From Spartobacteria bacterium LR76 (GTDB taxonomy: Bacteria > Verrucomicrobiota > Verrucomicrobiia > Chthoniobacterales > Terrimicrobiaceae): DNA of 64,000 bases. The notes beneath the pieces were generated by a model. That model did no database searches and was not told the DNA's origin. It was given only the letters and a program-made list of their open reading frames with translations. Position 1 is the stretch's first letter, and every line of letters begins with the position of its first letter. The stretch spans positions 1 through 64,000 of the forward strand of contig QAYZ01000009.1 in the NCBI GenBank assembly GCA_003054655.1, in the 5' to 3' direction. Of the stretch, positions 1-64,000 are shown one piece after another. The position numbers and the translations under genes were made by a program.

Positions 1-10
1 TATTACTCCC

Positions 11-58
11 AATGTGTAACCTTTTTCTGGCGGTAATGTGTAACCCATTTCTGGCGGC
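11..58. repeat. Two tandem 24-bp repeats, possible insertion-element end
   Basis: Two adjacent copies of a 24-base unit (11-34 and 35-58) match at 21 of 24 positions, both with the core AATGTGTAACC and ending in TTTCTGGCGG. They lie just beyond the 3' end of the pyrophosphatase gene and are non-coding. Repeated short blocks of this kind occur at the termini of IS21-family elements, so this may be the edge of an element to the left of the window. No transposase is visible, so that is only a suggestion. Confidence 0.4.
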
Positions 59-83
59 ATGCCGGACGCCGACCCTACGCAGA

Positions 84-707
84 TCAATACCACCCGCGCC
101 ACTGGCGCAGTTTTTCGAGGGCCTTGGCGCGGTGGCTGAGGGCGTTTTTCACCTCGGAGGGTAGCACGCCGAAGGTCTGGTCGTAGCCTTCCGGAATGAA
201 GAGCGGATCGTAGCCGAAGCCCCCCGCCCCGTCCTCGGCGTCGATAATTCGCCCCTCGACCGTGCCGTCGAAGGCCGCCAGCTTTCGCCCGCCGCGCGCC
301 AGCACGATCACGCAATGGAAGCGAGCCCGGCGGTCGAGGACGCCAGCGAGATTTTCCAGCAGGAGGCGGTTGTTGTCCTTGTCCCCCGCATCTTCCCCGG
401 CGTAGCGGGCGGAGTAGACGCCCGGCGCGCCATTGAGGGCATCGACCTCCAGGCCGGAGTCGTCAGCGATCACCCAGCCGTCGAAGACCAGCGACGCAGC
501 CACGGCTTTCAGCGTGGCGTTTCCCTCGAAAGTCGTCTCGGTTTCCTCCACCTCCGGCACCTGCGGCGCCGCAGACAAGTCCATGACCTCGAACGAACTA
601 CCGAGGATCTGTCGGATCTCGCCGACCTTGTGGGCGTTGCGGGTGGAAACGAGCAGGCGGTACGGGCCTGAATTTGCGAGGTTTTCAGAAAGGGAAGTCT
701 CTGCCAT
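84..707 (-). CDS. rdgB: RdgB/HAM1-type dITP/XTP pyrophosphatase
   Basis: A 207-residue cytosolic house-cleaning enzyme expected to hydrolyse dITP, ITP and XTP to monophosphates, keeping deaminated purines out of nucleic acids. The family hallmark near the N-terminus appears as [11 protein letters not shown], followed by the [20 protein letters not shown] block and, near the C-terminus, the GGFGYDPLF and SHRAKAL motifs. The frame stays open upstream inside leuS on the other strand, but the ATG at 707 has an AGGGGTGG ribosome site and gives the usual length (about 200). The gene is divergent from leuS with only 18 bases between the two start codons. Confidence 0.95.
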
Positions 708-725
708 AGTCCCACCCCTTTCACG

Positions 726-3284
726 ATGGCTGTTCAACGCAAGCAATTTCCCTTTTCCGAATTCGAACCGAAGTGGCAGCAGCGCTGGCTGGACGAGGGC
801 GCGTTCCGCGCGGCCAATCCCGGCGAGCCCGGCTTCGACGCCAACAAGCCCAAGTACTACGTGCTCGACATGTTTCCGTACCCGAGCGGCGAGGGCCTGC
901 ACGTCGGCCATGTCGAGGGCTACACCGCCACCGACATCATCGCGCGGTTCAAGCGCCTCCGCGGGTTCAACGTCCTCCACCCCATGGGCTGGGACGCCTT
1001 CGGCCTGCCCGCCGAGCAGTTTGCCATCAAGACCGGCCAGCACCCGCGCGTGACGACCGAGCGCAATGTCGACCGCTTCCGCGCCCAGTTGCAGGGCATC
1101 GGCTTCAGCTACGATTGGGACCGCGAGATCAGCACGACCGATCCGAAGTATTTCCGCTGGACCCAGTGGATCTTCCTCAAGCTCTACAACTCGTGGTTCA
1201 ACCCCGAAACGCAAAAGGCCGAGCCCATCGAGACCTACAAGGGCGACAATGCGGATTCCGTCCGTCTCGCCTACGTGAGTGAGCAGCCAGTGAACTGGTG
1301 CCCGGCTCTCGGCACCGTGCTGGCCAATGAAGAAGTCATCGACGGCAAGAGCGAGGTCGGCGGCCATCCCGTCGAGCGGCGTCCGCTCCGCCAGTGGGTG
1401 CTGCGCATCACCGCGTTCGCGGAACGCCTGATCGACGAACTCGACGGCCTCGACTGGCCGGAAGGCATCAAGCTGCTCCAGAAAAACTGGATCGGTCGTT
1501 CCGAGGGAGCGTCCGTGACCTTCGGACTCGAGGGCGCCAGCGAAACCATCGAAGTTTTCACCACCCGCCCCGATACGCTTTTCGGCGCGACCTACCTCGT
1601 GCTCGCTCCCGAGCACACGCTGGTCGACCAGATCACGACCGCCGAACAGCGCGACGCCGTGGAAGCGTACAAGCGCCAGGTCGCCTCAAAGTCCGACCTC
1701 GAACGCACCGAGCTGGCGAAGGAAAAGACCGGTGTTTTTACCGGGGCCTACGCGATCAATCCGGTCAACGGCGCCCGCATTCCCATCTGGACCGCCGACT
1801 ACGTGCTGACCGGTTACGGCACCGGCGCGATCATGGCCGTGCCCGCGCATGACGAGCGTGACTGGGAGTTTGCCACGAAGTTCCAACTCCCCATCATTCC
1901 GGTCGTCGCCCCGGCGGACGGCTCGCAGCCCGACACCAGCGCCGTCTTTGTCGGCGAAGGCATCGCCATCAACTCCGCACCCATCGAGGGCCTGCCCACG
2001 AAGGAAGCCAAAGCCCGCATCACCGCGTGGCTGGAGGAAAAAGGCATCGGCCACGGCACGATCAACTACAAGCTCCGCGACTGGCTCTTCTCACGCCAGC
2101 GCTACTGGGGCGAACCCTTCCCGATCCTGTGGGAGGAAGGCCGCCATCGCGCCCTGCCCGACACGGAGCTGCCGCTCGTGCAGCCCGAGATGGAGGACTT
2201 CAAGCCCACAGGCTCGCCCGAGCCGCCGCTCTCCAAGGCCACCGACTGGGTGCAATATTCCGAGAAGGCCCGCCGCGAAACCAACACCATGCCGCAATGG
2301 GCGGGCTCGTGCTGGTATTACCTGCGCTTCTGCGATCCGCTCAACCCCGAGCGCTTCGTCGGCACAGATGCCGAGAACTACTGGATGGATGCGGGCAAGC
2401 CCGGCGGCGTCGACCTCTACGTCGGCGGCACCGAGCACGCCGTGCTGCATCTGCTTTACGCGCGCTTCTGGCACAAGGTGCTCTTCGATCTCGGCTACAT
2501 CTCGACCCGCGAACCCTTCCAGCGACTGGTGAACCAGGGCATGATCCTCGGCCCGGACGAGCAGAAGATGTCCAAGAGCCGCGGCAACGTCGTCAACCCC
2601 GATAGCGTCATCTCTGAGTACGGCGCGGATTCGCTCCGCCTTTACGAAATGTTCATGGGACCGCTGGAGCAGTCCAAACCGTGGAGCATGAAGGGCGTCG
2701 AAGGCGTCTACCGCTTCCTTGGCCGCGTCTGGCGTCTCGCCATGGAGGAAACCCAGGAGGGTGACTGGACGATCTCGCCCGCTCTCGTGGAGGCCGACCT
2801 CACCCCGGCCCAGCTCCGCGTCGTGCACGCCACGATCAAAAAGGTCACCGAGGATATCGACGGCTTCGCCTTCAACACCGCCATCTCGCAGATGATGGTT
2901 TGCACGAATGAATTCGTGAACGCTTCACCGCGCCCTGTTGCGGTGCTGCGTACGCTCCTCGTGCTGCTCTCGCCCTTTGCCCCGCACATCGCCGATGAAC
3001 TCTGGGCTCTCCTTGCGACAAAGTTCTCCGGATTCCATGGCCGCGCCTCCTCGCAGGCCTGGCCGGTGTGGAGCGAGGAATACCTCGCCGTCAGCGAAGC
3101 CGAGTACGTCGTGCAGGTGAATGGCAAACTCCGCGACCGCCTCGTTGTGCCAAAGGACGCCCCGCAGGCCGAGATTGAGGCCAAGGCGCTCGCCCTGGAA
3201 AAGGTGCAGGAAAGCATCACCGGGAAAACCGTGGTGAAAATCATCATCGTCCCGAACAAGCTGATCAACATCGTCGCCAAATAG
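726..3284 (+). CDS. leuS: Leucyl-tRNA synthetase
   Basis: An 852-residue class I aminoacyl-tRNA synthetase charging tRNA-Leu. The HIGH-type signature is HVGH at residues 59-62, after the family-typical [11 protein letters not shown], and the KMSKS loop is present exactly at residues 614-618. The CP1 editing domain lies between, with the threonine-rich [14 protein letters not shown] segment and a later [17 protein letters not shown] segment. The C-terminal anticodon-binding and tail region ends with VNGKLRDR and a [18 protein letters not shown] segment, as in bacterial LeuRS. The length is normal. No strong Shine-Dalgarno precedes the ATG at 726; the CCACCCC there is the complement of the rdgB ribosome site. 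Confidence 0.98.
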
Positions 3285-3310
3285 GCGGCCCTGTCGAAAT
3301 CCGCCGCCGT

Positions 3311-3973
3311 ATGTTTTCAGCCAAAATGAAAACCGCGCGGCGGGGCTTCACGCTCATCGAGCTTCTGGTCACGATCAGCATCATCGCGGTACTGGCCGTT
3401 CTCGGGCTGGCTGCACTCTTCCGCAGCCAGCGCTCCGCCGAGCAGGCCGATTCCACGGCACACCTTCGCGCCATGTCCCAGGCCGTCATCTCCTATGCGG
3501 GCGAGCACGACGGCAGGCTGCCCGGCCCGCTCTGGCCCGGCCAGGTCATGCTCTACGATCCCTCCCGCGAGGGTCGGCTCGTGCGTGAGGTGGGCGAATA
3601 TCTTTCCTTTGAAAAGCGCCCGAGCGCCTATCTCGTCGAGTCCCTAGTCCCAATGGCCTACCGCCGTGCGATGAAAGGCACGAACCTCGCCGACGCCCGC
3701 ATCTACGTGATGAATACCGCCGTGGAGGTCAACGGAACGACGGTCAATCCCTTCGGCAATCTCCCCACCGACGCCGCCCTGCCCTCGCTGAAGCTCGTCA
3801 CCGTCGCCTCCCTCCCGGAGGAAGAACGCTGGATGATGAAAGAGGCCGACCAGCAGGTCCCCGAGGTCGCAGCCGCTTCCTGGCGCACCAATACCCCCGC
3901 CGCGCCCGTGCATGGGACCATGCGGGCAGCGGCGCGATTCGACGGCAGCGTGACTTGGGAGAAGGCGAAGTAG
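3311..3973 (+). CDS. Prepilin-type (pseudopilin-like) protein
   Basis: A 220-residue protein with a class III prepilin leader: positively charged MFSAKMKTARR, then GFTLIELLVTISIIAVLA, in which the glycine precedes the peptidase cleavage site and the fifth mature residue is glutamate. A single hydrophobic helix follows, then a soluble domain with no motif I recognise. Verrucomicrobia and Planctomycetes encode many such proteins, usually of unknown role, related to type II secretion or type IV pilus minor pilins. ATG codons at 3311 and 3326 are both possible. It lies 26 bases after leuS, and its 3' end faces the cytochrome c gene. Confidence 0.85.
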   Translation: MFSAKMKTARRGFTLIELLVTISIIAVLAVLGLAALFRSQRSAEQADSTAHLRAMSQAVISYAGEHDGRLPGPLWPGQVMLYDPSREGRLVREVGEYLSFEKRPSAYLVESLVPMAYRRAMKGTNLADARIYVMNTAVEVNGTTVNPFGNLPTDAALPSLKLVTVASLPEEERWMMKEADQQVPEVAAASWRTNTPAAPVHGTMRAAARFDGSVTWEKAK

Positions 3974-3976
3974 ACG

Positions 3977-4363
3977 TTACTTTGGCCGCGCATCCGCGAC
4001 CACCTGCACCGGCACCACCTCGCCGACCTCGCCAAACTGCTTGCGGATATAGGCCACGACCGAGGCTATTTCCTCATCCGTCAGGTAATCAAAGGCTGGC
4101 ATCTGGCCGTTGAAAGGCTTGCCGTCCACCAGCACCTTGCCCGTCTGTCCTTTGAGGACGACTTCGATGATCGCCTTCGCCGGTCCCTTGACGATTTCCG
4201 TTCCGATGAGCGCCGGAGCGGTTGGACCGCCCTTTCCATCGACGTGGCACTGCGCGCAGTTCATCTCATAAACACCCGCCCCGGCGACCAACTGGGTTTC
4301 CAGTTCATCCGCGACGACAACCAGGGGGAAAATGCAGGAAAGCAGTGCAAAATGGAGCCGCAT
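3977..4363 (-). CDS. Small periplasmic monohaem cytochrome c
   Basis: A 128-residue class I cytochrome c. Residues 1-18 form a hydrophobic signal peptide, followed by a covalent haem site CAQCH at 36-40. The sequence NGQMPAF further on supplies the likely axial methionine, and a DEEIASVVAYIRKQF helix closes the fold, as in cytochromes attached to dehydrogenases. It starts 20 bases from the divergent sugar dehydrogenase gene, so the pair may share a control region, and this protein is a plausible electron acceptor for it. The partnership is inferred from position only. The frame is open further upstream, but the ATG at 4363 directly precedes the signal peptide. Confidence 0.88.
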   Translation of the reverse strand: MRLHFALLSCIFPLVVVADELETQLVAGAGVYEMNCAQCHVDGKGGPTAPALIGTEIVKGPAKAIIEVVLKGQTGKVLVDGKPFNGQMPAFDYLTDEEIASVVAYIRKQFGEVGEVVPVQVVADARPK

Positions 4364-4383
4364 GTGAGAAAGAAGCCAGCACC

Positions 4384-5529
4384 ATGCAGCCTTGGCAACT
4401 CCCCATGCGTCACGCCGCGATTTTCCTCCTTCTCGGGTGCGGATTGGCCACCGCCCAACAGACCGGCGTGGTGGAAACGGCAGCAGCAAAGTTCCGCGTC
4501 GAAACCGTCGCCGATGGCTTGGCCAACCCCTGGGCCATCGCGAAGCTCCCCGACGGACGCTTCCTCATCACCGAGCGCCCCGGCCGCCTGCGTATCGTGG
4601 AAAATGGCAAGCTCCTGCCCGATCCCGTGGAGGGCGTGCCCGAGGTCTGGGCCAAGGGTCAGGGCGGCCTGCTCGATGTCGTCATCCACCCCGACTACGC
4701 GAAGAACGGCTGGATTTATCTCTCCTATTCCAAGCCCCTGCCCAAAGGCGCTCTCACCTCGATCATTCGCGCCCGACTGAAGGACAACAAGCTGGTCGAC
4801 CAGGAGACGATCTTCGACCCGCCCGCCGAAGAGGCCACGGGTGCGGGAGTCCATTTCGGCTGCAAGCTCACCTTTGACAAGGAAGGCCACCTCTTTTTCT
4901 CCATCGGCGACCGCGGCGACGTCACCAATCCGACGAACAACGCCCAGCGTGTCGACAACGTCAAAGGCAAGATCCACCGCGTAATGGATGACGGCAGCAT
5001 CCCGAGCGATAACCCGTACGCCAACACCCCGGGCGCCCGCCCGACGATCTGGTGCCATGGCAACCGCAATCCTCAGGGCCTGATCTACGACCTGCCCTCC
5101 GGCCTTCTCTGGGAAACCGAGCACGGCCCGCGCGGCGGTGATGAACTCAACACCATCCGCAAGGGCGCGAACTACGGCTGGCCCACCATCACTTACGGCA
5201 TCAACTACAGCGGCACCCCGATCACTGACCATACCAGCCAGGACGGGATGGAGCAGCCGATTACGTACTGGACACCGTCCCTCGGCGCGTGCGGCCTCAC
5301 GGTTTACCACGGCGACAAGTTTCCCCAATGGGAGGGCAACATCTTCGCGGGAGCCCTCGCCCTCACCAAGATCGTACGGGTGAAGCTCGATGGCCAGAAG
5401 GTCGCCGAGCAGGAGGACATTCTCAAGGACACCGGCCGCATCCGCGACCTGCGCGTTTTTGACGACGGTTATCTCTACGTCGTCTACGACCATCCCGGCA
5501 AGATCGTCCGCCTTGTTCCATCAAACTAA
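4384..5529 (+). CDS. PQQ-dependent sugar dehydrogenase (YliI/soluble GDH-like)
   Basis: A 381-residue secreted beta-propeller protein of the glucose/sorbosone dehydrogenase family, expected to oxidise aldose sugars in the periplasm with PQQ. The signal peptide (HAAIFLLLGCGLATAQ) is cleaved around residue 25. Family blocks are visible: LANPWAIAKLPDGRFLITERPG near the start of the propeller, GGLLDVVIHPDY, FSIGDRGD, HGNRNPQGL and a WETEHGPRGGDELN block carrying cofactor-site residues. ATG 4384 was preferred over ATG 4405 because the latter has no ribosome-site-like sequence. The sugar porin gene follows on the same strand. Confidence 0.9.
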   Translation: MQPWQLPMRHAAIFLLLGCGLATAQQTGVVETAAAKFRVETVADGLANPWAIAKLPDGRFLITERPGRLRIVENGKLLPDPVEGVPEVWAKGQGGLLDVVIHPDYAKNGWIYLSYSKPLPKGALTSIIRARLKDNKLVDQETIFDPPAEEATGAGVHFGCKLTFDKEGHLFFSIGDRGDVTNPTNNAQRVDNVKGKIHRVMDDGSIPSDNPYANTPGARPTIWCHGNRNPQGLIYDLPSGLLWETEHGPRGGDELNTIRKGANYGWPTITYGINYSGTPITDHTSQDGMEQPITYWTPSLGACGLTVYHGDKFPQWEGNIFAGALALTKIVRVKLDGQKVAEQEDILKDTGRIRDLRVFDDGYLYVVYDHPGKIVRLVPSN

Positions 5530-5598
5530 GCTTAGCTCGGTGTCGGGGATTGCAAATTTTCCCGGGATTCTCTAAACAGCTTTCCACCCCTCCTGTTT

Positions 5599-7017
5599 AT
5601 GAGAACTCTCTCACTCGCTGGCATCGGTGCTGCCGCTCTCGCCCTTACCGCAACCTCCTCCTTCGCGGGAGAATCCGGAAGCCGTTCGCGGTTCTGGGAC
5701 TACTACAATCCCTATCCCTCCAACTACATCGGCTCGCCGGAGTGGTTCGCCGGCCCGACATTGCTCGGCGACTGGTGGGGCGTACGAAACTGGCTGGATG
5801 ACAATGGCATCGAGTTCTCCGGTTCCTATACGAACAATATCGCGGGCAACGTGACCGGCGGCAAGGATCAGGGCTTTACCTACTGCGACAACATCCTCGT
5901 GGGTGTCGCGCTTGATCTCGAGAAGATCGCGGGCTGGAAGGGCGCGTCGATCACGGTGAGCGGATTGAACCGAGACGGCACAAACCTCTCGCAGGACTAC
6001 ATCGGCAACCAGTTCACCGTCCAGCAGGTCTACGGCGGTTCCGCCGTGATGCTTTACGAGCTGGCTCTTGAGCAAAAGCTCCTCGAGGACAAGGTCTCGA
6101 TCAAGGTGGGCCGTTTCGCGACCGGCGACGACTTCGCTTCCTCCCCGCTCTACTGGCTCTACATGAACAACGGCATCGACGGCAACCCGCAGGCGCTGCC
6201 GGTCAACGGTCAGTTCTCCGCCTATCCCTGGGCGGTGTGGGCCGCTCGCCTGAAGGTGCAGCCGACCCCGGAATGGACCGGCCAGTTGGGCATTTATCAG
6301 GTTTCGAACCGCGTTTTTAACCGCAACTACCATGGCGTTGACTTCAGCATCCGTTCAAACGACGGATTCCTGCTCATCAGTCAGTTCGGCTGGTCTCCGG
6401 AATTCTTCAAGCGTCCCGTGCCGACGAACACCACCCGCGATGGCAAGGCTGTCGTGGACAGCAAATCGGTCGTCGACGGAAAATCCACCAAGTCCTTCAA
6501 GGAGCCGGTCGAGATGAAGGGGCTCAAGGGTCACTACTGGTTCGGAACCTACTGGTCGCCCTGGTCCTACCCCGTCATCGGCGGCGCACCCGGCGAGCAG
6601 GCGCAGAACGCCTACGGCTTCTACTGGCATGCGGACCAGATGGTCTTCCAGGAGGCCCCCGGCAGCGATCAGGGTCTCTACCTCTGGAGCGCGTTCGTTC
6701 TCTCCCCGCAGCAGAATATCGCCAAGCTCCCCTTTGAAGCCAACTTTGGCGTCGCCTATCAGGGACTCATCCCCACCCGCGACACCGACTGGACGACCTT
6801 CGGCTTCGTCTACGGCAACTTCAGCGATCAGCAGCCCGGTGCCACCCCGGATGATCCGAAGCCAAACTACGAACTCGTTCTCGAAGGCGGCTACAAGATC
6901 CAGCTCACCAAGTTTGCCTTCATCCAGCCCGACATCCAGTACGTGATCAATCCCGGCGGAAACCCGAATATCGGCAACGCCCTCGTCCTCGGCGCCCAGA
7001 TGGGTGTCACGTTCTGA
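5599..7017 (+). CDS. oprB: Carbohydrate-selective porin, OprB family
   Basis: A 472-residue outer-membrane beta-barrel with a clear signal peptide (MRTLSLAGIGAAALALTATSSFA). After it comes the family-typical opening GPTLLGDWWGVRNWLDDNGI, then alternating aromatic strands and a C-terminus finishing in phenylalanine (GAQMGVTF), the usual signal for barrel assembly. OprB proteins admit mono- and disaccharides by diffusion. It follows the PQQ sugar dehydrogenase by 69 bases on the same strand, consistent with a joint role in sugar uptake or oxidation. The segment around residues 285-305 holds a short internal near-repeat (AVVDSKSVVDGKS). Confidence 0.92.
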   Translation: MRTLSLAGIGAAALALTATSSFAGESGSRSRFWDYYNPYPSNYIGSPEWFAGPTLLGDWWGVRNWLDDNGIEFSGSYTNNIAGNVTGGKDQGFTYCDNILVGVALDLEKIAGWKGASITVSGLNRDGTNLSQDYIGNQFTVQQVYGGSAVMLYELALEQKLLEDKVSIKVGRFATGDDFASSPLYWLYMNNGIDGNPQALPVNGQFSAYPWAVWAARLKVQPTPEWTGQLGIYQVSNRVFNRNYHGVDFSIRSNDGFLLISQFGWSPEFFKRPVPTNTTRDGKAVVDSKSVVDGKSTKSFKEPVEMKGLKGHYWFGTYWSPWSYPVIGGAPGEQAQNAYGFYWHADQMVFQEAPGSDQGLYLWSAFVLSPQQNIAKLPFEANFGVAYQGLIPTRDTDWTTFGFVYGNFSDQQPGATPDDPKPNYELVLEGGYKIQLTKFAFIQPDIQYVINPGGNPNIGNALVLGAQMGVTF

Positions 7018-7064
7018 TTTCCCGGACTTGCCCGCCCGCGGTGAACTGTGGAAGTTTACCGCGG

Positions 7065-8183
7065 ATGCGGTTATCTGGATTCCTCGCAGTATTTTTCGTC
7101 TGGATGTTCTCCATGGAGGCTCGCGCCTTCGATTGGGACATCCAGCGTATTGACGGACGCGACTACGTGTCCGTGACCAAGATCGCCGAGTTTTACAACC
7201 TGCCTCGCGACGCCGCCCCGACCAACCGCCAGATCTATCTCTCCCGAGGCAGCCGCAGCCTCACAGCCCGGGCCGACAGCCGCGATCTCGACATCAATGG
7301 CGTGCGTTATGTGCTCTCGTTTCCCGTCCTCGAGCGCAACGGCCAGTTCTGGGTCTCGCGCATGGACCTCGGCAAGACGATCGAGCCCGCCTTTCGCCCC
7401 GAGAACATCCAGGGGCTGAAACCCTTCTCGCTCGTCGTTCTCGATCCCGGCCATGGCGGTCAGGACAAGGGAGCCGCCAGCCCGTACGAATTCGAGAAAA
7501 ACTTCGCCCTCGACGTCGCCCGCCGGGTCCGCAACGAGCTGCAGCAGGCAGGGCTCCGCGTTTTCATGACTCGCAATAATGACAGCTTCGTAGAGCTTCA
7601 AGACCGCGCCGCAATGGCCAATGCGAAGCAGAATTGCATCTTCGTCAGCATCCATTTCAACGCCACCGATACCAATCCCGACGCCAATGGACTGGAAATT
7701 TACTCGATCACCCCGCGAGGATCGCCCTCGACCGAGTACGATACCCTGCTCGTGCGCGACATGGTGCAGGAGTACGGCAATACCAACGAAGTCCAGAGCT
7801 TTGCCCTGTCCCATACGATCTTTCATTCGTTACGCGGAGCCAATCTCGACATGGCCGATCGCGGCGTCAAACGCGCCCGGTTCGCCGTCCTGCGCCTCAC
7901 CAAGATGCCAGCCGTCCTGATCGAGGGCGGCTTCCTCACCAACTCCGGCGACGCCAAAAGGGTCGCCTCCACCGCGTGGCGCAATCAATACGCCAAGGCT
8001 ATCGCCCGGGGCATCCTGGCCTATCGAAAGCTCGTCGAAACCAATCTGGCTCCGCCGACCATGACGGAGTATCGCAATGGCACCGCCAATGTGATCAGCG
8101 CCGCCACTCCAGCTCCGCGCCCGGTCACCACTCCCGCCCCGGCCCCGGTGAATTCGATCAACCTGCGCGACCTCCCGCAGTAA
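7065..8183 (+). CDS. N-acetylmuramoyl-L-alanine amidase (AmiC type)
   Basis: A 372-residue secreted zinc amidase that cleaves the amide bond between N-acetylmuramate and the stem peptide. A signal peptide (residues 1-22) is followed by an N-terminal region of about 115 residues resembling a copper-amine-oxidase-like or AMIN fold, then the Amidase_3 domain with LDPGHGGQDKGA (zinc His), a downstream Glu, SIHFNATD (zinc His) and LIEGGFLTN (catalytic Glu). A proline/alanine-rich tail ends the protein. A GTG at 7041 is possible, but ATG 7065 sits right before the signal sequence. The last 26 bases overlap the oppositely oriented epimerase gene. Confidence 0.92.
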   Translation: MRLSGFLAVFFVWMFSMEARAFDWDIQRIDGRDYVSVTKIAEFYNLPRDAAPTNRQIYLSRGSRSLTARADSRDLDINGVRYVLSFPVLERNGQFWVSRMDLGKTIEPAFRPENIQGLKPFSLVVLDPGHGGQDKGAASPYEFEKNFALDVARRVRNELQQAGLRVFMTRNNDSFVELQDRAAMANAKQNCIFVSIHFNATDTNPDANGLEIYSITPRGSPSTEYDTLLVRDMVQEYGNTNEVQSFALSHTIFHSLRGANLDMADRGVKRARFAVLRLTKMPAVLIEGGFLTNSGDAKRVASTAWRNQYAKAIARGILAYRKLVETNLAPPTMTEYRNGTANVISAATPAPRPVTTPAPAPVNSINLRDLPQ

Positions 8184-9186
8184 CCGCCGAGAGCGCCAGC
8201 CCTGCTCCCTCGTGCAGATGCAGATGCTCCCCCTCGATGGTGAAGCCGCATAGCGGATCAGTGGGAATCGCATCCGGCGGATCGATGTCCACCCAGTCGG
8301 CCAGCGAGGAGAGCTGCGCGGCGGCCGAGCGGGCTATGCCCGTCTCGACCATTACGCCGATCATGGTTTGCAGGCCAGACTCACGGGCTTCAACCAGTAA
8401 TTCCTTCGCTGCCGAGATCCCTCCGGCCTTGAGGATTTTCACGTTCACACCATCGGCCAGTGCACAGGCGTCCTTGATATCCCCGGCCGTCTGAAACGAC
8501 TCATCCGCGATCAGCGGAGGAGAGCTTCGCGTATACTCGCGAAGTTCCCGCCAGTATTCCCAATCAGCACCCACCGGCTGCTCGACGAGGACAAATCCGA
8601 GATTCGCCAGCATGGGCAACGCCACGACCGCTTCGCCGATACGCCATCCGGCATTCACATCGGCCATGAACCGGCAATCAGGTGCCAGGCGCACCGCCTG
8701 CCGTGCACAGTCCAGATCCCAGCCGACATCTCCGCCCATCTTGAGTTTGAAGAGACGACTGCCCCGCGCCCGCCCCTCGGCCATCATTTCCCCCAGCTCG
8801 GCGATATTTTCCGGAATCGAAAGAGTGCGGGCGACGGCTACCGATTCCCGGCCTTCCATCCCGAGGAACTTCCCCAGCGGCAATCCAGCTCGGCCGGCCG
8901 CCAGATCGAAGCGCGCCATTTCCACCGCAACCCTCGCCGCCGCCGCCTCCTCGGGAGCTGGCGGGAGGGCCGCAAAAGGATCACTCCCCGCCTCCAGGCC
9001 GCGCAGCCAATCCAGGCAGGCATCGGCCCGGGAGGGATAGTACGGAGGCAGCGCCCCCTCGCCCCAGCCGGTGAATCCGTCATCAGAAACCCGAACCAGC
9101 ACCGTCTCCCGGGTACGGCTCACCCCATGGGCGATGCGAAATGGGCGGGGCAGCCCGATGGTGAAAATCTCACCCTCGACCTTCAT
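8158..9186 (-). CDS. Dipeptide epimerase (L-Ala-D/L-Glu epimerase-like, enolase superfamily)
   Basis: A 342-residue member of the muconate-lactonizing subgroup of the enolase superfamily. It shows the catalytic lysine motif FKLKMGGD, metal ligands in MADVNAGW, LVEQPV and IADESF, and a second lysine in VKILKAGGI. That arrangement matches enzymes that epimerise L-Ala-D-Glu to L-Ala-L-Glu during murein peptide recycling. Its ATG overlaps the stop of the M20 peptidase gene by four bases (ATGA), so the two are probably translationally coupled, and the facing gene is a muramoyl amidase. Substrate is inferred from family and context. Confidence 0.88.
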   Translation of the reverse strand: MKVEGEIFTIGLPRPFRIAHGVSRTRETVLVRVSDDGFTGWGEGALPPYYPSRADACLDWLRGLEAGSDPFAALPPAPEEAAAARVAVEMARFDLAAGRAGLPLGKFLGMEGRESVAVARTLSIPENIAELGEMMAEGRARGSRLFKLKMGGDVGWDLDCARQAVRLAPDCRFMADVNAGWRIGEAVVALPMLANLGFVLVEQPVGADWEYWRELREYTRSSPPLIADESFQTAGDIKDACALADGVNVKILKAGGISAAKELLVEARESGLQTMIGVMVETGIARSAAAQLSSLADWVDIDPPDAIPTDPLCGFTIEGEHLHLHEGAGLALSAVTAGGRAG

Positions 9187-10418
9187 AGCAGTGATCGAAT
9201 AGCCCGGAGGTTCACCCTCGCCATCTCGGCCAACGAGGATTTCACCGCATACTCAGGCACCTTCGTGCCATCGGCATTGCGCTCCGAAGCATGACCATTG
9301 CGGCCAAAAAGTCCCAACCCGTCGAGAGTTGGAAGGAACTGGCTGATGTAGTTCCCGTCGCTCAAGCCGCCACGCTCCTCGGCATCGAGGCTCACTCCTT
9401 CCACCTGAGCGGCGGCCTGCCAGATCGCAATCAGCTCCCCGGTCGCCGCCGACGCAGGCCATGCCGGATTGCGGCTCATCGTCTCCACCTTGACCCGGCA
9501 GGGAAAACCATCGCTGGCAGCACGCACCGCTGCACCTGATCGCTCGAACGCGTATATGCGATCGACAGCCTCCTGGAGCACCGCGTTGTCGAACGCACGG
9601 ATATTCACCTCAAACTCACACTCGTGAGGAACCCGATTGATCGGTCCACCTCCCCTCACGCATCCTACGTTGACCGTCAGTTTGCGCGAATAATCCGTCA
9701 ATGCGGCGGTCTGCTGGATCAATACCGCTGCCTGAACCACGGCATTGGCTCCCTCAGGATGACGGCTTCCGGCATGCGCCCCTCGTCCCTCGACAGTTAT
9801 TCTCAAGTTGGCCGATCCCTTGCGAGCTCGAACCAGCGAGTATCCGGGGCCTTGTCCGGAGCAGGCTTCAAAAACCAGAGCCGCCCGCGTGTTCGCGGGC
9901 AGGCGTTCTTTGCAAGCCCTCGGGAAGTCTGGCGAAAGCTCCTCCTCGGCCGCATTCAGGGCGATCAGCCAGTCCGCCGTCTCGAAGAGAAGCGGATCTG
10001 TGTCCCGGAGCGTCGCCAGCACGAGCCAGATCATAGCCGTGCCACCCTTGATATCGATCACGCCAGGGCCGTAGATGCGATCCCCCTCTTCCAGCCAGCG
10101 AAAGTCATTGCGCGCCTCCTCCTCGGGAGGAAAGACCGTGTCGAGATGGGAGACCAGGAGCAGGCCTCGATCGCCTGCGCCCGCACGCCGGAGGAAAAGA
10201 TGGTCGCCGAAAGCAGGATTCTCAGACGGCACATGCTCGGCGAAGAATCCCAGGGCAGCAAAATGCCCGGCGATGAGCCGGGCGTTTGCGCGGACTCCGG
10301 AGGGATTAAGCGTCCAGCTATTGGACGAGACCAGCTCCCGCAAAAACGCGAGAGCCTCCGGAAGGTGGCGGGAAATTGCCGCAGCAGCGTCTTGCGTCTG
10401 CTGCGGCTGAGAGATCAT
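9183..10418 (-). CDS. M20-family zinc peptidase
   Basis: A 411-residue metallopeptidase of the M20 (carboxypeptidase G2/ArgE/DapE) group. It carries the metal-binding SHLDTVFPPEEE motif, the bridging aspartate motif GPGVIDIKGG, the paired glutamates in NAAEEELSP and a later histidine-bearing GNYISQFLPTLDGLG segment. No signal peptide is evident, so it is probably cytosolic. Its stop overlaps the start of the dipeptide epimerase gene. An obvious hypothesis is that the epimerised L-Ala-L-Glu dipeptide is hydrolysed by this enzyme, completing murein-peptide recycling. It follows rpsT by 26 bases on the same strand. Confidence 0.88.
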   Translation of the reverse strand: MISQPQQTQDAAAAISRHLPEALAFLRELVSSNSWTLNPSGVRANARLIAGHFAALGFFAEHVPSENPAFGDHLFLRRAGAGDRGLLLVSHLDTVFPPEEEARNDFRWLEEGDRIYGPGVIDIKGGTAMIWLVLATLRDTDPLLFETADWLIALNAAEEELSPDFPRACKERLPANTRAALVFEACSGQGPGYSLVRARKGSANLRITVEGRGAHAGSRHPEGANAVVQAAVLIQQTAALTDYSRKLTVNVGCVRGGGPINRVPHECEFEVNIRAFDNAVLQEAVDRIYAFERSGAAVRAASDGFPCRVKVETMSRNPAWPASAATGELIAIWQAAAQVEGVSLDAEERGGLSDGNYISQFLPTLDGLGLFGRNGHASERNADGTKVPEYAVKSSLAEMARVNLRAIRSLL

Positions 10419-10444
10419 GTTGCCGTCCCGCGGCAGCGCTTGCG

Positions 10445-10711
10445 TTAGGCCTTGGTCGGCTGAAGGGCGCGATTGAAGACGCTCTTCTTGCGGTCGGCGC
10501 TGTTCTGGTGGATCACACCGCGCTTGGCGGCTTTGTCCAGAGCGGAAGTCACGTTGACGTACTCGGCCTTGGCTTCGTCGAGCTTGCCGGCGGCAACGGC
10601 GGCGCGGAACTTTTTCTGTCCGTTCTTGAGCGCACTGAGAATGCTCGAGTTGCGCCCGTGACGGATCGTGCTCTGACGGGAGCGTTTTGCTGCAGATTTC
10701 GTATTGGCCAT
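10445..10711 (-). CDS. rpsT: 30S ribosomal protein S20
   Basis: An 88-residue basic protein beginning MANTKSAAKRSRQS, the canonical S20 N-terminus, and ending LDKAAKRGVIHQNSADRKKS...; it binds 16S rRNA in the body of the small subunit. The frame is open further upstream into the adjacent tRNA gene, but ATG 10711 gives the conserved start and normal length. It begins 14 bases after the 3' CCA of a tRNA-Met gene in the same orientation, suggesting co-transcription with release of the tRNA by processing. Confidence 0.97.
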   Translation of the reverse strand: MANTKSAAKRSRQSTIRHGRNSSILSALKNGQKKFRAAVAAGKLDEAKAEYVNVTSALDKAAKRGVIHQNSADRKKSVFNRALQPTKA

Positions 10712-10725
10712 GATGATTCTTAAAT

Positions 10726-10800
10726 TGGTGCCAGAGGAGGGATTTGAACCCCCGACCAAGGGCTTATGAGTCCCCTGCTCTACCCCTGAGCTACTCTGGC
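10726..10800 (-). tRNA. tRNA with CAU anticodon (tRNA-Met, possibly tRNA-Ile2)
   Basis: The reverse strand reads a full cloverleaf: acceptor GCCAGAG pairing with CTCTGGC, a D-arm with GCTC/GAGC, an anticodon loop CTCATAA giving CAU, a T-arm GGGGG TTCAAAT CCCTC and an encoded CCA end. The first acceptor pair is G-C, so it is not a typical initiator. CAU may belong to elongator tRNA-Met or to lysidine-modified tRNA-Ile2; sequence inspection alone does not settle this. One A-G mismatch closes the anticodon stem. Confidence 0.93.
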
Positions 10801-10846
10801 GAAGGGGTCGATAACACTACCCAGACACCTCAGGAGGGCAAGCTTC

Positions 10847-10870
10847 AAATTACACGAAATCGCGTAATTT
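10847..10870. other. Short inverted repeat between phoU and the tRNA gene
   Basis: AAATTAC and GTAATTT form a perfect 7-base stem around a 10-base loop in the 107-base gap between the 3' end of phoU and the 5' end of the tRNA gene. It is AT-rich compared with its surroundings. It could end the pst-phoU transcript or be part of the tRNA promoter; neither a GC-rich stem nor a clear T-run supports a classical terminator. Confidence 0.3.
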
Positions 10871-10907
10871 CCCGCCGACGGGCAATGAGAGCGGACAAAA
10901 GGTCGCC

Positions 10908-11588
10908 CTATTCCCCGCCGCGGCGGGGATGGCGGCTCTCCTCGGCAGAGACGGCATAAATCACGTCGTCGCCGATGTTTTTGGCCTGATCACCGATGCG
11001 CTCAAGAAAGCGGGCGGTGAAGATCAGGTCCATATAGCTCGGAATATTGTCGGGCTTCTCCGGCATGAGCGAGGTCAGCTTCTCGGCGAAATCCCGGTTC
11101 ATCATGTCGAGCGTGCGGTCGCGCTCGCGCAGGGTGCGGGCGAGTTCGACATTATTATCCGCAAAAGCGCGGATCGCATCGTCGAGCATGAGGCCGGTGA
11201 AGCGGTACTGGGCCTCGAGGTCCACCAGTTCGGGAACTGGCGTACGGCTCGTAAGCTTGCGCGACCGGCGGGCGATGTTGACGCACTGGTCGGCGATGCG
11301 CTCGAGGTTCACGCTGAATTTCATGGTCGAGACCACCGTGCGAAGATCGGAGGCCACGGGATGGAAGCGCACCATGAGATCGATGCCCTGGCGGTCGAGC
11401 TGCATCTCCAGGGTGTCGACCTCCTCGTCGTCGGCGATCACGGTGTTGCTCCAGTCCTCATCTCGCTCGAACAGTCCCTGGCGGGCATGCTCGAAGTTGC
11501 GTTGCGTGAGGCTGGCCATCATGAGCGCGTTGTCGCGAAATTCGCTCAAGGCGGACTCAAAGGTACTAAGGATATGTGCACTGCCCAT
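10908..11588 (-). CDS. phoU: Phosphate signalling protein PhoU
   Basis: A 226-residue all-helical cytosolic protein with the two three-helix repeats of PhoU. Metal-binding E/DxxxD-type motifs occur in both halves, seen as VNLERIADQCVNIARRS and ARFLERIGDQAKNIGDD. PhoU links the Pst transporter to the PhoR kinase and represses the phosphate regulon when phosphate is plentiful. It is the last gene of pstSCAB-phoU. No phoR or phoB is visible in the window, so the sensor pair must lie elsewhere. Confidence 0.95.
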   Translation of the reverse strand: MGSAHILSTFESALSEFRDNALMMASLTQRNFEHARQGLFERDEDWSNTVIADDEEVDTLEMQLDRQGIDLMVRFHPVASDLRTVVSTMKFSVNLERIADQCVNIARRSRKLTSRTPVPELVDLEAQYRFTGLMLDDAIRAFADNNVELARTLRERDRTLDMMNRDFAEKLTSLMPEKPDNIPSYMDLIFTARFLERIGDQAKNIGDDVIYAVSAEESRHPRRGGE

Positions 11589-11641
11589 GGTCGGAGCTTT
11601 CTGTGAAGTTTACTGAAGTTCTGGCGCTTCCCGCGTATCGA

Positions 11642-12481
11642 TCAACCGAAGCGGCCCGTGATGTAATCCTCGGTCTGCTTCTCCGAGGGGTTGGTAAAGA
11701 TTTTCTGGGTCTCGTCGAATTCGATGAGCTTGCCGAGGTAAAAGAACGCGGTCTTGTCGGAGCAGCGGGTGGCTTGCTGCATGTTGTGCGTGACGATGAC
11801 GATGGTGAATTCCTTCTTCAGCTCGTGAATGAGGTCCTCGACCTTGGCTGTCGCGATCGGATCGAGCGCGGAGCACGGCTCGTCCATCAGGAGCACCTCG
11901 GGACGGTTCGCGATGGCGCGGGCGATGCACAGGCGCTGCATCTGGCCGCCGGAGAGGCCGAGGGCGCTGTCATGCAGCCGGTCCTTCACCTCTTCCCACA
12001 GGGCCGCGCCGCGCAGGCTGCGCTCCACAGTCTCATCGAGGATGCTGCGGCTGTTGGTCCCGGCGATGCGGAGCGAATAGACGATGTTCTCGTAGATGGA
12101 CTTTGGGAAGGGATTCGACTTCTGGAAGACCATGCCGATGCTGCGGCGGAGCGCGATGACCTCGATCGCCTTGTCGTAGATGCTGCGGCCATTGAGGTAG
12201 ATCTCGCCCTCGTGATGCACGCCATCGATCAGCTCGTTCATGCGATTGAAGTTGCGCAGGAGCGTCGACTTGCCGCAGCCGGACGGCCCGATGAAGGCCG
12301 TCACCTGGCGCTCCGGGATCTCCATGTTGATCCCGTAAAGGGCCTGCTTCTTGCCGTAGTAAAAGTTGAAGTTCTCGACCTTCAGGAAGTCGCTGCGAGG
12401 TTCGGGTGTATTCACGGGAGCAAAGTTTGCACTAGAGACGACACTGGTTTCCGGGCGTTGTTGGTCCATGGTGTGCGGCAT
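11642..12481 (-). CDS. pstB: Phosphate ABC transporter ATP-binding protein PstB
   Basis: A 279-residue ATPase energising high-affinity phosphate import. Walker A is GPSGCGKST at residues 65-73; the PstB-typical [12 protein letters not shown] follows; the signature is [14 protein letters not shown], and Walker B is [12 protein letters not shown]. The roughly 30-residue polar N-terminal extension is longer than in many homologues; a later start is possible. Start lies 6 bases after the pstA stop, consistent with one operon. Confidence 0.97.
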
Positions 12482-12487
12482 ATCGGG

Positions 12488-13384
12488 TTATTTTTTGCGG
12501 AACACAATCTGTGCGCTGACATTCGCGATCGTGACCAGAATCACCAGAACCAGAGACGCAGTCCATGCCATCTGAATCTGATGCGGAAAGGGCACCGTCG
12601 AAAAGTTATAAATGAGCACGGAGAGTGAGGCCGTGGGTTCCTTGAGGCTCTGGATCCAGTACTGGCTGAATAAAGCGGTGAAAATCAGCGGCGCGGTTTC
12701 GCCAGCGGCGCGAGCCACGGCAAGCATGATGCCCGTCATCATGGCAGGCAGAGCGTCCGGCAGCACGATGCGCCATATGGTCTGGAAGTTCGTCGCGCCG
12801 AGACCGTAGGACGCCTCGCGGTAGGCTTTGGAGACGCCGATGAGCGCCTGTTCGGCCGTGAGCAAAATGGTCGGCAGAATGAGAATTGCCAAAGCGAAAC
12901 CGCCCGCCCACGCGGAGAAGCCGCCCGTGGTGAGCACGATCACCGCGTAAGCAAACACACCACAGATGATCGACGGGATGCCCGTGAGAAGCTTTGCCAC
13001 GAAACGCACGGCATTGGCCAGACGCGAATAGGGAGCATACTCGTTCACATAGATCGCAGAGAGAATACCAAAGGGAGTGGCGATCACCAGAGCGACTCCC
13101 ACCATGAGGAGCGTGCCGACGACCGCGTTGCCAATGCCTCCGCCGATCTGGCCGGCAGCCGGAGGGAGCTGGGTAAAGACGCTCCAGGTGAGGAGCGGCA
13201 GGCCCTTTTTCAGCACGAGGAAAATGATCGAGAGCAGCGGAATCAGCGCGAGAAAGGCGAGTGTGACACAGAGAATGCTCAGGACTCGATTCACCAGAGA
13301 GCGAAAACCCGAGCGAGCCTCGCGGGCTTTGTGAAAGAAATCCTTGTGCACAGGTTTCTCGGGAGTGGCGATGGCGGAACTCAT
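12488..13384 (-). CDS. pstA: Phosphate ABC transporter permease PstA
   Basis: A 298-residue inner-membrane permease with about six transmembrane segments. The first (LSILCVTLAFLALIPLLSIIFLVL) follows a basic cytoplasmic N-terminus. The cytoplasmic coupling loop appears as ALIGVSKAYREASYGLGAT..., with the EAA-type glycine. It pairs with PstC to form the phosphate channel. Four bases separate it from the pstC stop. Confidence 0.96.
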   Translation of the reverse strand: MSSAIATPEKPVHKDFFHKAREARSGFRSLVNRVLSILCVTLAFLALIPLLSIIFLVLKKGLPLLTWSVFTQLPPAAGQIGGGIGNAVVGTLLMVGVALVIATPFGILSAIYVNEYAPYSRLANAVRFVAKLLTGIPSIICGVFAYAVIVLTTGGFSAWAGGFALAILILPTILLTAEQALIGVSKAYREASYGLGATNFQTIWRIVLPDALPAMMTGIMLAVARAAGETAPLIFTALFSQYWIQSLKEPTASLSVLIYNFSTVPFPHQIQMAWTASLVLVILVTIANVSAQIVFRKK

Positions 13385-13388
13385 GAGA

Positions 13389-14357
13389 TTAGCGGATGCC
13401 AGCGGTACGTTTCTGGGTGTAGCGGAGAACGAACTCGCCCGCCATGTTCACAAGCAGCGTCATGGCCACCAGGAGCAGAGCGGCGTACATGAGAGAGCTG
13501 ACCTGCATTCCTTCAGCCTCGCCGAACTGGTTCGCCAGCAATCCCGCCAGCGTACCCGCCGGAGCGAGGAGCGAACTTGTCAGACGGGAGCTGTTGCCAA
13601 TCAACATCGCAATGGCCATCGTCTCGCCCATGGCGCGACCGAGGGCCAGGATCGTCGCAGCGACGATGCCAGGCGCGGCGGTTGGGATGATGACGCCCAG
13701 GATGGCCTCCCAGCGTGTCGCGCCGAGCGCATAAGCACCCTCACGCAAGGTTCCCGGCACGGCGACGAGCGCGGTACGGGAAATGGCCGTAATCGTCGGC
13801 AGAATCATGAGTGCCAGCACGAGACTGGCGGTGAGCATGCTGTTTCCATAGGCAGGCGGAGCAAACAGCGTATTGAGGACCGGAATGTCCTTGAAGGCCA
13901 CGACCGCCCAACTGCCAAAGGTTTTCACCAGCGGAATTACGACCGCGATACCCCAGAGACCATAGACCACGCTGGGAATCGCCGCCAGCATCTCCACGGT
14001 GAAGCGGATCGCCTGCCGAATCGGCAGCGGAAGAAAGTCTTCGCTCAGGAAAATCGCAATCGAAAGCCCGAGCGGCAGGGCAAAAAGGAGCGCGATGAGC
14101 GAACTGACGGCGGTGCCGATAAGGAAGGGCAGCACACCGTAGATGCCGCGATTGGGGATCCATTTGTCCCCGAAAAGAAAACCAATCCCCGACTCGCGAA
14201 TGGCGGGCCAGGATTGGTGGGTGATTTCCACGATGATCCATGCGAGGGTGGCGACGGTCGCTGCCGACGCCACCCAGCACAGGACTCGGAATAGATCGGG
14301 CCCCTTGCGGAAAGCCTTGATTCCGCCTTGTTCAATACCAGTGGACTGGTCCGCCAT
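13389..14357 (-). CDS. pstC: Phosphate ABC transporter permease PstC
   Basis: A 322-residue membrane protein with the PstC features: a long first periplasmic loop containing FLFGDKWIPNRGIYGVLPF, and an EAA coupling loop near AVPGTLREGAYALGATRWE. It forms the transmembrane pore with PstA. It starts 29 bases after pstS, the widest gap inside the operon. Confidence 0.97.
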   Translation of the reverse strand: MADQSTGIEQGGIKAFRKGPDLFRVLCWVASAATVATLAWIIVEITHQSWPAIRESGIGFLFGDKWIPNRGIYGVLPFLIGTAVSSLIALLFALPLGLSIAIFLSEDFLPLPIRQAIRFTVEMLAAIPSVVYGLWGIAVVIPLVKTFGSWAVVAFKDIPVLNTLFAPPAYGNSMLTASLVLALMILPTITAISRTALVAVPGTLREGAYALGATRWEAILGVIIPTAAPGIVAATILALGRAMGETMAIAMLIGNSSRLTSSLLAPAGTLAGLLANQFGEAEGMQVSSLMYAALLLVAMTLLVNMAGEFVLRYTQKRTAGIR

Positions 14358-14386
14358 GGGAATGCCCGATCGAGTTTAAGGGTTGG

Positions 14387-15394
14387 TTATTTGACGGATT
14401 CGAGAGCCGCCTTGGCCTTCTCCACCACCGGAGCCGGGAGCGGGATGTAGCCGAGTTCGCCAGCGAATTTCTGGCCGTCGGTGAGACCGTAGGTCACGAA
14501 TTCCTTGAGGGCCTTCAGCTTGGCCGCATCGGCGTACTGCTTGTAGAGGAGCAGCCAGGTGAAGGTGGCAATCGGATAATCCTGCGCGCCGGTCGGGTCT
14601 TCCGGCCAGATACGGAGGTTCTCCGGGAGTTGCACGCTGGCCAGGGTGGCCGCGCCGCTTTCGTCGCTGGCCTTGATGAAGTTGCCAGCCTTGTTCTGCA
14701 ACTGGGCGGTGGCGAGGCCGTTGTTCACAGCATAGCCGTACTCAACGTATCCGACCGTGCCAGGACTCTGCTTGACGAGGGCGGTGACGCCTTCGTTGCC
14801 CTTGCCGCCGACACCGACCGGCCACTGGACCGATTTGTCGCTGCCTACGGTATCCGCAAAATCCTTGCTGATCGCCGCGAGGTGCTTGGTGAAGACGAAG
14901 GTCGTGCCGCTGCCGTCCGAACGGTAGGCCACGTTGATCGGGAGGTTCGGGAGGTTCACGCCCGGGTTGTCCTTGGCGATGATCGGGTCATTCCAGTTGG
15001 CTACCTTGCCAAGGAAGATACCAGCATAAGCGTCGCGGGAAAGCTTGAGGTCGGTCACACCCGGGAGGTTGTAGGCGATGACGATCGAGCCAGCGGTGGC
15101 GGGGATCATCACGACGCCCGCCTTCACCTTGGCGATCTCTTCGTCGGACATCGCAGCGTCGCTGGCGGCGAAATCAACCGTTCCCTGGGTGAACTGCTTC
15201 ACTCCCGCGCCCGATCCAACGGACTGGTAGTTCACCTGCACCGAGGGGTTGACCTTGTTGTATTCGGCAGCCCAACGCTGGTAGAGGGGGGCAGGGAAGC
15301 TGGCGCCCGCGCCGGAGAGCTGCTGGGCCATCGCCGATCCGGCGAGAATGCTCGTCGAGACGGCACCCACGCTGAGAAGAGAGAGAAGTTTCAT
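14387..15394 (-). CDS. pstS: Periplasmic phosphate-binding protein PstS
   Basis: A 335-residue high-affinity phosphate binder. A Sec signal peptide ends near AGSAMAQQ, and the mature protein opens LSGAGASFPAPLYQRW, where the phosphate-contacting loop is found. The RSDGSGTTFVFTKHL segment is the classic second phosphate loop. It is the first gene of the pst operon, and the 228-base gap upstream, shared with the divergent superoxide dismutase gene, holds a candidate operator at 15456-15473. Confidence 0.97.
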   Translation of the reverse strand: MKLLSLLSVGAVSTSILAGSAMAQQLSGAGASFPAPLYQRWAAEYNKVNPSVQVNYQSVGSGAGVKQFTQGTVDFAASDAAMSDEEIAKVKAGVVMIPATAGSIVIAYNLPGVTDLKLSRDAYAGIFLGKVANWNDPIIAKDNPGVNLPNLPINVAYRSDGSGTTFVFTKHLAAISKDFADTVGSDKSVQWPVGVGGKGNEGVTALVKQSPGTVGYVEYGYAVNNGLATAQLQNKAGNFIKASDESGAATLASVQLPENLRIWPEDPTGAQDYPIATFTWLLLYKQYADAAKLKALKEFVTYGLTDGQKFAGELGYIPLPAPVVEKAKAALESVK

Positions 15395-15455
15395 AGGTAA
15401 TTCAGGTTACGAACCGACAGTGCCGAGGAATATGGGGTAGCGCCAAAGGGTTGAT

Positions 15456-15473
15456 TGTTACAATTCTGTAACA
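15456..15473. promoter_or_regulatory. Candidate Pho-box-like operator upstream of pstS
   Basis: TGTTACA-ATTC-TGTAACA is a perfect 7-4-7 inverted repeat beginning 62 bases before the pstS start. Its two half-sites also read as imperfect direct repeats 11 bases apart, the repeat spacing of PhoB half-sites (TGTCAT-like). Low-phosphate control of pst operons through PhoB is well established. That this site is the operator here is inference from position and pattern. Confidence 0.5.
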
Positions 15474-15622
15474 TTGGGATCGGCATTTTTCTGTATCGCA
15501 CGGCCAAAAAGCCTTTGCGCGTCGTAAATTGAAACAAGATTGTCACCAAAACTCCGCGGTTTTAGCCAGCACTTCCGCCCCGGAGGCCAGGAAACATCCA
15601 CAATAACCTGATTATCAACACC

Positions 15623-16396
15623 ATGAAATCAACGATCAACTCCACCCCCATCCCGCTCGACCGGCGCTCTCTCTTCAAACTCTCTGCCGGAAGCCTCCTC
15701 GCCACCTGGCTGGCCACCCCGCTGGGCAATATTTTCGCCCAGACTTCAAGCAGCCCAAGCCCCGCTCCGGCTCCGACGGGTCCGTACACCCTCCCTCCCC
15801 TGCCCTACGCGTACGACGCACTGAATCCGTCGATCGACACGGAGACAATGAGGATTCACCACGACAAGCATCATAAGGCGTACGTGGACAACGCCAACAA
15901 GCTTCTCGCCGATCAGCCGGAGCTGGCGAAGCTGACCCCGGAGGAATTGCTCGAGGATCTCGACAAGGCCCCGGAAAGCATCCGCACCGGCCTGCGCAAC
16001 AATGTCGGCGGTCATGTGAATCACTCGCTCTTCTGGCAGATGATGAGTCCCAAAGGCGGCGGAGAACCCAAGGGCGAACTCGCCGAAGCGATCAACAAGC
16101 AGTTCGGCTCCTTCTCGGAGTTTCAGAAGAAGTTCAACGAGGCGGCGATGAAGCGCTTTGGCAGCGGCTGGGCCTGGCTGGTGCTTGACGACGGGAAGCT
16201 CGAGATCACCTCGACCGCGAACCAGGACTCCCCGATCATGGACGACGAGGAGCCTATCCTCGGCCTCGATGTGTGGGAACACGCCTACTACCTGAAATAC
16301 CAGAACCGCCGCCCGGAATACGTCACCGCGTGGTGGAACGTGGTCGACTGGGATTTCGCCAACTCCCTCTACAAGAAGGCGTTGAAGAAAGACTAA
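15623..16396 (+). CDS. Tat-exported Mn-type superoxide dismutase
   Basis: A 257-residue Fe/Mn-family superoxide dismutase with an N-terminal extension. DRRSLFKL at residues 13-20 is a twin-arginine motif followed by a hydrophobic segment ending in IFAQ (residue 40) and a proline/serine-rich spacer. Metal ligands are H79, H134, D216 and H220. The [13 protein letters not shown] and STANQDSP blocks resemble the manganese rather than the iron subclass. Export through Tat fits a fold metallated in the cytoplasm and used in the periplasm. It is divergent from pstS and followed by a strong hairpin. Confidence 0.93.
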
Positions 16397-16407
16397 CGTC
16401 CGCAAAA

Positions 16408-16457
16408 GAAGAGGCGGCCGATTTCCCGGAATTTCTACCGGATCGGCCGCCTTCTTT
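16408..16457 (+). terminator. Rho-independent terminator-like hairpin after the dismutase gene
   Basis: Arms GGCGGCCGAT (16413-16422) and ATCGGCCGCC (16442-16451) pair perfectly, with flanking AAGAAG/CTTCTT extending the stem past one bulged base; the 3' side runs into CTTCTTTATG. It lies 12-60 bases past the dismutase stop. The T-tract is short. Confidence 0.7.
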
Positions 16458-16653
16458 ATGTGAAACAGAGGTCTATCGAGGGACCTGCCGCCGGTTCTCG
16501 GCGAGCAGCGCGAATCAGCCGACAGGATCGTCAGGCGACAAAGCACCCACTCCCTGCCCTTACCTGTTCGCTTGCGACGCTCCCGGATGGTTCGCGCTGA
16601 AGCTAAAACGCGGTGACAGATTCCCTCAATATTCCCTGGCAGGTCTCAGGATA

Positions 16654-16776
16654 TTACCTGAGAAACGCCGTGCCGGCCAAAGCGATGGCCAGTACGCCGG
16701 TGACTGCAACCGCAGCCACCATCATTCCCCTGGTAACCTCCGTGAAGACCGCACTATGTTGTTTTGCTGTTTTCAC
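16654..16776 (-). CDS. Possible 40-residue single-span membrane peptide
   Basis: Between the dismutase terminator and rmuC (438 bases) the reverse strand can encode a 40-residue peptide from GTG 16776. Its polar N-terminal half (KTAKQHSAVFTEVTRG) is followed by one hydrophobic segment, MMVAAVAVTGVLAIALAG. It lies 58 bases past the rmuC stop, in the same direction. There is no good ribosome site, so it may be chance. The rest of the gap holds only the hairpin. Confidence 0.3.
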   Translation of the reverse strand: MKTAKQHSAVFTEVTRGMMVAAVAVTGVLAIALAGTAFLR

Positions 16777-16834
16777 ACCAACACGCTGACACAGTTCCCC
16801 CGGAGCGCAAGGGGGTATTTTTTCGGGGGATTTC

Positions 16835-18214
16835 CTACATCCCGAGCAGACGCTCCTGCGCAGGGGCGGGAATTTCCGCCTTTGCCGGTGGCTGAGGCAC
16901 CTCGGTTTCGTCGTCCTCGGACTGCTTGACGAGGGAATCCGTGAGCTGCTTTTCGGCACGGGCACCGAGTTTCTGAAGCTCCGTCACGCGACGCACGAGA
17001 TTGCCTCGCCCCGAGCTCAAGCGCCCCATCGCTTGATCGTAAGCCGCCCGGGCCTGGTCGAGACGCTGGCCGATCTCTTGGAGCGACTCGGTGAAGGCGA
17101 CAAACTGATCGTGCAAGCCCCCGGCGCGGCGGGCGATCTCGAGGGCGTTGAGCGTCTGCTTGTGACGCCGCCACACGCTCTCGATGGCGCGCAGGGTGAT
17201 GAGGAGCGTGGAGGAGGAAACCAGCACGACATTTTTCTCAAAGGCACTGCCGTAGAGCTCCGGGTCGTCCTGCAAGGCGAGATTCAGCGCCGACTCGACT
17301 GGCACGAACATGAGGACGAAGTCCGGCGACTGGAGATCGGCGAGGCCGGGATAGTCCTTGCGGGCCAGTTCCTCGACATGGCGGCGCACGGAAAGGGCGT
17401 GCTCCTTCATCGCCGCCTGCCGGGCGGCGTCGGTGGAGGCATTGACCAGGCGCTCGTAGGCGGTGAGCGACACCTTGGCGTCGATGATGATGTGTTTGCC
17501 CTCGGGCAGGTGAATGATCACGTCGGGCATGCGCCGTCCGCCCGCTTCATCGCGGAAACTGGCCTGCGTCTCGTACTCCGAGCCCTTCTGCAGGCCGGAT
17601 TTCTCGAGGATTCGCTCCAGGATGAGCTCGCCCCAGGAACCCTGCGTCTTCGACTCGCCCTTGAGCGCACGGGTCAGAGCGCCCGCCTCCTCGGTGATCT
17701 GGCGGTTGAGGTCCTTGAGCTGCACGAGCTGCTCGCGCAAGGCGGCGGTGGCCTTCGTCTCCTCGGTATGGATCGACTCGATGCGCTCGCGGAATTCCCC
17801 GATGCGCTGGCGGAGCGGATCGAGCAGGACGGCGAGGCTTTCCTTGTTCTGCGCGAGGAACCGGGTGCTTTTTTCCTCCAGCACGCGGTTGGCGAGGTTT
17901 TCAAACTCAGCGGTGAATTGCTTCTGGAGGTTGGCCAGCCGGGCGGAATCCTCATCGAGACGCTGGCGCAGATTTGCCCCTTCCGCCTCGGCTGATGCGA
18001 GCAGGCGGGTCAGCTCCTCGATCTGGGTGCGCTGGGCGGCATCGGCCTCGCGGGCGGTCGAAATTTGGGTGGAAAGCACCGTGGTCTTGGTCTGTTCCGC
18101 CGCCAACTGAGCGCGGAGACCAGTGGTTTCGCAGCTCGATTTGAGCAGATAAACAAGGCCGCCCAGCACAAAACCCAGGATGAGGGAGCCTAGACCAACC
18201 AGAAAAAGCGTCAT
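16835..18214 (-). CDS. rmuC: RmuC-family DNA recombination protein
   Basis: A 459-residue protein: an N-terminal membrane anchor (residues 2-24), a long coiled coil rich in Glu, Arg, Gln and Ala (about 30-170), then the RmuC domain with GSWGELILERILEKSGLQKG and a nuclease-like core of PDVIIHLPEGKHIIIDAKVS. The last contains the D...DAK arrangement of the PD-(D/E)XK superfamily. RmuC limits DNA inversion at short repeats; the biochemical activity is poorly known. The C-terminal tail is proline-rich. Confidence 0.93.
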   Translation of the reverse strand: MTLFLVGLGSLILGFVLGGLVYLLKSSCETTGLRAQLAAEQTKTTVLSTQISTAREADAAQRTQIEELTRLLASAEAEGANLRQRLDEDSARLANLQKQFTAEFENLANRVLEEKSTRFLAQNKESLAVLLDPLRQRIGEFRERIESIHTEETKATAALREQLVQLKDLNRQITEEAGALTRALKGESKTQGSWGELILERILEKSGLQKGSEYETQASFRDEAGGRRMPDVIIHLPEGKHIIIDAKVSLTAYERLVNASTDAARQAAMKEHALSVRRHVEELARKDYPGLADLQSPDFVLMFVPVESALNLALQDDPELYGSAFEKNVVLVSSSTLLITLRAIESVWRRHKQTLNALEIARRAGGLHDQFVAFTESLQEIGQRLDQARAAYDQAMGRLSSGRGNLVRRVTELQKLGARAEKQLTDSLVKQSEDDETEVPQPPAKAEIPAPAQERLLGM

Positions 18215-18271
18215 TTTGCGAACCTGTCAGATGGGGTCGGACATCCCATGTCTCACCCCGGAATTTCCCGT

Positions 18272-18934
18272 CTATTTTTCCGCAACCTCGAGCAGCTTCA
18301 CCGCCGTGGTGAGATAAACCGGCTCGGGGTGCTTGTTGCGCCATTTGGTGATCTCCTTGCGCTCGAGCACCTGGAATCCGAAGCGCTCCAGCACGCGGGC
18401 TCCGCGGCGGCTTTCAAAAGTGACCATCTGCCCAAAGACCGCTTTCTCGCCATGCTGGCGCAGGTAGTCAAAGTACAGGTCCATCATCGTCTTGGTCCCA
18501 TGCAGGCTCTGGGCCTCGGGCAGGACGTTGAAATGGAAATGCGCCATCTTGCGCGGAGCGGCGGGCACCTCGCGCCAGGAATTCCGCAGAATCCACGCGA
18601 CAAACTCCTTCGTAGCCGGGTTGTATCGATGATACCGGAACATGCCGACGAGAAAGAGGCGGGCGTTTTGGAAGATGTTGTACAACTGCTGCTTGAGCGG
18701 CTTGCGCGAGCCGAGGAGATAGCCTTTTACCTGTCCCTCATGCTCGAGGACGAAGGACGACTCTGGCTCGATGTCGGTGTAGTAGCCCGTCAGGTAATCG
18801 GCAAAAAGCTCGCGATCCTCGAAGACCGGATCGATCGGCTTGCCCAGAAAGCCCGTCTGACAACACAACCAGCGAACGGCGTCGCGGTCGCGCGCCTCGT
18901 ATTTACGAATTTTGACATCAGACGGCAAAGCCAC
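18272..18934 (-). CDS. GNAT-family N-acetyltransferase
   Basis: About 220 residues. IRKYEARDRDAVRWLCCQTGF is the typical first strand and helix of GNAT folds, and the C-terminal part ESRRGARVLERFGFQVLER resembles the acetyl-CoA-binding and following strand region. The acetyl acceptor is unknown. The frame stays open to a GTG at 18982, which would overlap the divergent lipoprotein gene; a GGAGGAGGG ribosome site lies before a GTG at 18934, so that start was chosen, though a TTG at 18952 is also possible. Confidence 0.75.
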   Translation of the reverse strand: MALPSDVKIRKYEARDRDAVRWLCCQTGFLGKPIDPVFEDRELFADYLTGYYTDIEPESSFVLEHEGQVKGYLLGSRKPLKQQLYNIFQNARLFLVGMFRYHRYNPATKEFVAWILRNSWREVPAAPRKMAHFHFNVLPEAQSLHGTKTMMDLYFDYLRQHGEKAVFGQMVTFESRRGARVLERFGFQVLERKEITKWRNKHPEPVYLTTAVKLLEVAEK

Positions 18935-18969
18935 AAGAAAGTTTGTAGGCAACCCTCCTCCGGGGGTAA

Positions 18970-19377
18970 ATGGAAAAAACACCCGCCATGAATGCCCCCC
19001 GCCTGCTCGCCCTGAAATCCCTTCTTTGCGCGGTTCCTCTTCTGCTGACGAGCTGCGCCCTGCTCAAACAAGGCGCGGCGGAAGCCGACGAGCGCCGTCT
19101 GCTCAAGGCCGGATTTCAGGAGGAAAAAGTCACCTCCTTCGCCGACACCGAGGTCCTGCGCCAGTTGCCGCCCAACAAGGTCGTTTCCATCGAGCAAAGC
19201 AATCAAACGGTGATCTATAAATACGCCGATCCCGCGAACGGGAGGATTTTCGTGGGCGATGAGGAGAACTTCCTGAAGTACAAGGAGATCGTCACGAAGG
19301 AGCGTGCGAAGAACGCGGCCAAGATGGCCGAGATCGGGTCGATGCCGCCGGGACGCATCCCGGGCATGGCGCGCTGA
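18970..19377 (+). CDS. Small predicted lipoprotein, function unknown
   Basis: A 135-residue protein with a lipoprotein signal: basic start, LLCAVPLLLTSC with lipobox LTSC, then a polar soluble domain. No family was recognised; the mature part is charged and contains EKVTSFADTEVLRQLPPNKVV, possibly a small alpha/beta fold. ATG 18970 or 18988 could start it. Its promoter must lie in or near the divergent acetyltransferase gene. The stop is one base from the facing glycosyltransferase gene. Confidence 0.7.
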   Translation: MEKTPAMNAPRLLALKSLLCAVPLLLTSCALLKQGAAEADERRLLKAGFQEEKVTSFADTEVLRQLPPNKVVSIEQSNQTVIYKYADPANGRIFVGDEENFLKYKEIVTKERAKNAAKMAEIGSMPPGRIPGMAR

Positions 19378-19378
19378 C

Positions 19379-20551
19379 TCAGGGGTGGTAGTTGGCAATC
19401 ACGTCATCGTAGATGCCAAACATCCGGCCGAAAACGGATTTCCAGGAATAGCGGGTACGGGCCTCGTGGCTGGCTTGCAGGCCGGTGAGGTGGAGATCCT
19501 CGCCGAACTTGTTCTCGATGGCGGCGGCCAGGGATTGCGGGGTGTTTTCCGCCGCCCAGTGGACCTGATTGGAGAAAATGATGCGATCCATATAGCTGCC
19601 GCGAATGCCGATGACGGGAGTGCCGCAGGCCTGGCTCTCCAGCGTGACCAGGCCGAAGGTCTCCTGCACGCCGGGATGCACAAAGAGATCGGCGCTCCGG
19701 TAGACGTCGGCAAGTTTTTGGGGATCTCCGCAAAATTCCATCCAACTCACCGCATTGGTTGAATCCTTCAGCCGGAGCATCGCCGAGCGGAGCGTCCCGT
19801 CGCCGACAACGAGCAGGTGGTATTTTCCAGGCGACTGCCGGTGCAGGATGTCGAAGGCGTCAAAGAGCGTGACGACGTTTTTCTCGGAAGCCAGCCGCCC
19901 CACATAAAGAAGCAGTCGCGCGCCCTCGGGAATCTCGTGATCGCGGCGGAAACCCTCCACGGGTATATCGGACGGCGCGAAAACCTCGTCGTCCACCCCG
20001 AGATCGATGCCCTCCACGCGCTCGACCCCCCAATCCTGCAGGAGCGAGACGAGGTTCGGACTCGGCACGAGGGTACGGTGGAACTGGTTATACAGCGTCT
20101 TCACGTATCGCTTGGCCCAGTCCTCCGCGACCGACACGGCGGTCTTGCCGAAGAACTTCGCCACGGAACGAATGTAGGCTTCCGGAAAGTGCGAGTGATA
20201 AAACCCGATGACCGGGATATCGAGGCCGTCGCCGGATGCGATGGCCTTCCAGGCGAGCTGATAGGGATCGCCGGATTCGATGATGTCGGGCCGTTCCTTT
20301 TCCAAAACCTCCTCGACGAGATGGAGCTTGAGCAGGATGCGATAGCGCGAGGTGCGCGACACCATCGGGGACTCGATGGTGTACACCCTGGCCACATCAT
20401 CGCCGATGCACTCCGTGCGCTTGCCGGGAACGACGAGCACGTGCTGGCAATCGGGCCGATGGCGGCGAATGTACGCCACCTTCTGCTCGATGTATCTGCG
20501 GACCCCTCCACTGACGGGAGAGTAAAACTGCGTGAGGTCGCAGACCTTCAT
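19379..20551 (-). CDS. Glycosyltransferase family 4 (GT-B fold)
   Basis: A 390-residue cytosolic or peripheral GT-B enzyme. The N-terminal domain has the acceptor-side SPVSGGVRRYIEQK segment; the C-terminal domain has LLYVGRLASEKNV, VVGDGTLR and the EX7E motif in VHPGVQETFGLVTLESQACGTPVIG, which grips the nucleotide sugar. Related enzymes transfer mannose or other sugars to lipids or glycans; donor and acceptor cannot be told here. It follows trxB by 30 bases. Confidence 0.88.
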   Translation of the reverse strand: MKVCDLTQFYSPVSGGVRRYIEQKVAYIRRHRPDCQHVLVVPGKRTECIGDDVARVYTIESPMVSRTSRYRILLKLHLVEEVLEKERPDIIESGDPYQLAWKAIASGDGLDIPVIGFYHSHFPEAYIRSVAKFFGKTAVSVAEDWAKRYVKTLYNQFHRTLVPSPNLVSLLQDWGVERVEGIDLGVDDEVFAPSDIPVEGFRRDHEIPEGARLLLYVGRLASEKNVVTLFDAFDILHRQSPGKYHLLVVGDGTLRSAMLRLKDSTNAVSWMEFCGDPQKLADVYRSADLFVHPGVQETFGLVTLESQACGTPVIGIRGSYMDRIIFSNQVHWAAENTPQSLAAAIENKFGEDLHLTGLQASHEARTRYSWKSVFGRMFGIYDDVIANYHP

Positions 20552-20581
20552 TCGTACGATGCCGGGAAGAGGGAAGACGCC

Positions 20582-21502
20582 CTATTCGAGCGTGGCGAGC
20601 CAGCGTTCCGCATCGATCGCCGCCGCGCATCCCTGCCCCGCCGCCGTAATGGCCTGCCGGTAGACGTGGTCGGCCACGTCGCCCGCGGCAAATACGCCGG
20701 GAAGGTTGGTGCGGGTGCCCTCGACCTGGATGAGATAACCATTCTCATCCGTATCGAGTTTGCCGCGGAAGGCCGCCGTATTCGGCTCGTGGCCGATGGC
20801 GACGAAAACGCACTTCACCTCCAGGTCCGAGATTTCGCCCGTGACGAGATCCTTCAGCTTCACCGAGGTCACCTCGCCATTTTCATCCGTGATGTACTCG
20901 GTGATGGCGGAGTTCCACACCGGTTTCACCTTGGGATTGGCCAGAGCGCGGTCGGCCATGATCTTCGAGGCACGCAGGGAGTCGCGGCGATGGATGAGAT
21001 AAACGGTCGAGGCAAAGCGCGTGAGGAAGGTGGCCTCTTCGCAAGCCGAGTCGCCGCCGCCCACGACGCACACCGGGACGTTGCGATAAAACGCCCCGTC
21101 GCAGGTCGCACACGAGGTCACGCCGTGGCCGATAAGCTCGTGCTCACGGTCGATGCCGAGATAACGCGGCGAAGCTCCGCTGGCCACGATAAGCGCACGG
21201 GTTTCCACCCACTCGCCGTCGATCTTCAGGCGGGAATGCGTGCCGAGATGCTCAAACTCCTCGACGAAACCGTACTGGAAGCGGGCGCCGAATTTCTCCG
21301 CCTGCTGCTGCATGCGCATGATGAGATCGGGACCGTCGACTCCCTCGGGAAAGCCCGGAAAATTCTCCACCAGCGTGGTGGTGGTCAGTTGCCCGCCGGG
21401 CAATTTGCCCTGCAGCACCAAGGGCGAAAGGTTGGCGCGTGAGGCGTAGATGGCGGCGGTCAGTCCCGCACAGCCGGTGCCCACGATAATCAGATTCTCC
21501 AT
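20582..21502 (-). CDS. trxB: Thioredoxin-disulfide reductase
   Basis: A 306-residue flavoenzyme that reduces thioredoxin with NADPH. The FAD-binding loop is GTGCAGLTAA (residues 8-17, where most homologues have Pro at the Cys position), the redox-active disulfide is CATCDG at 131-136, the NADPH motif is VGGGDSACEEA, and the C-terminal FAD motif is GVFAAGDVAD. Length and domain order are typical. Confidence 0.96.
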   Translation of the reverse strand: MENLIIVGTGCAGLTAAIYASRANLSPLVLQGKLPGGQLTTTTLVENFPGFPEGVDGPDLIMRMQQQAEKFGARFQYGFVEEFEHLGTHSRLKIDGEWVETRALIVASGASPRYLGIDREHELIGHGVTSCATCDGAFYRNVPVCVVGGGDSACEEATFLTRFASTVYLIHRRDSLRASKIMADRALANPKVKPVWNSAITEYITDENGEVTSVKLKDLVTGEISDLEVKCVFVAIGHEPNTAAFRGKLDTDENGYLIQVEGTRTNLPGVFAAGDVADHVYRQAITAAGQGCAAAIDAERWLATLE

Positions 21503-21547
21503 AAAGAGGAACTACACGGAAACGCCCGGGGGTGCCAATGAAAGAAT

Positions 21548-23224
21548 CTAGCGACCGTTCCAGAACAGCACCTGCGTACCGCTCTCGCCAACGACCTTCA
21601 ATTCACTCACTCCCAGCACATTAGCCCATCGATCATGGTCGCGCTTTTCCGCCACGAAGAGAAACGACTGATCGCTCCCCCACAAGGTCTTGAGCTCGTT
21701 TTGATCCACGAAGCGGTCACGACCGATGCCAAACTTCCGCACGATGAAATCCTGGTTGGGATTGCGGTTCAGCAGGATCACCGGGAGGTCACTGTAAAAG
21801 AGCAGGCTGCTGGCGGTGTCGATGTCGCCATCGAAAACCACGCGGGCCTTGGGAAATTGAGCCAGTTCCTCTTTCAGTGTCCCGAGGGAGAAATAGGGGG
21901 CGACGATGGCAGTGCCACTCAAAGCTCCCAGGTCCAGGCTTACGGCCACGGCGAGAACGGCCAGAAACCGCGCCTTTCCCTGTACAATGACTGCCGCAAC
22001 CGCAGCAAGGGCGGCTCCGCCCACGGCGAGCACAGCGGTGAGCCAGAGACTCTTCCAGACGCCTGCGTCGAAATTGGTCACGGTGTTCCATGCCGTGGAG
22101 CGTTCGCTCACGCTGGCGGTGGATGTTGCCCCGGTGAGATGAGGAACACCCCAGAGGCAAAACGCCGCCCCTGCTACGAGGATCGCCGCAAGAATCCCGA
22201 CGGCCCAGCGGGGAATCTCCCCCTGCAAACGAGCGGAGAAAAGCAGTGCCGCGGCCGGCCACATCGCCATCGCGTAGTAATCCTGCCGTTGCCCGGTCAG
22301 CAGGACGGAAGCGAGAACCAGAAGCGCCCATATCCAGACGAGGCGGGACAGAGGGGAGGTGGTGCCTTGCCCCTCCCGACGAGCGGTGAAGGCCAGCAGG
22401 AGCCACGGGAAGAACCACGCGACATGGAGCAGGAGAAACTGCCAGCGCGGGACATTGGTGTAGTCCGTCGCCGGGGCGTGGGACCCGACAATATGGCCGA
22501 TTTGCTCGCCGTAGATGAGGTTGCCCAGGTAACCGGGAAAGCGCCACTCGATGTAGGCGTACCACGGGACATTGATGACGAGGAAAATGAGGAGCCCCTG
22601 CCAGGAAAGGATGGGCAGATACTTTCGACGCGCCTCGCGATCGAGCGCCATGAGCACCAGGACGATGGCCAGCGGGTAAAGCAGCCCGTGCCAGCCTTTG
22701 ACAAAGCTCGCCAGTGCGGCGCAAACCCAGAAGCCAAGAAACCAGCCCCGCCGTCCGGTGTCGGCACCGACCACTGCGCAATAAAGAGCTCCCGCAATGA
22801 AGGCGACGAAGGTCGGCTCCGGCATGACGATGCGCCCGAGGGTGAAAGTTCCCAACCCCGTCAGCATCACCGCCCCGGCGACGAAGCCGCGCCACGTGCC
22901 GCCGAGGCGCTCGCCAAGTAGAAAGGTCAATACCGCCACGACGCACCACGACAGCGCCCCGGGCAGGCGGGCGGCGAATTCATTGACGCCAAAGACCTGC
23001 ATCGAGCCAGCCATCGCCCAATAAAGCAGCGGCGGTTTTACCAGACGCGGGATGTCGTTGTTGAGCGGCACCAGCCAGGAGCCACCATCCGCCATGACCT
23101 TGGCTGCGCCGCCGTATTGCCCGTCGGTCTCGTTGTAGAGATTTCCCCACCCTCCAGTCAGGACCGTGAGGCCAAGAGCGAGAACGACGAGGACACCAAG
23201 AAGAAAGGTCCGCGACGGCTTCAC
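21548..23224 (-). CDS. ArnT-like glycosyltransferase family 39 membrane protein
   Basis: A 558-residue multi-pass protein of the GT39/ArnT/PMT class (about 11 hydrophobic segments). The first periplasmic loop contains the catalytic-type acidic residue in YNETDGQYGGAAKVM and the following IPRLVKPPLLYW; such enzymes use polyprenyl-phosphate sugars to modify lipid A or proteins. Specificity is unknown. Its start overlaps the thioesterase stop by four bases (ATGA). Confidence 0.87.
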   Translation of the reverse strand: MKPSRTFLLGVLVVLALGLTVLTGGWGNLYNETDGQYGGAAKVMADGGSWLVPLNNDIPRLVKPPLLYWAMAGSMQVFGVNEFAARLPGALSWCVVAVLTFLLGERLGGTWRGFVAGAVMLTGLGTFTLGRIVMPEPTFVAFIAGALYCAVVGADTGRRGWFLGFWVCAALASFVKGWHGLLYPLAIVLVLMALDREARRKYLPILSWQGLLIFLVINVPWYAYIEWRFPGYLGNLIYGEQIGHIVGSHAPATDYTNVPRWQFLLLHVAWFFPWLLLAFTARREGQGTTSPLSRLVWIWALLVLASVLLTGQRQDYYAMAMWPAAALLFSARLQGEIPRWAVGILAAILVAGAAFCLWGVPHLTGATSTASVSERSTAWNTVTNFDAGVWKSLWLTAVLAVGGAALAAVAAVIVQGKARFLAVLAVAVSLDLGALSGTAIVAPYFSLGTLKEELAQFPKARVVFDGDIDTASSLLFYSDLPVILLNRNPNQDFIVRKFGIGRDRFVDQNELKTLWGSDQSFLFVAEKRDHDRWANVLGVSELKVVGESGTQVLFWNGR

Positions 23225-23679
23225 GCGGTGGGCATGACGAAATTCTCCGGGAAGCCTTCCGGCAGGCGGATGAGCTTGCCCGCAGGCATCTGGACGAGGG
23301 CCAGCGACTGGCGGGACTTCACCAGCAGGGTCGAATCCGAAGGGCGAACGATCTCAAACTCCACCCAGAACCGGGCGGGCGTCGTCTCGGCCAGCCAGCC
23401 GTTGACGACAACGATATCCCCCAGCACGGCCGGGCGCTTGTAATCGATCTCGGTCCGCACGACCACCGGGTGGATCTGGGTGCGCTTGATCTCCTCAAAG
23501 CTCATCCCCATCTTCATGGCGAGGAGAGTGCGCGCCGTCTCGATGAAGCGCAGGTAAACGATATTGTGCACGACGCCGCCAGCGTCGGTGTCGAAATACA
23601 TCACCCGGATTTCCGTGGAGATGCGGCAGCGGTCCGAAACTTCCATCCGCCGGATATGCGCCGCCGAGGCGGCGCTCAC
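23221..23679 (-). CDS. YbgC-like acyl-CoA thioesterase (hotdog fold)
   Basis: A 152-residue 4HBT-family protein. The motif YFDTDAGGVVHNIVYLRF matches the catalytic loop of 4-hydroxybenzoyl-CoA thioesterase/YbgC, in which the Asp is the nucleophile or base. A GTG at 23679, or ATG at 23646, could start it; the former follows the upstream gene by 4 bases and has GGAG before it. It is flanked by cell-envelope genes, as ybgC often is, but tol-pal is absent here. Confidence 0.85.
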   Translation of the reverse strand: MSAASAAHIRRMEVSDRCRISTEIRVMYFDTDAGGVVHNIVYLRFIETARTLLAMKMGMSFEEIKRTQIHPVVVRTEIDYKRPAVLGDIVVVNGWLAETTPARFWVEFEIVRPSDSTLLVKSRQSLALVQMPAGKLIRLPEGFPENFVMPTA

Positions 23680-23683
23680 AAGA

Positions 23684-25069
23684 TCATTTCTTCTCCGCTG
23701 CCAATCCGAGAGCTTCCTTGAGCTGACTGATCTGCTCGCCGACGGTGGGATCGGGAATCACGGCATAGGCCGCCTCGAATTTCTCCAAGGCTTCCTTATG
23801 CTTGCCGGAATCAAAGAAAATCTTGGCCTCCTCGCGCTGGCGCGAGAAATCCCGAATACGCTCGCTGACGTAGGTCTGGAGCAACCCGGCCACTCGCTTG
23901 GTCTCGGGACCAACCACGGAAGAGCGCGCCACCAACGGGTCGAGCAGTTCCTTGGCCTGGAGAAACTCCCGGGCAGGGAAGAGAGTCTGCAGCTTGTTGA
24001 ATGCAGCCGAGATCGAAGTCAGGCTGATCGCCAGGTCGCTTTCATTGACCAGCACCGGGGCGGGTTTGGTCGCGAGGAAAACCTTCACATCGCCATCCAG
24101 GGCGTTGATCTTGGGCAGCAGCTCCGGCGAGGCCAGCGGAGGTATCGCGACATCGGTGACATTCTTCATCTGGTCGTCGAATTCCCTGGCGAGCGGCTCG
24201 GCGCGGGTGCGCAACTGCTTTGCCATTTCGATGGAAGCATCCCATTTCTTGATGAAGGCCAGGCTGCGCGGGTCCTCCTCGGGCTTCAAGGTCTTGAGTC
24301 TCTCGACCGCGCCCTGCGCCTCGGAATAGGCAAGGGCATTGGAATCAAAGGAGGCCAGGAGGGCCTGACGGGATTCCACCCGGAGCAGTTTATCGTAAGT
24401 CTCGGAAAGCTCCTTGACCAGCGCCTTGGCGCTGGCGCTTGTCGCCGCCATGTCCTGAAGCCCCACGAAGCGCGGATCGGTATGGAGGTCAAAGCTGCTG
24501 GTAGGGTTGGCCCGGACGATATCGGATCGGAGCTGGCCGCCCAGAACTCGGACCTGCCCCGCAACGTACGTCTCACGGGACACCCACGCTCCGTCGATCT
24601 TCACATTTCCCGCATCGTACTGAGCGAGCTCCTTGTTCAACGCCTTGAGCGAAGGATCCAGATACGAACGCGTCGACGGGTAATCCGAAATGGCGGTCTT
24701 CAGATCCGTAGCTACAGCGGCGAGGGCGTCTCGCTCGCTCGGCGAAGTGATGCGGGTATACACCGAGACATCGGGATAGACGATGATCTTGACGATGCGG
24801 GAGGCGGGCACCTGCCGCTTGTCGCCCAGCTTGGTCTTGAGCTCGTAATACCCCGCTCCCGTGGCGCCTTCCGGAGTGCGGTCAATGTACCCGATGAATT
24901 CCGATACAGTGGCCTCCGCCGGCTTGGACCAGGCCTGGGGTTTGACAAGAGCGATCCCCGGGCGGGAATCCGTCGTCTGCGCCGGGCTGCTGGTCGTAAA
25001 GAAGACGAGGCAACAGAAACCAAAAATGAACGCCATGCGCGCCGAAAATGAGGTCTGGGAGGTTAGCAT
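23684..25069 (-). CDS. Secreted protein of unknown function with a TPR-like C-terminus
   Basis: A 461-residue protein with an N-terminal signal peptide (AFIFGFCCLVFFTTSSPAQ). Residues about 30-100 include PEGATGAGYYELKTKLGDKRQVPASRIVKI, a small beta-rich region. A long helical stretch rich in Leu, Lys and Glu follows, and the last 60 residues, with FFDSGKHKEALEKFEAAYAVIPD, look like one tetratricopeptide-type repeat. ATG 25036 (MAFIFG) is an alternative start. I do not recognise a family. It heads a possible operon with the thioesterase and the GT39 gene. Confidence 0.75.
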   Translation of the reverse strand: MLTSQTSFSARMAFIFGFCCLVFFTTSSPAQTTDSRPGIALVKPQAWSKPAEATVSEFIGYIDRTPEGATGAGYYELKTKLGDKRQVPASRIVKIIVYPDVSVYTRITSPSERDALAAVATDLKTAISDYPSTRSYLDPSLKALNKELAQYDAGNVKIDGAWVSRETYVAGQVRVLGGQLRSDIVRANPTSSFDLHTDPRFVGLQDMAATSASAKALVKELSETYDKLLRVESRQALLASFDSNALAYSEAQGAVERLKTLKPEEDPRSLAFIKKWDASIEMAKQLRTRAEPLAREFDDQMKNVTDVAIPPLASPELLPKINALDGDVKVFLATKPAPVLVNESDLAISLTSISAAFNKLQTLFPAREFLQAKELLDPLVARSSVVGPETKRVAGLLQTYVSERIRDFSRQREEAKIFFDSGKHKEALEKFEAAYAVIPDPTVGEQISQLKEALGLAAEKK

Positions 25070-25159
25070 CGGAAGCGAGCTACAATAGCGCCCGTCTGAC
25101 GGCGGGCAATCGCGGATTTTGCACCCCGTTCCCTCGCTCAGGGAAGCGCCCTACAGTGT

Positions 25160-26068
25160 TCACCTGATCTCCACCAAGGTCCCGACAGGTATCTCGGCGA
25201 AGAGTTTCCGCGCCACCTCCTCAGGCAACCGAATGCAGCCATGAGAGGCGGGATATCCCGGCAGGTTTCCGGCATGCAGGCCAAAATCGCCGCAGGAAAG
25301 CCGAAGGAAATACGGCATTTTTGCGTGATACAGGGTGGATTTCCATGTCCGGTACTTATTGGTAACGACAAAGCGGCCTGCGGGCGTCGGGCGAGACGGG
25401 CGGCCGGAGGAAATGTCGGTGACCAGCATCACCTTGCCATCCCGCCAGACAGAAGCTCGCTGAGCGGCAAGATCGATGGAGATGCGGGTGCGTGCGGCCT
25501 CGCTGTCCGGAGCGACGCCCATGAGCAGTTGCATGAGGGATACCTGCTGGGTCTTGCCCGCCAGCCAGAGGGCAAAGGTCTTGTGCCGTTTCGTCATCTT
25601 CCAGGGGTCCGCACCGGCCAGCAGGAGGATCTTTACGAACACCTCGTTCCGGGTGAGCGTGGCCAGCATGAGGCCGGTTACCCCCTGCTCGCTTCCGACA
25701 TAATAGGCCGTGAGTTCATCGGGAAACTGACGAACGAAATCCCGCGGCACCGGGGTCGGCAGGGTGGTGTCGGGATCGATGCCTTCATTCAGGAGCCGGC
25801 AAAGCGCGGCCTTGTCGCCAGTGGCGATGGCGGAGAAAAACTCCATGGCTAGAGCATGCTGCCGCACCGCCTCGGTACGCCGCAGTTCCTCGATCTGGCT
25901 GAGGATGGAATCCGTCTCCGGCATGATCGGCCCCATGGTGGTGACGACTGGAACCGGCAGGACGGCCAGGGCAAGCACCGGCTCCTCGGACCAGACAGGC
26001 AACAGCGAGACCAGGGTGCTTCCGAGAGGAAGCAACAGAAAGCGAAGGCCTGGAGTACCGAAGTGCAT
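25160..26068 (-). CDS. L,D-transpeptidase (YkuD) with ankyrin-like N-terminal region
   Basis: A 302-residue periplasmic enzyme. A hydrophobic N-terminus (about residues 8-45) acts as signal or anchor. Residues 75-185 resemble two or three ankyrin repeats (SAIATGDKAALCRLLNEGIDPDTT; GLMLATLTRNEVFVKILLLAGADP). The YkuD domain (195-302) has the catalytic HAGN...SHGCIRLP with H265, H276 and Cys278. YkuD enzymes form 3-3 peptidoglycan cross-links or attach proteins to murein. The frame runs far upstream antisense to AsmA, but ATG 26068 starts the signal sequence. Confidence 0.88.
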   Translation of the reverse strand: MHFGTPGLRFLLLPLGSTLVSLLPVWSEEPVLALAVLPVPVVTTMGPIMPETDSILSQIEELRRTEAVRQHALAMEFFSAIATGDKAALCRLLNEGIDPDTTLPTPVPRDFVRQFPDELTAYYVGSEQGVTGLMLATLTRNEVFVKILLLAGADPWKMTKRHKTFALWLAGKTQQVSLMQLLMGVAPDSEAARTRISIDLAAQRASVWRDGKVMLVTDISSGRPSRPTPAGRFVVTNKYRTWKSTLYHAKMPYFLRLSCGDFGLHAGNLPGYPASHGCIRLPEEVARKLFAEIPVGTLVEIR

Positions 26069-26164
26069 TCCGTTCCTTTGATTCGCTCGATCCGTTTTGC
26101 TCCCGGCGGGAGATTTCGTCAAGTTGGCGGTGCAAAGCGCAAGGTTTTCGCGTAGGGAAAGAGC

Positions 26165-26839
26165 GTGGCTGTTTCGGAATACCAACTCGTTTCCAAGGAT
26201 CTGTCCCGTTCGTTCCGGATGGGCCGAACCAACCTGAATGTCCTCAAAGGCATATCGATCGGTGTGCAGAAGGGCGAGACGGTTTTCCTCTGCGGTGCCT
26301 CGGGCGCGGGAAAAACCACCCTCCTCTACACTCTGGCCGGGCTGGAGCGCCCGGAGGGCGGGACGGTGATATTTGAAGAACAGGATCTCTATGCCCTCGG
26401 GTCGGACCGCCTGGCCCGTGTGCGCAACAAGAGCATGGGGTTCATATTCCAATCCTACTACCTGCTGCCCGAGCTGACCGCGCTGGAGAATGTAAAAATC
26501 CCCGGGATGCTCGCCGGAAAGGTGAACACCGAACTCGCCGAGGCCCTGCTCGAGCGTGTGGGACTCAAGGAACGGATGAATCACCTGCCCTCCGAACTGA
26601 GCGGCGGCGAGCAGCAGCGTGTCGCCATCGCGAGATCGCTCGTCAATGACCCGACGATCCTTTTTGCGGATGAGCCGACGGGCAACCTCGACAAGCATAC
26701 GGGCGAATCCATCATCGAGCTCCTGCTGGGTGTCGCACGGGATGACAAGCGCACCCTGGTCGTTGTGACCCACGACGAAAACCTCGCTCAGCGAGGTGAC
26801 CGACTCCTTCGCATCGAGGACGGCCAGTTGGCCAACTGA
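26165..26839 (+). CDS. LolD/MacB-like ABC transporter ATPase
   Basis: A 224-residue ATPase of the o228/LolD class. Walker A is GASGAGKTT, with the Q-loop in GFIFQSYYLLPELTALENV, the signature LSGGEQQRVAIARSL and Walker B ILFADEPTGNLD. LolD works with LolC/E permeases to release lipoproteins, and MacB-type ATPases are fused. No permease gene is adjacent; the next gene is an AsmA-like protein 27 bases on. It starts at GTG 26165 with AGGGAAAGAGC before it. Confidence 0.88.
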   Translation: MAVSEYQLVSKDLSRSFRMGRTNLNVLKGISIGVQKGETVFLCGASGAGKTTLLYTLAGLERPEGGTVIFEEQDLYALGSDRLARVRNKSMGFIFQSYYLLPELTALENVKIPGMLAGKVNTELAEALLERVGLKERMNHLPSELSGGEQQRVAIARSLVNDPTILFADEPTGNLDKHTGESIIELLLGVARDDKRTLVVVTHDENLAQRGDRLLRIEDGQLAN

Positions 26840-26866
26840 TGCCGATCCCTCCGCCAGTTTCGTAGA

Positions 26867-29314
26867 ATGCTCCTTCCTCCTGTCCCCAGGTTTCTTGTCC
26901 GCTGGCTGCTGCGGCTCGCGATGCTCGTGATCTTTGTCGGCCTGCCTGCCGCGTTGATCTATGTCGATCGCGTCGGCATCGGTTTCGGGCTGAAGGAGCA
27001 GATCGAGAATGCCCTGCGGGGAGACAACTTTAAAACGGCGATCGGCAAGCTGCGGTTCAACCCATTCCGCGGCCTGGTGGCGGAGGATGTCGCCGTCTCT
27101 GGGACCACGCCGGACGGTCCGGATTTTGCCCATATCGATCGCCTGACGGTTTCGATCTCCATGAGCGATCTCATGAATCGCCAGGTCACCATCGACCATC
27201 TGGAACTCGATGGCACGGATGTCTCGGTACCCATCGAACCCGGCCCCAATCCAGCCCGGGTGGAACTGCGCAACGTCAACGGCCAGTTTGTCCTCATCGC
27301 GGACCAGATGCGGCTCAGCTATTTCGACTGCGAGCTTTTTGGCATAAAACTCTCGCTCAACGGGTTGGTACGTAATCCGGGCGCGTTTCATTTCGTCAAT
27401 AGTAGCTCGCCGTCTACAGGGCAGGCGCACCGCGAACTCGCCGCCAACATCATCGATTCCCTGTCAAAGCTGCGGTTCAGCGGGAGCCGTCCCGAGATCC
27501 GGCTGGAGATTTCCGGCGACCTGGCCGATCCCTCCACCATTCGCATCGCCCCCATCTCGATCCAGAGCGGCCCCATCATCGGCACCAACTGGCGCATCGA
27601 GGGCGTACAGGCGCAGGCGACCGTCGCGAACCAGATCCTGACTATTCCACAGTTGCAAATCCAGGGAACCGATGGTGCGCTCAACCTGAGCGGACGGCTG
27701 GAAAACGGGCAATTTGAGTTTGAGCTGGCGAGTTCCATGTCTCCCAAGCCTCTCATGGGTTTGTTTCCCAAGACCTCCTTCGCGCGCAATCTCGACTTTC
27801 AGGAGTCGCCGCAGTTCACCGTCTCTGGAACGGTGGACGTGAAGTCCCCATCGGCGTCCTTTCTTACCGGATCGGTCCGGGCCGGAAAGTTCACGGTGAA
27901 GGGAGCCAAGGTCGATACGCTGGCGGCGGATTTTGCCTGGCGCAATGGACAGGTCTTTGCGCGGGATGTGCAGCTTTGGATGAATGGCGCGGAGCTCATC
28001 GCCGACGTGCTGTATAGCCCGGGGGATTTTCGCCTGCGCATGACCAACTCCATCCCCCCCACCCTTTTTGCGCCGCTCCTCGGCCCGAAGGAGCAGGAAT
28101 TTCTCAAGCAGATGGAGTTCAAGGACAACCCGTACGTCCAGATCGAAGTGCAGGGAGCCAAGCCGGACTTTGCCAGCGTCACCGGCAGCGGAACGATGAA
28201 GCTGGGGCGCACGGCCATGCGGGGGGCGTGGTTTGACTCCGCCGAGGCCAAGCTGGAGATCGCAAACCGGGCGGTCTCTTACAAGGATTTCACGATCAAG
28301 GGACGCGGCGGCGTGGGAACGGGCAATTTCGTCTATGATTTCGGCGGGCAGCAGGTGCGACTGCAGAATATCAACTCGTCGCTCTTCCCAGTCGATGTCC
28401 TGATGTGGGCTGATCCCAAGATTGCCGAGGCGCTCAAGCCCTACCGCTTCACCAAGGCACCGAAGGTGCAGGGGGGCGGCGTCATTTCCCTCAAGGACCC
28501 GAGCGGCAATGATCTCGCCTTGAAGCTGCAGGCGGAGGGATTTGACTACGACCTGCTCGCTCGCACGCTGCACTTTGGGCGCACCACCGGGACCATCAAT
28601 GTGCTGGGCAGCAAAGTGCTGGTGAAGATCGGCAGTGCCCGACTGATGGGTGGCGAGGCCGCCCTCGACGCCAATGTCTCCACGGCGCCCAATGATCCCA
28701 CGGTAGACGCCAGTGTCACCGTAAAGCGCGTCGATTTCGCCAAGCTGACGAAACTGTACTTTGATTACGACACCTCGCAGGGCGTCGCCTCGGGCCGGTA
28801 TAAATTCACCATGCGCGGCGGGCTGGCCGAGACGATGAAGGGCGAAGGCTCGATCCGGGTGGAGGACGGCAAGGTCTTTGCCATTCCGTTCCTCGGGCCG
28901 TTCTCAGACATCCTGAACAAGGTCATCCCGGGAAGCGGCTATGAAAGCGCCCACCTCGCGACGGCGGACTTCCGGCTCAGTGATGGCAAGATTTTCACCG
29001 ACAACCTGGTCATCCAGGGCTTCGGCTTCAACCTGATCGGCAGCGGCGACATCGGGTTCCTTGTCGACAAGATGAACCTTTCGGTGCGCATCAATGCCAA
29101 GGGCGTGCCGGGCATCGTGCTGTTCCCGGTGAGCAAGCTGTTTGAATACGTCTCGACGGGGTCGTTTGCCGACCCGCAGTGGCGTCCCAAGATCATCCCC
29201 CGCTTCGACAGCGGAAATGCCGGAGATGCAACGAAAGAGCCGGAGACGTCGGGGACGCATCCGGCTCCTCAAAAGACCAACGGCGGCGACCATAATAACG
29301 GCCGCCAGCGCTGA
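26867..29314 (+). CDS. Large AsmA/TamB-like membrane-anchored protein
   Basis: An 815-residue protein: one N-terminal membrane helix (residues 12-30), then a long beta-rich periplasmic region with many VSGTVDVKSPSA-type repeats and a C-terminal AsmA-type region (ALNGLAETMKGEGSIRVEDGKVF, NLVIQGFGFNLIGSGDIGFL). AsmA-like/TamB proteins form grooves that carry phospholipids or help outer-membrane biogenesis. It is co-oriented with the LolD-like ATPase (27-base gap), which hints at an envelope-lipid system. The C-terminal 40 residues are low-complexity. Confidence 0.82.
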   Translation: MLLPPVPRFLVRWLLRLAMLVIFVGLPAALIYVDRVGIGFGLKEQIENALRGDNFKTAIGKLRFNPFRGLVAEDVAVSGTTPDGPDFAHIDRLTVSISMSDLMNRQVTIDHLELDGTDVSVPIEPGPNPARVELRNVNGQFVLIADQMRLSYFDCELFGIKLSLNGLVRNPGAFHFVNSSSPSTGQAHRELAANIIDSLSKLRFSGSRPEIRLEISGDLADPSTIRIAPISIQSGPIIGTNWRIEGVQAQATVANQILTIPQLQIQGTDGALNLSGRLENGQFEFELASSMSPKPLMGLFPKTSFARNLDFQESPQFTVSGTVDVKSPSASFLTGSVRAGKFTVKGAKVDTLAADFAWRNGQVFARDVQLWMNGAELIADVLYSPGDFRLRMTNSIPPTLFAPLLGPKEQEFLKQMEFKDNPYVQIEVQGAKPDFASVTGSGTMKLGRTAMRGAWFDSAEAKLEIANRAVSYKDFTIKGRGGVGTGNFVYDFGGQQVRLQNINSSLFPVDVLMWADPKIAEALKPYRFTKAPKVQGGGVISLKDPSGNDLALKLQAEGFDYDLLARTLHFGRTTGTINVLGSKVLVKIGSARLMGGEAALDANVSTAPNDPTVDASVTVKRVDFAKLTKLYFDYDTSQGVASGRYKFTMRGGLAETMKGEGSIRVEDGKVFAIPFLGPFSDILNKVIPGSGYESAHLATADFRLSDGKIFTDNLVIQGFGFNLIGSGDIGFLVDKMNLSVRINAKGVPGIVLFPVSKLFEYVSTGSFADPQWRPKIIPRFDSGNAGDATKEPETSGTHPAPQKTNGGDHNNGRQR

Positions 29315-29317
29315 AAA

Positions 29318-29557
29318 CTACTTCATCAGCAGAACCGCACGAGCGCGCTTGATCTCACGGGTGATCTTGCGGTGAAGGCGGGCGGACATCCCGGTGACGC
29401 GGCGGGGAATGATCTTGCCGCTTTCGGTAACGAAGCGCTTCAGGAGCTCAGGGTTCTTGTAATCGATCGCCTCCTCGGCAAGATCCGTGCGACGGCGCGG
29501 CATCGTGCGATTCGCGCGGCGGAAATTGGAGCGGCGTTTGGGCGTTTTCGGCTGCAT
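29318..29557 (-). CDS. rpsR: 30S ribosomal protein S18
   Basis: A 79-residue basic protein with the S18 core [43 protein letters not shown]. It follows rpmG by 6 bases. The stop is 3 bases from the facing end of the AsmA-like gene. Confidence 0.96.
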
Positions 29558-29563
29558 GATGTG

Positions 29564-29737
29564 TTACTTGATTTCCCGATGCAGGGTGTGCCTGCGCAGA
29601 TTCGGGTTGTACTTCTTCTTCTCGAGACGACCCGGAGTGCGGGGGCTCTTCTTGTTACGAGTGGTGACGTAGCGGGAAACGGGCTTGCCCTCCGCCTTGG
29701 CCTCGGTGCACTCGAGGGTGATGATTTCCTGTGGCAT
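29564..29737 (-). CDS. rpmG: 50S ribosomal protein L33
   Basis: A 57-residue protein, [20 protein letters not shown] then [20 protein letters not shown] and [17 protein letters not shown]. This is a normal L33, with a retained single Cys rather than the four-cysteine zinc form. It is easily missed because it is below 60 residues. It sits 5 bases after the DksA-like stop and 6 bases before rpsR, so the three form one transcript. Confidence 0.95.
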
Positions 29738-29742
29738 GGTGA

Positions 29743-30324
29743 TTAGTCCTTGGTGTCGGTCGAGTTGTCTTCGTCTTCGCCGTCTCCTCCATCATCCTCG
29801 CCCAGACCGAAGAGCGAGGTGACAGGCTGGCGCACGCGCTGGAAGCGGTTGCGCTTTTCGAGTTCCGCCTGGCACTCCACCGTATAACGGGTGAAGGGAA
29901 GAGCTTCAAGGCGGGCGTGAGGGATGGGCTTGCCCGACATCTCGCAGACGCCGTAGCTGCCGTTTTCGATGCGCTTGAGGGCTTCATCGATCTCGTAAAG
30001 GGAATCCTGCTCCTGGGAGAGGAGGCTCAGGGCAAAGTCGCGGTCGTACGCATCGCTGCCGGCGTCGGCCTGGTGCATCCCAAAGGCGCTCGCCTCGCTG
30101 CCTTCCGCACGGGAGCGGAGGCTGTCGCGGGCCACGCCCTGCATGGAATCGAGGAGCGTGTCCTTGAGAGCGAGAAGCCGCTCGCGCTGCTTCTCGAGGA
30201 ACACCGCTTCCTTGGACCCAGCGGCGGGTGCGGATTCTTTCTTGGCAGTCTGCTTCTTCGCAGCGTCAGCTCCTTCATCAGGAGTGCCTTCAGCTTTGGG
30301 GGATTTATTCTGCTTGCTCGCCAT
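29743..30324 (-). CDS. DksA/TraR-like protein with a reduced zinc finger
   Basis: A 193-residue protein: a Lys/Ala-rich N-terminus, a coiled-coil region, then a C-terminal DksA-type segment, [20 protein letters not shown] and then FTRYTVECQ, where the family normally has CxxC and CxxC. Here two of the four cysteines are replaced (Ser and Thr), leaving one in each pair, and an acidic tail follows. DksA-like proteins bind RNA polymerase and can respond to ppGpp. ATG 30324 was preferred over an upstream TTG. It begins the rpmG-rpsR operon. Confidence 0.85.
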
Positions 30325-30503
30325 TTTGGGTTCGTTGAAAAGGGGCGAATATTTAGCCTCTCCCTTGGCAGTGTGCAAGGGGATTCTTTGGGTTTTCGGC
30401 CCTATTTTGCGAGTCGCAAACTTTCAATAAGTGGCAAGTAATCAACAATATTGGATGAGTGCCCCTCCCAAATGATGATATCTTGTCCTTGGAGGCCATC
30501 ATT

Positions 30504-30848
30504 ATGGACCAGAAATCCCCAAAAAACCTCTTCCAACTCCCCTTCATCCCCCCCCAACCAGACATCGTCGTCATAGGCATCACCCAGTTTGTCTTCCTGA
30601 CGATCGGCATCCTGCTGCTCGGCGTGGCGCTGAAGGTCAGCAATCCGGCGGATATCACCCCGATGGCGGCCTTTCTGGTTCACCATGGGATCTGGCTGCT
30701 GATGATTCCGCTGGTCTGGACCGCCTTGTCGGAGCATGCCTACCGCATCGCGCCCAAGGGGTGGCGCTATGCCATTCGCGGTTCCGGCATCGTGCTGGCT
30801 GCCATCATCGGCCTCCTTTTTGGGATCTGCATCCTGGCAAATACCTAG
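30504..30848 (+). CDS. Small three-span membrane protein, unknown function
   Basis: A 114-residue protein starting at ATG 30504, preceded by GGAGG at 9 bases spacing. Three hydrophobic segments (about 22-44, 58-78 and 94-113) are separated by short loops; the C-terminus is LLFGICILANT. No family is recognised. It stands alone between the DksA-like operon and glgX, with its 3' end facing glgX. Confidence 0.75.
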   Translation: MDQKSPKNLFQLPFIPPQPDIVVIGITQFVFLTIGILLLGVALKVSNPADITPMAAFLVHHGIWLLMIPLVWTALSEHAYRIAPKGWRYAIRGSGIVLAAIIGLLFGICILANT

Positions 30849-30884
30849 CCACCAGAGACTTAATCGCAGTCTGAAAGAAAGAGA

Positions 30885-33002
30885 TCAGGACTCCGGCTTG
30901 CCCAGAAGGATGACGGAGCTGCGCTCGGCAAGGGTGAGCACCTTCAGCCCCGGCAAAAGCACCTCCTGCCCTGGCTCGACGATATCGTCCGGCGCAGCGA
31001 GGCTGGTATCGGCGACGCGGAACCATACGTAGCCCTTGGGCAGGACGGGCAGGGTAAAGTCCAACGGCTTGTAGTACATGTTGAAGGCGCAATAGATGAA
31101 GTGTGATGGTCCCCCGGCGGCGGCACCGTGGCGCCCGCACAGCATGAAAGCGATCGAGCGGCTGGGCAGGCTCCAGTCGGGCTTCCACGGCAGCACGCCA
31201 TGCCAGGAAATGTCGGGATAACCGCTGCCGATGACATCCTTGCTAGTGAGGAACTCCGGCTGGCGCAGGGCGGGGTTGGCCTTACGGAAGGCGATCATGT
31301 TGCGAGTGAAGCGGTAGAGTCCCTTATTTTCCTCGGTGAGCACCCAGTCGAGCCAGTTCCACTCCTCGTCCTGGCAATAGGCGTTGTTATTGCCCCGCTG
31401 GGTACGACCGCATTCATCCCCCATCCACAGCATGGGCACGCCCTGGCTGACAAAGAGGAGCATGACGGCGTTCTTCTGGAGCCGGAGGCGCAGGGCCTGG
31501 ATGTCCGGATCGGTGGTCTCGCCCTCCACGCCGCAATTCCAGCTCCAGTTGTCATTGGCACCGTCGTTGTTGTTTTCGCCGTTATCGAGGTTGTGCTTCT
31601 CGTTGTAGGAAAAGAGGTCTCGGAGGGTGAAACCGTCGTGGCAGGTGATGAAGTTGATCGAGGCGGTCGGCTTGCGGCCGGCTGCGGCATACAAATCGGG
31701 AGACCCCATGATGCGCTGGACCATTTCGCCGACCACGCCGGGGTCGCCTTTGATGAAGCGCCGCGCTGCGTCGCGGTACTTGCCATTCCACTCAAGCCAG
31801 CGGCCGTAGGATGGAAAGTTGCCCACCTGATAGAGGCCGCCGGCGTCCCAGGCCTCCGCGATGAGGTCGCACTGGGCGAGCACGGGATCATAGGCGAGAG
31901 ACTCCAGCAGAGGAGGATTGGAAAGCGGCGCACCCGTCGAGTCGCGACCGAGCACGGAGGCGAGATCGAAGCGGAACCCGTCGATATGATACTCCGCCGC
32001 CCAATGGCGCAGGCTGGCGATAACAAAACCTCGCACGACGGGGTTGTTGCAGTTCACCGTATTGCCGCATCCCGTGTAGTTGGCGTACTTCCCGCTCGAG
32101 TCGAGCATGTAGTAGGTCTTGTTATCGATGCCGCGGAAGGAATAGGTCGGCCCGTTTTCCCCGCCCTCGGCGGTATGGTTGAAGACCACGTCGAGGATGA
32201 CCTTGATACCGGCGGCGTGCAGGGCCCGGATGAGGTCCTTCAGCTCCTCGACCTGCGTGCCATGCCTGCCCGTGGCGGCGAAACCGGCCTTGGGGGCAAA
32301 GAAGGCCAGCGTGCTGTACCCCCAGTAGTTGCAAAGCTGCTCGCCGGTGAGCGGGTTGGTGCGGGTATTCTCGAGCTCGTCGAACTCGAAGATGGGCATG
32401 AGCTCGACAGTATTGACTCCCAGATCCTTGAGGTAGGGAATCTTTTCCTTCATCGCGGCATAGGTGCCGGGATGCTTTACCTCCGCCGAGGGATGCGCCG
32501 TAAACCCGCGCACATGCATCTCATAGATGACGAGTTCGCTCTCGGGGCGCTTGATCGGGCGGTCATGCTCCCAGTCGAATGGTTCGAAAGGGATGCGGGC
32601 GCGGAAAGGATAGACCTCGCCGGGCCGCGACTCCTGCTTCCATACCTCGCGCCCGCTGATCTCGCGCGCATAGGGATCAAGAAGGACATTTTTGGGGTTG
32701 AAGTGCAGCCCCTCGCGCACATCGAAGACGCCGTCGAATCGATAGCCGTACTCGAGATCCTCATAGCTCAGGTCAAAAACGATCATCGCCCAGACATTGC
32801 CGAGACGATACTCCGGTGGAAACGGGATCTCCGCATAGGGTTCCGCCGAACCCTTCTCAAAAAGCACCAGCGTGCAGGATTTTGCGTAGGTCGAGAAGAT
32901 CGAGAAATTCACGCCTCCGGGGACATGGCTCGCTCCGAAGGGCAGCGGATGTCCATACCGTAGTCGGAAATCGGCGTGCGTGTGGGTGTGGTTAGGAATC
33001 AT
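30885..33002 (-). CDS. glgX: Glycogen debranching enzyme GlgX
   Basis: A 705-residue GH13 subfamily enzyme that hydrolyses alpha-1,6 branches of phosphorylase-limited glycogen. An N-terminal CBM48-type domain (GHPLPFGASHVPGGVNFSIFST...) precedes the barrel. GH13 landmarks are DVVFNHTAEG, the nucleophile motif GFRFDLASVLGRD, the acid AEAWD and the late histidine/aspartate motif FITCHDGFTLRD. Length and order match GlgX/TreX. It is not flanked by other glycogen genes here. Confidence 0.94.
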   Translation of the reverse strand: MIPNHTHTHADFRLRYGHPLPFGASHVPGGVNFSIFSTYAKSCTLVLFEKGSAEPYAEIPFPPEYRLGNVWAMIVFDLSYEDLEYGYRFDGVFDVREGLHFNPKNVLLDPYAREISGREVWKQESRPGEVYPFRARIPFEPFDWEHDRPIKRPESELVIYEMHVRGFTAHPSAEVKHPGTYAAMKEKIPYLKDLGVNTVELMPIFEFDELENTRTNPLTGEQLCNYWGYSTLAFFAPKAGFAATGRHGTQVEELKDLIRALHAAGIKVILDVVFNHTAEGGENGPTYSFRGIDNKTYYMLDSSGKYANYTGCGNTVNCNNPVVRGFVIASLRHWAAEYHIDGFRFDLASVLGRDSTGAPLSNPPLLESLAYDPVLAQCDLIAEAWDAGGLYQVGNFPSYGRWLEWNGKYRDAARRFIKGDPGVVGEMVQRIMGSPDLYAAAGRKPTASINFITCHDGFTLRDLFSYNEKHNLDNGENNNDGANDNWSWNCGVEGETTDPDIQALRLRLQKNAVMLLFVSQGVPMLWMGDECGRTQRGNNNAYCQDEEWNWLDWVLTEENKGLYRFTRNMIAFRKANPALRQPEFLTSKDVIGSGYPDISWHGVLPWKPDWSLPSRSIAFMLCGRHGAAAGGPSHFIYCAFNMYYKPLDFTLPVLPKGYVWFRVADTSLAAPDDIVEPGQEVLLPGLKVLTLAERSSVILLGKPES

Positions 33003-33075
33003 GACGGCGACAGCTAGAGACTGTTATAAGCAGAAAGCATGCGCAATCCGGGAAATAGGGTTCAATTTTGCGAGA

Positions 33076-34125
33076 TTATTTCGAGAGAGCTAACAGTCGG
33101 CGCGCCTCCGAGGCGATACGCCCGGGGGAAATAGCCTTGTACCAGTGGGATTTTTTCTTTGGGCGAGGCTCGGCCAGCAGCCACGCCTGGCGGTCGCTGG
33201 ATTGCCAGGGAGCAAACATCCCGGCGTGCAGGCCGGAAAAGGCCACGATGCAGCGTTGATTCAAGGCCGTGGCGAAATGGGCGGCAGCCGTGTCCACCGT
33301 GAATACAATCTCCGCCGCCGCGATCCACTCCAGGAAGGCGACGAGATTGGCCGGGATAAAAACCGTCGCCTGCGTGAGTCCGGCAGCGTGCAGGGCGGAG
33401 GCAAACTCGGCGAGCTTCGGTTTCTGCTCCTCGGACCCAACCAGCAGCAGCGTGCGCCCATCCAGCTCGGATCGGAGCGCCGAAAAGGCCTCCACCCATT
33501 GATCCAGCGGAAAAACCTTGGACTTCTCCGTGATGGGAGCACAGATCCAGACGGGTTTCTCGGCCGGCACGATGCGCGCCCGGAGATGAGGCATCACATC
33601 GGCAATCGGGACCTCTCTCCCCACGGTGCGGGAGACCACGCGGCGAAAAGCCTCGATCTCCAGGGGCACATCGCATGGCGGCTCCGGGTACGCGACGAGT
33701 TCCGAGCCAAAGATGCGGGTAAGGACGTTTTCCACCAGCCCCCTCACCTTCTTGCCGCGGCAGAGGTGATTCTCCCAGGAAACATAACGCTTCGCGGGAA
33801 CGGAATAGAAAAGCGAGGTCTCAAGGTAATTGCGCAGTCCGCGCAGGCATACCGAGATGTCGGCCGGAGTAAACCGCATCCGAAACCACAGCGGGACACA
33901 GGCGAGAAAATTGCGCAGAAAAAGATTCAGCACCTTGCGCTTCAGAGCTACGGGCAAGGGCCAGATGGTCGCCACCGGAAACTGCTCCCGGGCGAGCGGC
34001 ACGAGCAGCTCGCGTACGCAGATGATCAGGTTTTCCTCCCCATACTCGCGGGCAAGAGCGCGAATCGCACCGGTCGAGAGCACGAAGTCCCCTATGCCAT
34101 CCGGCTTAAAAACGAAAACGCGCAT
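33076..34125 (-). CDS. Glycosyltransferase family 9 (heptosyltransferase-like)
   Basis: A 349-residue GT9/GT-B enzyme. The N-terminus has KPDGIGDFVLSTGAIRAL, typical for ADP-heptose transferases; the C-terminal half has VFTVDTAAAHFATALNQRCIVAFSGLH, the donor-binding pattern. It is expected to add a heptose or similar sugar to lipopolysaccharide core. Divergent from a second GT9 gene; there are 93 bases between the starts. Donor not provable from sequence. Confidence 0.88.
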   Translation of the reverse strand: MRVFVFKPDGIGDFVLSTGAIRALAREYGEENLIICVRELLVPLAREQFPVATIWPLPVALKRKVLNLFLRNFLACVPLWFRMRFTPADISVCLRGLRNYLETSLFYSVPAKRYVSWENHLCRGKKVRGLVENVLTRIFGSELVAYPEPPCDVPLEIEAFRRVVSRTVGREVPIADVMPHLRARIVPAEKPVWICAPITEKSKVFPLDQWVEAFSALRSELDGRTLLLVGSEEQKPKLAEFASALHAAGLTQATVFIPANLVAFLEWIAAAEIVFTVDTAAAHFATALNQRCIVAFSGLHAGMFAPWQSSDRQAWLLAEPRPKKKSHWYKAISPGRIASEARRLLALSK

Positions 34126-34218
34126 TCCTGATGAGTCTCCGCGAACCGGCCTGCGCTCAAGCCAATTTCATTTTCGATTGGCATCTTGGCGGGCGATGGG
34201 CGATTCAATGAGCCTTTT

Positions 34219-35136
34219 ATGCGGGGCTGTTATGTCGTATTTCACAAGCAACTGGGGGACCTGCTGTTGCTGGAACCCGCGCTTTCCCGCCTGGCCGCCC
34301 ATCACGGCAGCCCTGTGCGTCTCCTGACGCGGGGCGGCCACGAGGCGCTGGTCAGCCTCATGTCGGATGTGGAAATACACAGCGGCCCGGCATTCCGGCC
34401 GGCCCGGCACCTGTATTGCTTTGACCCGGTGAACAAATCGGCGACGCGCGCGCTCTTCGCTCCCGCGCTGCACAAGACCTGCATCCTCCCCAACAAGGAG
34501 GAATCGTCCTGGTTTCATCGTCTCATTTTTCACCCGGTCATCGTTCCCGAGCTCCGGGACGAGTACATCGCGGAGTATTTCTGGCAGAACACTCCGGTGC
34601 CTGCGGCCGGCCCGTTTCATTTGCCGCGACTGAACCGCCCTCCCGACTCCTGGGCCGTGCCGGGGCTGAAGGCAGGAGGTTTTATCCTGATCAATCCCAC
34701 CTCGGGATGGCGCCGCAAGAGCTGGGTGGGGAGCCACTGGGCCGAGACCGTCCGGCACCTCCGGTCGCGATCCAATCTCCCGATCCTGATGACGAGTGCC
34801 TCTGCGGACTGGCAGCTTTCGCAGTGCGCAGAGATCGACAAACTGACCGGCGGCATCGTGCGCAGCCTGTCGAATGGCACGACTTTGCGCAATTTCCTCT
34901 GGCTCTGTGCCAATGCCGCGCTGGTCGTAACGGTCGATGGGGCCGCAGCACATTTCGCGACCGCCTTGGGCACGCCGAGCCTTGCGCTTTTTGGCCCGAC
35001 CCACATCAGTACATGGCATCGTGCCACCGCGATCAATGCCGCCATCCAGGCTCCAATGGGCAATGATGGAAAACGCAGGATGCGTGACCTGCCAGTGGAA
35101 CCGGTACTGGCGAGCCTCGATCGGCTGCTCGGGTAG
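34219..35136 (+). CDS. Glycosyltransferase family 9, second copy
   Basis: A 305-residue GT9 relative beginning MRGCYVVFHKQLGDLLLLEP, which aligns with the KxxGDxLL motif of heptosyltransferases. The C-terminal segment VVTVDGAAAHFATALGTPSLALFGPTH is a clear donor-sugar motif. It shares family but little detailed sequence with the divergent copy at 33076-34125, so it probably acts at another core position. Start at ATG 34219 avoids the poorly conserved upstream extension. Confidence 0.85.
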   Translation: MRGCYVVFHKQLGDLLLLEPALSRLAAHHGSPVRLLTRGGHEALVSLMSDVEIHSGPAFRPARHLYCFDPVNKSATRALFAPALHKTCILPNKEESSWFHRLIFHPVIVPELRDEYIAEYFWQNTPVPAAGPFHLPRLNRPPDSWAVPGLKAGGFILINPTSGWRRKSWVGSHWAETVRHLRSRSNLPILMTSASADWQLSQCAEIDKLTGGIVRSLSNGTTLRNFLWLCANAALVVTVDGAAAHFATALGTPSLALFGPTHISTWHRATAINAAIQAPMGNDGKRRMRDLPVEPVLASLDRLLG

Positions 35137-35226
35137 ATGCGAAGCACCCGGGAGGCTGTTTTCCGGAAAGGAGGGAGCAACAGGCGCACCGCCCGCAGCG
35201 CGTTCAGCCCATGAGGCGATGGCCGG

Positions 35227-35703
35227 TCATTTCCTCCTGGGGGGCCACTGGGACCGAAGCTCCCCTTCCGTCCAGAACGTTTGCCGCGTGCTCGTATTCT
35301 CCCGGATACGGGCCACCTCCGCCGGGAGTACAGGCTCGCCAGTTTCACTCCACTGCAACCGGAGAAAGTTGAGGACGCTGGCGACTTCCTGATCGGTCAG
35401 GACGTCACGCCACGCAGGCATCAGCCCATTATAGGTACGTCCCTTGACCTGGAGAGGACCGCGCATGCCGTCCAACACGATGGCAATCAATGGGGCATTC
35501 GACCCCGCCAGCCATTCCGAATCCCGCAAAGGGGGGCAGGACGGCAGGAGCGCGTTGCCATCCTGGCCGTGACAAACCGCACATTTTTCCATGTAAAGAG
35601 CGGCTCCGCGCACCGCATCTCCCCGCTGTTGCGGCCGTGGCTTGCATCCGGCGAACACAAAGGTTGCCGCGACGAGCATCCCGACCAACCGCCAGGAATT
35701 CAC
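35227..35703 (-). CDS. Lipoprotein cytochrome c
   Basis: A 158-residue protein with a lipobox (VFAGC, Cys20) and one haem site CAVCH at residues 41-45, followed by NGLMPAW with the likely distal methionine. The C-terminal 40 residues are charged. It overlaps the SCO1 stop by four bases and is the third gene of the copper operon. It could deliver electrons to a terminal oxidase or take part in SCO-linked redox chemistry. Confidence 0.88.
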   Translation of the reverse strand: MNSWRLVGMLVAATFVFAGCKPRPQQRGDAVRGAALYMEKCAVCHGQDGNALLPSCPPLRDSEWLAGSNAPLIAIVLDGMRGPLQVKGRTYNGLMPAWRDVLTDQEVASVLNFLRLQWSETGEPVLPAEVARIRENTSTRQTFWTEGELRSQWPPRRK

Positions 35704-36347
35704 GATGCAGGCAGAAGATGCCGGATATCCCGAATGATCGCGTCCTCGTCCCTGAGCTTCCTGAGATCGTACATCACCCGCAGGCGGCCAGCCTCATCGA
35801 TGAGATAGGTGTAAGTGGAATGATCCATCGTATAATCGTCCGGCCTCCCGGGCAGAGGCAGGCGGCGATAGTAAGCACCATAGTCCTTCGCTACCGCCTC
35901 GATCTCCTCGGGGGTACCGGTAAGGCCGAGGAACTTCTCGTCAAAGAACGGCATGTACTCCGCCAGCTTTGCCGGGGTATCGCGCTGCGGATCGACTGTC
36001 ACAAAGATCACCTGGACCTTTTCCCGCTCCTCGGGGGTCAGGCCGCGATTGATCATCGCGAGATCCCCCAGGGATGTCGGGCAGATATTCGGACAGCTCG
36101 TGAATCCAAACTCCAGCAAGACGACCTTCCCCCGGAAGTCACTCAACTTCACCGGTCTGCCGGTCTGCCCGGTGAGTTGAAAATCCGGCAACGCCTTGTC
36201 CTCGGTATAGGAAGTGCCGTGAAACTGGTAAGGAGTCATCGCCGCCCACTGCCTCCAAAGGAACAGCAGCGCGCAAACAAGGAACAGGATGCCGCCGCAG
36301 ACAAGCCAGACGACGCGACTTTTCCGGGGTGCGGGGGCGTCGCTCAT
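35700..36347 (-). CDS. SCO1/SenC copper chaperone
   Basis: A 215-residue membrane-anchored thioredoxin-fold protein: one N-terminal helix (14-31), then LLEFGFTSCPNICPTSL with the copper-binding CxxxC (Cys85, Cys89). A further histidine copper ligand occurs near DHSTYTYLIDEAGR. SCO1 proteins load copper into the Cu-A site of cytochrome c oxidase. It overlaps PCuAC and the cytochrome gene by four bases each, so all three are probably translationally coupled. Confidence 0.93.
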   Translation of the reverse strand: MSDAPAPRKSRVVWLVCGGILFLVCALLFLWRQWAAMTPYQFHGTSYTEDKALPDFQLTGQTGRPVKLSDFRGKVVLLEFGFTSCPNICPTSLGDLAMINRGLTPEEREKVQVIFVTVDPQRDTPAKLAEYMPFFDEKFLGLTGTPEEIEAVAKDYGAYYRRLPLPGRPDDYTMDHSTYTYLIDEAGRLRVMYDLRKLRDEDAIIRDIRHLLPAS

Positions 36348-36814
36348 TTGGTCGGCGGCTGCTTGGACACCGGCAGGGTGATCTCCACCCTGGAGTTCCC
36401 GGGTTCAACATTGAGGACGAGGGTGACTTTGTCGCCTTCGTTGAGACGCTTTTTCAACCCCATCAGCATCAAATGATCCCCACCCGGCTCAAGCACCAGC
36501 CGCCCCTTGGGAGCAATGGTGAGATCCTTGACGAACTCCATGCCCATGACAGTCTGCCCGTTCACCTGCTTCTCGGTGGTGATCATCGGATCGACGGATT
36601 TGGCAACCGAGGTGGTCGCCCCGGTCAATCGCACGACCGAGTCGCCCGGGTTCCTGATGGTCAGATAGGCTGCGGTATTCTCATAGCCTGGCGGCACCGC
36701 CCGCACCCAGCCCCCCTCGATCGTCACCACCGGATCAGCCAGCAGAGCTGGCACCCCGGCGGCCAGCATGGAACACACAAGCAGGAGAGATTTTGTCCGA
36801 TGAAAACGTCGCAT
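36344..36814 (-). CDS. PCuAC-type periplasmic copper chaperone (atypical metal site)
   Basis: A 156-residue exported protein (signal peptide ending near PALLA) of the DUF461/PCuAC family that hands copper to SCO1 and Cu-A. The conserved AYLTIRN strand and the late HLMLMGL motif (His114, Met116) are present. The usual early histidine of the HxnM site is replaced; at that position the protein reads SVDPMITT. Met90 and Met92 (VMGM) could keep a methionine-only site. First gene of the operon; a RegA-like box lies 51-67 bases upstream of its start. Confidence 0.88.
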   Translation of the reverse strand: MRRFHRTKSLLLVCSMLAAGVPALLADPVVTIEGGWVRAVPPGYENTAAYLTIRNPGDSVVRLTGATTSVAKSVDPMITTEKQVNGQTVMGMEFVKDLTIAPKGRLVLEPGGDHLMLMGLKKRLNEGDKVTLVLNVEPGNSRVEITLPVSKQPPTK

Positions 36815-36864
36815 GGAACCACGCTAAACCTCGATCCGCCCGGGAACACGCCCGACCTGCCAGA

Positions 36865-36881
36865 TGCGACAAATTGCCGCA
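36865..36881. promoter_or_regulatory. RegA/PrrA-type box before the copper operon
   Basis: TGCGACAAATTGCCGCA matches GCGRC-N5-GYCGC, the operator shape reported for RegA/PrrA regulators. It lies in the 120-base gap between the DJ-1 protein gene and PCuAC, 51 bases before the latter. Two related elements lie before the RegB/RegA-like genes at 39692 and 39858. Confidence 0.55.
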
Positions 36882-36934
36882 CCCCCGACAATCACCGCAG
36901 AGCAGCCGCCGCCTGCCCAGAGACACGCCTGCAC

Positions 36935-37783
36935 CTAGATCGGAGGCATCGCATGCTTCCTGATCGTGTCGGCACAGAGGTCCACAAATGGTTTATGCAT
37001 TTCGTTTAGCAGCGCGACGACCTCGGGATCGGCAGTCTTTGGATCGCCTCCCCCAGGGAATGGCGGATGCGGATCGTATTGCGCTAGGAGTTCCATCCCT
37101 TTTGCGTAAAAATCTCCCCGATAGTGCTGAACGAGGCGGAGGGCAAAATCCAACCCCGCGGTAACCCCTGCGCCGGTCACGCGATTGCGGTCGATCACCA
37201 CTCGCTCATCGGTAGGGATCGCACCCACCAGAGGAAGCAGTCCCCTGGTCTGCCAATGGCTGGTGGCCCTGTACCCATGGAGAAGACCAGCCGCCCCCAG
37301 GAGCAGGGACCCGGTGCACACGCTGCCGGCCATTTCCGCAGCACCTCCGACGTCGCGCAGGAATCGCAATGTCTCCCGATCCGCCATGGCGTCGAGCGTG
37401 CCTGAAGTGCCCCCGGGCACGACCAGCAACGTGGGTCTGGTCGGGCAAGTGCCGAAGGTGAAATGGGGAACGACCTGATATCCGGTCTCGCACATGACAG
37501 GCTTCCCGTCCTTTGACACCAACCGCACCTTGGCTCCCATCATCCCAGCCAGGATGTACTCCGGCCCAAGGGCATCAATGGCCGTAAAACCGGGATAGAT
37601 GAAGATCAGTATCGTCTCCTCTCCGAGAGTGATCCGGGGATACTGACCCGGGATCGGATCGGCCTTGGGCACCGTCGCCACGGGTTCAGGAGCCCGACCG
37701 CAGGAGGGAAGGGCAAGCCCTCCTCCAAGAACCGTCAGAAGGTCGATAAATCTGCGTCGCGTGAACGGATTGATTTCTTTCAT
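36935..37783 (-). CDS. DJ-1/PfpI-family protein with Tat-like signal
   Basis: A 282-residue protein. The N-terminus NPFTRRRFIDLLTVLGGGLALPSC combines twin arginines, a hydrophobic stretch and a lipobox-like Cys, implying export, possibly as a lipoprotein. The DJ-1/PfpI domain has the nucleophile elbow GSVCTGSLLLGAAGLL, as in isonitrile hydratase-like proteins. Export of a DJ-1 fold is uncommon. ATG 37783 has GGAAAG upstream; an upstream TTG is less likely. It lies 57 bases after the pseudopilin gene. Confidence 0.82.
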   Translation of the reverse strand: MKEINPFTRRRFIDLLTVLGGGLALPSCGRAPEPVATVPKADPIPGQYPRITLGEETILIFIYPGFTAIDALGPEYILAGMMGAKVRLVSKDGKPVMCETGYQVVPHFTFGTCPTRPTLLVVPGGTSGTLDAMADRETLRFLRDVGGAAEMAGSVCTGSLLLGAAGLLHGYRATSHWQTRGLLPLVGAIPTDERVVIDRNRVTGAGVTAGLDFALRLVQHYRGDFYAKGMELLAQYDPHPPFPGGGDPKTADPEVVALLNEMHKPFVDLCADTIRKHAMPPI

Positions 37784-37840
37784 GACTGAAGACTTTCCGG
37801 CAGTCGCATCGTCAAAACCCTGCAAGGATGCACTGGATTG

Positions 37841-38611
37841 CTAATAGTAGTAGTTTCCCATGGCATGCCTGATCTGCACGTCATCGCCCCCGAAGCTGAT
37901 GAGTTTCCTCGGCACCCACTCGGCAGAACCATCCGACCATCCCCGATAAAACCCCTCGATCTCCGGCTCCTTAAAAACGAAATCCGGATAGGCAAAGACC
38001 GTATCGTAGTGAAAGCACTCATAACGCCGAGCCTCGGAGCTGTTAAACTCCGCCAGCAAAGTCGCCCACAGCACCCCTCTCCGGAGATTCTTTCTATCTG
38101 CCGCATGCTCTGGATGGGTGATCGTGCCCAACCCCATCTTTGCCATCGGCGACTCATCCAACCGTCCGACATAAACATAACCCGTATAAAGGCCTCCCCC
38201 GACGGTCATTCCTTCCGCCTTGCCCGAGTCGCGAGCCAGCGGATCATTGATCCATGCGGGTTGTTTGCGACGTTTCGGCCACGCGGTTACAGATCCGGCC
38301 GGGATCGGCATGTTGCAGTAGTCGGCCACGATGGCGAGCCTGTTCGTGGAGATGCTACTGGGCACCCAGGTATCCATGGGCGGAAACTCGCCCTTGTCCG
38401 CAAAATACAGAATATCGGCCTGAACGAAGGTCCGCAGATTGCTCAGACTGCCCACCTTCCTGGCCTTGCGCACGCCCTTGATCGCATTGGGCACAGCCAT
38501 CACAGCCAGCGCCAGGATGAGGACCATCACCACGAGCAGCTCGATCAAGGTGAAGCCGCGCCCTTTGCTGGCACGAGCGCCCCACCCTCCGGACTTCGTC
38601 GCAGACAGCAT
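37841..38611 (-). CDS. Prepilin-type protein, pseudopilin-like
   Basis: A 256-residue protein with GFTLIELLVVMVLILALAVMAVPNAIKG, a prepilin leader and helix. The downstream domain is Trp/Tyr-rich and ends in MGNYYY. It starts 9 bases after the stop of the PEP-CTERM gene in the same direction, so both are probably one transcript. I cannot name the family. Verrucomicrobia carry many such proteins, often with a DUF1559-like or other variable tail. Confidence 0.83.
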   Translation of the reverse strand: MLSATKSGGWGARASKGRGFTLIELLVVMVLILALAVMAVPNAIKGVRKARKVGSLSNLRTFVQADILYFADKGEFPPMDTWVPSSISTNRLAIVADYCNMPIPAGSVTAWPKRRKQPAWINDPLARDSGKAEGMTVGGGLYTGYVYVGRLDESPMAKMGLGTITHPEHAADRKNLRRGVLWATLLAEFNSSEARRYECFHYDTVFAYPDFVFKEPEIEGFYRGWSDGSAEWVPRKLISFGGDDVQIRHAMGNYYY

Positions 38612-38620
38612 ACGGAAAGG

Positions 38621-39529
38621 CTAAGCCTTCCGCCTGGAGCGTCGCAGGCACCACAGAACGATCACGCCCGACAAAAGAAGAGCCCAGGTTGATGGCTCGG
38701 GAACGACCGAGGCGGTCAGATTGAGGGTGCCAATATTCGTGCCGCTGGAAGCAAACCCATCCCAGTAGGACACGCCTCCGGCGACCAGCACATCTCCGAA
38801 GATATTGAGTTCATTGGTCAGACTGTCAAACGTGATAGACACATTGGAAAGGTCGGCAAAAAGAAACGGATTGAAGCCCGAAGCGAAGCTGACCAGGGCA
38901 AGACCTGAGTTGACGCCGGTTGCGCGGTCCGGGATATAAACCAAGGCAAAATCTCCGTTGATCAGACTGCCCGTGCTGCCGTAAGGATTCCATCGCGTCA
39001 TGTTGGAAAGCCCGATCTTCTCGCCGATGCCGGTCACAAACATGGATGAGGAATCCGCCGTCGAGGCGCTCCATCCGCTCAGGAAGCTTTCCGTACTGAA
39101 GTTCTCAGTGTCAAACTGGAGCGTGGTCGTCTGGAGCGAACGTCCAGCCACCGGGGTCGGCGTGTAGCCATAAGGACGAATCGGGTCGTTCAGTACCACA
39201 TAGTCGACACCGGCGATATTCGTCGTGATGTAGCCTTCGTTACCGGGATTGACCTGCACATTGTTTGTACTGTCCCAGGCTGTGATGTAGCTATACGTGG
39301 CGGTGTCATCGAAATAGGCATTAAACTCGTACAAACCAGCCACGGCGGGGTTGTTCTTCTTGAACGTAAGAGTCGTGGACCCGCCGGAAAGAGTTGCAGC
39401 AGAAACCTGGCCGATCCCGGCAAGCGCGCAAAACCCGACCACCGCAATGGCGCTACCGCCCAATCGGGCAAACTTTCTGAAGGGGACAAAACCGGAACCA
39501 GGTGGCGAGAACAGTGTTTTTTGTATCAT
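38621..39529 (-). CDS. PEP-CTERM anchored extracellular protein
   Basis: A 302-residue protein. The N-terminus has a basic start and the hydrophobic stretch AIAVVGFCALAGIGQVSAA, a signal peptide. The mature part is a Thr/Ser/Gly-rich beta domain. The C-terminus has the sorting signal VVPEPSTWALLLSGVIVLWC, then LRRSRRKA: PEP motif, membrane helix and basic tail. PEP-CTERM proteins are processed by exosortases and surface-attached or secreted. No exosortase gene is visible in the window. Divergent from regB across a 387-base gap. Confidence 0.88.
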   Translation of the reverse strand: MIQKTLFSPPGSGFVPFRKFARLGGSAIAVVGFCALAGIGQVSAATLSGGSTTLTFKKNNPAVAGLYEFNAYFDDTATYSYITAWDSTNNVQVNPGNEGYITTNIAGVDYVVLNDPIRPYGYTPTPVAGRSLQTTTLQFDTENFSTESFLSGWSASTADSSSMFVTGIGEKIGLSNMTRWNPYGSTGSLINGDFALVYIPDRATGVNSGLALVSFASGFNPFLFADLSNVSITFDSLTNELNIFGDVLVAGGVSYWDGFASSGTNIGTLNLTASVVPEPSTWALLLSGVIVLWCLRRSRRKA

Positions 39530-39691
39530 GATCTTATAAGCATGTGGATTTATGAAGCGAGGCCATGAGTTGCTAATACAGCCATACAGACCAGGCGGCA
39601 GGTCGAAGGATCAGGCAATTCCCCCCCCACCGTTTCAACGTGCAGGGTTCTAGGCGACGGAAACGCCCTCCATCAAGGCGCATGTGCCTGA

Positions 39692-39708
39692 TGCGACACT
39701 TTGCCGCA
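39692..39708. promoter_or_regulatory. RegA/PrrA-type box (copy 2)
   Basis: TGCGACACTTTGCCGCA fits GCGRC-N5-GYCGC. It lies 163 bases before the PEP-CTERM start and 209 before the regB start, so it may serve either or both. Confidence 0.5.
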
Positions 39709-39857
39709 CCTTCCGGGCGCACTACCTGGTGACAGCGATCACCAAAACGGATAAGCCTTGGACCATGGCCCGCGGGTTCACGACAGTTCTTTATTTACTC
39801 TCACCGCGAGGGGCGGCGTGCACACACGTTGCCTCTCGCTATTTTTCCGCCCCTTAG

Positions 39858-39874
39858 TGCGGCAAATTGCCGCA
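39858..39874. promoter_or_regulatory. RegA/PrrA-type box (copy 3, palindromic)
   Basis: TGCGGCAAATTGCCGCA is a perfect 8-1-8 inverted repeat with the GCGGC-N5-GCCGC form. It ends 42 bases before the regB start, a position suited to autoregulation. Confidence 0.6.
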
Positions 39875-39916
39875 CCCCGGAGTTGTTTTCGCGCCTGCAA
39901 ATGGAATGATGCCATC

Positions 39917-41185
39917 ATGTTTGACATGTCTTCCCGCATTGAATCCATCGCACCGGGCCTTCGGTGGCTGATCCGATTGCGCTGGCTCTCGCTGGCGGGG
40001 CAGTGCCTGCTGTTTCTCATCAGCGCCTATTACCTGCACATTGAGCTCCCCCTGGGCATCCTGATCCCCTGCCTCGCGATCACGGCAGGCAGCAATCTCT
40101 TTGTCGCCCTGCGAGGCGAAAGGCTTCGCCAGACGGAGTGCAGCGCGGCGTTGCTCCTGCTCGACACGCTCACGCTCTCGGTCATGCTCTACTGGCTGGG
40201 CGGTCCGCACAATCCCTTCACCGCATTCTACCTCCTGCATATCACGATCGCCGCAGTGCTCCTGCCCGCACTCTGGACCTGGATCGGCGTGGGCATTTGC
40301 TCGGCCTGCTATGCCCTCCTCTTCCTGTCCCCTTACGAGATCAAAAGTGCGCTGGGGATCAGTTGCTGCGGGAGCTTTGACTTCCACCTCCAGGGCATGC
40401 TGCTCGCCATGGTGCTCGTCGGCATCTGTATTGCCTTTTTCGTGGGACAGCTCAAGACCGTGCTTGCCACCCGGGAGGTCCAGTTGCAGGAGGCGATGAT
40501 GCTCGGAGTACGCAACGAGAAATTTGCCGGGCTGGCCACGCTGGCTGCGGGGGTCGCGCATGAACTGGCCACGCCGCTCAACACGATCGCCATCATCAGC
40601 TCCGACCTGGAGAAGCAGGCGTGCGACCAATGCGAGAACACCGGCTGCCTGGCCGACGCCAAGGTGATCCGCTCCGAGGTGGAGCGCTGCCGGATCATCC
40701 TCGAGAAGCTCAGCGAGAACACAACGGACAGCATCGGCGAGAATCCGCAATCGTTCATCCTCGGGGAGATCCCGGCGCGTTTGAAGGAATTCCTCAGCCC
40801 GACGAACCATGCGCGTCTTTCCGCCGAGGTCGCTGATCCCAGGCTCGTGATCTTCGTTCCCTCCACCACACTCCTGCAATCTCTCGCCGTGCTGGTGAAG
40901 AATGCATGCGAGGCCGACGAATCCGGCCAACCTGTGACTCTGCGCATCGAGACCGACGAGGAGCGAGTCCTCGCCACGGTCCTGGATAAAGGCCCGGGCA
41001 TGACAGCCGAGGTCGCAGCGCGTGCGGGCGAGCCGTTCTTCACGACCAAGGAGCCAGGGAAAGGGATGGGACTCGGGCTCTTCCTCGTTCGCATGTTTAC
41101 CGAGCGGATGAAGGGGCGCCTCGACATCAAGACCGACCCCGGCAAAGGCACCCGGGTTTCCCTGGAGTTTCCCCTCACCGCGTGA
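39917..41185 (+). CDS. RegB/PrrB/ActS-like redox sensor kinase
   Basis: A 422-residue membrane histidine kinase. Six hydrophobic segments are followed by the dimerisation and ATPase domains. GGPHNPF (95-101), the quinone-binding signature of RegB proteins, lies between segments. The H-box is GVAHELATPLNTIAI with His215; Cys258 in EVERCRIILEKL matches the position of the redox-active RegB cysteine. An additional CDQCENTGC (236-244) is unusual. The N box is LVKNACEAD, and GMGLGLFLV is in the G box. The ATG at 39917 begins just before the first helix. Overall RegBA-type pair is well supported; its ligand is not. Confidence 0.9.
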   Translation: MFDMSSRIESIAPGLRWLIRLRWLSLAGQCLLFLISAYYLHIELPLGILIPCLAITAGSNLFVALRGERLRQTECSAALLLLDTLTLSVMLYWLGGPHNPFTAFYLLHITIAAVLLPALWTWIGVGICSACYALLFLSPYEIKSALGISCCGSFDFHLQGMLLAMVLVGICIAFFVGQLKTVLATREVQLQEAMMLGVRNEKFAGLATLAAGVAHELATPLNTIAIISSDLEKQACDQCENTGCLADAKVIRSEVERCRIILEKLSENTTDSIGENPQSFILGEIPARLKEFLSPTNHARLSAEVADPRLVIFVPSTTLLQSLAVLVKNACEADESGQPVTLRIETDEERVLATVLDKGPGMTAEVAARAGEPFFTTKEPGKGMGLGLFLVRMFTERMKGRLDIKTDPGKGTRVSLEFPLTA

Positions 41186-41189
41186 CCGT

Positions 41190-41699
41190 ATGAAAATCGC
41201 CCTCATCGACGACGACGAGGTCTTTCGCGAGACACTCGCGCGCTCCCTGCGCAGACGCGACCATGAGGTGATCGCCATCGATGGACAGCAGGCCGGGGAG
41301 GAGTGCCGGAATTTTCAACCCGAGGCGATCCTGCTCGATCTCAAGATGCCCGGGCAGACCGGGCTGACGTTGATTCCCCGCCTGAAGGAAGTCGTCCCGG
41401 GGGCCAGGATCGTCATGCTGACCGGCTACGGAAGCATTTCGACGGCCATGGAGGCCGTGAAGCTCGGCTGTTCCGACTACCTCATGAAACCGGTCGACAG
41501 CGACCAGATCGAGGCCGCGCTGGAAGGAAGAGCCAAACCACCGGAGGTGGACGTACCCACCCTCGACCGGGTGGAGTGGGAGCACCTCCAGCGCATCCTC
41601 GCGGACTGTGGCAACAACATCAGCCAGGCGGCAAGGCTGCTCGGAATCGACCGCCGGTCGCTCCAGCGCAAACTGGCCAAGTATCCGCCTCCGCGATAA
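41190..41699 (+). CDS. RegA/PrrA-like response regulator
   Basis: A 169-residue two-domain regulator. The receiver domain has DDDE at residues 7-10, the phospho-acceptor Asp50 (LLDLKMPG) and the KPVD lysine. The C-terminal helix-turn-helix EWEHLQRILADCGNNISQAARLLGIDRRSLQRKL closely resembles the Fis-like DNA-binding domain of RegA/PrrA, with a proline-rich hinge (PPEVDVPTLDRV) before it. It starts 4 bases after regB. It is the likely protein that binds the TGCGRC-N5-GCCGCA boxes. Confidence 0.92.
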   Translation: MKIALIDDDEVFRETLARSLRRRDHEVIAIDGQQAGEECRNFQPEAILLDLKMPGQTGLTLIPRLKEVVPGARIVMLTGYGSISTAMEAVKLGCSDYLMKPVDSDQIEAALEGRAKPPEVDVPTLDRVEWEHLQRILADCGNNISQAARLLGIDRRSLQRKLAKYPPPR

Positions 41700-41770
41700 C
41701 CGTGCCACCCCGCTGGGGCCTTGCTAAAGAAATCTCGCCCGACCGCAGCAAGTGAGATAAGCTGCGTTTC

Positions 41771-42265
41771 ATGAGAACCGTCCCCCACCTTCTCCTCGCC
41801 CTGTTCCTCGCCGGAAGCACGCTTCACGCCGTCGATGCGCCGAAAGATCCAGACCAGGCTGCATCGGAAAACCTCAAGCAGGCCAGGCAGATGTACGAAG
41901 AGGCCAAAAGCCACGCTGAACAGGCGGCCAAATGCGCCAAGGAGGATGCCGACGTGTTAAGTAAATTTGCCCAGATGACTTTCGAGGAGGCGGAGTGGCT
42001 CCAGCGAAGCGGCGAGGCCTACGAGAAAAAGCAGATCAGGCTCGCGGAACGCTACCTGCAAAAGGCCCGGGAGCTTTGTGAAAAGCGCGGAAAGCTCGGC
42101 GATAAGATTGCCGCCATCTATCAAAAGGAGTGCGACAAGTCATCGGCGGCCACAGCATCAAAAAAGAAGGATGAGGCGGAGGCCAAAGCCGAGCGGCTGG
42201 CCGAGATCGAAAAGAAGGAAGCCGAACTCGCCGCTGAGAAAAAGCTCCTCCTGAACAAGGACTGA
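41771..42265 (+). CDS. Exported coiled-coil protein, unknown function
   Basis: A 164-residue protein with signal peptide MRTVPHLLLALFLAGSTLHA and a Lys/Glu/Ala-rich helical mature region, ending in a basic-acidic coiled coil (AEIEKKEAELAAEKKLLLNKD). No family is recognised. It follows regA by 71 bases, so it may be co-transcribed, but that gap allows its own promoter. Confidence 0.7.
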   Translation: MRTVPHLLLALFLAGSTLHAVDAPKDPDQAASENLKQARQMYEEAKSHAEQAAKCAKEDADVLSKFAQMTFEEAEWLQRSGEAYEKKQIRLAERYLQKARELCEKRGKLGDKIAAIYQKECDKSSAATASKKKDEAEAKAERLAEIEKKEAELAAEKKLLLNKD

Positions 42266-42297
42266 ATCCCCGACGCCGCCTTCTTCCAAGGAAGCGC

Positions 42298-42400
42298 TCA
42301 GGCCGCGGCGACCGAACGGACGCTACCGAGATTAGCCAGGATTTCCCGAGTAGCCGCGGATTGATTGAGCACGTAGAAATGAATGCCCGCAACCCCCGTG
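42298..42400 (-). pseudogene. metF 3' remnant (methylenetetrahydrofolate reductase)
   Basis: The reverse strand encodes GVAGIHFYVLNQSAATREIL followed by ANLGSVRSVAAA and a stop. This is the conserved C-terminal end of MetF, including the VPGIHFYxLN-type motif. Upstream of about 42400 the similarity stops and no MetF catalytic region follows, so only about 32 codons remain. Deletion during recombination is the simplest reading. Confidence 0.75.
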
Positions 42401-42437
42401 GTGCAAAAGATCCACGCACTGCTCGGTGGCATAGTGA

Positions 42438-42572
42438 ACGCGTCGATTGCAGAGTCGGCTTTACGTGGCGACAAAGACCTCGACCTCGACGCTGGCGTAT
42501 ATGCAGGAGTTCATTCGCATCATGCGCGAGGTGAGTTTTGCGACGCTGAAAGGGATCAAGGAGATCGCTTAG
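42438..42572 (+). pseudogene. Unidentified C-terminal gene fragment
   Basis: This frame has a stop at 42435-42437 and runs to TAG at 42570, encoding about 44 residues with coding-like content, including TLAYMQEFIRIMREVSF and ATLKGIKEIA. No start codon at its head and no known family; it converges with the metF remnant and overlaps the PEP-CTERM stop. It may be a second truncated gene end. Confidence 0.3.
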
Positions 42573-43570
42573 CGAGAAGCCTCCGGCCTGACCCTACGCG
42601 AGAAGCGGTGTGCCAGCAGAAAGCCCGCGGCGGCAACAATGAGCACCGCCATCGTTGACGGCTCGGGAACCACCATTGCCTCGCTCGGATCACCCAGCGT
42701 GCCAGCAATACTGTAGGAGCGCAGAACCATCGATCCATCAGAGGCATCGCCAGCGATCAATCCCGTGAGACTGGTCAGCGTTGTTCCGCTAAGGATATTG
42801 AAAAGGATGTTTCCCTCGGGCGTCGCAGATCCCAGGAAGGAAAAGCTCTCCGCGTCGCTGCCAAGCGGCCCGGTACCGGTACCCCAGAAGTATCCGTTGT
42901 GATAATCGGTCACACTGAAGCTTCCTGATCCATCGCTGCCGAAGAGCTCATTATTTTGCATCGTCCAGGTGGTCCCTTGCATCCAGTTCCACTCTGGAGA
43001 GCGGAGTTGCGATGGTGACACCTCGAGAGGGGGCAACGTGGTTCCCTGCGAGTAGGGGGCCATGTACGCCCAGTGAGTAATGTAGGAGGAACCTCCCGAG
43101 ATCATCTGCATCTCGAAATAGGTCGTGCCCTCCACGGTGCGCAGTTGCCCGATGCCTATGGTGGTCGGCGAGCCCTCGTTTGAGAAGAGGATGCGCACCT
43201 GGCCACTGTCGGTCACGATGCCGTTCATGGAGTTTGACGACGTATACGTCGTCCCACCGATCTCGAACTCGGCACTGGACGAACCAGTGAACTGCCCGTT
43301 CACCACCTCGCCCAGCGACCAGATGGTCTGATCCGCAATCGGGATGGCGTCAGAAAGGTCCGTCGCGGAGGCGGAGTATGCCAGTATGTTCTGTGTCGGC
43401 ACGTACCACTGAGTATTGCTAAAGACCGAATCCCAATCGGTGGACTGGGAGCGGGCCTCTGGCAAAGCGCAAATACTGAAGGCTGCGGCGGCCAGCACTC
43501 GCGATCCACTCTGAAACCAGCCTCGCCGCAAAAGGACGAGATCCTTTGAAATCAAGCGGGGAAACACCAT
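42569..43570 (-). CDS. PEP-CTERM anchored protein, second copy
   Basis: About 333 residues. A signal-like N-terminus (VLAAAAFSICALPEARS) is followed by a Ser/Gly/Thr-rich beta domain with aromatic residues and the C-terminal VVPEPSTMAVLIVAAAGFLL anchor and RRVRPEASR tail. The sequence resembles the first PEP-CTERM protein only in this signal and low-complexity character. ATG 43570 is assumed; the frame is open to 43609. A divergent NarL-type regulator follows. Confidence 0.83.
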   Translation of the reverse strand: MVFPRLISKDLVLLRRGWFQSGSRVLAAAAFSICALPEARSQSTDWDSVFSNTQWYVPTQNILAYSASATDLSDAIPIADQTIWSLGEVVNGQFTGSSSAEFEIGGTTYTSSNSMNGIVTDSGQVRILFSNEGSPTTIGIGQLRTVEGTTYFEMQMISGGSSYITHWAYMAPYSQGTTLPPLEVSPSQLRSPEWNWMQGTTWTMQNNELFGSDGSGSFSVTDYHNGYFWGTGTGPLGSDAESFSFLGSATPEGNILFNILSGTTLTSLTGLIAGDASDGSMVLRSYSIAGTLGDPSEAMVVPEPSTMAVLIVAAAGFLLAHRFSRRVRPEASR

Positions 43571-43677
43571 CACATGACAAATACACGTCTTTCGAGGAGA
43601 AGTCATCACCTGCGTCGTGTGATACTGACGAAAGGCTCAGGGCGTTCCCTGAGTATCGCGCGCCCCGGAGTGAGTGT

Positions 43678-44406
43678 ATGCTCATGCCTCTCATGAGTAC
43701 TGACATACGAGCGCGATATGGAGTATTGGTGATTGATGATCACCCGCTATTTCGCAAAGGGATCATCAGTATCATCGAGGAATGCGAACATTTTGAGGTG
43801 ATCGGCGCTGCCGGCGACGGCAAAGACGGCCTGACTTGCATGCGGCAGAAGAATCCGGACCTCATCATGCTCGACATTTCCATGCCCGGTCACAATGGGG
43901 TCGAGCTTCTGAAGATGATGAAGGCGGAACGTCCCGGCACACCCATCCTCGTGCTGACGGTCCACGATGAGGTGATCTATGCGGTGCGGGCGCTGAAGGC
44001 AGGTGCACGCGGCTACATCCTCAAGGGCGAATCGGGAGAGGAAATTCTGTCGGGCATGAGTTCCATCATGCGAGGCGAGTTGTACCTCAGCCATCAGATC
44101 AAGCATCGCATAATCTTTCAAGCCATCGAGGCACTGGATGCCGGACAAGATTTCCTTCTTCAAAAACTCACGCGCCGCGAACGCGAGGTCTTCGACCTCC
44201 TCGGGGATGGGTTGAACTCCGCCGACATCGCGGACTGGCTGAAACTGAGCGCCAAGACGGTGGATACGCACCGCCTGCACATCAGGGAAAAGCTCCTCTG
44301 CAAAAATGCCGCCGAGGTCGCCGAGTTCGCCGCGCAATGGAAGCTCTATTCCGAGCAGGAGGTCACCCCAGACACGAAGAATATCACACCTGCGCTGACA
44401 TGCTAA
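43678..44406 (+). CDS. NarL/FixJ-type response regulator
   Basis: A 242-residue regulator. The receiver domain has GVLVIDDHPLFRKG (acidic pair), phospho-acceptor Asp66 in IMLDISMPG, and lysine in YILKGE. The LuxR helix-turn-helix is LTRREREVFDLLGDGLNS and ADIADWLKLSAKTVDTHRLHI. ATG 43678 has GGAG seven bases upstream and was preferred. There is no adjacent kinase; a DHp-only protein lies 15 kb away. It is divergent from the second PEP-CTERM gene. Confidence 0.9.
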   Translation: MLMPLMSTDIRARYGVLVIDDHPLFRKGIISIIEECEHFEVIGAAGDGKDGLTCMRQKNPDLIMLDISMPGHNGVELLKMMKAERPGTPILVLTVHDEVIYAVRALKAGARGYILKGESGEEILSGMSSIMRGELYLSHQIKHRIIFQAIEALDAGQDFLLQKLTRREREVFDLLGDGLNSADIADWLKLSAKTVDTHRLHIREKLLCKNAAEVAEFAAQWKLYSEQEVTPDTKNITPALTC

Positions 44407-44425
44407 AGCTGACATCATCGTCCCT

Positions 44426-45358
44426 TCACGCGATCTCCGCCAGGACAGCTCGCAGCCGGGTGATCGGCGGGAGCTTCTGCTTGAGCGTCAGAACCGGAGC
44501 AAAGAGATCCCCCCTCTTCGCCACTCGCGAGAGGACCTGCTCCGTGTCAAACGCAAGAGGCTTCCTGCTCTTCACGCTCGACTGCACCTCCCTCCAGGTC
44601 ACCGGCGTGGAAACGGTGGGATGTTCCCTCGCGCGGAGAGAATACACACAGACTGTCGTCTTCTTTTCGTCATTCTGACTCCAGTCGACGAAGATCCTTC
44701 CGGGCCGTTTGGCCTTGCTCATCATCCCGGTGATCTGATCGGGAAATTTCTCCGCCAGAACCTTGGCCATCATCTCGGCAAACTCCTTGGTTTTCCCATA
44801 AGTCGCTGAAGTATTGAGCGGAACATAGACCTGCATCCCTTTGGAGCCTGACGTCTTCGCAAAAGCCTCCAGGCCGAGTTGTTGAAATATCCGGCGAAGA
44901 AGCAGCGCCACCTCGGCGCACTGGAGGATTTCCGCCGGAGGCCCGGGATCGAGGTCGAACGCCAGGCAAGCCGGCCGGTGCAGGGCCGGATAGCGGTGGA
45001 GAAATGTATGCAGCTCCAGGTCGGCAAGATTGACAGCCCAGACGAGAGCCGGCAGGCAGTTCATCGAACAGTATTTGATAACGCTGCCGTCGGATTTTGC
45101 CACCTTCATCGTCTTCACCCACGCGGGCCGATAGGCCGGACAGTTCTTCTCATAAAAGAAGAATCCGTCCACCCCGTCCGGATAACGTTTCAGGCTGACC
45201 GGCCGATCTTTCAGATGAGGAAGCAGAAATGGCGAGACCCGGATATAATAATCCAAAACATCGCCCTTGGTGAAACCAGTCTTCGGATAGAAGACCTTGT
45301 CCAACCGGCTCACGGCGACGGACGTGCCGTCGATATCCAGCGTGGTTTCCTTTGCCAT
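44426..45358 (-). CDS. ligD: Stand-alone LigD polymerase domain
   Basis: A 310-residue archaeal-eukaryotic primase-like polymerase of non-homologous end joining. LDKVFYPKTGFTKGDVLDYY opens the domain; AFDLDPGPP holds the catalytic aspartates; the C-terminal VSTPVTWREV is typical. The ATG at 45358 overlaps the ligase stop as TGATG, so the two are coupled. In most bacteria this domain is fused to the ligase and phosphoesterase; here the chain is split. Confidence 0.92.
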   Translation of the reverse strand: MAKETTLDIDGTSVAVSRLDKVFYPKTGFTKGDVLDYYIRVSPFLLPHLKDRPVSLKRYPDGVDGFFFYEKNCPAYRPAWVKTMKVAKSDGSVIKYCSMNCLPALVWAVNLADLELHTFLHRYPALHRPACLAFDLDPGPPAEILQCAEVALLLRRIFQQLGLEAFAKTSGSKGMQVYVPLNTSATYGKTKEFAEMMAKVLAEKFPDQITGMMSKAKRPGRIFVDWSQNDEKKTTVCVYSLRAREHPTVSTPVTWREVQSSVKSRKPLAFDTEQVLSRVAKRGDLFAPVLTLKQKLPPITRLRAVLAEIA

Positions 45359-46902
45359 CACCCAATGTCCTCCCGCACGACGTCACGCGGCGCCTTATCC
45401 TCGCGCAGCCCGAGAAAGACAGGCTGCCGCAATCGACCATCGCCAGTCCACTCCCGGAATCGAATCTGTGCGACCAGCTCCGGCCACACCCAGTGTGCGG
45501 ACCGCAGCTCGGCGGGCGTGAGATTCCGCGCATCGGAAAAAGGCATCGTGCCTCGCTGCATCTGACGGAAGCGCGCCGACAGTGAACGCAGCAGGGCATC
45601 GCTGAATCCCGTACCCGCCTTCCCGGCCGACACCAGTTTCCCCTGTTTGTAATACCCCAGCAGGATCGCACCAAAACCGCTCCGGCTTCCCTGCGGATCA
45701 GTATATCCGGCGATAACCAGTTCCTGTTCGCGAACAATTTTGATCTTTATCCACGCTCCGCTCCGCCGACCGCTTTCATAAAGAGAACCGGCACGCTTTC
45801 CGATCAATCCCTCCAGGCCGAGCGCTCCGACCTGATTGCGCAGCTTGCGATAGTTACTCCCGAGAGAGTCCGAAAAACGAATCATCTCCCCCGCATCGGA
45901 CACGATCTCCCGCAACATCTCCTTGCGCACCTCCACCGGCCGCCCGCGCAAATCCCCTCCATTGTATCGCGGGAGATCGAAGACATAATAAAACAATGCG
46001 GGACTCTCCGAGGCCAATCGATAGGCCTGGAGGGCTTGAAAAGATGACCTTCCCTGAGAATCCAGGGCGACAATTTCTCCGTCCAGGATGGAATCGCCAA
46101 TACCCAGTCTCTCGATTGCGTGAGCTATTTCGGGAAATATCCCGGTCATGTCCCTGTGGTTTCTCGACATGATTTTCACCTGCTCACGGCCGCATAAGGC
46201 CAGCGCCCTCCAGCCATCAAACTTGATTTCGTAAAACCAGTCGCCGGGCGGAGGCTGCTCCACGGTCAGAGCCTTCATTGTCTCGATGAATGGCGGAAAT
46301 GGCTTTCTCCCCGCGGAAGGCTCAACTTTTTCTCCAGATGCGGCCTGCTTCCGGGAAGGATCTCCCTTTTCGATCTGCTTCATCGTGCAGCCGGATTTTA
46401 CCGAGCGATCATCGGCCCGCGCCGAAAGCGGGCGCAGATCCCGGTCGCTGCGGATGATCAGCCATTCGTTCCCCTTCCCGCGCATGCGAACCAGCGTCCA
46501 CTCCCCGGAGAGCTTCTCTCCATGAAGTTCGACGTGGAGTTTTCCTGCCTCCAGATCCTTCCGCGGAGATCTGCTCAGCGGCTTGTAGATTCCCCGGTCC
46601 CAGAGCATGACCGTTCCTCCACCGTACTGACCTTTGGGGATGGCTCCCTCAAAATCGCCGTAGGACCGCGGATGATCCTCCACGTGGACCGCTAGGTGCT
46701 TTTCGCCGTGCCGGAAAGGAAGCCCTTTCGGAAGCGCCCACGACTTCAGCACTCCCCCGAGCTCGAGGCGAAAATCATAGTGAAGCCGGGATGCCGCATG
46801 CTTCTGCACCACAAACGTCCTCCCGGCGGCACGGCGAAGATCCTTCCACGGCTCGGGAGTTTTTTGGCTGTTCCGTTTGCTATGGTAGGTCTTCAGTGAC
46901 AT
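45358..46902 (-). CDS. ligD: ATP-dependent DNA ligase LigD (phosphoesterase-ligase)
   Basis: A 514-residue protein. The N-terminal 3'-phosphoesterase domain has LHYDFRLELGGVLKSWALPKG (His41, Asp43) and HVEDHP (His77 region), then a linker rich in Lys, Glu and Ser (about 165-200). The nucleotidyltransferase has the adenylated lysine in YEIKFDGWR (Lys227), ending in an OB-fold. It repairs double-strand breaks with Ku. It starts 3 bases after the ku stop. Confidence 0.95.
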   Translation of the reverse strand: MSLKTYHSKRNSQKTPEPWKDLRRAAGRTFVVQKHAASRLHYDFRLELGGVLKSWALPKGLPFRHGEKHLAVHVEDHPRSYGDFEGAIPKGQYGGGTVMLWDRGIYKPLSRSPRKDLEAGKLHVELHGEKLSGEWTLVRMRGKGNEWLIIRSDRDLRPLSARADDRSVKSGCTMKQIEKGDPSRKQAASGEKVEPSAGRKPFPPFIETMKALTVEQPPPGDWFYEIKFDGWRALALCGREQVKIMSRNHRDMTGIFPEIAHAIERLGIGDSILDGEIVALDSQGRSSFQALQAYRLASESPALFYYVFDLPRYNGGDLRGRPVEVRKEMLREIVSDAGEMIRFSDSLGSNYRKLRNQVGALGLEGLIGKRAGSLYESGRRSGAWIKIKIVREQELVIAGYTDPQGSRSGFGAILLGYYKQGKLVSAGKAGTGFSDALLRSLSARFRQMQRGTMPFSDARNLTPAELRSAHWVWPELVAQIRFREWTGDGRLRQPVFLGLREDKAPRDVVREDIG

Positions 46903-46905
46903 CGC

Positions 46906-47736
46906 TCAGGCAGCTTTGCGGCGCGGCTTCCCTTTGCCCTGCCGCTTCCTGGTAGTCTTTCCCGCACAGGTCTCCCGGATGCTCTGCTTCAGGACCGAGA
47001 CCAGATCGATGACATTCTCCGGGTGTCGGCGGCGAACCTTCGCAGGTTTCGCGCTGCCGCCCTTTTCGACCTTCGCCTCGATCATCTTCTCCAGCGCAGT
47101 CCGGTAATCATCCACATAGTCCGCCGGGTTCCACTTTGCGCTCATGCTTTCGATGAGCTGCTGGGCCATCTTCATCTCCGCGGCGGCGATTTTTCGTTCC
47201 TGCGGTTCGGCGAATCTTGAAATGTCCGTAAGCTCGTCGGGGAAATGCATGAGTTCGAGGACCAGGCCTTCCTTCTGCGGCTTGATGGCTGCCAGGTGCT
47301 GCCTCACCCGGATAACGACTTTGGCGATGGCGATCCTGCCGGATTTCTCCATGGCCTCGCGGAGGAGGACGTAGGCCTTGTCGCCTCCCTTGCCCACCTC
47401 GAGGTAATACGGCTTGTAGAACAAGAGCGGATCGACCTCGTCCATACGGACAAAATTCATAATGTCCACGGTCTGGGTCGCCTCGACATCGACGCGGGCA
47501 AAATCCTCCTCTTTCAGCACGACAAACTTTCCCTTTTCGTACTCGTATCCCTTCACGATCTGGTCCCACGGGACTTCCTTGCCATCGCTTTCGGCAACCC
47601 GCTTGAAGCTCACCGGGCTGAGGTCCGATTTCCGCAACATCCGAAACCGGAGTTCCTCCCGGCGTGTCGCCGGATAAAGCGAGACCGGAATCGAGACCAG
47701 TCCAAAGGTGATGGCTCCTTTCCAAAGCGTTCTCAT
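46906..47736 (-). CDS. ku: Bacterial Ku homodimer protein
   Basis: A 276-residue protein with the Ku core: MRTLWKGAITFGLVSIPVSLY at the start, then KGYEYEKGKFVVLKEEDFARV and a central beta-barrel region. The basic C-terminal tail (KTTRKRQGKGKPRRKAA) is typical for bacterial Ku and aids DNA binding and LigD recruitment. ATG 47736 was chosen over an upstream open frame to 47802. First gene of the ku-ligD-ligDpol operon. Confidence 0.95.
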   Translation of the reverse strand: MRTLWKGAITFGLVSIPVSLYPATRREELRFRMLRKSDLSPVSFKRVAESDGKEVPWDQIVKGYEYEKGKFVVLKEEDFARVDVEATQTVDIMNFVRMDEVDPLLFYKPYYLEVGKGGDKAYVLLREAMEKSGRIAIAKVVIRVRQHLAAIKPQKEGLVLELMHFPDELTDISRFAEPQERKIAAAEMKMAQQLIESMSAKWNPADYVDDYRTALEKMIEAKVEKGGSAKPAKVRRRHPENVIDLVSVLKQSIRETCAGKTTRKRQGKGKPRRKAA

Positions 47737-47808
47737 GGGATGGCTGAGGATAATCCAAGCGAATCGCTCCTGAAGGTCGTTCCGGTCGTAGGATTCAACC
47801 AAGAACGC

Positions 47809-49194
47809 TCACCATGCCTCCTTGATGGTTTCCATATGATCCGGAGCAATGTCCTCCTTGCGCAGCCGGGCGGCGTACTGCTGCGACTCGATGATCCCTT
47901 TGTATACCATGGCAGACGGCCTTAGGATATAGTCCGTCCGCGCCGCATTGAGTTTGGAAAAACCGAAAGGCCCCTTGTATCCGAACTGCCACTCGTAATT
48001 GTCAGCCAGGGTCCAGGCAAAATATCCCCGCACATCCACGCCGTCGAGCATGCGCGCCCGATCCATCTCGATGAGATGGTCCACAAGATACTTGATCCGC
48101 TTTACGTCGTGGCTCGTGGCGATGCCATTTTCTGAGATCACGATGGGCTTGCGATACCGTTTCCACACGAGATTGAGTTCGCGCCTCAGTCCCACGGGTT
48201 TAATCTTCCAGCCGAGCAGGGTGATACCGGGGCCGCTTCGCTTGCCCATCGTCATCGCCGTCAAAGGACTCGCGATTTCCGTATAGTAGTAATTGAGGCC
48301 GATCAGGTCGCACTTGTCGGCCACCCCGTCGAGGTGGTCAAAATTCGCCCGCTGGGAGGCGTGAAAAAAGGCGCCGGTCGGATCATAGGGAAAGAATCGC
48401 TCGAAATAATTAAGCGATTCGATCGCCATCACCTTGGCATGAGGAGCGTTGCGGCGGATGAGGTCTGCCGCGACGCGAAAGGCCTCGATGCTTGCGGCTG
48501 TGGCACGGTTTCTATTGTGAAAGTCCAGCCAGACGCCAGGCGGCCATTGTCCAGCGATCCAGCCGAGATTGACGTCGCCATTCGGCTCGTTCTGCGGAAC
48601 ATAAATCGACACGCTCGACCCGAAGCGACGGGTCACGCGGTCAACATACTCCTTCCAATGCGCCTGAAAATCCGGATGAAGCCACCGGGTACTGTCCCTC
48701 TGAAAATCATTCACGAGCCAATCCGGCATGGTGAAATGCCAGAGCGTGACGACCGGCTCGATGCCGGCTGCGCGCAGCTTTCCTATCATCACCGCGTACT
48801 GATCCAGCGCCTTTTGGTTCCACATCCCCGGCTTGGGCTCGACCCGCGCCCATTCAATGCCGAGACGGGCATGTGTGACTCCGATGCGCTTCATCGCCGC
48901 GATATCCTTGTCGTAGTTTGACCAACTGTCGGTGCCATTTTCCCTCGGGGGTACTCGGCCCTCATCGGCGAAAACATCCCAATCGGTCCGAAAGAAGCCC
49001 GGCTGACCGGGTTTAACTCCCGGATCTTCGTTTTGAAAATTGCTCTGCCCAATACCCCACCAAAAGCGAGGCCCTGTGCGAACCGTCTCCGGTCGCTGCC
49101 CGGCTGGATCGTAACCCGGGCCCCGAGGTCCCGCCAGGCAGCCTGCCAGAAGAACGAAAACGCCAAGAGCAAAGAGCCGGGATACCACGTTCAC
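47809..49194 (-). CDS. Lipoprotein glycoside hydrolase family 1
   Basis: A 461-residue beta-glycosidase with lipoprotein signal (LLAGC, Cys19). The acid-base motif is YVPQNEPNGD, and the nucleophile motif is ISENGIA. GH1 includes beta-glucosidases and beta-galactosidases. GTG 49194 overlaps the YihY stop (GTGA) by four bases. Lipid attachment suggests cell-surface or periplasmic degradation of cello-oligosaccharides, but substrate is inferred. The gene is placed with stress genes rather than sugar genes. Confidence 0.88.
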   Translation of the reverse strand: MNVVSRLFALGVFVLLAGCLAGPRGPGYDPAGQRPETVRTGPRFWWGIGQSNFQNEDPGVKPGQPGFFRTDWDVFADEGRVPPRENGTDSWSNYDKDIAAMKRIGVTHARLGIEWARVEPKPGMWNQKALDQYAVMIGKLRAAGIEPVVTLWHFTMPDWLVNDFQRDSTRWLHPDFQAHWKEYVDRVTRRFGSSVSIYVPQNEPNGDVNLGWIAGQWPPGVWLDFHNRNRATAASIEAFRVAADLIRRNAPHAKVMAIESLNYFERFFPYDPTGAFFHASQRANFDHLDGVADKCDLIGLNYYYTEIASPLTAMTMGKRSGPGITLLGWKIKPVGLRRELNLVWKRYRKPIVISENGIATSHDVKRIKYLVDHLIEMDRARMLDGVDVRGYFAWTLADNYEWQFGYKGPFGFSKLNAARTDYILRPSAMVYKGIIESQQYAARLRKEDIAPDHMETIKEAW

Positions 49195-50144
49195 CTTTGC
49201 TCCGCCATGCGAGAAGGGACTTCCGTCATCCGCCGAGGCGAACTCTTGGAAACACCACGATTTCGCATCGCATGGACCTTCGTGAACTCGGCGCCGAAAA
49301 AGATGATCTGCGCCGAATAGAATACCCACACCAGGAAAACAATAAGCGATCCCGCCGCCCCGAAGACCGAGCCAACCCCGCTCCTTCCCAGATAAAAGCC
49401 GACGAGGAACTTTCCGATCGTAAACAGGATCGCCGTGATCAATGCACCAACCCAGACATCCCGCCACGCAATCCGGGCCTCCGGCAGGAACCGGTAAATC
49501 ATGGCAAACAGCACAGTGAGGACTCCCGCTGAGATCACGGAATTTAAGATCTGCATCAACACCTCATATCCTCCCCGCATCGCCGTGAGGAACTCGCCGG
49601 CGAACGATATCCCAATGGTCACCACCAGCGAAAAGAGCAGGACGAACCCGGAGGCCAGGACAAAGCCGAACGATATGAGGCGATTCCTAATCGTCCCCCA
49701 TATGCCCTGCCCCTGCCGCGGTTCGACGTCCCAGATCTGGTTGAGACTTGTCTGCATTTGCACAAAGACGCTCGAGGCACCGAAAAGGAGAGCGATCCCT
49801 CCGATGATCGAAGAAAACAGTCCCGCCTCGGGATGCGCATTCCCATTCCGCACCATCTCCTGGAGAAAAGCGGCCGACGAATCTCCTGTCCACTCACGCA
49901 GAATGCGAAAGAGTTCACCAGATGCGGCCTCGCTTCCAAAGACCGTAGCGGCAATGCTGATGGCGATCAGCAAGAGAGGTGCCGTGGCGAAAACCGTGTA
50001 GTAGGCGAGTGCTGCGCCATGCGTGGGGACGTTATCAGCATTCCACTGCTGAACGGTCTCCTTCAGCATCGCCCACACCGTCATAGGAGAACCGCCCTCT
50101 CCCTCGTCGTACGGGGTTTTCTGTAAACCTTCTCTGTTCGTCAT
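49191..50144 (-). CDS. YihY/BrkB-family membrane protein
   Basis: A 317-residue membrane protein with about six transmembrane segments; the N-terminal part has VPTHGAALAYYTVFATAPLLLIA and the C-terminal part GKFLVGFYLGRSGVGSVFGAAGSLIVFLVWVFYSAQIIFFGAEF. The family was once called RNase BN but is regarded as a transporter-like membrane protein of unknown function. GTGA overlap couples it to the GH1 gene. A 166-base stretch upstream has no evident gene. Confidence 0.88.
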   Translation of the reverse strand: MTNREGLQKTPYDEGEGGSPMTVWAMLKETVQQWNADNVPTHGAALAYYTVFATAPLLLIAISIAATVFGSEAASGELFRILREWTGDSSAAFLQEMVRNGNAHPEAGLFSSIIGGIALLFGASSVFVQMQTSLNQIWDVEPRQGQGIWGTIRNRLISFGFVLASGFVLLFSLVVTIGISFAGEFLTAMRGGYEVLMQILNSVISAGVLTVLFAMIYRFLPEARIAWRDVWVGALITAILFTIGKFLVGFYLGRSGVGSVFGAAGSLIVFLVWVFYSAQIIFFGAEFTKVHAMRNRGVSKSSPRRMTEVPSRMAEQR

Positions 50145-50310
50145 GATTTCCTCACCGAGGAAGATCGCACCGAAAAAACTCCAGGTTCTCAGGCCAGCCC
50201 CTGAGCCGGATATCAGCTAATAATTCGGTTCGGAGACAGGTTGCTGCCAGGGAAAGTCCTAATGTTTCCACACGCGCATCCGATGCGGCAGCCTTGCGCG
50301 ATGCCCTGAT
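50145..50310. other. Intergenic stretch upstream of yihY
   Basis: Apart from the possible small acidic gene that begins at 50311, no coding feature is evident. It includes an AT-rich patch (GCTAATAATTCGG, near 50215), which may belong to the yihY promoter read on the reverse strand. Exact elements cannot be called. Confidence 0.3.
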
Positions 50311-50484
50311 ATGAAAAGAAACGATGACGATGTCTCCGAGCCCCACACGGAGAAATCCAACATGGACGCGCCTCAAGAAGAGTTCATCGAGGCCGCGTCT
50401 GATTCCACCCCGTCCCCGGAGGAAGACATCACCCCTCCGCCAGACGACGAAGCTCCTGAGCATCGAACGGTGCCCGAACCTTAA
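50311..50484 (+). CDS. Possible small acidic protein
   Basis: A 57-residue open frame starting MKRNDDDVSEPHTEKSNMDA and rich in Glu, Asp and Pro (PEEDITPPPDDEAPEHRTVP). It overlaps the 3' end of the DUF72 gene by 56 bases on the other strand. Composition resembles small disordered stress proteins common in such regions; no start signal is convincing. Unnamed in my view. Confidence 0.4.
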   Translation: MKRNDDDVSEPHTEKSNMDAPQEEFIEAASDSTPSPEEDITPPPDDEAPEHRTVPEP

Positions 50485-51286
50485 CGTCGTTGTCAAAATA
50501 GACATAGACATCACGAGAGCCTTGAGTCCGCTCGCGCCCCTTCGCCCCATGCTGTTCGCCATCGCGCCATGAGCGAATGCGGCCTGCCCAGTCTTGCAAG
50601 GCCTCAGCCGTATAGCCGCTGACATAGATCTGCCGGTCTCCATGCAGGCGGACATAGACAAAGTCCGAGGTGAGTTCCTCGGCATAGGGCCACTTCCCTG
50701 CGGTATCCGCGAAGACAAACGCCATATGATACCTCCGCAGGAGACCGAAGAACTCCGGCACAAGAAAACTGGAGTGACGGACCTCCAGACAATGCCGGAG
50801 ACGGCGGTTCCCGCCCGTTTTCAGGAGAGACCGGCCTTGCACCTTTTCATCGTGCCGTGCCGCGAGTTTTGCCGCGGCGGAAGTGGTTTTCGGCAGGAGC
50901 TTGAGGAAGCCATTCATCACATCGGCATCAAATTGAAAGCCTGGGGGAAACTGCCACAGGAATGGCCCCAGCTTTTCCTCCAGGCCGAGCACCCCTGAGG
51001 CAAAGAAGTTCGCCAAGGGAATCTCCACATCCCTCAATCGCCGCAAATGGGTGATGTACCGGCTGGCCTTGACACTGAAGACGAAGCCCTCCGGGGTTTG
51101 GTCATACCACCTGCGGAAGACCTCGGGACGTTGCAGCGAATAGTGCGTGCCGTTGATCTCGATCGAGTTGAACTGACGGCTCGCGTAGCCAAGTTCCTTC
51201 GCGTGAGAGAGGCCGTCGGGATAAAACACGCCCCGCCACGGGGCATAGGTCCATCCGGAAATGCCAATACGAAGGTCGGAACCCAT
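50429..51286 (-). CDS. DUF72 family protein
   Basis: A 285-residue TIM-barrel-like protein: LRIGISGWTYAPWRGVFYPDG opens it, then IEINGTHYSLQRPEVFRRWYDQTP, GPFLWQFPPGF, and YVRLHGDRQIY near the end. The YecE/DUF72 family has no assigned biochemical role. It is often found near DNA repair or stress genes, as it is here. Its 3' end overlaps the possible small acidic gene. Confidence 0.9.
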   Translation of the reverse strand: MGSDLRIGISGWTYAPWRGVFYPDGLSHAKELGYASRQFNSIEINGTHYSLQRPEVFRRWYDQTPEGFVFSVKASRYITHLRRLRDVEIPLANFFASGVLGLEEKLGPFLWQFPPGFQFDADVMNGFLKLLPKTTSAAAKLAARHDEKVQGRSLLKTGGNRRLRHCLEVRHSSFLVPEFFGLLRRYHMAFVFADTAGKWPYAEELTSDFVYVRLHGDRQIYVSGYTAEALQDWAGRIRSWRDGEQHGAKGRERTQGSRDVYVYFDNDVKVRAPFDAQELRRLAEG

Positions 51287-51295
51287 GATTCCGTG

Positions 51296-51811
51296 CTAAT
51301 CCGCCGGCTTTGCCCGCAACTGCGTGGCGATGCCAATCGCAGCTATAGCGGCTAAAGCGAGCAGCTCCAATGTACCGGCCAGCGTGAACGGCTCCAGCAC
51401 GAGAGCCGCGCCGCTCAAGGAAGAAATCACGACCAGGGCCACATCGAAGATCAGGAGAGACACCACGGCAAAAAGCACCGCACCACCGATGGCAAGAACT
51501 GGCGAAATCTGCGGCCCCGCCCCGAGAACTTCAGCCAGCCGCGCAAAGAGAAGCCAGCCAGCGGCAGCACCTGCCAGCACGATCAACACCTTTTCCAAAA
51601 CAACTGAAAGGAGCGCGGCGACCACTCCGACGGCGGCGGCCAGAAGAAGCGTGACCGTAGAGTCCGAAAAAACCGCGAGTCCGACTCGAAATCCAAAGAC
51701 AAACCCGACGACACCGACGAAAAACCAGAACAGGTGCCGACCCAGGAAGACCAGGATCAACCCGGCCACAACGAGAGCGATTGATCCCAGCATGGCGTCG
51801 GTGATTGTCAT
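51296..51811 (-). CDS. Small multi-span membrane protein (DUF4203-like)
   Basis: A 171-residue protein with five to six hydrophobic segments; GFVFGFRVGLAVFS and the Gly/Ala/Val-rich SAAVGVVAALLSVVL style segments resemble the TMEM198/DUF4203 topology. The function is unknown. It ends 9 bases before the DUF72 gene start and begins 1 base after the next gene, so they may share a transcript. Confidence 0.7.
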   Translation of the reverse strand: MTITDAMLGSIALVVAGLILVFLGRHLFWFFVGVVGFVFGFRVGLAVFSDSTVTLLLAAAVGVVAALLSVVLEKVLIVLAGAAAGWLLFARLAEVLGAGPQISPVLAIGGAVLFAVVSLLIFDVALVVISSLSGAALVLEPFTLAGTLELLALAAIAAIGIATQLRAKPAD

Positions 51812-51812
51812 A

Positions 51813-52079
51813 TCAGGTCAGTTTGTGAAGAGATCGAAATTGCTCAAGCAATTCCTCAAGATTGTGCTGAGGGGTCTCCGCCTCCAACTTTAGCTCGATG
51901 ATCCTCCGGTGATCGGGGCCGACTTTATCGAGTTTCTGCGGGGGTTCCCAAGCGGAAAGCCCCTTTTGCTTCAGGAATTCCAGGAAGTCCTCCGCGAGTG
52001 AAGCCTCGACATGGAAGGTCGGGTTTTCCTGCTCATGCGTGGTGGGAAAGAGCACTATTTGTTCAGGTTGCTCGCACAT
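51813..52079 (-). CDS. Small cytosolic protein, unknown function
   Basis: An 88-residue acidic protein: MCEQPEQIVLFPTTHEQENP, then VEASLAEDFLEFLKQKGLSAWEPPQKL and a coiled-coil-like tail. No recognised family. ATG 52079 is assumed; the frame is open further upstream into the SDR gene. Close spacing (1 base) to the membrane-protein gene suggests one transcript. Confidence 0.65.
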   Translation of the reverse strand: MCEQPEQIVLFPTTHEQENPTFHVEASLAEDFLEFLKQKGLSAWEPPQKLDKVGPDHRRIIELKLEAETPQHNLEELLEQFRSLHKLT

Positions 52080-52125
52080 TGGGATCTGTTGTAAATGGTG
52101 AATCTCTCGTCGAGGCCGACCCGGC

Positions 52126-53007
52126 CTAGACGGGCATCTGCCCGCCCGTGGCTCCATAAATCTCGCCAGTCACATAGGAGGCGAGAGGACTCGCGAGGAA
52201 GACAAAGACCGGAGCCATTTCCGCCGGCTGGGCGGCGCGTTGAAAGGCGGTGTTTGCCCCGAAGTTCTCCACCTTGTCGGCCTCGAGAGTTGCCGGGATG
52301 AGAGGAGTCCATACAGGACCGGGAGCCACGGCATTGACCCTCACCCCGCGAGCTATCGCGAGATTGGCCAGCGACCGGGTGAAGCTGCCGATTGCCGCCT
52401 TGGTGGCAGCGTAAGCGATCAGCCCCGGGCTCGGATCGAAGGACTGGATGGAAGCCGTGTTAATGATGGATGCCCCGGCAGGCATCTGCGGCAGTAGCGC
52501 CTTGCAGAGCCGAAACATGGCAAAGACATTGACGCGAAAGGCCTCTTCAAACTCTTCATCCGGGATGTCTTCAAACGCGCCGTAGTTGCGCTGGTAGGCT
52601 GCGTTATTCACCAGCAGATCGATCGTTCCCAGCTCCTCGGCCGCTTTGGCCGCGAGGCACTGGCAGACGGCAGGATCTCCGATGTCGCCACGCAGGAGCA
52701 CCGCCTGCCTGCCCTCCCCGGCAACGAGCCGCCGGGTCTCCTCGGCGTCATCATCTTCCGAGTGGTATCCGATCGCAACGTCGGCTCCCTCGCGAGCAAA
52801 CGCGAGAGCCACCGCACGCCCGATGCCACTGTCGGCACCGGTCACCAGCGCCTTTCGGCCGGTCAAAAGACCGTGCCCCTTGTAGGTTTCCTCCCCATGA
52901 TCGGACCGCGGAACCATTTCTCTTTCGTTACCCGGCGGGAGTTGCTTCTCGCGAGAGTACGGTGGCTGCGGGTACTGCGTTCTTGGATCGGAAATGGTCG
53001 AGTTCAT
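52126..53007 (-). CDS. SDR oxidoreductase, YghA/general-stress type
   Basis: A 293-residue NADP-dependent short-chain dehydrogenase. The Pro/Tyr-rich start (PRTQYPQPPYSREKQLPPG) and VTGADSGIGRAVALAFAREGADVAIGYH match YghA/YhdG-like stress oxidoreductases; catalytic Ser in NTASIQS and YAATKAA with Tyr and Lys are visible. GCGCTTTGCGAA lies 9 to 20 bases before its ATG, as it does before the alcohol dehydrogenase gene. Substrate is probably an aldehyde but unproven. Confidence 0.88.
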   Translation of the reverse strand: MNSTISDPRTQYPQPPYSREKQLPPGNEREMVPRSDHGEETYKGHGLLTGRKALVTGADSGIGRAVALAFAREGADVAIGYHSEDDDAEETRRLVAGEGRQAVLLRGDIGDPAVCQCLAAKAAEELGTIDLLVNNAAYQRNYGAFEDIPDEEFEEAFRVNVFAMFRLCKALLPQMPAGASIINTASIQSFDPSPGLIAYAATKAAIGSFTRSLANLAIARGVRVNAVAPGPVWTPLIPATLEADKVENFGANTAFQRAAQPAEMAPVFVFLASPLASYVTGEIYGATGGQMPV

Positions 53008-53141
53008 ACAGAAGCTTCGCAAAGCGCCCGATTGCTGGCCTCAGGATCGCCCCTGAGGTCACGCTCAGCCTCCGTCACACCGGAGCAGGATTGTCCAGAC
53101 GGCTCGCGATGAATACAGTGCACGCCCTGCGCATTGGGAAG

Positions 53142-53831
53142 CTACTTGCCCGTCGAGGCATGAGATGAAAAAACCGGCTTCGACTCTGGGGAATTTGCCT
53201 CCCGCAGCCGGATCGAGAGCACCACGAGGGTCAGGATGGCGAGGAACTCGCTCTGCCAGTTCTGAAGTGATTCGAACCAAAACCGGGATGAACCAAGATA
53301 GCTCCACAGCGATATGGCCGGCAGGCCGTGCTCAGCCGCCTCCCCGTTAAACGCTCTCATTCCAAAAAAAGCATGTCCCAAAAACGAAAGCAGGAAGAGG
53401 CAGCCGAGCGTGAGAGAAAGAGAATGGCTGTAAATCAGACAGCGCCAGCCTCCCGCCCGAGCCCACAGCGGGGCCGACCCGGAGCCGGGCTTCTGATCGG
53501 GTTCGATCTCTGCACCATCGGGATCCTTGGATTCCGCAGAACCCCGTTGAAAGAGGAACGCAGTCAATACCACATAGACAGCCATTTGAAGAAACTCGCT
53601 CTCCCAATTTTCGAAAACAGCCTCTCCAAAATCTCCACTCCCGAGATAGTCGCCCAGGCTGACCTCCGGCTGGTGGTGCAGACGGTTCTCTTCGTTGGCA
53701 TCGTTCCAACCGACCATCGCCTGCCCGGCAATCGATCCCAGGAAGATCACGACCAAAACGAAAGAGAGCCCGTTGTCCCGAACGATCCGGAAAAAGGCTG
53801 AGCGGCGAGACTTTGGAGCAGGAGATGCCAT
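53142..53831 (-). CDS. DUF6766-family membrane protein with two similar halves
   Basis: A 229-residue protein with four hydrophobic segments. Residues about 19-95 and about 128-210 are homologous: YLGSGDFGEAVFENWESEFLQM in the first half matches YLGSSRFWFESLQNWQSEFLAI in the second. Such proteins are common in stress or desiccation clusters of soil bacteria; function unknown. It starts 32 bases after the alcohol dehydrogenase gene. Confidence 0.82.
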   Translation of the reverse strand: MASPAPKSRRSAFFRIVRDNGLSFVLVVIFLGSIAGQAMVGWNDANEENRLHHQPEVSLGDYLGSGDFGEAVFENWESEFLQMAVYVVLTAFLFQRGSAESKDPDGAEIEPDQKPGSGSAPLWARAGGWRCLIYSHSLSLTLGCLFLLSFLGHAFFGMRAFNGEAAEHGLPAISLWSYLGSSRFWFESLQNWQSEFLAILTLVVLSIRLREANSPESKPVFSSHASTGK

Positions 53832-53863
53832 CTATGAACGCCAGGACTTCATGAGTCGCGCCC

Positions 53864-55021
53864 TCATGGCTGCAAGACCACCTTTACACAGTCGTCCTTT
53901 TTCTCATTAAAGATCTCATAAGCGTGGGGTGCCTCGGAAAGAGGCAGCCGATGAGTGATGATATCATCCAGTCGGATGCGATCCTCCTCCAGCCATTGGA
54001 TAAGTTCGTCGATGTACCGGTGGACTGGAGCCTGCCCCGAATGCACCGTGATGCCCTTGTCGAAAATCTGACCAAGAGGAAAATTATCATAGGAAAGCCC
54101 ATAGACACCGAGGATCGACACCGAGCCGCCGCGGCGCACGGCGCTGAAGCATTGTCGGAGAGCGGACGTGCTGCCCGCCTCGAGATGAGCCATGTTTTTC
54201 ACCTTGTCCCAGAGCGAGCGATCCGCCTCCATGCCCACCGCGTCGATACAGACATCCGCGCCACGACCCTCGGTGAGCGACCGGATCGCATCGACCGGAT
54301 CGGTTTCCTTGGAGTTGATCACGGTCGCACCTGTGGTGCGCCGCGCAGCCTCCAGCCGGTACGGCTGGATATCCACTGCGATGACCTGCCTGGCTCCACG
54401 CACGGCGGCGCATTTCTGAGCCATCAACCCTACCGGACCACAGCCAAATACCGCCACGGTCTCTCCGCCCTGAACGCCCGCCCACTCCACTCCGGAAAAA
54501 CCCGTGGGAAAAATATCGGTTAGGAAAAGCACCTGATCATCAGTAAATCTGTCAGCGACTTTCCGAGGTCCAAAGTCCGCATAGGGAACCCGCACAAACT
54601 CGGCCTGCCCACCAGAGTAACCGCCGTAAAGGTCGGTATAGCCAAACAAAGCGCCGCCTTTTTGTTCAAGAAGTCCGCCCTCCGGGCCATAGGTATTATG
54701 ATTCGACGCCTCGCAGTGAATCGGAAGCCCATGGGAGCAGAAGAAACATCCGCCACAAGCGACCGGAAACGGCACCACGACACGATCTCCTTTTCGCAAA
54801 CCGGAGATTGCCGCCCCCGTCTCCTCCACGACTCCCATGAACTCATGCCCCATGATGAGAGGTTTTGTCTGGGGAATGAACCCGTTATAGATGTGGAGGT
54901 CGGATCCGCAGATCGCCGTGGAGGTGACCCGCAGAATGACGTCGCGTGAGTCTTCGATGATCGGATCGCCGACTGTGTCGACTCTCATATCCTTGGGGCT
55001 GTGATAGACGACTGCTTTCAT
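53864..55021 (-). CDS. Zinc-dependent alcohol dehydrogenase (formaldehyde-DH-like)
   Basis: A 385-residue medium-chain dehydrogenase. Catalytic zinc ligands Cys38 (ICGSDLH) and His59-Glu60 (GHE), structural zinc cysteines 89, 92, 95 and 103, and the NAD motif FGCGPVGLMAQ. The sequence resembles glutathione-independent formaldehyde dehydrogenases and threonine dehydrogenases. ATG 55021 was chosen over an upstream TTG. The GCGCTTTGCGAA motif is located 11-22 bases upstream. Confidence 0.9.
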   Translation of the reverse strand: MKAVVYHSPKDMRVDTVGDPIIEDSRDVILRVTSTAICGSDLHIYNGFIPQTKPLIMGHEFMGVVEETGAAISGLRKGDRVVVPFPVACGGCFFCSHGLPIHCEASNHNTYGPEGGLLEQKGGALFGYTDLYGGYSGGQAEFVRVPYADFGPRKVADRFTDDQVLFLTDIFPTGFSGVEWAGVQGGETVAVFGCGPVGLMAQKCAAVRGARQVIAVDIQPYRLEAARRTTGATVINSKETDPVDAIRSLTEGRGADVCIDAVGMEADRSLWDKVKNMAHLEAGSTSALRQCFSAVRRGGSVSILGVYGLSYDNFPLGQIFDKGITVHSGQAPVHRYIDELIQWLEEDRIRLDDIITHRLPLSEAPHAYEIFNEKKDDCVKVVLQP

Positions 55022-55090
55022 GGTCAAGGGTTTCGCAAAGCGCCTGCTGCAAAGACGGCCCCCGATGGAAGCCTCAGAGCGCGGGCTTAG

Positions 55091-56104
55091 CTATTCGTTG
55101 AAGCGCGGAATCGCCCGGTCCGCGAGCCAGGTAAATGCCCGGGGCAGACGGCTGCTCCGGCTTTCCCTCCCGGTCTCGGCGGAGTGGGAAGCATTCGGCG
55201 GCGGGTGTGGAAGCAGGCGGTTGGCCAAGACGGTGAATGCCGAGATAACCCGGGGAAGAAGCGCCTGGAAAATACGCGCATTCTTTGCCGCAAATCCGAT
55301 GGTCAGCTCTCCGCGCCCCGCCACAGCGGCGTCGACTATCTGTCGTGCTGCCCGTGATGCGCTTACCGAAAGCGCAGGCAGGGAGGCGCTGGTGGCAAAC
55401 CACGCATATTCCCCGGCGGCATCCCCCTTGAACAAGGCGTTCACATGAGAGCCTGTGCGCATCAATCCCGGGGCGACAGTGGTTACACGAATACCCTCGG
55501 CCGCGAGCTCCCCACGCAACGCATCCGAGAAGCCGACGAGGGCAAACTTGCTGGCGGCATAGGGGGCCATGTGAGGCACCGCAACATGGCCCCCGATGGA
55601 CGAAATATTCACGATCCTCGCACACTCGGATTTGCGCAGATGCGGCAGCGCTGCCCTGATCAGGTGATATGGCGCCCAGAAATGAAGGTCCATCGCCGTC
55701 TTGAAATCCCCGTCGTCCATCAGATCAAATGGAGCCACCAGCATTGTCCCCGCGTTATTGACGACAGCATCGATCCTTCCGTGGTCAGCAACGATGGCCG
55801 CGATGGCGGCCCGGATCGGATCGGCTGATCCCAGATCACAAACATACGCAGCGCTGCGAATTCCCCGCTCCGATAAATCCTCCCGCGCGCGGTTCAGTTC
55901 GGCTTCGTCACGAGCCACCAAGGCAACGATAGCCCCTCTCGATCCAAACTCCCGGCCCAACGCGAGACCAAGGCCGCGAGAGCCCCCTGTGATAACAACG
56001 ACGCGATCTTGAAACCGCCCTTTCGATTTCCGCCGGGAGATCAGCTTTCCCACGCCATATGCCGCGGCCAGCCCGACTCCAACAACCATCCATCTTTTGT
56101 TCAT
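55091..56104 (-). CDS. SDR oxidoreductase with N-terminal anchor
   Basis: A 337-residue classical SDR. Residues 5-20 are hydrophobic (VVGVGLAAAYGVGKLI); VVITGGSRGLGLALGREFG is the cofactor loop; the NNAGTM motif, the catalytic ISSIGG serine and YAASKFA (Tyr, Lys) follow. A C-terminal helix-rich extension of about 70 residues carries basic residues. ATG 56104 begins just before the anchor. It runs in the same direction as the other stress genes. Confidence 0.87.
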   Translation of the reverse strand: MNKRWMVVGVGLAAAYGVGKLISRRKSKGRFQDRVVVITGGSRGLGLALGREFGSRGAIVALVARDEAELNRAREDLSERGIRSAAYVCDLGSADPIRAAIAAIVADHGRIDAVVNNAGTMLVAPFDLMDDGDFKTAMDLHFWAPYHLIRAALPHLRKSECARIVNISSIGGHVAVPHMAPYAASKFALVGFSDALRGELAAEGIRVTTVAPGLMRTGSHVNALFKGDAAGEYAWFATSASLPALSVSASRAARQIVDAAVAGRGELTIGFAAKNARIFQALLPRVISAFTVLANRLLPHPPPNASHSAETGRESRSSRLPRAFTWLADRAIPRFNE

Positions 56105-56335
56105 ATGCGAGAATGTTTGAAGGACATCGCCGCGCTTCCTCCCTGCGATCTCAGGAAAACGGATGGCGGAGCCATGAGGGAAAGCCGCTCGGCACGCCCC
56201 AGGGAACCGTAGGGCAGCTTCATGCAAAGTAACGCGGCTTATGCGAAGCACCCCTGATCAATCGCTCGTCCATCCCTCCCATCCATCCGGCCGCGGGAAC
56301 CGAGTCGATCCCCCTCTCGAAAACTTAACCATCCC

Positions 56336-56827
56336 ATGAAACTAAAAACCCTCAAAGATCTCTACATCCACGAACTCAAAGACCTCTACAGCGCGGAGAG
56401 GCAACTGATCCGCGCCCTTCCGAAAATGGAAAAGGCTGCTTCCGACGAGATGCTGGCCGCCGGATTCCGGGAGCATCTGGAGCAAACCAAAACCCATGCC
56501 ACCCGCCTGGAGGAAATCCTGTCGGACCTGGACCAATCCACCCGCGGCCCCAAGTGCAAAGGCATGCAGGGCCTCATCGCGGAGGGCGAGGAGATCATCA
56601 ATGAAGAAGCCGACGACGAAGTCAAGGACGCGGCCCTGATCGCCGCCGCTCAAAGAGTCGAGCATTACGAGATCGCGGGATACGGCACGGCCCGCACCTA
56701 CGCCCGGCTGGTGGAAGACGAGAAGGGAGCCAAGCTTCTTCAGACCACCCTGGAGGAGGAGGCGGAAACCGACGAAAAGCTCACAAAACTCGCCGAGTCG
56801 TCCATCAACGTCTCAGCGGACAAGTAG
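56336..56827 (+). CDS. DUF892/YciF-like ferritin-fold stress protein
   Basis: A 163-residue four-helix protein, LKTLKDLYIHELKDLYSAERQ at the start, with metal-like ExxH (LEEIL and RVEHYEIAGYGTARTYA). The DUF892 family has ferritin-like dimers linked to osmotic and oxidative stress. A second copy is at 59300 (similar core HYEMAGYGTARALA). A 231-base gap upstream, between this gene and the divergent SDR gene, has no coding feature but several GC-rich runs. Confidence 0.9.
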   Translation: MKLKTLKDLYIHELKDLYSAERQLIRALPKMEKAASDEMLAAGFREHLEQTKTHATRLEEILSDLDQSTRGPKCKGMQGLIAEGEEIINEEADDEVKDAALIAAAQRVEHYEIAGYGTARTYARLVEDEKGAKLLQTTLEEEAETDEKLTKLAESSINVSADK

Positions 56828-56901
56828 CCGCAGATGGGGGCGGCCGGAGTTCACCTGCTCCGGTCGGCCTCCATCGTTGCCGCGGGCGGGAAACCGTTTC
56901 A

Positions 56902-57678
56902 CTACTGCGGCAAGGCCGTGTCTTTTCCGTGCTGCCTGTGCTGCGCTTGCCGCTTTATCGCCTGCTCCCGATGCGTGAGGTATCGCACGATTTTCCACGT
57001 ACTCACGTCCGCGATTGCGTACATAGCCGAGTTTTCCCATAGGCGCTCGGCTCCAGTATAGGCTGAGGCGTTGTCCACGAGCCGACAGCCCCCGGGCAGC
57101 TTGCGGATCCGCTTCGCATTTCCTCCTCCCAGCACGATCTCGTCCGGCTGGAAGACATCTCCCAAAAGATCAACAGTCTCCTGCACCGCCCGGCTCCAGT
57201 GGTTCATACCATGCTTTTTCAGTGCCTTTTTGGAAACCCGGTCGACCACGCGCTCATCGGCCCCGACACTGATCAAACCGATCTCGATTGGGACGACGAC
57301 ATCATCTGTGACAAGGCAGGCGCCGATACTCGTCCCGAAACCGAGAAAGAGAAGTCGTCCTTGAACATAATTCCCCAATGCCTGCATCGCCGCATCATTG
57401 ATCAACCGGACAGGCCTTCCAAAGGCCTTTTCAAAGTCATAATCCAGCCATCCATCCCCGAGATTGAGCGGCTCTCGCGCCGGCTTCCCATCCCGAACGA
57501 GGCCGGGGTATCCGATGGAGACGACGTCAAAATCCCAGTCCTTTGTCTCGGAGCAAATGGCATCCGCCATTTTCTTTGGTCCCATGTCCGGTCCGGACTT
57601 TACCCGGCGCATTTCGCCCTCGCGGGCGTTCATGCACTTCACACTGCTTCCGCCGATATCGATCATTAGGACTCGCAC
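56902..57678 (-). CDS. ROK-family sugar kinase (polyphosphate glucokinase-like)
   Basis: A 258-residue kinase. DIGGSSVK at residues 7-14 is the phosphate-binding loop; INDAAMQALGN contains the base aspartate, and GFGTSIGACLVTDD the second phosphate loop. No zinc CxC motif of regulator-type ROK proteins is seen. Polyphosphate glucokinases have this size and pattern, but the donor (ATP or polyP) is unproven. GTG at 57678 directly follows the HAD stop (TGA-GTG). Confidence 0.85.
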   Translation of the reverse strand: MRVLMIDIGGSSVKCMNAREGEMRRVKSGPDMGPKKMADAICSETKDWDFDVVSIGYPGLVRDGKPAREPLNLGDGWLDYDFEKAFGRPVRLINDAAMQALGNYVQGRLLFLGFGTSIGACLVTDDVVVPIEIGLISVGADERVVDRVSKKALKKHGMNHWSRAVQETVDLLGDVFQPDEIVLGGGNAKRIRKLPGGCRLVDNASAYTGAERLWENSAMYAIADVSTWKIVRYLTHREQAIKRQAQHRQHGKDTALPQ

Positions 57679-58368
57679 TCAGTTTCCCCCCTTTGGCAGA
57701 GATGGGAGTTCGTCCGCCAGCAAAGAATCGATCAACTCGACCACACCCGCCCCGGCATTCGCTTCCGTCACAAGCATGGCCCGCTCCTTGATGCCGGGAA
57801 CCGCGTTGGCGACAGCGACAGAAAGGCCGCAATGATCGAGAAAGACCTGGTCGTTTTCTCCATCACCCGCTCCCACGACGTCGGCGAAAGGCAGGCCGCA
57901 CATATCCAATATCGTCTGGAGGCCAGTCGCCTTGTTTACTCCGGCAGGGAGGACCATGACCGCTCCTTTATTGAAAATCACCTGAAGCTCAAGGGCCGAC
58001 TGTTTGACCACCTCCAGGACAGTATTTTCATGCGGCTCAACCGTAGCAACAATGACCTTTCCCACCCGAATCGGCACCCCGCGCATGGTCAGCTCAGCCA
58101 GAAAATCCGCAGGCGGCTCTGGAGCGACGACCCGCAATTCGTTGGTCCCTGGCATGTACAGGACAGCTCCATTCTCAGCCACGACATAGTCGAAAAGAGC
58201 GAGAACAGCGTCGACGTTCGCGAAATCCCCCAGCTCGCGTCCGGTGACCAGACAGCAAATCACGCCAGCGCTACGGAATCGCTGCAATGCCGCAATCGTC
58301 GGCGCATCCAGGATTCCATCCGTGGCAATCGTTCCATCAAAGTCCGTGGCAAACACACGATATCTCAT
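57679..58368 (-). CDS. HAD-superfamily phosphatase (Cof-like)
   Basis: A 229-residue protein. DFDGT with Asp9 nucleophile and Asp11 acid, LVTGRE motif II, the KATGLQ lysine and GDGENDQVF motif IV match IIB HAD phosphatases (sucrose- or trehalose-phosphatase-like, Cof). It directly abuts the ROK kinase, so both may act on one sugar phosphate. The substrate is unknown. Confidence 0.87.
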   Translation of the reverse strand: MRYRVFATDFDGTIATDGILDAPTIAALQRFRSAGVICCLVTGRELGDFANVDAVLALFDYVVAENGAVLYMPGTNELRVVAPEPPADFLAELTMRGVPIRVGKVIVATVEPHENTVLEVVKQSALELQVIFNKGAVMVLPAGVNKATGLQTILDMCGLPFADVVGAGDGENDQVFLDHCGLSVAVANAVPGIKERAMLVTEANAGAGVVELIDSLLADELPSLPKGGN

Positions 58369-58545
58369 CTCGTTTGTTTATCGTGAGCGGCAGGATCTGC
58401 GCGCGTGCCAGTCGTCACGCTGCCTTTATCTGGCATCGGTCGCGCAGTTTTTTCCTCAAGGCCAGAAACACGATTTCTCTCTCAGGGGGTTCACCGATTG
58501 GTCGCAGGCGGCAGCGTGGTAAATTACCACCCGGATTCTGAGCCA

Positions 58546-58719
58546 ATGAAAACCTACCCTATTTACCTGCCTGGGAGATTTACGACCAAAATGAACGACA
58601 CCAAATCCCGACTGGATGAACGTCTGCGAAAACTCCTCTCGGAAGGGGTCCTGTTTCCAACGAGCTCGATCATACGAAATCGCGGCAATCGCCTGAAGGT
58701 GTCGTTTCGTCTTCCCTAA
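58546..58719 (+). CDS. Possible small basic protein
   Basis: A 57-residue frame, MKTYPIYLPGRFTTKMNDTK, then SRLDERLRKLLSEGVLFPTS and SIIRNRGNRLKVSFRLP. The composition looks protein-like. ATG 58591 is an alternative, with GGGAG a short distance upstream. It converges with the DHp-only gene, overlapping by 4 bases. Unnamed. Confidence 0.4.
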   Translation: MKTYPIYLPGRFTTKMNDTKSRLDERLRKLLSEGVLFPTSSIIRNRGNRLKVSFRLP

Positions 58720-59006
58720 TCCTGGCCCTTGCGACCAGCAGCGTTGCCGGGGATCGGCTGGTCACTTGCGAGCTTTTTCAGGAGCACCCTCATATCGGTC
58801 GTAGCGTTCGTCGCGGCATTCACGACCTTGTCGGCGAGATCCAGCAAACCCTCATCCCTATGATCGGCCTTCTGCAGGCGGGAGCGGAGATTCTGGGCGA
58901 AGAAAAGCGATGCCGTGATGCTTTGGCACAAACCATCGTGCAGCTCGCGATAAAGCTCCTCGGCACTCAGTGATGGCTCGCCAGGCCCTTTCGAGATCTC
59001 GCTCAT
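58716..59006 (-). CDS. Stand-alone histidine-kinase dimerisation domain (HisKA_3-like)
   Basis: A 96-residue protein with ELYRELHDGLCQSITASLFF, the H-box of NarX/DegS kinases, putative phospho-His23. No ATPase domain follows; the protein ends 73 residues later in GNAAGRKGQD. It could be a phosphotransfer or dominant regulator of a NarL-type system, or a truncated kinase. The nearest NarL-type regulator is 15 kb away. Confidence 0.75.
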   Translation of the reverse strand: MSEISKGPGEPSLSAEELYRELHDGLCQSITASLFFAQNLRSRLQKADHRDEGLLDLADKVVNAATNATTDMRVLLKKLASDQPIPGNAAGRKGQD

Positions 59007-59159
59007 TTCACATGCTCCTCAAGAGCCTCCAAGGTCGTCGATCCTCCCAAAGAGGCAAGCCATCATTGCTCTCCAGGTAACTGGAGAAAGGCCGATCGTG
59101 TCGTGCGCCGTCCGCTATCATGCATACGGTCACTCGGAAATTCGCGGCACCGGGGCGCG

Positions 59160-59309
59160 ATGCATCGGAGCCTCATTACCCATTTTCACTCTGCGGAGGA
59201 GCTTTCGCAATTCGCTCTGGAGGCGGCGGCGATTTTCCATCCTTTTGAGAGCCGTCGCTTTTGGCTGGCCGGGGTTTCTGGTCGATGGTTCCGGGCCATT
59301 CACGCTTGA
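59160..59309 (+). CDS. Possible 49-residue peptide
   Basis: The frame starting MHRSLITHFHSAEELSQFAL and ending FWLAGVSGRWFRAIHA looks mildly protein-like. It lies in the 293-base gap between the DHp-only gene and the second DUF892 gene, which it overlaps by 10 bases in convergent orientation. No convincing ribosome site; may be spurious. The rest of this gap contains nothing I can name. Confidence 0.25.
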   Translation: MHRSLITHFHSAEELSQFALEAAAIFHPFESRRFWLAGVSGRWFRAIHA

Positions 59310-59809
59310 GCAGCGCTGATATTGACTTGTCCCTCCGCGATATCTGTCAGCTTTTGGTCTGCCGCAGCTTCCTCATCCAGCGTCGTCTGCAACAACTGCG
59401 CGATATCCGAAAGCCCAAGCCGTGTGGCGAGAGCTCTGGCCGTGCCGTATCCGGCCATTTCATAATGCTCCACCCGTTGAGCAGCGCCGATCAGACCAGC
59501 GTCTCGTACATCCGGATTTCCTCCGGCTTTTACGTAGTCGCTCGACTCCTTGACCAGACCCTCCATGGCCTTGCAGGTTTCTCCGGTCGGTTTCTCCCCG
59601 AGTTCCGAGAAGATATTCTCAAGCCGGGCAGCCTGCTCCCCGGTTTCCCTGAGATGCATTTCGAATGCGCTCTTGAGCCTGGGGTCGGATGCAGCCTCGG
59701 CCATCTTTGGGAGTGCCTGGATCAACTGCGATTCCGCGCTATACAGGTCGCGCAATTCATTGATAAGGAGTTCGTTCAGATTATTGAATGTGGGTGCGAA
59801 GAGTGCCAT
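59300..59809 (-). CDS. DUF892/YciF-like protein, second copy
   Basis: A 169-residue protein, NNLNELLINELRDLYSAESQ then LIQALPKMAEAA, RVEHYEMAGYGTARALATRLG. It aligns along its length with the copy at 56336-56827, including LYSAExQLIxALPKM. ATG 59809 gives a homologous start; the upstream open frame into the 59932 region looks non-coding. Two copies within 3.5 kb suggests local duplication or recruitment to the stress cluster. Confidence 0.88.
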   Translation of the reverse strand: MALFAPTFNNLNELLINELRDLYSAESQLIQALPKMAEAASDPRLKSAFEMHLRETGEQAARLENIFSELGEKPTGETCKAMEGLVKESSDYVKAGGNPDVRDAGLIGAAQRVEHYEMAGYGTARALATRLGLSDIAQLLQTTLDEEAAADQKLTDIAEGQVNISAAQA

Positions 59810-59978
59810 AACACAAAGGATTCGCGGCAAAACGCCCCATAGTTTGTCAGAATCTTCCCTGAACCACCCTTGGGTATCCACCGACAATCCGTTCCCAGAC
59901 GGTGCATCAGAAGAATGATGCAGATCGCGCAAGACCCAGACCTTTTATCTATAACGTTCTACGAGCGATTGAAGGTCA

Positions 59979-60066
<88 letters not shown>

Positions 60067-60105
60067 ATGAATGGGCCAGAAGCCGAGTGTTCATTCCTAG
60101 CGTGA

Positions 60106-60147
60106 TCCCGGGGATGTTCAAGCTCTCGTTCATCGAACTCCCCGGGA
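60106..60147. terminator. Hairpin after the AA10-GH9 gene
   Basis: TCCCGGGGA (60106-60114) and TCCCCGGGA (60139-60147) pair perfectly, and TTCA/TGAA-type bases extend the stem. It lies 20 bases past the stop of the AA10-GH9 gene. There is no T-run on that strand, so a role in transcript ending is not sure. Confidence 0.45.
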
Positions 60148-60167
60148 CCCGCTGCCCTTGCCATATC

Positions 60168-63100
60168 CTAGGGTTCCACCCCGGAGAGTTTCTTGCCAGA
60201 TTCGTAGACTGGGATTTTGTCCGTCTTTTTCGTATTCTGATTGCCCGTGGCGAGGCCCGAATAGGACGGATCGTTGTAGGGGTTCCATGCGCTGGAGGGC
60301 ACGCCGCTCTTCAGGCTCAGGCGGAACTGCGTTTCCTTCCAGTAGGTACTGCCTCCTCCCGGCGCGATACGCGTGCCGGCGTAGCTCACCTCGGTGTAGT
60401 AGATCTTGCGCGCAGCATCGTAGACCTTGAGCGGAGAGGCCGAACCGCCCTGGGTATAGTTGGTTTTCACCTCCACGCTTGTCTCGCTGTAGCCGAGAGC
60501 AAAGAGCTCGCTCAGGTCCACGTAGTAGCGGAACGAGAGTCCTTCGCTGGCGCGGGCCGGGAAAGCGGATCGATTGTTGAGCAGTGCACGTATTTCCGTA
60601 AATCCAGTGCCTTGCTGATTGATCGAGGCCTCGACGAAGTACTCGTCATCCGGCGTCTCCGCAACAGGGAAGTTCGCCAGGGGCGCTCCGCCGTATTCAG
60701 AGACCATGCGAGCGAGCGCTCCGGTGAAGCCTGCGTTGTAATCGAGCGCGACTTCGTTGGTGACGTAGTTGCTCCGATCATCCGTGTACGCCGTGTCGCT
60801 GGCCGAGGATGGGCCGCCAACCAGCGCACCGTAGAGGGTGTGACGGTTGTTGACGGGATTGGAGATATTATTGCTCCAGGAGCCGTGGGCCGCGCGATGG
60901 TGGGGATTGATTGGCGGGTTGTTGCCAAAGCCCACGACGTAGCTGCGACTGTTCGGGTTTTCGCCGAGCATGTAGTTGATCTGCGCTTTGGCGAAATCGC
61001 GGTAGCGCGTTCCTACATCGCCCACGCGGTCGGCGTAGATGAAGGCCATGAACGCCGTATTGGCTGCATACCGGAGCGAACCCCATTGGTCCAGCCAGGC
61101 AAGGCCGCCGGGCGTGTACTTGATGCGCGCCCCGTTCTCTCCCACGGTCCAGTAGTTCAGCCAGCGCTGGGAGGCGTTCTTGTAAACATCCTTCCCGGTC
61201 AACTGTGCGAGGAGCACATTGGCGCCGTAGATCTTGTCATCCCACGAGATCGTCCACTTGAGCGATTTGTTCTGGAACTGCTCGCTGTAGATCGACTCGG
61301 CTTTTTGCAGGTACGATGTCTCGCCCGTGGCGCGATAGAGCCACGCCGCAGCCCACACCAGTTCGTCGTAGTATCCGGAGTAGGAGTTGTAGTACGAGGC
61401 CGCGTCGGGGATGGCGCTTGTGTAGGTGCCGCGATAGCTATCCGCGAAGGCAAAGAGGGTCTTCGCATGCTGGAGGAGCTTGGTCGCGTAGGCGGAGTCC
61501 TCATTCTTGAAGAGGATGTGCGCGGAGGCCAGGGCCGCTGCCGCCTCGGCCGCGATCTCGGTGCCGGGCTTGGCGGTATCCGCCTTATATGAAGGGCGGG
61601 ACATCGTCATGGTCTCCGGCGGACCCCAGTAGGAGTGGTCGCTGCCGCCATTGCCGACCTGTCCGTAGAAGACATTGTCGCTCGGGTGCGCCTTGATCAG
61701 CCAGTCCGCACCCCAGCGGATGGCTGAGAGGAAGGCCTCCTTTTGCTGTGCGCTCTGGTAGGCGGTGCCATACTCGATGCCGCCCCACGCGAGGAGCGTC
61801 ATGCTGGTGGCCATGGGCAGAGCAAATTTCACATGATCGCCGGCATCGTAATAGCCGCCACTCAGGTCGAGCCCGACGTCGCTGCCGTCTTGCAGGGCCG
61901 AGTCTCCGCGCCAGTTGATGCGGAAATTTGCGGGTAGTTTGCCGGAGCGCTGTGCGTCGTAGAAGAAGAGCGACTTTTGCAGAGCCTCGGAGTAGTTGAA
62001 CTTCCCGGTGCCTGCATTGGTTTCACGGATCGTCACCGTACCCACGGCGCGGGATATTTCGCCGCCGACGACAGTGGAGAGCTCCACAGTGAAGCTCTCG
62101 AGTCCTTCATTCGTCGGATCGCTCAGGATCGTAACGGGGATCGTCTTGAAGGTCGTTCCCGGCTCGAAGAGCAGGTTGCCATTGGCTGCAACGTAGTCCG
62201 ATCCGCTCCAGGCGGTGCCGTTCTTCGTCTGATAGCTCACTCCCGCGACGGTGCTGGCTGCGGGGAGGAGCGTCACTTTCACTTGAGCCACGGTGGTGCC
62301 GGACTTTGGCTCATCCACCACGACGTCCTCGATGGCAAACTTCGGTACGACTGGTGTAGGCGTCGGGGTCGGCGTCGGCACCGGGGTGGGTGTCGGAGTT
62401 GGTGTTGCCGTGGGGGTAGGCGTAGGAGTAGCCGTCGGGGTCGGGGTCGGCGTGGGAGTTCCGCCTCCGCCCGATGGCTGGAAGGTGAAGTTCGTCGGAG
62501 CCTGGGTGAGACTGCCCGGGCTGCCGATGAACCCAAAGCTGACTGATCCGCCCGCCGGGATGTCCTTGTTCCAAGTATAAAGCTGCGCGTTGAACGAATA
62601 GCGGCTGGAGGAAACCTGGGTGTAGCCAGCGTTCCAGATCGAGGAGATCGACCGGTTCAGGTCGAATGCGAGCTGCCAGTTCTTGATGACGGAGGATGTG
62701 AGATTCTTGATCACGACCTGCGCCTCGAAGCCGCTGCGCCAATCATTACTCACCTTGAAGGTCACGCTCACATTGCCGAGATTGACCGTCGTATTCGGCG
62801 ATCCCGGAGTCGGAGTTGCCGTGGGCGTCGGAGTCGGGGTGGGAACCGGTGTGGGTGTTGGCGTCGGCACCGGAGTTGGTGTTGGCGTGGGTGTGGGAGT
62901 AGGCGTCGGGGTGGCAGTCGGAGCAGGCGTAGGCGTCGGAGTAGTGCCGCCACTGGAGGTTTGGAAAATAAAGTCCGAGGGAGCTTTTGTCAGGTTTCCC
63001 GGAGAACCGGTGAAGCCAAACGACACCTTGCCCCTGGCCGGGACATCCTTGTTCCAGAGATAAGGCTGTGCGTCGAAGGTATAGCGATCTCCGGATTTGC

Positions 63101-64000
63101 TCACGAGACGGGCATTCCACGGGCTGACAGGCTCGCGCTCAATGCGGAAGGACAACGTCCAGTCGCGCAGGATGCTCGACGTCTTGTTCTCGATGACGAC
63201 ATCTCCCTGGTATCCGCTGATCCAGTCGCTCGTCAGCTTGAAGGTGACGATCACCTGGTCATTCTCAAAGCGCGCATCCCGCGATCCCGGAGCAGGAGTC
63301 GGCGTAGGGGTGGGAACGGGAGTGGGCGACGGAGTCGGGGTCGGATCACCATGATCATGATCCGCCGGCACATCCGGCGCGACCATGGGATCGGGCGCAG
63401 TCGTACCATAATCCACACCGCCAAAGTCGAGGTCGCTCGTGGAGAAAAACACCTCTCCCACGGGGTCGATACGCTGCCAGATGACATACAGAACATGACG
63501 CCCCTTGCGCTGCGGCAGGGTCACGTCAAACATGTAGTTCTTCCCCTCGAGGCGGGCATTTTCGCCACCAGGCAGCGCCTCGAGGTCGCTCCACTTCAGC
63601 GGCTGCCGAGGATCGTAGTCGGCCTTGGTGATATACGCCTCGAAGTAGCTCGGATCATGTGGCGTCGCCGCATAAAAGACGCAGTGAAAATGCCCCGGCT
63701 GCACCTTGGTGGCGGGCCAGTCCGTACGGGCGAGATTCAGTCCCGCGTATTTGTCGCGCCCGGCTCCTGGCAGTTTTCCATCGGGGATCTGCGTCCGGTA
63801 GTCGTGATTGGGCAACTGCCTGTTGACCTCATGCCAGTCATAAAATGCCTGGGTACCAGCCACCGCAACAGCCGCCCGGCCTGCGGCCGAGGAGGGGTGC
63901 TCGGGGTTTTCCAGGAACACCTCGTATGATCTGCTGATCGGACTGGCCATCGAGCCATGTCCAAAGCATGCGACCAACGAACCCAAAAACGCCGTGATGG
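60168..64000 (-). CDS. Giant secreted LPMO-CBM2-CBM2-Calx-beta-GH9-CBM3 enzyme, 5' end off window
   Basis: At least 1272 codons; the start lies beyond 64000. Residues are counted from codon 63986. A signal-like FLGSLVACFG is followed by His10, the probable mature N-terminus and copper-binding His of an AA10 lytic polysaccharide monooxygenase (10-189; second His110 in TPHDPSYF, axial Phe181). A PT-rich linker (214-233) leads to CBM2 (236-344), a longer PT linker (349-396) to a second CBM2 (400-505) and a third PT linker (510-547). Then come a Calx-beta domain (551-655), GH9 (662-1105; YYDAGDHVKF with Asp714 and Asp717, NPHHR around 1027, acid Glu1078) and CBM3 (1113-1270). It should combine oxidative and hydrolytic attack on cellulose. 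Confidence 0.88.
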   Translation of the reverse strand, partial: ITAFLGSLVACFGHGSMASPISRSYEVFLENPEHPSSAAGRAAVAVAGTQAFYDWHEVNRQLPNHDYRTQIPDGKLPGAGRDKYAGLNLARTDWPATKVQPGHFHCVFYAATPHDPSYFEAYITKADYDPRQPLKWSDLEALPGGENARLEGKNYMFDVTLPQRKGRHVLYVIWQRIDPVGEVFFSTSDLDFGGVDYGTTAPDPMVAPDVPADHDHGDPTPTPSPTPVPTPTPTPAPGSRDARFENDQVIVTFKLTSDWISGYQGDVVIENKTSSILRDWTLSFRIEREPVSPWNARLVSKSGDRYTFDAQPYLWNKDVPARGKVSFGFTGSPGNLTKAPSDFIFQTSSGGTTPTPTPAPTATPTPTPTPTPTPTPVPTPTPTPVPTPTPTPTATPTPGSPNTTVNLGNVSVTFKVSNDWRSGFEAQVVIKNLTSSVIKNWQLAFDLNRSISSIWNAGYTQVSSSRYSFNAQLYTWNKDIPAGGSVSFGFIGSPGSLTQAPTNFTFQPSGGGGTPTPTPTPTATPTPTPTATPTPTPTPVPTPTPTPTPVVPKFAIEDVVVDEPKSGTTVAQVKVTLLPAASTVAGVSYQTKNGTAWSGSDYVAANGNLLFEPGTTFKTIPVTILSDPTNEGLESFTVELSTVVGGEISRAVGTVTIRETNAGTGKFNYSEALQKSLFFYDAQRSGKLPANFRINWRGDSALQDGSDVGLDLSGGYYDAGDHVKFALPMATSMTLLAWGGIEYGTAYQSAQQKEAFLSAIRWGADWLIKAHPSDNVFYGQVGNGGSDHSYWGPPETMTMSRPSYKADTAKPGTEIAAEAAAALASAHILFKNEDSAYATKLLQHAKTLFAFADSYRGTYTSAIPDAASYYNSYSGYYDELVWAAAWLYRATGETSYLQKAESIYSEQFQNKSLKWTISWDDKIYGANVLLAQLTGKDVYKNASQRWLNYWTVGENGARIKYTPGGLAWLDQWGSLRYAANTAFMAFIYADRVGDVGTRYRDFAKAQINYMLGENPNSRSYVVGFGNNPPINPHHRAAHGSWSNNISNPVNNRHTLYGALVGGPSSASDTAYTDDRSNYVTNEVALDYNAGFTGALARMVSEYGGAPLANFPVAETPDDEYFVEASINQQGTGFTEIRALLNNRSAFPARASEGLSFRYYVDLSELFALGYSETSVEVKTNYTQGGSASPLKVYDAARKIYYTEVSYAGTRIAPGGGSTYWKETQFRLSLKSGVPSSAWNPYNDPSYSGLATGNQNTKKTDKIPVYESGKKLSGVEP

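Follow-up and report, generated by a model that had tools for sequence, protein, structure and literature searches.

What connects a RegB/RegA-like pair to a copper delivery operon in this Verrucomicrobiota genome, and could three palindromic boxes lying around these genes be docking sites for the adjacent regulator? The window, i.e. the whole stretch of 64,000 nucleotides analysed here, belongs to contig C12 of a 4.75 Mb genome, and its relevant features are collected in Table 1. An earlier note on this DNA had described three copies of TGCGRC-N5-GCCGCA, one ahead of a PCuAC-SCO1-cytochrome c operon and two in the divergent region before regB; all three were found there, and the gene coordinates bear out both settings. 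In the 64 kb window, the exact motif occurs at the three boxes only, with 8 strand-matches at one mismatch or less against 1.8 expected. Boxes 1 and 2 share the gap between the PEP-CTERM start at 39529 (minus strand) and the regB start at 39917 (plus strand). A conserved TTG follows box 2 after 8 bp and may belong to a −35 element, an arrangement compatible with activation; no sigma-70 consensus promoter was found in the region.

Table 1. Features around the RegB/RegA pair, in window coordinates
Feature	Coordinates	Strand	Details
Cytochrome c	35227..35703	-	PF13442, E=2.5e-11
SCO1/SenC copper chaperone	35700..36347	-	PF02630, E=6.7e-45; CxxxC and distal His (by eye)
PCuAC periplasmic copper chaperone	36344..36814	-	PF04314, E=1.4e-31
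RegA box 3 (putative)	36865..36881	.	TGCGACAAATTGCCGCA; 50 bp before the PCuAC start codon at 36814 (minus strand)
DJ-1/PfpI family protein, lipoprotein-like N-terminus	36935..37825	-	PF01965; also in RegBA locus L095
Pseudopilin-like protein	37841..38611	-	PF07963 (N_methyl); relatives adjoin RegBA in other genera
PEP-CTERM protein, divergent from regB	38621..39529	-	PF07589
RegA box 1 (putative)	39692..39708	.	TGCGACACTTTGCCGCA; between the divergent PEP-CTERM operon and regB
Terminator-like hairpin, then T-run	39806..39839	+	3' terminus of a putative short RNA or regB leader (39758-39850)
RegA box 2 (putative)	39858..39874	.	TGCGGCAAATTGCCGCA, perfect palindrome; 42 bp before regB
regB, redox-sensing histidine kinase	39917..41185	+	NF033792, E=1.4e-59
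regA, response regulator with Fis-type HTH	41190..41699	+	NF033791, E=3.5e-43

The hallmarks of RegB and RegA that had been ascribed to the kinase and the regulator hold on family profiles, conserved residues and alignment with PrrA. RegB scores 202 bits against NF033792 (residues 33–437; curated cut-off 350), its best family by far, and RegA scores 148 bits against NF033791 (curated cut-off 250), also its best family, with the match extending over the whole protein. Both scores lie below the curated equivalog cut-offs, which marks the two proteins as divergent family members. The quinone-binding motif GGxxNPF, read here as GGPHNPF, is found in every full-length RegB relative. An H-box is present, followed by a redox cysteine that all 32 relatives share and which, by its position and not from an alignment with Rhodobacter RegB, we take to be Cys265. 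RegA consists of a PF00072 receiver and a PF02954 domain and aligns with structures 3rqi and 1umq, the latter being PrrA, which its DNA-binding domain matches. It thus has a receiver and a PrrA-type HTH with the counterpart of Cys156: the helix preceding the HTH holds a cysteine aligned with that of PrrA 1umq, and in R. capsulatus RegA, Cys156 is described in this same helix (PMC9147068). Most relatives have this cysteine as well, the exceptions being L081, L082, L084, L091 and L099. At E≤1e-20, the sole RegA of the genome is the one beside regB, and RegB itself is rare (5 of 213 genomes in the order; 28 of the 384 class genomes sampled).

Conservation of the boxes was followed among relatives; those with a name are uncultured Verrucomicrobiota, Terrimicrobiaceae and Chthoniobacterales among them. 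In two congeners, G086 and G087, whose RegB is 84% identical, the boxes are kept and the flanking DNA has drifted. All three boxes are exact in G087; in G086 boxes 1 and 2 are exact, and a variant, TGTGGCAATATGTCGCA, at the place of box 3 fits the refined motif TGYGRCA-N3-TGYCRCA, which was derived from the RegBA loci themselves. At larger distances, a box lies 42 bp before regB in G081 (RegB about 60% identical) and 32 bp before regB in G002 (36% identical), in both cases at a place matching box 2. The block following box 1 (39758–39850) is conserved in the two congeners and, within the family, is found in this genus only. The 15 bp stem of its hairpin is paired in all three congeners with two compensatory changes, a weak signal from three sequences, and the hairpin region folds with z=−2.7; no Rfam match was found in the region. 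The block may represent a short RNA or an attenuated regB leader on the plus strand.

A genome-wide scan with the form proposed in the earlier note, TGCGRC-N5-GYCGCA, returned 9 sites compared to 7 for the reversed control, which is background level, and this loose motif was rejected as a genome-wide predictor. The full palindrome TGYGRCA-N3-TGYCRCA gave 5 exact sites against 0 in the control, 3 of them in the window, and is the sole specific form in this genome. Extending the regulon through sites with one mismatch was likewise rejected (14 sites, the 5 exact ones included, vs 9 in the control). The expected clustering of boxes before respiratory genes was not seen in this genome: neither haem-copper oxidase gene, both of which are located on other contigs, has a box within 1.5 kb. 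Given that and the lack of an excess at one mismatch, a broad redox regulon with many respiratory targets is not seen here; with only five exact sites and no box near either oxidase, the regulon in this genome looks small and local. The fourth exact site (G000:C13:645172, L121) precedes a remote pair of PEP-CTERM genes of the GMYMAYF and GPDDTGGMVMP families and is kept in a congener (G087:C21:69529, L122) within eroded intergenic DNA. The fifth (C12:90761), lying inside an ACR3-like transporter gene (assigned by eye) and not found in the congeners, was dismissed as a target and is probably a chance match.

The association with RegBA was then measured across the class, using 350 bp before regB in 31 RegB loci outside the genus, with shuffles and the reversed motif as controls. 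The refined box was found exactly in 8 of the 31 loci, in 14 with up to one mismatch and in 19 with up to two, compared to 0, 0.04 and 0.64, respectively, in shuffles; the reversed refined motif had no match in the 31 regions. Because the refined motif was drawn from the tested loci, less circular tests were added. The unrefined pattern of the earlier note, at one mismatch or less, was present in 12 of 28 regB upstream regions (0.35 in shuffles), and when all spaced 4-mer pairs were counted without bias, the same word came first, in 15 of 28 regions, with a shuffle maximum of 7. Within 4.5 kb, 30 of 34 RegB loci have a box at one mismatch or less, some of these loci being near relatives of one another; where regB has no box of its own, one is often located upstream, ahead of a SCO1 operon, or else next to the gene that follows regA. 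Between genomes, 42 exact refined sites (control 2) were counted in 29 genomes with RegB and 5 (control 1) in 23 genomes without it, the latter coming from the same order and not matched by family. Published sites comprise YSCGGC-N5-GWCRMA for PrrA, GNGRCRTTNNGNCGC for RegR and SSGNVRDNHYSNCSS for RegA (PMC5506826), and the half-sites of the boxes agree with those of PrrA and RegR. Together with the enrichment of TGYGRC-N5-GYCRCA before regB, this supports the proposal of an operator of the GCGGC-N5-GTCGC kind at RegA targets. Since the same sites recur beside the RegB/RegA pair across the class, the three 17-base palindromes are very probably RegA docking sites. Genome G079, from the same family and with no RegB found, has two loose-motif sites 84 bp apart (G079:C61:776 and 860; L017, L028).

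Copper genes recur at these loci in other genera. SCO1 stands directly before regB in four loci (L070, L071, L073 and L085), an HMA protein adjoins RegBA in L070 and a multicopper oxidase does so in L098. The copper link suggested by the earlier note is borne out by PCuAC-SCO1 in this genus and by these neighbours elsewhere. The most frequent neighbours of RegBA and the box in the class are PEP-CTERM genes and genes for H-X9-DG pseudopilins, not copper genes; c-type cytochromes and TonB receptors are also found among RegBA neighbours in other genera. Remote boxes precede atpB, which encodes ATP synthase subunit a, in one genus (both of its sampled genomes, G249 and G432; L123 and L126), a Rieske/cytochrome b operon in G432 (L127), and the gene of a cytochrome c domain-containing membrane protein in G321. 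G081 and G002 have members of the PEP-CTERM family GPDDxGGMxMP ... MWHPYF, recognized by eye, in divergent orientation to regB. In the genome of the window the homologue is remote, on C13, and its operon has the conserved fourth box, which independently supports a place for this family in the RegA regulon. Structure predictions for the PEP-CTERM proteins reached a mean pLDDT of 34 and 45, values that do not permit a fold search. In G081, a PEP-CTERM and a pseudopilin sequence form one continuous reading frame (L034:7566–9266), where relatives have separate genes.

These data allow the competing readings to be weighed. Palindromes are common targets of regulators and the loose pattern is at chance level genome-wide, as would be expected if the boxes were bound by another regulator, or had another function or none, and stood here by coincidence. 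The enrichment at regB is far beyond shuffles, however, RegB and RegA are the only genes common to nearly all loci, and the sites track the presence of RegB between genomes, which together make this reading very improbable. A less remote, though still unlikely, reading keeps RegA on the boxes and makes copper, bound by RegA itself, the main signal in place of quinone redox, turning the system into a copper-homeostasis switch. R. capsulatus RegA binds copper and dimerizes via Cys156 (PMC9147068), the cysteine is conserved here and in most relatives, and PCuAC, SCO1, HMA and multicopper oxidase are all represented among the neighbours. Yet the five relatives listed above have a RegA lacking this cysteine, the quinone motif and redox cysteine of RegB persist throughout, and boxes before atpB and the Rieske/cytochrome b operon are not at copper genes.

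Somewhat more weight, while remaining tentative, can be given to the view that the main output is a PEP-CTERM/pseudopilin surface module, with a copper operon added lineage-specifically and a secondary link to the copper supply of oxidases. PEP-CTERM and pseudopilin genes adjoin RegBA more often than copper genes do; in G081 and G002 it is they that diverge from regB, and no copper operon was seen in the vicinity. The gene pair behind the fourth box of this genome also consists of PEP-CTERM genes. Against this, RegBA has SCO1 as a neighbour in several further genera, and the function of the PEP-CTERM proteins may itself concern metal.

The reading we prefer, with a probability of about 0.75, is that the boxes are operators of the adjacent RegA, which would control the regBA, PEP-CTERM and PCuAC-SCO1 operons by redox state. 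RegB, with its quinone-binding motif and redox cysteine, would respond to the redox state of the respiratory chain by phosphorylating RegA, and a RegA dimer would bind TGYGRCA-N3-TGYCRCA. By activation or repression, RegA would control its own regBA operon from box 2, the divergent PEP-CTERM/pseudopilin/DJ-1 operon and perhaps also the short RNA from box 1, and the PCuAC-SCO1-cytochrome c operon from box 3; the fourth conserved box would control the distant PEP-CTERM gene pair. Copper supply for oxidase assembly would then follow respiratory need. As the haem-copper oxidases have no box, we infer this last step, in which the copper goes to the terminal oxidase, from the families of PCuAC and SCO1.

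The system can be compared with RegB/RegA of Proteobacteria, also known as PrrB/PrrA, ActS/ActR and RegS/RegR. Both have a RegB with GGxxNPF, H-box and redox cysteine, a RegA with HTH and cysteine, similar operator half-sites and, in several loci, a link between the pair and SCO1/SenC. Here, in contrast, the proteins fall below the equivalog cut-offs, PEP-CTERM and pseudopilin genes are neighbours, sites per genome are few, and the putative operator is a strict 17-bp palindrome, unlike the proteobacterial sites, which are described as degenerate and hard to find by sequence (PMC5506826). A link between RegBA and SCO1 is not new, the SenC-RegA linkage being known in Rhodobacter (PMC5359404; PMC9147068). 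Compared to other PCuAC-SCO1 copper delivery operons, the present one likewise joins both chaperones in one operon; it differs in the RegA-like box that precedes it, and the first His of the usual copper site of PCuAC (36344–36814, minus strand) appears, by eye, to be replaced. In Rhodobacter, the gene order is regB-senC-regA (prrBCA), so that a redox two-component pair is linked to a SCO1-type copper chaperone in both cases; here, SCO1 belongs to the PCuAC-SCO1-cytochrome c operon, which has a box to itself and is separated from regBA by the PEP-CTERM operon, and other genera of the class have SCO1 directly before regB. Homologues of RegAB from Verrucomicrobia are present in a published tree (PMC8191878). 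The literature searched contained no paper on a verrucomicrobial RegBA regulon.

RegBA, known mainly from Proteobacteria, thus seems to be wired to copper supply in Verrucomicrobiota too. A more far-reaching picture, which we consider speculative and rather doubtful, is that RegBA of Verrucomicrobiota governs a small, sharply defined redox/copper regulon, whose conserved output joins copper delivery to a surface module of pseudopilins and Met/His-rich PEP-CTERM proteins that would capture or handle copper, and that in this genus RegA also controls a small RNA. At the level of the preferred reading, the site in Verrucomicrobiota would be a clean 17-bp palindrome, recognizable in individual genomes, a redox sensor would be tied to copper supply, and PEP-CTERM and pseudopilin families without a known role would gain a first functional lead.
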